A DNA stretch of 13,474 bases from positions 1-13,474 of the forward strand of contig JAKEEN010000046.1 in the NCBI GenBank assembly GCA_022616575.1. The letters are read 5' to 3'. Position numbers and translations under genes: made by a program. Shown piece after piece: positions 1 to 13,474 of the stretch. Source of the stretch: Flammeovirgaceae bacterium. GTDB lineage: Bacteria > Bacteroidota > Bacteroidia > Cytophagales > Cyclobacteriaceae. Under the pieces are notes generated by a model, which was not told the origin of the DNA, made no database searches, and saw nothing but the letters and a program-made list of their open reading frames with translations. Position 1 is the first letter of the stretch, and the number at the start of each line of letters is the position of its first letter.

Positions 1-266
1 CTCAACACTACAGCCCTAAATTGAAAGTACGGCATCCGGAAACAAAGGGACTCATAAAGGGTAAAGAGGCTCTGCGAAGCTGGTGGCAAGACGCCTTTGA
101 ACGCCTGCCTTCACTTCGATATGAACCGGTAAGACTTACACCCTGTGAAGACCGTGTATTTATGGAATACATACGGCATGTAGCAGGGGAGGAAGATTTA
201 GAAGTGGGAGAGATGCTGGAACTCAGAAATGGATTGATTGTTCAATCAATTGTTTTTCATCGATAA
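1..266 (+). CDS. NTF2-like / SnoaL-type protein, 5' end missing
   Basis: The reading frame is open from the window edge (first complete codon at base 3) to TAA at 264-266, so the true start lies upstream. The visible 87 residues begin QHYSPKLKVRHPET and continue with a G-K-E-A-L-R-S-W-W helix and antiparallel-strand-like stretches (RLTPCEDRVFMEYIRH, EVGEMLELRNGLIVQSIVFHR). This matches the C-terminal half of small NTF2-like/SnoaL-like domains: strand with conserved His and Pro, 'G+eaI..ww' helix, then a curled sheet with a basic end. Such proteins bind small ligands or are steroid-isomerase-like, and specificity cannot be read here. The stop codon overlaps the next ATG by one base (TAATG), suggesting coupled translation with the zinc-ribbon microprotein. 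A TTG at 21 is not a credible start because it would remove the first strand. Family call is by pattern recognition only. Confidence 0.6.
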   Translation, partial: QHYSPKLKVRHPETKGLIKGKEALRSWWQDAFERLPSLRYEPVRLTPCEDRVFMEYIRHVAGEEDLEVGEMLELRNGLIVQSIVFHR

Positions 267-421
267 TGAAAACGAAAGAATGTCCGTCATGCGCTATGGA
301 GATTAATGCAGACAGTAAAGTCTGCCCGATTTGCAATTATGAATTTCCTAAAACAAGTCCCGTACTGAAGTGGGTGGCTGTAGCACTTATTTTGCTTTTC
401 ATACTATTGCTTTTATTATAA
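266..421 (+). CDS. 51-residue zinc-ribbon plus single-TM microprotein
   Basis: ATG at 266-268 shares its A with the TAA of the preceding gene; the frame runs 51 codons to TAA at 419-421. The N-terminal half is a small zinc ribbon with two C-x2-C knuckles, C6-P-S-C9 and C20-P-I-C23, ending NYEFP, a common rubredoxin-like/zinc-ribbon pattern (CPxC...CPxCxYeF). Residues 34-51 form an uninterrupted hydrophobic helix of Leu, Ile, Val and Ala with no charged residue after K35, so the protein should be a tail-anchored membrane protein with the zinc knuckle on one side. The function is unknown; similar zinc-ribbon/TM microproteins are common in Bacteroidota. Intact cysteine pairs plus an exact junction overlap make it a convincing gene despite its size. 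Confidence 0.7.
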   Translation: MKTKECPSCAMEINADSKVCPICNYEFPKTSPVLKWVAVALILLFILLLLL

Positions 422-433
422 AAGAGTAAGTAT

Positions 434-496
434 AACCAATAACCAATAACCAATAACCAACAACTAACAACTAACAACTAACAACTAATAACGACC
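434..496 (+). repeat. Tandem heptamer array (9 x 7 bp) abutting a start codon
   Basis: Reading from 434, the sequence divides exactly into nine 7-bp units: AACCAAT three times, AACCAAC, AACTAAC three times, AACTAAT, then AACGACC, with ATG at 497 directly following. The units drift stepwise from AACCAAT to AACTAAC. The strand is almost free of G, so the mRNA leader should be unstructured. No inverted partner arm is present here, unlike the three other arrays in the window. No Shine-Dalgarno sequence is visible before the start. Confidence 0.8.
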
Positions 497-988
497 ATGA
501 AACGCTGGTTAATTCTCTTAGCAATTGCCAATGGTGTAGTCATTGGGGTTATGCAATCATTCAGCGATGAATTAAAACCCTATTCGATTATCGCCTTTGA
601 ATTTGCAGCAACACCTGAACGGGCCGGTGAAATGGTAAGCCTGTGGAGACAAAATGAGACAATTCAGGCTGTCTATTTTTTAATTGGTTTTGATTACCTG
701 TTTATGATTACATACAGCGCGTTTCTGTTCCTGTCATGCAATCAACTGGCGAAGTCATTTTCAAGTGGAGTAAGAAGTTTTTTTACGGTACTTTCTTTTC
801 ATCAACCTGCCGCTGCGCTACTGGATGCCTTAGAAAATGCAGCACTTTTTCAAATTCTAAGTGGTTCAATGGAAGAACTCTGGCCGATAATTGCCTATGG
901 ATGTGCCGTACCAAAATTTTTGTTTGCTTTAGTTGGTTTGTTAAGTGCAGCGGCAGGAGGAGTTTTTTTACTGATGCAAAAGAAATGA
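497..988 (+). CDS. Four-helix integral membrane protein of unknown function
   Basis: A 163-residue protein with ATG directly after the heptamer array. Hydrophobic segments lie at about residues 4-20, 57-80, 92-121 and 128-160, giving a probable four-helix inner-membrane protein. The stretch between helices 1 and 2 (about 22-55) is polar and includes FEFAATPERAGEMV. Helix 2 carries FDYLFMITYS and helix 3 carries LLDALENAALFQIL; an acidic D-x-x-E-N within a membrane helix stands out and may mark a family signature. No enzymatic motif or signal peptidase site is seen. Its last codons overlap the next gene (ATGA at 985-988), so the two are probably co-translated. I do not recognise a named family and assign no function. 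Confidence 0.75.
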   Translation: MKRWLILLAIANGVVIGVMQSFSDELKPYSIIAFEFAATPERAGEMVSLWRQNETIQAVYFLIGFDYLFMITYSAFLFLSCNQLAKSFSSGVRSFFTVLSFHQPAAALLDALENAALFQILSGSMEELWPIIAYGCAVPKFLFALVGLLSAAAGGVFLLMQKK

Positions 989-1242
989 AGACATGCCCTA
1001 CCAAAAAGAAAATGTATCTGTCTGAGGCTTTAGCAGAAGATGCATTGATTGAAGCACGTACAGCCTATGAATACCCTAAGGGTACCGGACCGATCGCAGT
1101 TTATCAATGTGATGAATGCGGCTATTACCATCTTACCTCGAAAGGGCCCATAAATGAGAAACTATCCAAATACATGGCTGATGGAAAATTAAATCTTCAA
1201 AAAGAAGCAAACCGTTGGCTTGATAAATTGAAGAAGCGATAA
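985..1242 (+). CDS. Small zinc-finger-like protein (C-x2-C-x3-H), 85 aa
   Basis: The start is set at ATG 985, which overlaps the upstream TGA as ATGA; a second in-frame ATG at 1012 is possible but loses the coupling. The frame is open much further upstream (to 736), but that part lies inside the membrane-protein gene in another frame and is not coding. The 85-residue product is highly charged. Its central motif is Y-Q-C42-D-E-C45-G-Y-Y-H49-L-T-S-K, a 'CxxCgxxHLTSk' pattern found in small bacterial zinc-finger-like proteins. It is preceded by an Ala/Glu-rich helix (EALAEDALIEARTAYEY) and followed by a Lys-rich amphipathic helix (KLNLQKEANRWLDKLKKR). Metal or nucleic-acid binding is plausible but unproven. 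It ends 4 bp before the MITE-like element. Confidence 0.65.
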   Translation: MKTCPTKKKMYLSEALAEDALIEARTAYEYPKGTGPIAVYQCDECGYYHLTSKGPINEKLSKYMADGKLNLQKEANRWLDKLKKR

Positions 1243-1246
1243 CGCT

Positions 1247-1389
1247 TAAGGGCATCTCTAAAAACTACTTCGTCATCGCGAGTGTACGAAGCGATCCCCT
1301 TTTAGCATGCCTAAAAAGAGGATTGCCGCAGACTTCCTGCCGACAGGCAGGCAATGACGTAACTTTTTTAATTTTTAGAGATGCCCTTA
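1247..1389. mobile_element. 143-bp MITE-like element with 18-bp perfect terminal inverted repeats
   Basis: The ends TAAGGGCATCTCTAAAAA (1247-1264) and its exact reverse complement (1372-1389) form an 18-bp perfect inverted repeat. The outermost TA on each side could be a TA target duplication, but because the repeat is palindromic there this is ambiguous. The inside continues the fold: CGTCATCGC (1271-1279) nearly pairs with GCAATGACG (1351-1359); GCGATCC at 1291 onward pairs with the GGATTGC around 1319-1326, closing a hairpin over a GCATGC centre; CCTGCC-GACA-GGCAGG (1336-1351) is a perfect hairpin. The CGTCATcGCGAG...CGAAGCGATCC text resembles a dispersed repeat seen in many bacterial genomes. 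There is no room for a transposase, so movement would need one in trans. It lies between convergent genes and could act as a two-way terminator. Confidence 0.75.
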
Positions 1390-1395
1390 CGCGTA

Positions 1396-2001
1396 TTACT
1401 TAAAAGCAGGAAGTGAGAGTTTAAACTTCACAGCCAATACCCGAATCAGAATAATAACTCCGGCACCTAATAAGAGATTAACATCACGATCAAGCGTGGT
1501 GAAGTGGTCGAGTAATAAGTAACAAGTTGCACCAATAAGGCATGCCGTTGCGTAAATCTCTTTTCTGAATAATACGGGCATTTCGTTTATCAATGTATCG
1601 CGGATCACACCGCCCATAACAGCTGTGAACATACCCATGATGGCAGCGATCTCCGGGCGTACACCCAGACTCAATGCTTTTTCAGCACCCAGAATTGTGA
1701 AGAATGAAATACCCAGGGTATCAAAAATCACAAACATCCGCGGAAGCCTGAGTAAGTATTTATGAAAAAAGAAAGCAGCAACTACGCCTAAAAGTATGGC
1801 ATACAAAAAATGAATGTCCCCAATCCACACCAGTGGATAACTGCCCAAAAGAATATCCCTTAAGCTTCCTCCCCCAATGGCTGTAATGAAGCCCATAAAG
1901 CCTGCACCAAACCAGTCTTGTCCTTTGTCTTGCACGGCCATGGCCCCGGAAATGGCAAAGAAGAAAGTACCGAAGAGTTCAAATACATATTGAACATTCA
2001 T
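1396..2001 (-). CDS. TRIC / UPF0126 family cation-channel-like membrane protein (YicG type)
   Basis: A 201-residue, almost wholly hydrophobic protein with the internal duplication typical of the bacterial TRIC/UPF0126 family. The first half has the AIGGGSLRDILLG motif (Gly43-45, R48, D49) followed by YPLVW; the second half has the matching AVMGGVIRDTLINEMP (Gly130-131, R134, D135). Each half is a three-helix bundle, plus a seventh helix at about 176-190. The length agrees with the family's ~200-210 residues. Characterised prokaryotic members form homotrimeric monovalent-cation channels with a pore per subunit; substrate here is inferred from the family. The start ATG overlaps the stop of the upstream glycosyltransferase (ATGA at 2001-1998), so it is the distal gene of a two-gene unit. 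It ends 7 bp from the MITE-like element. Confidence 0.9.
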   Translation of the reverse strand: MNVQYVFELFGTFFFAISGAMAVQDKGQDWFGAGFMGFITAIGGGSLRDILLGSYPLVWIGDIHFLYAILLGVVAAFFFHKYLLRLPRMFVIFDTLGISFFTILGAEKALSLGVRPEIAAIMGMFTAVMGGVIRDTLINEMPVLFRKEIYATACLIGATCYLLLDHFTTLDRDVNLLLGAGVIILIRVLAVKFKLSLPAFK

Positions 2002-2747
2002 GAGTTGGCCGGTATATATTTCTTAAACCAGCTTTGAATGGTCATTTGCAGCACTCCGAAGAAGGCTTCTTTAAAAATTCCGGCCGACATTTTAGACTGT
2101 CCGCGCGTGCGGTCTGTAAAAATGATAGGCACCTCTTTTAATTTAAAGCCGTATTTCCATGCTAAAAATTTCATTTCGATCTGAAATGCGTAGCCGATGA
2201 ATTTTATTTGATCGAGTGGAATAGTAGCCAGGGTTTTATGGGTATAGCAGACGAAGCCCGCTGTTGTATCCTTGATGGGCATCCCTGTGATGATGCGTAC
2301 ATACCGACTCGCAAAATAGGATAACAGAACACGACCCATAGGCCAGTTCACCACATTGACACCGGTTGCATAACGTGAGCCAATGGCCATATCATAACCC
2401 TCTTTCACACAGGCCTGGTGCAGACTTGCTAAATCTTTTGGATCGTGCGAAAAATCAGCATCCATTTCGAGGATGTATTGATATTCATTTTTCAGCGCGT
2501 ATCGAAAACCTGCAATGTATGCCGTGCCCAACCCTAATTTCCCTTCACGCTGCATCAGGTGAAGACGTTTTTCTATACCATTAAAATTTTGTTGGAGCGA
2601 TTTAACTATGTCGGCCGTACCATCAGGTGAGCCATCATCAACAATAAGGATATGGAAATTGTGAGGTTGAGAGAATACAGCTTCAATAATAGCTTGTATG
2701 TTCTCCCGCTCGTTATAGGTTGGAATGATAACGATGGAATCGCGCAC
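1998..2747 (-). CDS. GT2 polyprenol-phosphate mannose/glucose synthase-like (DPM1/Ppm1 type)
   Basis: A 249-residue GT-A glycosyltransferase that should transfer a hexose from a nucleotide sugar (GDP-mannose in DPM1) to polyprenyl phosphate on the cytoplasmic face of the membrane. Motifs in order: SIVIIPTYNERENI (4-17), nucleotide-binding VDDGSPDGT (36-44), GKLGLGTAYIAGF (69-81), the metal-binding D-A-D in EMDADFSHDP (94-103), GSRY (123-126), DTTAGF (160-165), GYAFQIEM (185-192), and the DRTRGQSKMS loop (212-221) characteristic of DPM1-type enzymes. It lacks the C-terminal GtrA membrane domain of some homologues. The start is GTG at 2747; the frame is closed by TAA five codons upstream and holds no ATG before SIVIIPTYNE, so this start is nearly forced. 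Donor sugar cannot be read from sequence. Confidence 0.88.
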   Translation of the reverse strand: MRDSIVIIPTYNERENIQAIIEAVFSQPHNFHILIVDDGSPDGTADIVKSLQQNFNGIEKRLHLMQREGKLGLGTAYIAGFRYALKNEYQYILEMDADFSHDPKDLASLHQACVKEGYDMAIGSRYATGVNVVNWPMGRVLLSYFASRYVRIITGMPIKDTTAGFVCYTHKTLATIPLDQIKFIGYAFQIEMKFLAWKYGFKLKEVPIIFTDRTRGQSKMSAGIFKEAFFGVLQMTIQSWFKKYIPANS

Positions 2748-2772
2748 GTTGCCCTTTGGTTAAACTGTAAAG

Positions 2773-2891
2773 TTAATAGTTATCCGTTAATAGTTAATCG
2801 TGAGCATGGGTGAGGGTTAGTGTGTGACGCTGACTCACACCCAAGACCCACATTCCCGATTAACGGTTAACTATTAACGGATAACGGATAA
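2773..2891. repeat. Inverted pair of heptamer arrays between EF-G2-like and GT2 genes
   Basis: The right arm (2857-2891) divides into CGATTAA, CGGTTAA, CTATTAA, CGGATAA, CGGATAA. The left arm (2773-2800) divides into TTAATAG, TTATCCG, TTAATAG, TTAATCG. A 19-bp block is perfectly inverted: 2779-2797 (GTTATCCGTTAATAGTTAA) against 2867-2885. The loop of about 56 bp is itself largely on the 7-bp grid and contains GTGTG and CACAC, which could extend the fold. Read in the minus-strand sense, the arm nearer the GT2 start is A/C-rich. The hairpin could terminate or attenuate transcription between the genes; there is no clear U-tract. Confidence 0.8.
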
Positions 2892-2896
2892 CTTAA

Positions 2897-5026
2897 CTAA
2901 ACCTCCGCGGGTTCGTGCTGCGCTTTGGCTAATTTTTGTTGCAATTCAAACGGTACAGGAGCAAACTCAGCAAAACGTTGTGAGAAATTGGCCCGACCTT
3001 GCGATAAAGATCTTAAAGTGGTTGAATACTTATCAAGCTCCGCCAGGGGTGTTCGTGCTTTAATTACCTGGTAATTGCCTTTTGCATCAATTCCCATAAT
3101 CATAGACCTACGCGTTTGTAAATCACCCATTACGTCTCCCATAATTTCTTCCGGCACCAATATTTCCAGATCATAAACAGGTTCAAGAAGCTGTGGCTCG
3201 GCTTTCATGAATGCCTCTTTAAAAGCCATCATACCCGCGATTTTAAATGAGATGTCATTGGAATCAACCGCATGCATTTTACCATCATATATCAGTACGC
3301 GTACATCTCTCACGTAACTTCCTGTAATCGGCCCCTCTTCCATTTTTTCCATCACACCTTTTAGAATCGAAGGAATAAATCGCGCATCAATCACACCGCC
3401 AACAATACAATTATAAAAAACCAGTTTGCCTCCCCACTCAAGATCAATAATTTCTTTGCCCCGCACATTAAACTCTTTAGAAGGCTCTGGCATTCCTTCA
3501 TAATATGGTTCAATTCGCATGTGCACTTCACCGAACTGCCCGGCACCACCGGATTGTTTTTTATGCCGATAAGAGGCATCCATGGGTTTGCGAATTGTTT
3601 CCCGGTAAGAAATCCGCGGGCTTTCAAAGTTCACATGCAACTTGTAAGCGGTTTCCAAAAACCATTTGCAGATAGCCAGGTGCATTTCACCCTGACCAGA
3701 GATTAGGAGTTGTTTAAGCTCGCGGGAATACTCGACAAGTATGGTCGGATCTTCCTGATGTATTTTATGCAATACTTCACCAATCTTTTCATCATCATTT
3801 TTACTCAGGGCAATCACAGCCGTGCGGATGCGAGGTTCCGGGTATTCAATAGGTTGAATGGTAACATCAAAACCTTTAGCGTGTAAAGTCTGATTGGTGT
3901 ACGTGTCTTTTAGTTTTAATGTGGCACCAATGTCACCGGCCACTAATTTTTCTACGGGTGTCCGGTTCTTACCATCCATAATAAAGAGTTGGTGGAATCG
4001 CTCCACACTATCTGTTTGACTGTTGATCAACTCCGAAGCAGTGGTTACTTCTCCGGAAATTACCTTGAAGTATGAAAGCTTGCCAAGATTAGGTTCAAGA
4101 TGAGTTTTGAAAATAAAGAGCACAGCTTGCTTGGCAGGATCGTATGAGATTTCTTTTCCATCGGTGGTAACTTCTGGTTTTGCTTCACGCGGAGATGGAG
4201 CCACATTATCAATAAAGCCCATCATGCGGCCGCTGCCCATATTCTTTTTGGCAGACATCACAAACACAGGAAATACATCATGATGGATCATACCCTGTTT
4301 TAAGCCTTCGCGCATTTCATCTTCATCGAGTGTTCCTTTCTCAAAATATTTTTCCATCAGCTTCTCATCATTCTCTGCCGCTTTTTCCACCAATTCATTG
4401 TGAAGCTTATTGGCCTTTTCTTTTTCAGAATCAGGGATTGGTAGTTTCTCAGGTTTACCGCCATCGGCAGGAAATTTATACATCACCATTTTGAGTAAAT
4501 CGATGATGCAGTTAAAACCCTCACCTTGCTGAACGGGGTATTGCATCTGCGTAACAGGGGCTCCAAATCGGTCTCTAAGTGAAGCTAGCGCAGAATCAAA
4601 ATCAGATTTTGGATGATCCACCTGGTTGATGGCAAAAATGATTGGTTTCTGAAAACGATCGACATAATTCCAAATCAGTTCGGTCCCTACTTCCACACCA
4701 TGTTGCGCATTGATGACAAGTACACACGTATCAGCCACGCGGATCGATGAAATCATTTCTCCGGCAAAGTCATCAAAACCAGGCGTATCAATGATGTTGA
4801 TTTTATAGTCTTTCCACTCGGTGTGGAGGCAGGTAGCGAACACGGAGTTGCCGCGTTCCTGCTCTATTTCGTGGTAATCAGATACCGTATTTTTTCCTTC
4901 GATGGTACCTCTTCGATGAGTGATACCGGCTTCAAATATCATGTCTTCGGCAAGGAGCGTCTTGCCGCTTTTCGGAGCCCCCAACAAAACAATGTTTTTC
5001 AGGTGTTTTTCATCATAGACTTTCAT
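2897..5026 (-). CDS. EF-G2-like translation elongation factor G paralogue with substituted GTPase residues
   Basis: A 709-residue EF-G-family protein. The start is placed at ATG 5026 (MKVYDEKHLKNIVLLG); the 21 codons in frame above it are unlike the family. Domains in order: G domain with P-loop GAPKSGKT (16-23), switch I DYHEIEQERGNSV (50-62), G3 DTPGF (80-84), NQVD (134-137) and an SAKK G5; domain II; domain III; domain IV beginning YRETIRKPMDASYRHKKQSGGAGQFGEV; domain V with PIYDLEI-like EPVYDLEILVPEE and the GDLQTRRSMIMG segment. Canonical EF-G has DTPGH, whose His (E. coli His92) activates water for GTP hydrolysis; here it is Phe84. Switch I GIT is GNS, and NKxD is NQVD. This pattern fits the Bacteroidota EF-G2 group, whose Bacteroides member is reported to lack GTPase activity and to support translation in starvation. 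Identity as EF-G2 is from memory of that family. Confidence 0.85.
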   Translation of the reverse strand: MKVYDEKHLKNIVLLGAPKSGKTLLAEDMIFEAGITHRRGTIEGKNTVSDYHEIEQERGNSVFATCLHTEWKDYKINIIDTPGFDDFAGEMISSIRVADTCVLVINAQHGVEVGTELIWNYVDRFQKPIIFAINQVDHPKSDFDSALASLRDRFGAPVTQMQYPVQQGEGFNCIIDLLKMVMYKFPADGGKPEKLPIPDSEKEKANKLHNELVEKAAENDEKLMEKYFEKGTLDEDEMREGLKQGMIHHDVFPVFVMSAKKNMGSGRMMGFIDNVAPSPREAKPEVTTDGKEISYDPAKQAVLFIFKTHLEPNLGKLSYFKVISGEVTTASELINSQTDSVERFHQLFIMDGKNRTPVEKLVAGDIGATLKLKDTYTNQTLHAKGFDVTIQPIEYPEPRIRTAVIALSKNDDEKIGEVLHKIHQEDPTILVEYSRELKQLLISGQGEMHLAICKWFLETAYKLHVNFESPRISYRETIRKPMDASYRHKKQSGGAGQFGEVHMRIEPYYEGMPEPSKEFNVRGKEIIDLEWGGKLVFYNCIVGGVIDARFIPSILKGVMEKMEEGPITGSYVRDVRVLIYDGKMHAVDSNDISFKIAGMMAFKEAFMKAEPQLLEPVYDLEILVPEEIMGDVMGDLQTRRSMIMGIDAKGNYQVIKARTPLAELDKYSTTLRSLSQGRANFSQRFAEFAPVPFELQQKLAKAQHEPAEV

Positions 5027-5210
5027 AGCATAAGGTTTTAGGTGTATAGTGCACTCGCACAGGCTGATACTGAAGCTTAGAAAGCACATCTGATGAGCAT
5101 TTCATAGGCGAGCGGTTAATAATAAAATCGTGGAAGAAAAGAGAAATGAATATAAATTAAATTAGTTAAAATAAAAAGCAGAAAGTCCATAGGGAAAATT
5201 CAATTCTGAC

Positions 5211-5218
5211 TAACTTTA
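5211..5218 (+). promoter_or_regulatory. Possible Bacteroidota -7 box before the secreted Met-rich protein
   Basis: TAACTTTA differs from the Bacteroidota -7 consensus TAnnTTTG only in the last base and sits 29 bp before the ATG at 5248. No convincing TTG -33 box is seen at the expected distance. The 221-bp stretch between the divergent starts at 5026 and 5248 is otherwise AT-rich and featureless; I find no clear box for the EF-G2-like gene on the minus strand. Confidence 0.25.
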
Positions 5219-5247
5219 GTAATCACTAACCAGTAATATTTTAAGCT

Positions 5248-6072
5248 ATGAAATCCTTGCTAACTCTTTGTTGCTTGTTGTTAACAGCAGCTTGTGTTGC
5301 TCAAAATTTCGAAGGTGTCATAAAATGGTCTGTAACGAATGAAATTACAGACCCTGCTATGAAGGCCAAGATGGAGGAGGGTCAAAAAATGACGCATGAC
5401 CCTGCTAATCAAGCCAAAATGAAAGAAATGAAGGAGAAAATGAATGACCCACAGTTTAAGGCCATGATGGAGTCGAACCCTCAAATGAAGGCACAAATGG
5501 AAAGCATGATGAAAATGTCGGAAGGAGGTGGAATGAATTCAATGATGCCTACAGGATTCACGGTAAAAATAAAGAACGGAAATACGCTAACAAGTATGGA
5601 AGGAGGGATGATGGCTAATAATGAGACGCTATATAAAAAGGATAAGAATCAAACCTATTTTCTTAATAAAGGAAATAAGACCTACACGGTGTTGAACCAA
5701 GGCAATCAGGCATCAGGTCATATGCAGGGCGAAGTTAAAATTACAAAGACAGCCGAGACACAAAAAATATTGAATTACAATTGCTCAAAAACGATTGTTA
5801 CCATTACCGATAAAGGAAAATCCATCGATCAGATTTTTTGGACTACCACTGAGATCAAGGACCTAGATTTAAAAAGCCTGGCAAAACAACGTATGGGTGC
5901 AGGCCAATCTATGTTCTATGAAAATATTGAGGGAATACCCTTGAAAATTGAAATGACTATGCCTCAGGCAAAAATGATAATGGTAGTCACTGAAATAAAA
6001 AAGGAAGCAGTATCAACTGCAACCTTTGAAATACCTTCTGATTTTACCGAATCAAAATTACCGGGTCAATAG
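5248..6072 (+). CDS. Exported DUF4412-like protein with Met-rich 16-residue repeats
   Basis: A 274-residue protein starting with a Sec signal peptide (MKSLLTLCCLLLTAACVAQ); cleavage after Ala18 leaving Gln19 or Asn20 is typical of Bacteroidota. C16 follows L-T-A-A, a poor lipobox, so it is more likely periplasmic or secreted than a lipoprotein. FEGVIKWSVTNEI opens a beta-rich domain that resumes after residue 102 (TGFTVKIKNGNTLTSMEGG, YTVLNQGN, YNCSKTIVTI, IFWTTTEIKDLDLKSL, IPLKIEM, FEIPSDF), a layout like DUF4412 proteins. Inserted between strands is a helical segment (34-100) holding 16 methionines, built on three 16-residue units each starting x-D-P (D35, D51, D67). The function is unknown; oxidant trapping, metal binding or helix packing are possible. 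It converges with the arginine decarboxylase gene, with only 8 bp between stop codons and no separate terminator. Confidence 0.7.
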   Translation: MKSLLTLCCLLLTAACVAQNFEGVIKWSVTNEITDPAMKAKMEEGQKMTHDPANQAKMKEMKEKMNDPQFKAMMESNPQMKAQMESMMKMSEGGGMNSMMPTGFTVKIKNGNTLTSMEGGMMANNETLYKKDKNQTYFLNKGNKTYTVLNQGNQASGHMQGEVKITKTAETQKILNYNCSKTIVTITDKGKSIDQIFWTTTEIKDLDLKSLAKQRMGAGQSMFYENIEGIPLKIEMTMPQAKMIMVVTEIKKEAVSTATFEIPSDFTESKLPGQ

Positions 6073-6080
6073 GTAGTGAA

Positions 6081-7469
6081 TTAGTACCCGAGTAATTGCA
6101 GCATACTTTCCTGACTTTGCTCAGGCGCGAAAAGCTTGGTTGTTATTTCTCCATCCTCATTTCTATCAATGAGAACGTGCTTAGGTGCGGGAATTAAGCA
6201 ATGTTGAATCCCCCCATAACCACCGAGCGATTCCTGATATGCACCGGTATGGAAGAATCCGATATAAAGCGGTTCTTCATCAGTAATCATGGGTAAGAAA
6301 ACTTCACCAGTATGTGCTTCTGAGTTATAGTAATCGTGGCTGTCGCACGTGAGGCCACCCAGGTTTACTTTGTGGAATGGATCGTCCCATTTGTTAAGCG
6401 CCAGCAAAACATATTTTTGATTGAGACCCCAGGCATCTGGTAAATGCGTGATGAACGAGCCGTCAATCATGTACCAAAGCTCTTTATCGTTTTGCAGTTT
6501 CTGGTCAACAAGTGAATATAGAACAGCCCCACTTTCTCCTACCGTGTAGCTTCCAAATTCCGTAAAGATGTTTGGAACAGGAACATTATTTTTTTCACAG
6601 ATCCATTTGATGTTTTCCACGATCTGTTCGATCATATACTTATAATCATACTGGAATGTGAGTGAAGTTTTTATCGGGAAGCCACCACCAATATCGATCG
6701 AGTCAAGCGAATCGCAAATCTTTTTCAATTCACAATACTTGAAGATAAAGCGACTCAATTCGCTCCAGTAATAAGCAGTGTCCTTAATTCCGGTATTAAT
6801 AAAGAAGTGAAGCATCTTAAGCGATGCCTTTTCGCTATTTTGAATTTTCTCTTTATAAAAATTGGTAATGTCACTATAGCGGATGCCTAAGCGGGAAGTA
6901 TAAAATTCAAAATTGGGTTCTTCATCGGCAGCCACGCGAATGCCTACCTGGTATGGATTCTTTACATTCTTCTCATAGGTGTCGATTTCCCGCAGGTTAT
7001 CAAGAATCGGAATACAGTTTTTAAATCCATCGTTGAGCAGATCCGTAATGTATTTTAAATACAAGGGCATTTTAAAACCATTGCAAATTACATACGTGTC
7101 TTTCGTGATTTTCCCTTTTTCAAACAAGGAACGTACAATTGGAATATCATATGATGAAGAAGTTTCAAGATGTACATCATTCTTCAACGCTTCTTCCATC
7201 ACAAAAGAAAAATGTGATGACTTCGAGCAATAACAATACGTGTATTTGCCATTGTACTTAAACCGCTCCATGGCATTGTTGAAGGTAGCCTGTACAAAAC
7301 GGATGTTTTCACTGATGCGTGGAAGGTACGTTAGCTTCAATGGGGTGCCATACTGTTTAATGATATCCACCAGGGGTACATCGTTAAACAACAACTCATG
7401 GTCACGCACTTTAAATTCTTTTTGTGGGAACTCAAACGTCTGTTCTATAAGCTCACGATAGCTCTTCAT
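6081..7469 (-). CDS. speA: Arginine decarboxylase, short PLP-dependent fold-III type
   Basis: A 462-residue alanine-racemase-fold decarboxylase predicted to convert arginine to agmatine and CO2, the first step of polyamine synthesis. Visible features: barrel start with the PLP-binding lysine in TYCYCSKSSHF (K83), VHLETSSSYDIP (99-110), CNGFK (129-133), SRLGIRY (192-198), the glycine-rich phosphate-binding DIGGGFP (259-265), EFGSYTVGESG (304-314, in place of the more usual EPGR), then the C-terminal beta domain with the active-site CDSHD (375-379) and GAYQESLGGYGG (409-420). It is much shorter than E. coli SpeA (about 630-660 residues). It is the 460-residue form I associate with Bacteroidota. 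Diaminopimelate or carboxynorspermidine decarboxylase would be shorter and have different signatures. ATG at 7469 abuts an octamer array. Divergent orientation to the ureohydrolase and DHS-like genes supports a polyamine role. Confidence 0.85.
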   Translation of the reverse strand: MKSYRELIEQTFEFPQKEFKVRDHELLFNDVPLVDIIKQYGTPLKLTYLPRISENIRFVQATFNNAMERFKYNGKYTYCYCSKSSHFSFVMEEALKNDVHLETSSSYDIPIVRSLFEKGKITKDTYVICNGFKMPLYLKYITDLLNDGFKNCIPILDNLREIDTYEKNVKNPYQVGIRVAADEEPNFEFYTSRLGIRYSDITNFYKEKIQNSEKASLKMLHFFINTGIKDTAYYWSELSRFIFKYCELKKICDSLDSIDIGGGFPIKTSLTFQYDYKYMIEQIVENIKWICEKNNVPVPNIFTEFGSYTVGESGAVLYSLVDQKLQNDKELWYMIDGSFITHLPDAWGLNQKYVLLALNKWDDPFHKVNLGGLTCDSHDYYNSEAHTGEVFLPMITDEEPLYIGFFHTGAYQESLGGYGGIQHCLIPAPKHVLIDRNEDGEITTKLFAPEQSQESMLQLLGY

Positions 7470-7597
7470 TCCGTTAATTCGTTGATTAGTTGATCCGTCA
7501 ATTCGGTGATTTTGATTTTGTTGATTTAGTGGCCATCCGATGGTTGCGTACTGGGCATCAACGAATTAACCAGTCAACGAATCACCGAATCAACAAA
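7470..7597. repeat. Inverted pair of octamer arrays in the speA upstream region
   Basis: Here the unit is 8 bp. Left arm 7470-7525: TCCGTTAA, TTCGTTGA, TTAGTTGA, TCCGTCAA, TTCGGTGA, TTTTGATT, TTGTTGAT. Right arm 7558-7597: TCAACGAA, TTAACCAG, TCAACGAA, TCACCGAA, TCAACAAA, i.e. the complement of the left units. The left arm starts at the base next to the speA start codon (7469) and in the speA sense reads A/C-rich. The 32-bp loop contains CCATCCGATGG. Transcripts from either side could fold into a long imperfect hairpin. Confidence 0.8.
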
Positions 7598-7614
7598 GGA
7601 GTGCAATATTGGGA

Positions 7615-7622
7615 TAATTTTG
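7615..7622 (+). promoter_or_regulatory. Candidate -7 box for the ureohydrolase gene
   Basis: TAATTTTG is an exact match to the Bacteroidota -7 consensus TAnnTTTG. It would start transcription near 7628-7632 and give a leader of about 165 nt before the GTG at 7794. A weaker overlapping candidate, CATCTTTG, lies at 7624-7631. No TTG box is found about 20 bp upstream, where the octamer array ends. Confidence 0.35.
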
Positions 7623-7628
7623 CCATCT

Positions 7629-7793
7629 TTGCAACGCGAAAAAAGCATGGTTAACCTATCCTACATACAGCATTTTGCCCCGGTCTATAGCGGGACATTC
7701 GCATTGCCAGACTTCTAAGTGGGCCGCGCTGGATGGCTTTTTGGGCCATTGGATTTAACCTCGTTTTCCTTATTTAACTATTAATTCATTTTT
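7629..7793 (+). promoter_or_regulatory. Possible structured leader with a 23-codon ORF upstream of the ureohydrolase
   Basis: Together with the array and promoter box, this fills the 324-bp gap between speA and the ureohydrolase. It holds an ATG at 7647 with 23 codons (MVNLSYIQHF...FALPDF) to TAA at 7716-7718. Short inverted pairs include CCCG/CGGG (7679-7682 with 7691-7694) and ATGGC/GCCAT (7733-7737 with 7745-7749). This part appears richer in G and C than the AT-rich text before the GTG start. It may be an attenuator, a leader peptide or a riboswitch-like element, or simply untranslated sequence. I recognise no known RNA family. Confidence 0.3.
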
Positions 7794-8759
7794 GTGAATA
7801 CCAATATTAAAATCATTGAAGTAAAATCAGAGATCGGTGCCGGTACCCGCGGGGCAAGTCTGGGCGTAGAAGCTATGAAAATAGCCAGCCTCGACCTGAA
7901 GTCAGACTTCTTCAAGCAATATGATTCTGTGGAAGTAGAGAACGTGAATGAAATGCTTTATGATGGTGCTGAACATGCTCACGCAAAATTTATTGATGGT
8001 GTGCTGATCATGGAAGAACGTGTGTGCCTGGAGGTATATGAAACGATCTTCGATGAATTTTTTCCGCTTGTCATGGCGGGCGATCATAGCACGGCCTATG
8101 GAACGATTGCAGGTATCAAAAAAGCATACCCTAAAAAACGACTTGGAGTTATTTGGATTGATGCGCACGCGGATTTACATTCGCCATACACAACACCTTC
8201 AGGCAATATGCATGGCATGCCTTTAGCCATGGCTTTCGGATTTGATAATCTTGAATGTAAAGTGAACGATCCGAAGGGAGAAACCCTTGATTATTGGGAA
8301 CAGATTAAAAACGTGGGTATTCCCGGAGCTAAGATTTTTACAGAGGATTTAGTTTTCATTTCAGTCCGTGATTTCGAAAAGCCGGAAAATTATTTGATTA
8401 ATAAGTATAACATCAACTTTATTGAAACCGATGATGTGAAGAAGGCAGGTTCTGCTGCGATTGCAAAAAAAGCACTCGAAATGCTCGACCACTGCGATCT
8501 TATTTATGTTTCCTTTGATGTAGACAGTATGGATTCCCGAATCTCGACCGGAACCGGTACACCTGTACCCAACGGCCTCACAATTGATGAAGCGAAGGTA
8601 TTAAACGCTGAGTTGGTTAAGAGCCCGAAAGTGTGTGCATGGGAAATTGTAGAAGTTAATCCAACGCTCGATACAGAAAACCGCATGGCCGAGAGTGCTT
8701 TCGAAATCCTTGAAGCAACCGGAAAATCGATCGTTGACAGACCCGTATTGGCTGAGTAA
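7794..8759 (+). CDS. Arginase/agmatinase-family ureohydrolase, agmatinase by context
   Basis: A 321-residue binuclear-manganese ureohydrolase releasing urea from a guanidino substrate. Metal-ligand motifs are complete: AGDHS (H98), DAHAD (D123, H125, D127), SFDVD (D242, D244). SGNMHGMPLA (136-145), TGTGTPVPNGL (252-262) and VEVNP (286-290) complete the family pattern. SGNxHGMPLA and TGTPV are closer to arginases than to E. coli-type agmatinase SpeB, so sequence alone would suggest arginine to ornithine. The location between an arginine decarboxylase and a DHS-like enzyme argues instead for agmatine to putrescine. Formiminoglutamase is a third possibility but no histidine-degradation genes are near. 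Start is GTG at 7794 (NTNIKIIEVKSEIG), preceded by AT-rich sequence without a Shine-Dalgarno; no ATG lies before the conserved N-terminus. A rho-independent terminator follows. Confidence 0.82.
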   Translation: MNTNIKIIEVKSEIGAGTRGASLGVEAMKIASLDLKSDFFKQYDSVEVENVNEMLYDGAEHAHAKFIDGVLIMEERVCLEVYETIFDEFFPLVMAGDHSTAYGTIAGIKKAYPKKRLGVIWIDAHADLHSPYTTPSGNMHGMPLAMAFGFDNLECKVNDPKGETLDYWEQIKNVGIPGAKIFTEDLVFISVRDFEKPENYLINKYNINFIETDDVKKAGSAAIAKKALEMLDHCDLIYVSFDVDSMDSRISTGTGTPVPNGLTIDEAKVLNAELVKSPKVCAWEIVEVNPTLDTENRMAESAFEILEATGKSIVDRPVLAE

Positions 8760-8787
8760 AGCCAACCAAAAAACTTAACAAATTAAG

Positions 8788-8809
8788 AGGGGAGTACTTC
8801 CCCTTTTTT
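8788..8809 (+). terminator. Rho-independent terminator after the ureohydrolase gene
   Basis: A 6-bp stem AGGGGA (8788-8793) and TCCCCT (8799-8804) with loop GTACT is followed by a run of T to 8809. It lies 29 bp after the TAA and 31 bp before the next ATG. It should end or reduce transcription into the DHS-like gene, which may therefore have its own promoter (TATTTTCG-like text just downstream) or rely on readthrough. Confidence 0.75.
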
Positions 8810-8839
8810 ATTTATTTTCGCACCAAATTTTAGAACACC

Positions 8840-9817
8840 ATGAGCCAGAACAGACCTATTTCAGCCTTCATTGAGAAGCACTACCTACACTTTAATGCAG
8901 CCGCATTGGTAGATGCTGCCAAAGGGTATAAAAAACATATTGCCGATGGAAAGAAAATGATGGTGACCCTGGCCGGTGCCATGAGTACGGGTGAATTGGG
9001 CATCAGCTTCGCTGAGATGATTCGTCAAAACAAAGTGCATATCATTTCTTGTACCGGTGCCAACCTGGAAGAAGATATTATGAACCTGGTGGCCCACACG
9101 CATTATAAGCGCATTCCGAATTACCGTGATCTTACACCTGAGCAGGAATGGGATTTACTACAAAATCATTTGAACCGTGTAACGGATACTTGTATTCCCG
9201 AAGAGGAAGCTTTCAGAAAATTACAGGCCCACTTATTTAAAGTCTGGAAAGATGCTGAAGATAAAGGTGAGCGCTTATTTCCCCACGAGTTTATGTTCCG
9301 TTTGTTGAACAGCGGTGAGTTGAAACAATACTTTGAAATTGATCCTAAGAACTCCTGGATGATTGCCGCGGCCGAGAAAAATATGCCAATGGTTGTTCCC
9401 GGATGGGAAGACTCTACCATGGGTAACATCTTTGCGTCTTATTGTGTAACAGGAGAACTGAAAGCATCAACGATGAAGTCAGGCATTGAGTATATGGTGT
9501 GGTTAGCCGATTGGTACACAAAAAATTCCGGCAAAGAGGGCATTGGTTTCTTCCAGATTGGTGGAGGTATTGCCGGTGATTTCCCGATTTGTGTGGTGCC
9601 TATGTTGCACCAGGATCTTGAGCGCGATGGGGTTCCTTTCTGGAGTTACTTCTGCCAGATCAGCGATTCAACCACCAGTTATGGTTCGTATTCGGGTGCT
9701 GTTCCGAACGAAAAAATTACGTGGGGGAAATTAAGCATTGAAACTCCCAAGTATATCATTGAAAGCGATGCAACCATTGTGGCACCGCTCATCTTTGCTT
9801 ATATTTTAGATATGTGA
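8840..9817 (+). CDS. Deoxyhypusine-synthase-like protein, candidate homospermidine synthase
   Basis: A 325-residue NAD-dependent DHS-family protein. Visible hallmarks: LAGAMSTGELG (45-54) and SCTGANLEEDI (70-80, matching eukaryotic TTAGGVEEDLI), GGGIAGD (241-247), and C-terminal SYSGAVPNEKITWGKL (283-298). Against human DHS, the imine-forming Lys329 is K297, Trp327 is W295 and Glu323 is E291. The catalytic-pocket His288 aligns with D247, and Asp316, which holds an amine end of spermidine, with Y284. Bacteria lack eIF5A, so the acceptor must differ. DHS chemistry (aminobutyl transfer via NAD) on putrescine would yield homospermidine, a polyamine reported in Flavobacterium-Cytophaga relatives. 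The two genes upstream could supply putrescine. Length is shorter than human (369). The alignment is by eye and from memory; substrate is inference. Confidence 0.85.
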   Translation: MSQNRPISAFIEKHYLHFNAAALVDAAKGYKKHIADGKKMMVTLAGAMSTGELGISFAEMIRQNKVHIISCTGANLEEDIMNLVAHTHYKRIPNYRDLTPEQEWDLLQNHLNRVTDTCIPEEEAFRKLQAHLFKVWKDAEDKGERLFPHEFMFRLLNSGELKQYFEIDPKNSWMIAAAEKNMPMVVPGWEDSTMGNIFASYCVTGELKASTMKSGIEYMVWLADWYTKNSGKEGIGFFQIGGGIAGDFPICVVPMLHQDLERDGVPFWSYFCQISDSTTSYGSYSGAVPNEKITWGKLSIETPKYIIESDATIVAPLIFAYILDM

Positions 9818-9820
9818 TAT

Positions 9821-9888
9821 TCGTTGATCGTTGATCGTTGTTCGTTAATAGCGCGTACTAACAACGAACAACGAACAACCAACAACGA
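9821..9888. repeat. Inverted pair of four-unit heptamer arrays before argS
   Basis: The left arm has TCGTTGA, TCGTTGA, TCGTTGT, TCGTTAA (9821-9848). The right arm has ACAACGA, ACAACGA, ACAACCA, ACAACGA (9861-9888), the complement of the TCGTTGT unit, around a 12-bp loop that contains GCGC. The right arm ends five bases (TTTAA) before the argS ATG. The hairpin also lies four bases after the DHS-like stop, but no T-run follows, so it is not a classic terminator. Confidence 0.85.
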
Positions 9889-9893
9889 TTTAA

Positions 9894-11681
9894 ATGAGTT
9901 TAGAATCAACACTTCGCTCTGAAATCCAAAAAGCAGTATCTGTGCTGTTCAATCAATCCATTGATCAGCTTCAGATTCAACCAACCAACCAGGAGTTTGA
10001 AGGATCTCATACATTGGTCTGTTTTGGGTTATCAAAGGTGACAAAGAAAAACCCGGAAGAAACGGCAAAGTCCATTGGCGAGTATCTTCTTGCCAATTCA
10101 ACAAGGGTATCAAAATTTAATGTTGTAAAGGGTTTTCTAAACCTGACACTTTCTGATAAAGTGTGGTTCGATGTTTTTAAAGACATTCAGGCAAATTCAT
10201 CATTCGGACAACTGACATTAACCGGTGAAGAAATCATGATTGAGTATTCTTCACCGAATACCAACAAGCCGCTTCACTTAGGTCACCTGCGAAATAATTT
10301 TCTTGGCTATAGTGTCAGCGAAATTTATAAAGCCTGTGGCTACCAAGTGCATCGCGTGCAGATCATTAACGATCGGGGTATTCATATCTGTAAGTCGATG
10401 GCCGCGTGGAAATTGTATGGGAATGGTGAGACGCCACAAAGTTCTGGAATCAAGGGAGACCATTTAGTGGGTAAGTATTACGTGGAGTTTGATAAGCGAT
10501 TTAAGTCGCAGGTAAGTGAGGCAGTGAGTAAGGGAGTAGGTGAGGAGGAAGCGCAGAAACAGTCACCGATTATGCGCGAAGCGGTAGAAATGCTTCAGAA
10601 ATGGGAGCAAGGCGATGAAGAAACATTGAAGTTGTGGAAGACCATGAATGGTTGGGTGTATGATGGATTCAATGCCACCTATAAAGCGATGGGCGTTGAG
10701 TTTGATAAACTCTATTACGAATCAAACACCTACCTGCTTGGGAAAGAAGAAGTGTTGAAGGGATTAGAAAGTGGCGTGTTCTTTAAAAAGGAAGATGGCT
10801 CTGTGTGGGTTGATCTGACCAGTGATGGCCTTGATCAAAAAGTATTATTGCGTGCGGATGGAACTTCGGTATATATTACGCAGGATATTGGCACAGCCAT
10901 TCTTCGCTTTCATGATTACCCAAAAATATCCGGCCAGATTTATACGGTGGGTAACGAACAAGAGTATCACTTCAAAGTCTTGTTTTTGATTTTGAAAAAA
11001 CTTGGATTCAAGTGGGCGGAGCATTGTTTCCATTTATCGTACGGCATGGTGGATTTACCAACAGGCAAAATGAAGTCACGTGAAGGTACCGTGGTGGATG
11101 CCGATGATCTCATGGCCGAAATGATTGCCAAAGCAAAACGGCAAACCCTTGAATTGGGTAAGACCGATGAGATGAGCGAAGAGGAAGCAACTCAACTCTT
11201 CGAAATGGTCGGGTTGGGGGCGCTGAAGTTTTTTTTGCTGAAAGTAGATCCCAAGAAGCGCATGCTTTTCGATCCGAATGAATCCATTCAACTGCAAGGA
11301 TTCACCGGACCGTTTATTCAATATACGCACGCTCGCATCAAAGCGATTGTACGAAAAGGAGAAAGCATGAATATCAGATTTGATAGTGGTGACTTTTCTG
11401 CTGTGCAGAATTTGGAACCGGCAGAACGTGAAGTACTCAAAGTGCTTTCGCTTTACGAAAACAAAGTAAAAGAGGCAGCCCGTGAATATGCCCCTTCGAT
11501 CATCGCTAATTATGCCTATGAGTTAGCGAAAGAGTATAATCAGTTTTATCAGAATATTCCCATTTTCAATGCAACGGACCCGGCACAACTGGCATTTAGA
11601 ATAGCGCTTTCGAAGAAGGTGGCGGATATTCTTAAAAAGGCAATGGCACTTCTGGGAATTCGCGTACCTGAAAGGATGTAG
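9894..11681 (+). CDS. argS: Arginyl-tRNA synthetase
   Basis: A 595-residue class I aminoacyl-tRNA synthetase charging tRNA-Arg. The N-terminal Add1-like domain covers about residues 1-100. The HIGH box appears as HLGH (128-131) within EYSSPNTNKPLHLGHLRNN, followed by QIINDRGIHICKSM (156-169). YITQDIGTA (327-334) and GNEQEYHF (353-360) are typical of ArgRS, and the KMSKS loop reads KMKSREG (392-398), a usual ArgRS variant. The C-terminal DALR-type anticodon-binding helix bundle begins near FIQYTHARIKAI (474-485) and ends in ALLGIRVPERM, as in full-length family members. Length fits the family. The ATG start follows an inverted heptamer array and has no Shine-Dalgarno. It is an essential housekeeping gene and shares the substrate arginine with the adjacent arginine decarboxylase; a regulatory link is not shown. 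Confidence 0.95.
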   Translation: MSLESTLRSEIQKAVSVLFNQSIDQLQIQPTNQEFEGSHTLVCFGLSKVTKKNPEETAKSIGEYLLANSTRVSKFNVVKGFLNLTLSDKVWFDVFKDIQANSSFGQLTLTGEEIMIEYSSPNTNKPLHLGHLRNNFLGYSVSEIYKACGYQVHRVQIINDRGIHICKSMAAWKLYGNGETPQSSGIKGDHLVGKYYVEFDKRFKSQVSEAVSKGVGEEEAQKQSPIMREAVEMLQKWEQGDEETLKLWKTMNGWVYDGFNATYKAMGVEFDKLYYESNTYLLGKEEVLKGLESGVFFKKEDGSVWVDLTSDGLDQKVLLRADGTSVYITQDIGTAILRFHDYPKISGQIYTVGNEQEYHFKVLFLILKKLGFKWAEHCFHLSYGMVDLPTGKMKSREGTVVDADDLMAEMIAKAKRQTLELGKTDEMSEEEATQLFEMVGLGALKFFLLKVDPKKRMLFDPNESIQLQGFTGPFIQYTHARIKAIVRKGESMNIRFDSGDFSAVQNLEPAEREVLKVLSLYENKVKEAAREYAPSIIANYAYELAKEYNQFYQNIPIFNATDPAQLAFRIALSKKVADILKKAMALLGIRVPERM

Positions 11682-11682
11682 G

Positions 11683-11697
11683 TTTCGACAGGCTCAA
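11683..11697. repeat. Fragment of a dispersed repeat (TTTCGACAGGCTCAA)
   Basis: TTTCGACAGGCTCAA begins two bases after the argS stop codon. The core TTCGACAGGCTCA is a text I have seen as part of dispersed intergenic repeats in Bacteroidota and other genomes. Only this piece is present, without a clear inverted partner, so it may be a decayed copy. The call rests on recognition and not on a second copy in this window. Confidence 0.35.
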
Positions 11698-11715
11698 CTT
11701 TCACCTAATTATTGT

Positions 11716-11723
11716 TACTTTTG
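11716..11723 (+). promoter_or_regulatory. Candidate -7 box for the gpx-gpx-menA operon
   Basis: TACTTTTG is an exact TAnnTTTG match, 49 bp before the ATG at 11773, and lies in the AT-rich gap after argS. Transcription would start near 11730. No good -33 TTG box is present at the usual distance. Confidence 0.4.
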
Positions 11724-11772
11724 ATTAAACATTTTGTTAAAAAATGTTGTTTCACTAAAAATTAACGAACGT

Positions 11773-12261
11773 ATGAAACTCTTTGTAACCATTTTATTTA
11801 TTGGCATGACAAGCATCGGTTCTATTTACGACTTCAAAATTAATTCACTGGATGGTAAGCAAATTGATTTTGCCCAGTACAAAGACAAGACCCTTTTGAT
11901 TGTAAACACCGCGTCTGAGTGTGGGTATACTCCACAATATGCTGATTTACAAAAATTACACGAGCAATACGGCCAGAAAATAACCATATTAGGATTCCCT
12001 GCCAACAATTTTGGAGGCCAGGAACCCGGTACCAACGATCAAATTGCTACTTTCTGCAAGCAGAATTATGGTGTTACCTTTCAGATGTTTGAAAAAATTT
12101 CAGTGAAGGGAGAAGACCAGCATCCCTTATATCAATGGCTGAAAGAAAAAACGGGTAACGAACCTACCTGGAATTTCTGCAAGTACCTGGTGAAGCCGGA
12201 TGGCACGGTAAAATTCTTTAATCAAAAAGCAAAACCGCTTGACATTGCGCAGGAGTTATAA
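11773..12261 (+). CDS. Glutathione peroxidase family protein (thioredoxin-type), exported, copy 1
   Basis: A 162-residue GPx-fold thiol peroxidase reducing hydroperoxides. The start is ATG 11773; a TTG at 11734 would add 13 residues before a good signal-like segment (MKLFVTILFIGMTSIGS), so the shorter form is preferred and export or membrane anchoring is likely. Catalytic residues: peroxidatic Cys50 in NTASECGYT, Gln83 in FGGQEPG, Trp133-Asn134 in TWNFCKYL. The codon for Cys50 is TGT, so this is not a selenoprotein. The usual FPCNQF is FPANNF, but Cys95 in ATFCKQNYGVTF matches the resolving Cys of thioredoxin-dependent 2-Cys GPx such as yeast Gpx3 Cys82; reduction by thioredoxin is therefore likelier than by glutathione. 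Its C-terminus (KPLDIAQEL) stops about 7 residues sooner than copy 2. It overlaps copy 2 by up to 23 bases. Confidence 0.88.
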   Translation: MKLFVTILFIGMTSIGSIYDFKINSLDGKQIDFAQYKDKTLLIVNTASECGYTPQYADLQKLHEQYGQKITILGFPANNFGGQEPGTNDQIATFCKQNYGVTFQMFEKISVKGEDQHPLYQWLKEKTGNEPTWNFCKYLVKPDGTVKFFNQKAKPLDIAQEL

Positions 12262-12811
12262 ATATATATTTCTGGGAATCATCATCGTTATGGGATTAGG
12301 TGCCTTTCTTACTTCAACATTCTCAATCAACAAGAAACCGGTAACCGGTTCGATTTATGATTTCAAGATGAAATCACTAACCGGGCAAGAAATTGATTTC
12401 TCACAATACAGAGGAAAGGCACTGATGATTGTTAACACTGCATCTAAGTGCGGTTACACGTATCAATATGCTGATTTACAAAAACTGCACGAACAATATG
12501 GTCATCAGATCACCATCTTGGGATTTCCGGCAAACAATTTTTTATGGCAGGAGCCCGGATCCAACGGTGATATTGCGGAGTTCTGTCAGATCAATTACGG
12601 AGTCACATTTCAAATGTTTGAGAAAATATCAGTGAAGGGCAATGATCAACACCCGTTGTATCAATGGCTCGAAGCCAAATCAGGCAAAGCGCCTTCATGG
12701 AATTTCTGTAAATACATCATCGATAAAAACGGAAATGTGGTTTCCTTCTTCGGTAAAAAAGTAAGACCCATCGATAAGGAAATAGTCGATAAAATTCTAT
12801 CGATCAACTGA
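12239..12811 (+). CDS. Glutathione peroxidase family protein, membrane-anchored or exported, copy 2
   Basis: A tandem paralogue of the preceding gene, about 70% identical by eye over the GPx domain. Catalytic pattern: NTASKCGYT (peroxidatic Cys), QEPG (Gln), SWNFCKYI (Trp-Asn), and EFCQINYGVTF with the resolving Cys. The two glycines before the catalytic Gln in copy 1 (FGGQ) are Leu-Trp here (FLWQ), right beside the active site. The N-terminus has a hydrophobic helix (YIFLGIIIVMGLGAFLTSTF) after basic residues, so it is a signal anchor or signal peptide. The start is uncertain: TTG 12239 (used here), TTG 12245, or ATG 12290. The ATG would cut the hydrophobic helix in half, so an upstream start overlapping copy 1 is favoured. 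The stop is one base before the menA ATG, making an operon with it. Confidence 0.85.
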   Translation: MTLRRSYKYIFLGIIIVMGLGAFLTSTFSINKKPVTGSIYDFKMKSLTGQEIDFSQYRGKALMIVNTASKCGYTYQYADLQKLHEQYGHQITILGFPANNFLWQEPGSNGDIAEFCQINYGVTFQMFEKISVKGNDQHPLYQWLEAKSGKAPSWNFCKYIIDKNGNVVSFFGKKVRPIDKEIVDKILSIN

Positions 12812-12812
12812 T

Positions 12813-13474
12813 ATGCATCATTGGCTTCGTGCATTCCGGTTACGAACCTTGCCTCTGGCTATTTCGTGTGTAGGTATGGGCGCATTTCTGGCGGCTTATC
12901 ATGAGGCATTCCGGTGGGATATTTTTTTCCTAACGGTTAGCACAACCGTTCTTCTTCAGATCCTTTCGAACCTCGCCAACGACTATGGCGATTCTGTAAG
13001 CGGCATTGATCACGCAGCACGTAAGGGGCCATCACGCACGGTTCAGTCCGGAGTAATTTCGATGAAGCAGATGAAAGCGGCAATTTTTATTTTTATTGTT
13101 CTCTGCTTGATGAGTGGCACTTCTTTACTCATTGTTTCATTTGGCTTTGATTGGCAGGCCATCGCATTCTTTTTTGGTCTGGGTATCCTTTGCATCGTAG
13201 CTGCAATAGCCTATACAGTCGGCAAGAAACCGTATGGATATGCAGGCCTCGGAGATATTTCCGTTCTTATATTTTTCGGGATCGTGGGCGTGATGGGCTC
13301 ATTCTATTTATATACTCAACAGATTTTGATTGACCTGTTACTCCCGGCCCTGAGTTGCGGGCTATTTTCAATTGGCGTACTCAACATTAATAATATCCGC
13401 GATATTGAGTCCGATCGAATGGCTGGAAAGTTTTCGATCCCGGTACGGATCGGAAAGTTGAGAGCATCGCTCTA
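12813..13474 (+). CDS. menA: 1,4-dihydroxy-2-naphthoate polyprenyltransferase, 3' end missing
   Basis: An integral-membrane UbiA-family prenyltransferase that attaches a polyprenyl chain to 1,4-dihydroxy-2-naphthoate, making demethylmenaquinone. The visible 220 residues start MHHWLRAFRLRTLPLAISCV, the typical MenA N-terminus. The first Asp-rich site is NLANDYGDSVSGID (N56, D57, D60, D66), binding prenyl diphosphate through magnesium, followed by the MenA-typical ARKGPSRTVQSG. YGYAGLGDISVLIFFGIVGVMG (141-162) and the second Asp-rich site NNIRDIESDRMAGK (193-206) follow, with transmembrane helices between. The frame is open at the window end; about 80 residues are probably missing. ATG 12813 lies one base after the TGA of GPx copy 2, so it is the third gene of that operon. 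Menaquinone is the usual respiratory quinone of Bacteroidota. The link with peroxidases is location only. Confidence 0.92.
   Translation, partial: MHHWLRAFRLRTLPLAISCVGMGAFLAAYHEAFRWDIFFLTVSTTVLLQILSNLANDYGDSVSGIDHAARKGPSRTVQSGVISMKQMKAAIFIFIVLCLMSGTSLLIVSFGFDWQAIAFFFGLGILCIVAAIAYTVGKKPYGYAGLGDISVLIFFGIVGVMGSFYLYTQQILIDLLLPALSCGLFSIGVLNINNIRDIESDRMAGKFSIPVRIGKLRASL

Follow-up and report, generated by a model that had tools for sequence, protein, structure and literature searches.

Plant homospermidine synthase belongs to the deoxyhypusine synthase (DHS) fold family, derives from a DHS-like ancestor and uses spermidine as its donor. Among bacteria, the DHS-like protein SpeY is a homospermidine synthase according to the available portions of PMC9992855 and PMC10385936, and the accessible text of PMC10981699 describes a further DHS homologue, the Thermus caldomycin synthase CdmS, which uses agmatine as substrate and couples it with itself. 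In the same text, the bacterial homospermidine synthase (HSS) of the Blastochloris type is structurally largely unlike the DHS type. The part of PMC7226451 that could be consulted places one end of spermidine at Asp316 of human DHS and the other at Asp243 and Asn292, with Trp327 over the middle amine and His288 as the proposed proton acceptor/donor. Thermus CdmS shows a change of these anchors, with F204 and L286 corresponding to Asp243 and Asp316 (PMC10981699, available text). Among the papers listed by a literature search, with subscription journals mostly outside its reach, there was no publication assigning homospermidine synthesis to a Bacteroidota DHS-like gene.

We analysed a 13,474-nucleotide stretch of a Flammeovirgaceae bacterium genome (contig JAKEEN010000046.1), here called the window, which encodes a 325-amino acid DHS-family protein on the forward strand (positions 8840-9817). 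This protein exceeds the curated Pfam score for the DHS superfamily (PF01916), has the DHS fold and carries the catalytic residues K297, W295 and E291. It scores below the cut-offs of all NCBIfam DHS-type models: 101.8 bits for NF001980 (homospermidine biosynthesis protein; cut-off 450), 86.5 bits for TIGR00321 (deoxyhypusine synthase; cut-off 304.25) and 78.6 bits for NF002699 (bis(guanidino)-azanonane synthase; cut-off 500). The protein thus falls outside the equivalog families of both SpeY, which we take to be the Anabaena protein behind NF001980, and CdmS (NF002699). Genes of this type are named 'deoxyhypusine synthase' by several public sources. The plasmid collection gave no match (P0001), and no Rfam family matched the window above its gathering score. 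From its gene context, its active site and the distribution of its relatives, we assign the gene, with a probability of about 0.8, as a homospermidine synthase of the Bacteroidota lineage that joins putrescine to putrescine; its product is very probably an enzyme of this kind and not a protein modifier.

An alignment with human DHS bore out the catalytic correspondences proposed by an earlier sequence-only reading. K297 (codon at 9728-9730, forward strand) aligns with Lys329, the imine lysine, and the segment E291-W295 (9710-9724, forward strand) with Glu323-Trp327; the K, E and W are present in 129/129 sequences, comprising 86 window-type, 8 SpeY-like and 35 CdmS-like members grouped by score and alignment, among which three of the SpeY-like and four of the CdmS-like were scanned against the models. 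The same alignment confirmed the proposed replacement of His288 by D247 (9578-9580, forward strand) and of Asp316 by Y284 (9689-9691, forward strand), and showed that Asp243 is changed too, to N196 (9425-9427, forward strand). These substitutions are nearly invariant in the Bacteroidota type, with D in 86/86, Y in 85/86 (one F) and N in 86/86 sequences, respectively. At positions 288, 316 and 243, all eight SpeY-like sequences have N, L and M, and the CdmS-like sequences have N (35/35), L (34/35, with one C) and F (35/35). The altered polyamine contacts to which the earlier reading drew attention are therefore real but not special: because the SpeY-like and CdmS-like relatives, including the three and four model-scanned members, are also without them, loss of the His288 and Asp316 contacts marks bacterial DHS-like enzymes generally. 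The replacement residues D/Y/N, however, are particular to the window-type clade. The I/N to V/D motif of plant homospermidine synthase, as given in the available part of PMC5873419, found no placement on the present alignment.

The window protein resembles SpeY in family membership, in the catalytic K/W/E, in the lost His288 and Asp316 contacts, in an arginine-agmatine-putrescine gene context and in homospermidine as the product proposed here. It differs in being only 21-22% identical to the SpeY-like sequences (the Anabaena sequence itself lying outside the comparison), in having D, Y, N and E at positions 288, 316, 243 and 137 where SpeY-like sequences have N, L, M and H, and in forming a supported clade of its own, which sits on a long branch. 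Because of this low identity and the low NF001980 score, the activity was assigned by context. CdmS likewise shares the family and the K/W/E and has replacements at Asp243 and Asp316, but the window protein reaches little of the NF002699 cut-off, the CdmS-like relatives (the Thermus sequence being outside the comparison) have F, N and L at 243, 288 and 316, and the Thermus enzyme acts on agmatine (PMC10981699, available text). From eukaryotic and archaeal deoxyhypusine synthases the protein is set apart by its TIGR00321 score, by the replacement of H288, D316 and D243 and by its genome context, in which the eIF5A partner was not found (198 genomes). Plant homospermidine synthase, for which no sequence entered the comparison, shares the fold family and the proposed product but has a spermidine donor, for which most window-type genomes lack marker genes, and bacterial HSS shares the proposed product and NAD use on a largely different structure.

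DHS homologues were found in 159 of 198 genomes searched from the same phylum and were missing from 39, and an E-value division of the 159 gave 71 genomes of the window type and 88 of other types. A scan of ten relatives from the phylum put three above the NF001980 cut-off and four above that of NF002699; the remaining three, two window-type sequences and L120, exceed none. L120 (G128) is a DHS-family protein on a very long branch. Identity to the window protein is 77-94% among the best 80 of 592 confirmed reference-genome loci and 66-69% in five outer-branch copies; the window type is a strongly conserved Bacteroidota clade. In a 37-row tree, 16 window-type, 8 SpeY-like and 9 CdmS-like rows formed three separate clades, with supports of 100/100, 100/99 and 97/96, all on long stems. 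A tentative reading, which we hold to be somewhat less probable than its opposite, is that Bacteroidota recruited a DHS-like homospermidine synthase independently of SpeY and CdmS. DHS-fold homospermidine synthesis would then have arisen several times, each origin removing the same spermidine anchors and refilling their places with different residues (D/Y/N here). Three supported clades on long stems neither prove nor exclude separate origins, and independent origin as an established result was dropped because the tree program issued a long-branch warning (stem 6.74, L120 4.26). As to the convergence with the plant enzyme suggested by the sequence-only reading, plants are not the sole parallel, given that bacterial SpeY is already known (PMC9992855 and PMC10385936, in the portions available).

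Two further observations concern individual copies. G154 carries a second, diverged window-type DHS gene (L127:3125-4096) with F in place of Y284, adjoining genes whose open reading frames resemble the binding protein, the permease and the ATPase of an ABC importer; this copy may act on another substrate. Window-type genes also occur on two contigs with unexpected labels, L011 (Bifidobacterium breve) and L073 (Rickettsiales), whose assemblies are probably misbinned or misnamed.

Upstream in the window, a 462-amino acid PLP-dependent protein encoded on the reverse strand (6081-7469) is a probable arginine decarboxylase: it scores 146.1 bits with the speA model TIGR01273 (below the cut-off of 624.1), and its best PDB matches are the biosynthetic arginine decarboxylases 3n2o and 3nzq. 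The next gene (7794-8759, forward strand) encodes a 321-amino acid arginase-family protein. In a correction to the earlier claim of putrescine-making neighbours, it is arginase-like and not agmatinase-like: it scores 227.3 of the 227.6 bits demanded by the arginase model TIGR01229 and only 74 of 174.3 with the agmatinase model TIGR01230. Arginase-like matches occur at 3/81 loci compared, the window's own included, many of these loci being partial. The active-site loops of the protein are like those of the other same-family homologues compared. Among 32 arginase-family loci (the window's copy counted once), H occupies the position of human N130 in 31 and E that of human D183 in all 32, both of which are arginine head-group contact positions. 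Differences from human arginase are thus general in the family, and the idea of a specialised agmatinase or caldomycin hydrolase is unsupported. An operon of the arginase-like and DHS genes is doubtful, given the few loci with an arginase-like match and a terminator-like hairpin with T run between the two genes (8785-8807, forward strand; 10 pairs, 4 of them G-C). The hairpin itself is only suggestive, since region 7400-9950 has five matches of this kind where shuffled sequences average 2.8. The window genome, which is 53% complete, gave no AguA match and no AguB match at E<=1e-60; a 352-amino acid agmatinase-like protein that it encodes (G000:C20, L162:446-1504), just below the cut-off at 158.8 of 174.3 bits, is a candidate for its agmatine-to-putrescine step. 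Further downstream (11734-12811) lie two tandem glutathione-peroxidase-like genes, whose called reading frames overlap at 12239-12261 and have TTG starts, so that their true starts are unsure.

The clearest gene order among relatives is that of the outer branch. In the five outer-branch genomes (G030, G085, G135, G179 and G183, from families f24, f28 and f38), the DHS-like gene lies together with speA, aguB and aguA on one strand, and in G183 the adjoining reading frames overlap by 4, 4 and 8 bases. SpeA is above its NCBIfam cut-off in all five clusters, and AguB and AguA are best-named matches below strict cut-offs; all three partner proteins were scanned in G183, G085 and G030, and SpeA and AguB in G179 and G135, where AguA was recognised by a PF04371 hit next to them. 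At all 12 active-site positions compared, 5/5 of these relatives have the residues of the window protein. The outer-branch cluster comprises a full arginine-to-putrescine route plus the DHS-like gene. In the window-type genomes at large, 53 have a window-type decarboxylase. Of the 47 with both positions available, 29, all from four families (f1, f7, f8 and f22), have it no more than 6 kb from the DHS gene, and 12/47 have an over-cut-off agmatinase at such a distance. G187 has the order decarboxylase, agmatinase, DHS, with SpeD and SpeE genes divergent.

The proximity of the decarboxylase, which in G170 is adjacent to the DHS gene with none between, would also suit an enzyme that works as CdmS does (PMC10981699, available text), coupling two agmatines to a bis-guanidino product from which a ureohydrolase releases homospermidine. 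We consider such agmatine homocoupling improbable. It would need a ureohydrolase afterwards, and the routes from agmatine vary: 28 of the 71 window-type genomes have only an over-cut-off agmatinase, 26 only AguA and AguB, 10 both and 7 neither (the incomplete window genome is one of these). Calls of AguA and AguB used our own thresholds of 260 and 280 bits; the strict AguB cut-off is reached in 0/198 genomes. Of the 26 AguA/AguB-only genomes, 15 lack any agmatinase-family match at E<=1e-15 (G021, G025, G049, G068, G080, G085, G099, G108, G135, G138, G142, G154, G170, G174 and G179). Putrescine is the shared product of both agmatine routes, and a DHS-like enzyme could take it from either with hardly any change. 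Co-occurrence with AguA/AguB alone is no proof of putrescine use, because the combination of AguA/AguB with no over-cut-off agmatinase also occurs in 71/88 genomes of the other DHS types, and 4/8 such DHS proteins scanned match the agmatine-coupling model NF002699. For this reason, the stronger evidence comes from the outer-branch clusters, in which speA, aguB and aguA accompany the DHS gene, and the F243, N288 and L316 of CdmS-like sequences are absent from the window protein. A separate case is L082 (G032), which passes NF002699 although its genome has AguA and AguB but no over-cut-off agmatinase; here the NF002699 name may be over-extended, or both systems may coexist.

Spermidine markers, defined as SpeD (PF02675) or an over-cut-off carboxyspermidine decarboxylase (TIGR01047), were then compared with the distribution of DHS homologues across the 198 genomes. 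They are present in 32/39 DHS-negative genomes and 18/159 DHS-positive ones (Fisher p 1.5e-17, relatedness ignored). Because the 32 genomes spread over nine families (f3, f8, f9, f12, f15, f17, f20, f22 and f30), the pattern suggests that the pathway swap occurred more than once. The other seven DHS-negative genomes (G081, G103, G134, G147, G151, G167 and G195) have neither marker. Among the window-type genomes, SpeD homologues occur in 9/71, with scores of >=100 bits in five of the nine, and 62/71 have neither marker; SpeD is an imperfect marker because some homologues elsewhere are arginine or ornithine decarboxylases (PMC10407285, available part). Judged by these genes, most window-type genomes seem to make no spermidine. 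This weighs against a plant-type reaction, the transfer of an aminobutyl group from spermidine to putrescine, which the common fold and catalytic lysine would permit but which we regard as very unlikely, since the human spermidine anchors D316 and D243 (PMC7226451, available part) are also replaced here. Still less credible is a deoxyhypusine-like reaction that aminobutylates a lysine of some protein, for which EF-P would be an example; protein-lysine modification, an idea of the sequence-only reading, found no support. The retained DHS fold and catalytic core are compatible with it, and 77-94% identity among the best 80 of 592 loci would suit a housekeeping modification. However, it would predict neither the clustering with polyamine genes nor the complementarity with spermidine markers, and eIF5A (PF01287) was found in 0/198 genomes, the window's own 53% complete genome included. 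The sensitivity of this search was limited, as the Sulfolobus acidocaldarius and Methanosarcina acetivorans controls were matched and those of Methanocaldococcus jannaschii and Haloferax volcanii were missed.

Bacteroidota taxonomy uses homospermidine as a chemical marker. In the available part of PMC8570120, the homospermidine content of two Flavobacterium type strains is 27.3 and 20.5 umol per g dry weight, against 0.7 and 0.2 umol putrescine and 0.2 and 0.3 umol spermidine, and according to the available part of PMC3072086 the major polyamine is homospermidine in Weeksella virosa as well as in all Flavobacteriaceae members. The gene is carried by Flavobacterium other than the two measured strains (L023, L024, L044, L047 and L074). 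In the accessible portions of two Bacteroidetes taxonomy papers (PMC5167729 and PMC6767994), no polyamine word appears.

Together with the gene clusters and the spermidine-marker complementarity, these published Flavobacterium profiles lend good support to the proposal, already made from the sequence, that two putrescines are joined to homospermidine. In the proposed pathway, the decarboxylase (6081-7469 in the window) would convert arginine to agmatine, and an agmatinase or AguA with AguB, depending on the genome, would yield putrescine. The DHS-like enzyme would oxidise one putrescine with bound NAD, form an imine between K297 and the aminobutyl group and transfer this group to a second putrescine, and a final reduction would give sym-homospermidine and regenerate NAD. 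We infer the imine mechanism and NAD cycle from DHS and SpeY chemistry, and the use of putrescine as both donor and acceptor from gene context. With about the same confidence as for the function itself, we view the protein as a DHS-fold homospermidine synthase that would work like SpeY yet stands outside the SpeY model family, a distinct and widespread variant.

The label 'deoxyhypusine synthase' is misleading in bacteria, and, if the assignment is true, databases need a new family name. One gene would then account for a main polyamine in much of the phylum, and the clade would represent a further natural route from a protein-modifying to a small-amine active site. The interchangeability of homospermidine and spermidine would also become testable, because the two pathways appear to have replaced each other between lineages.
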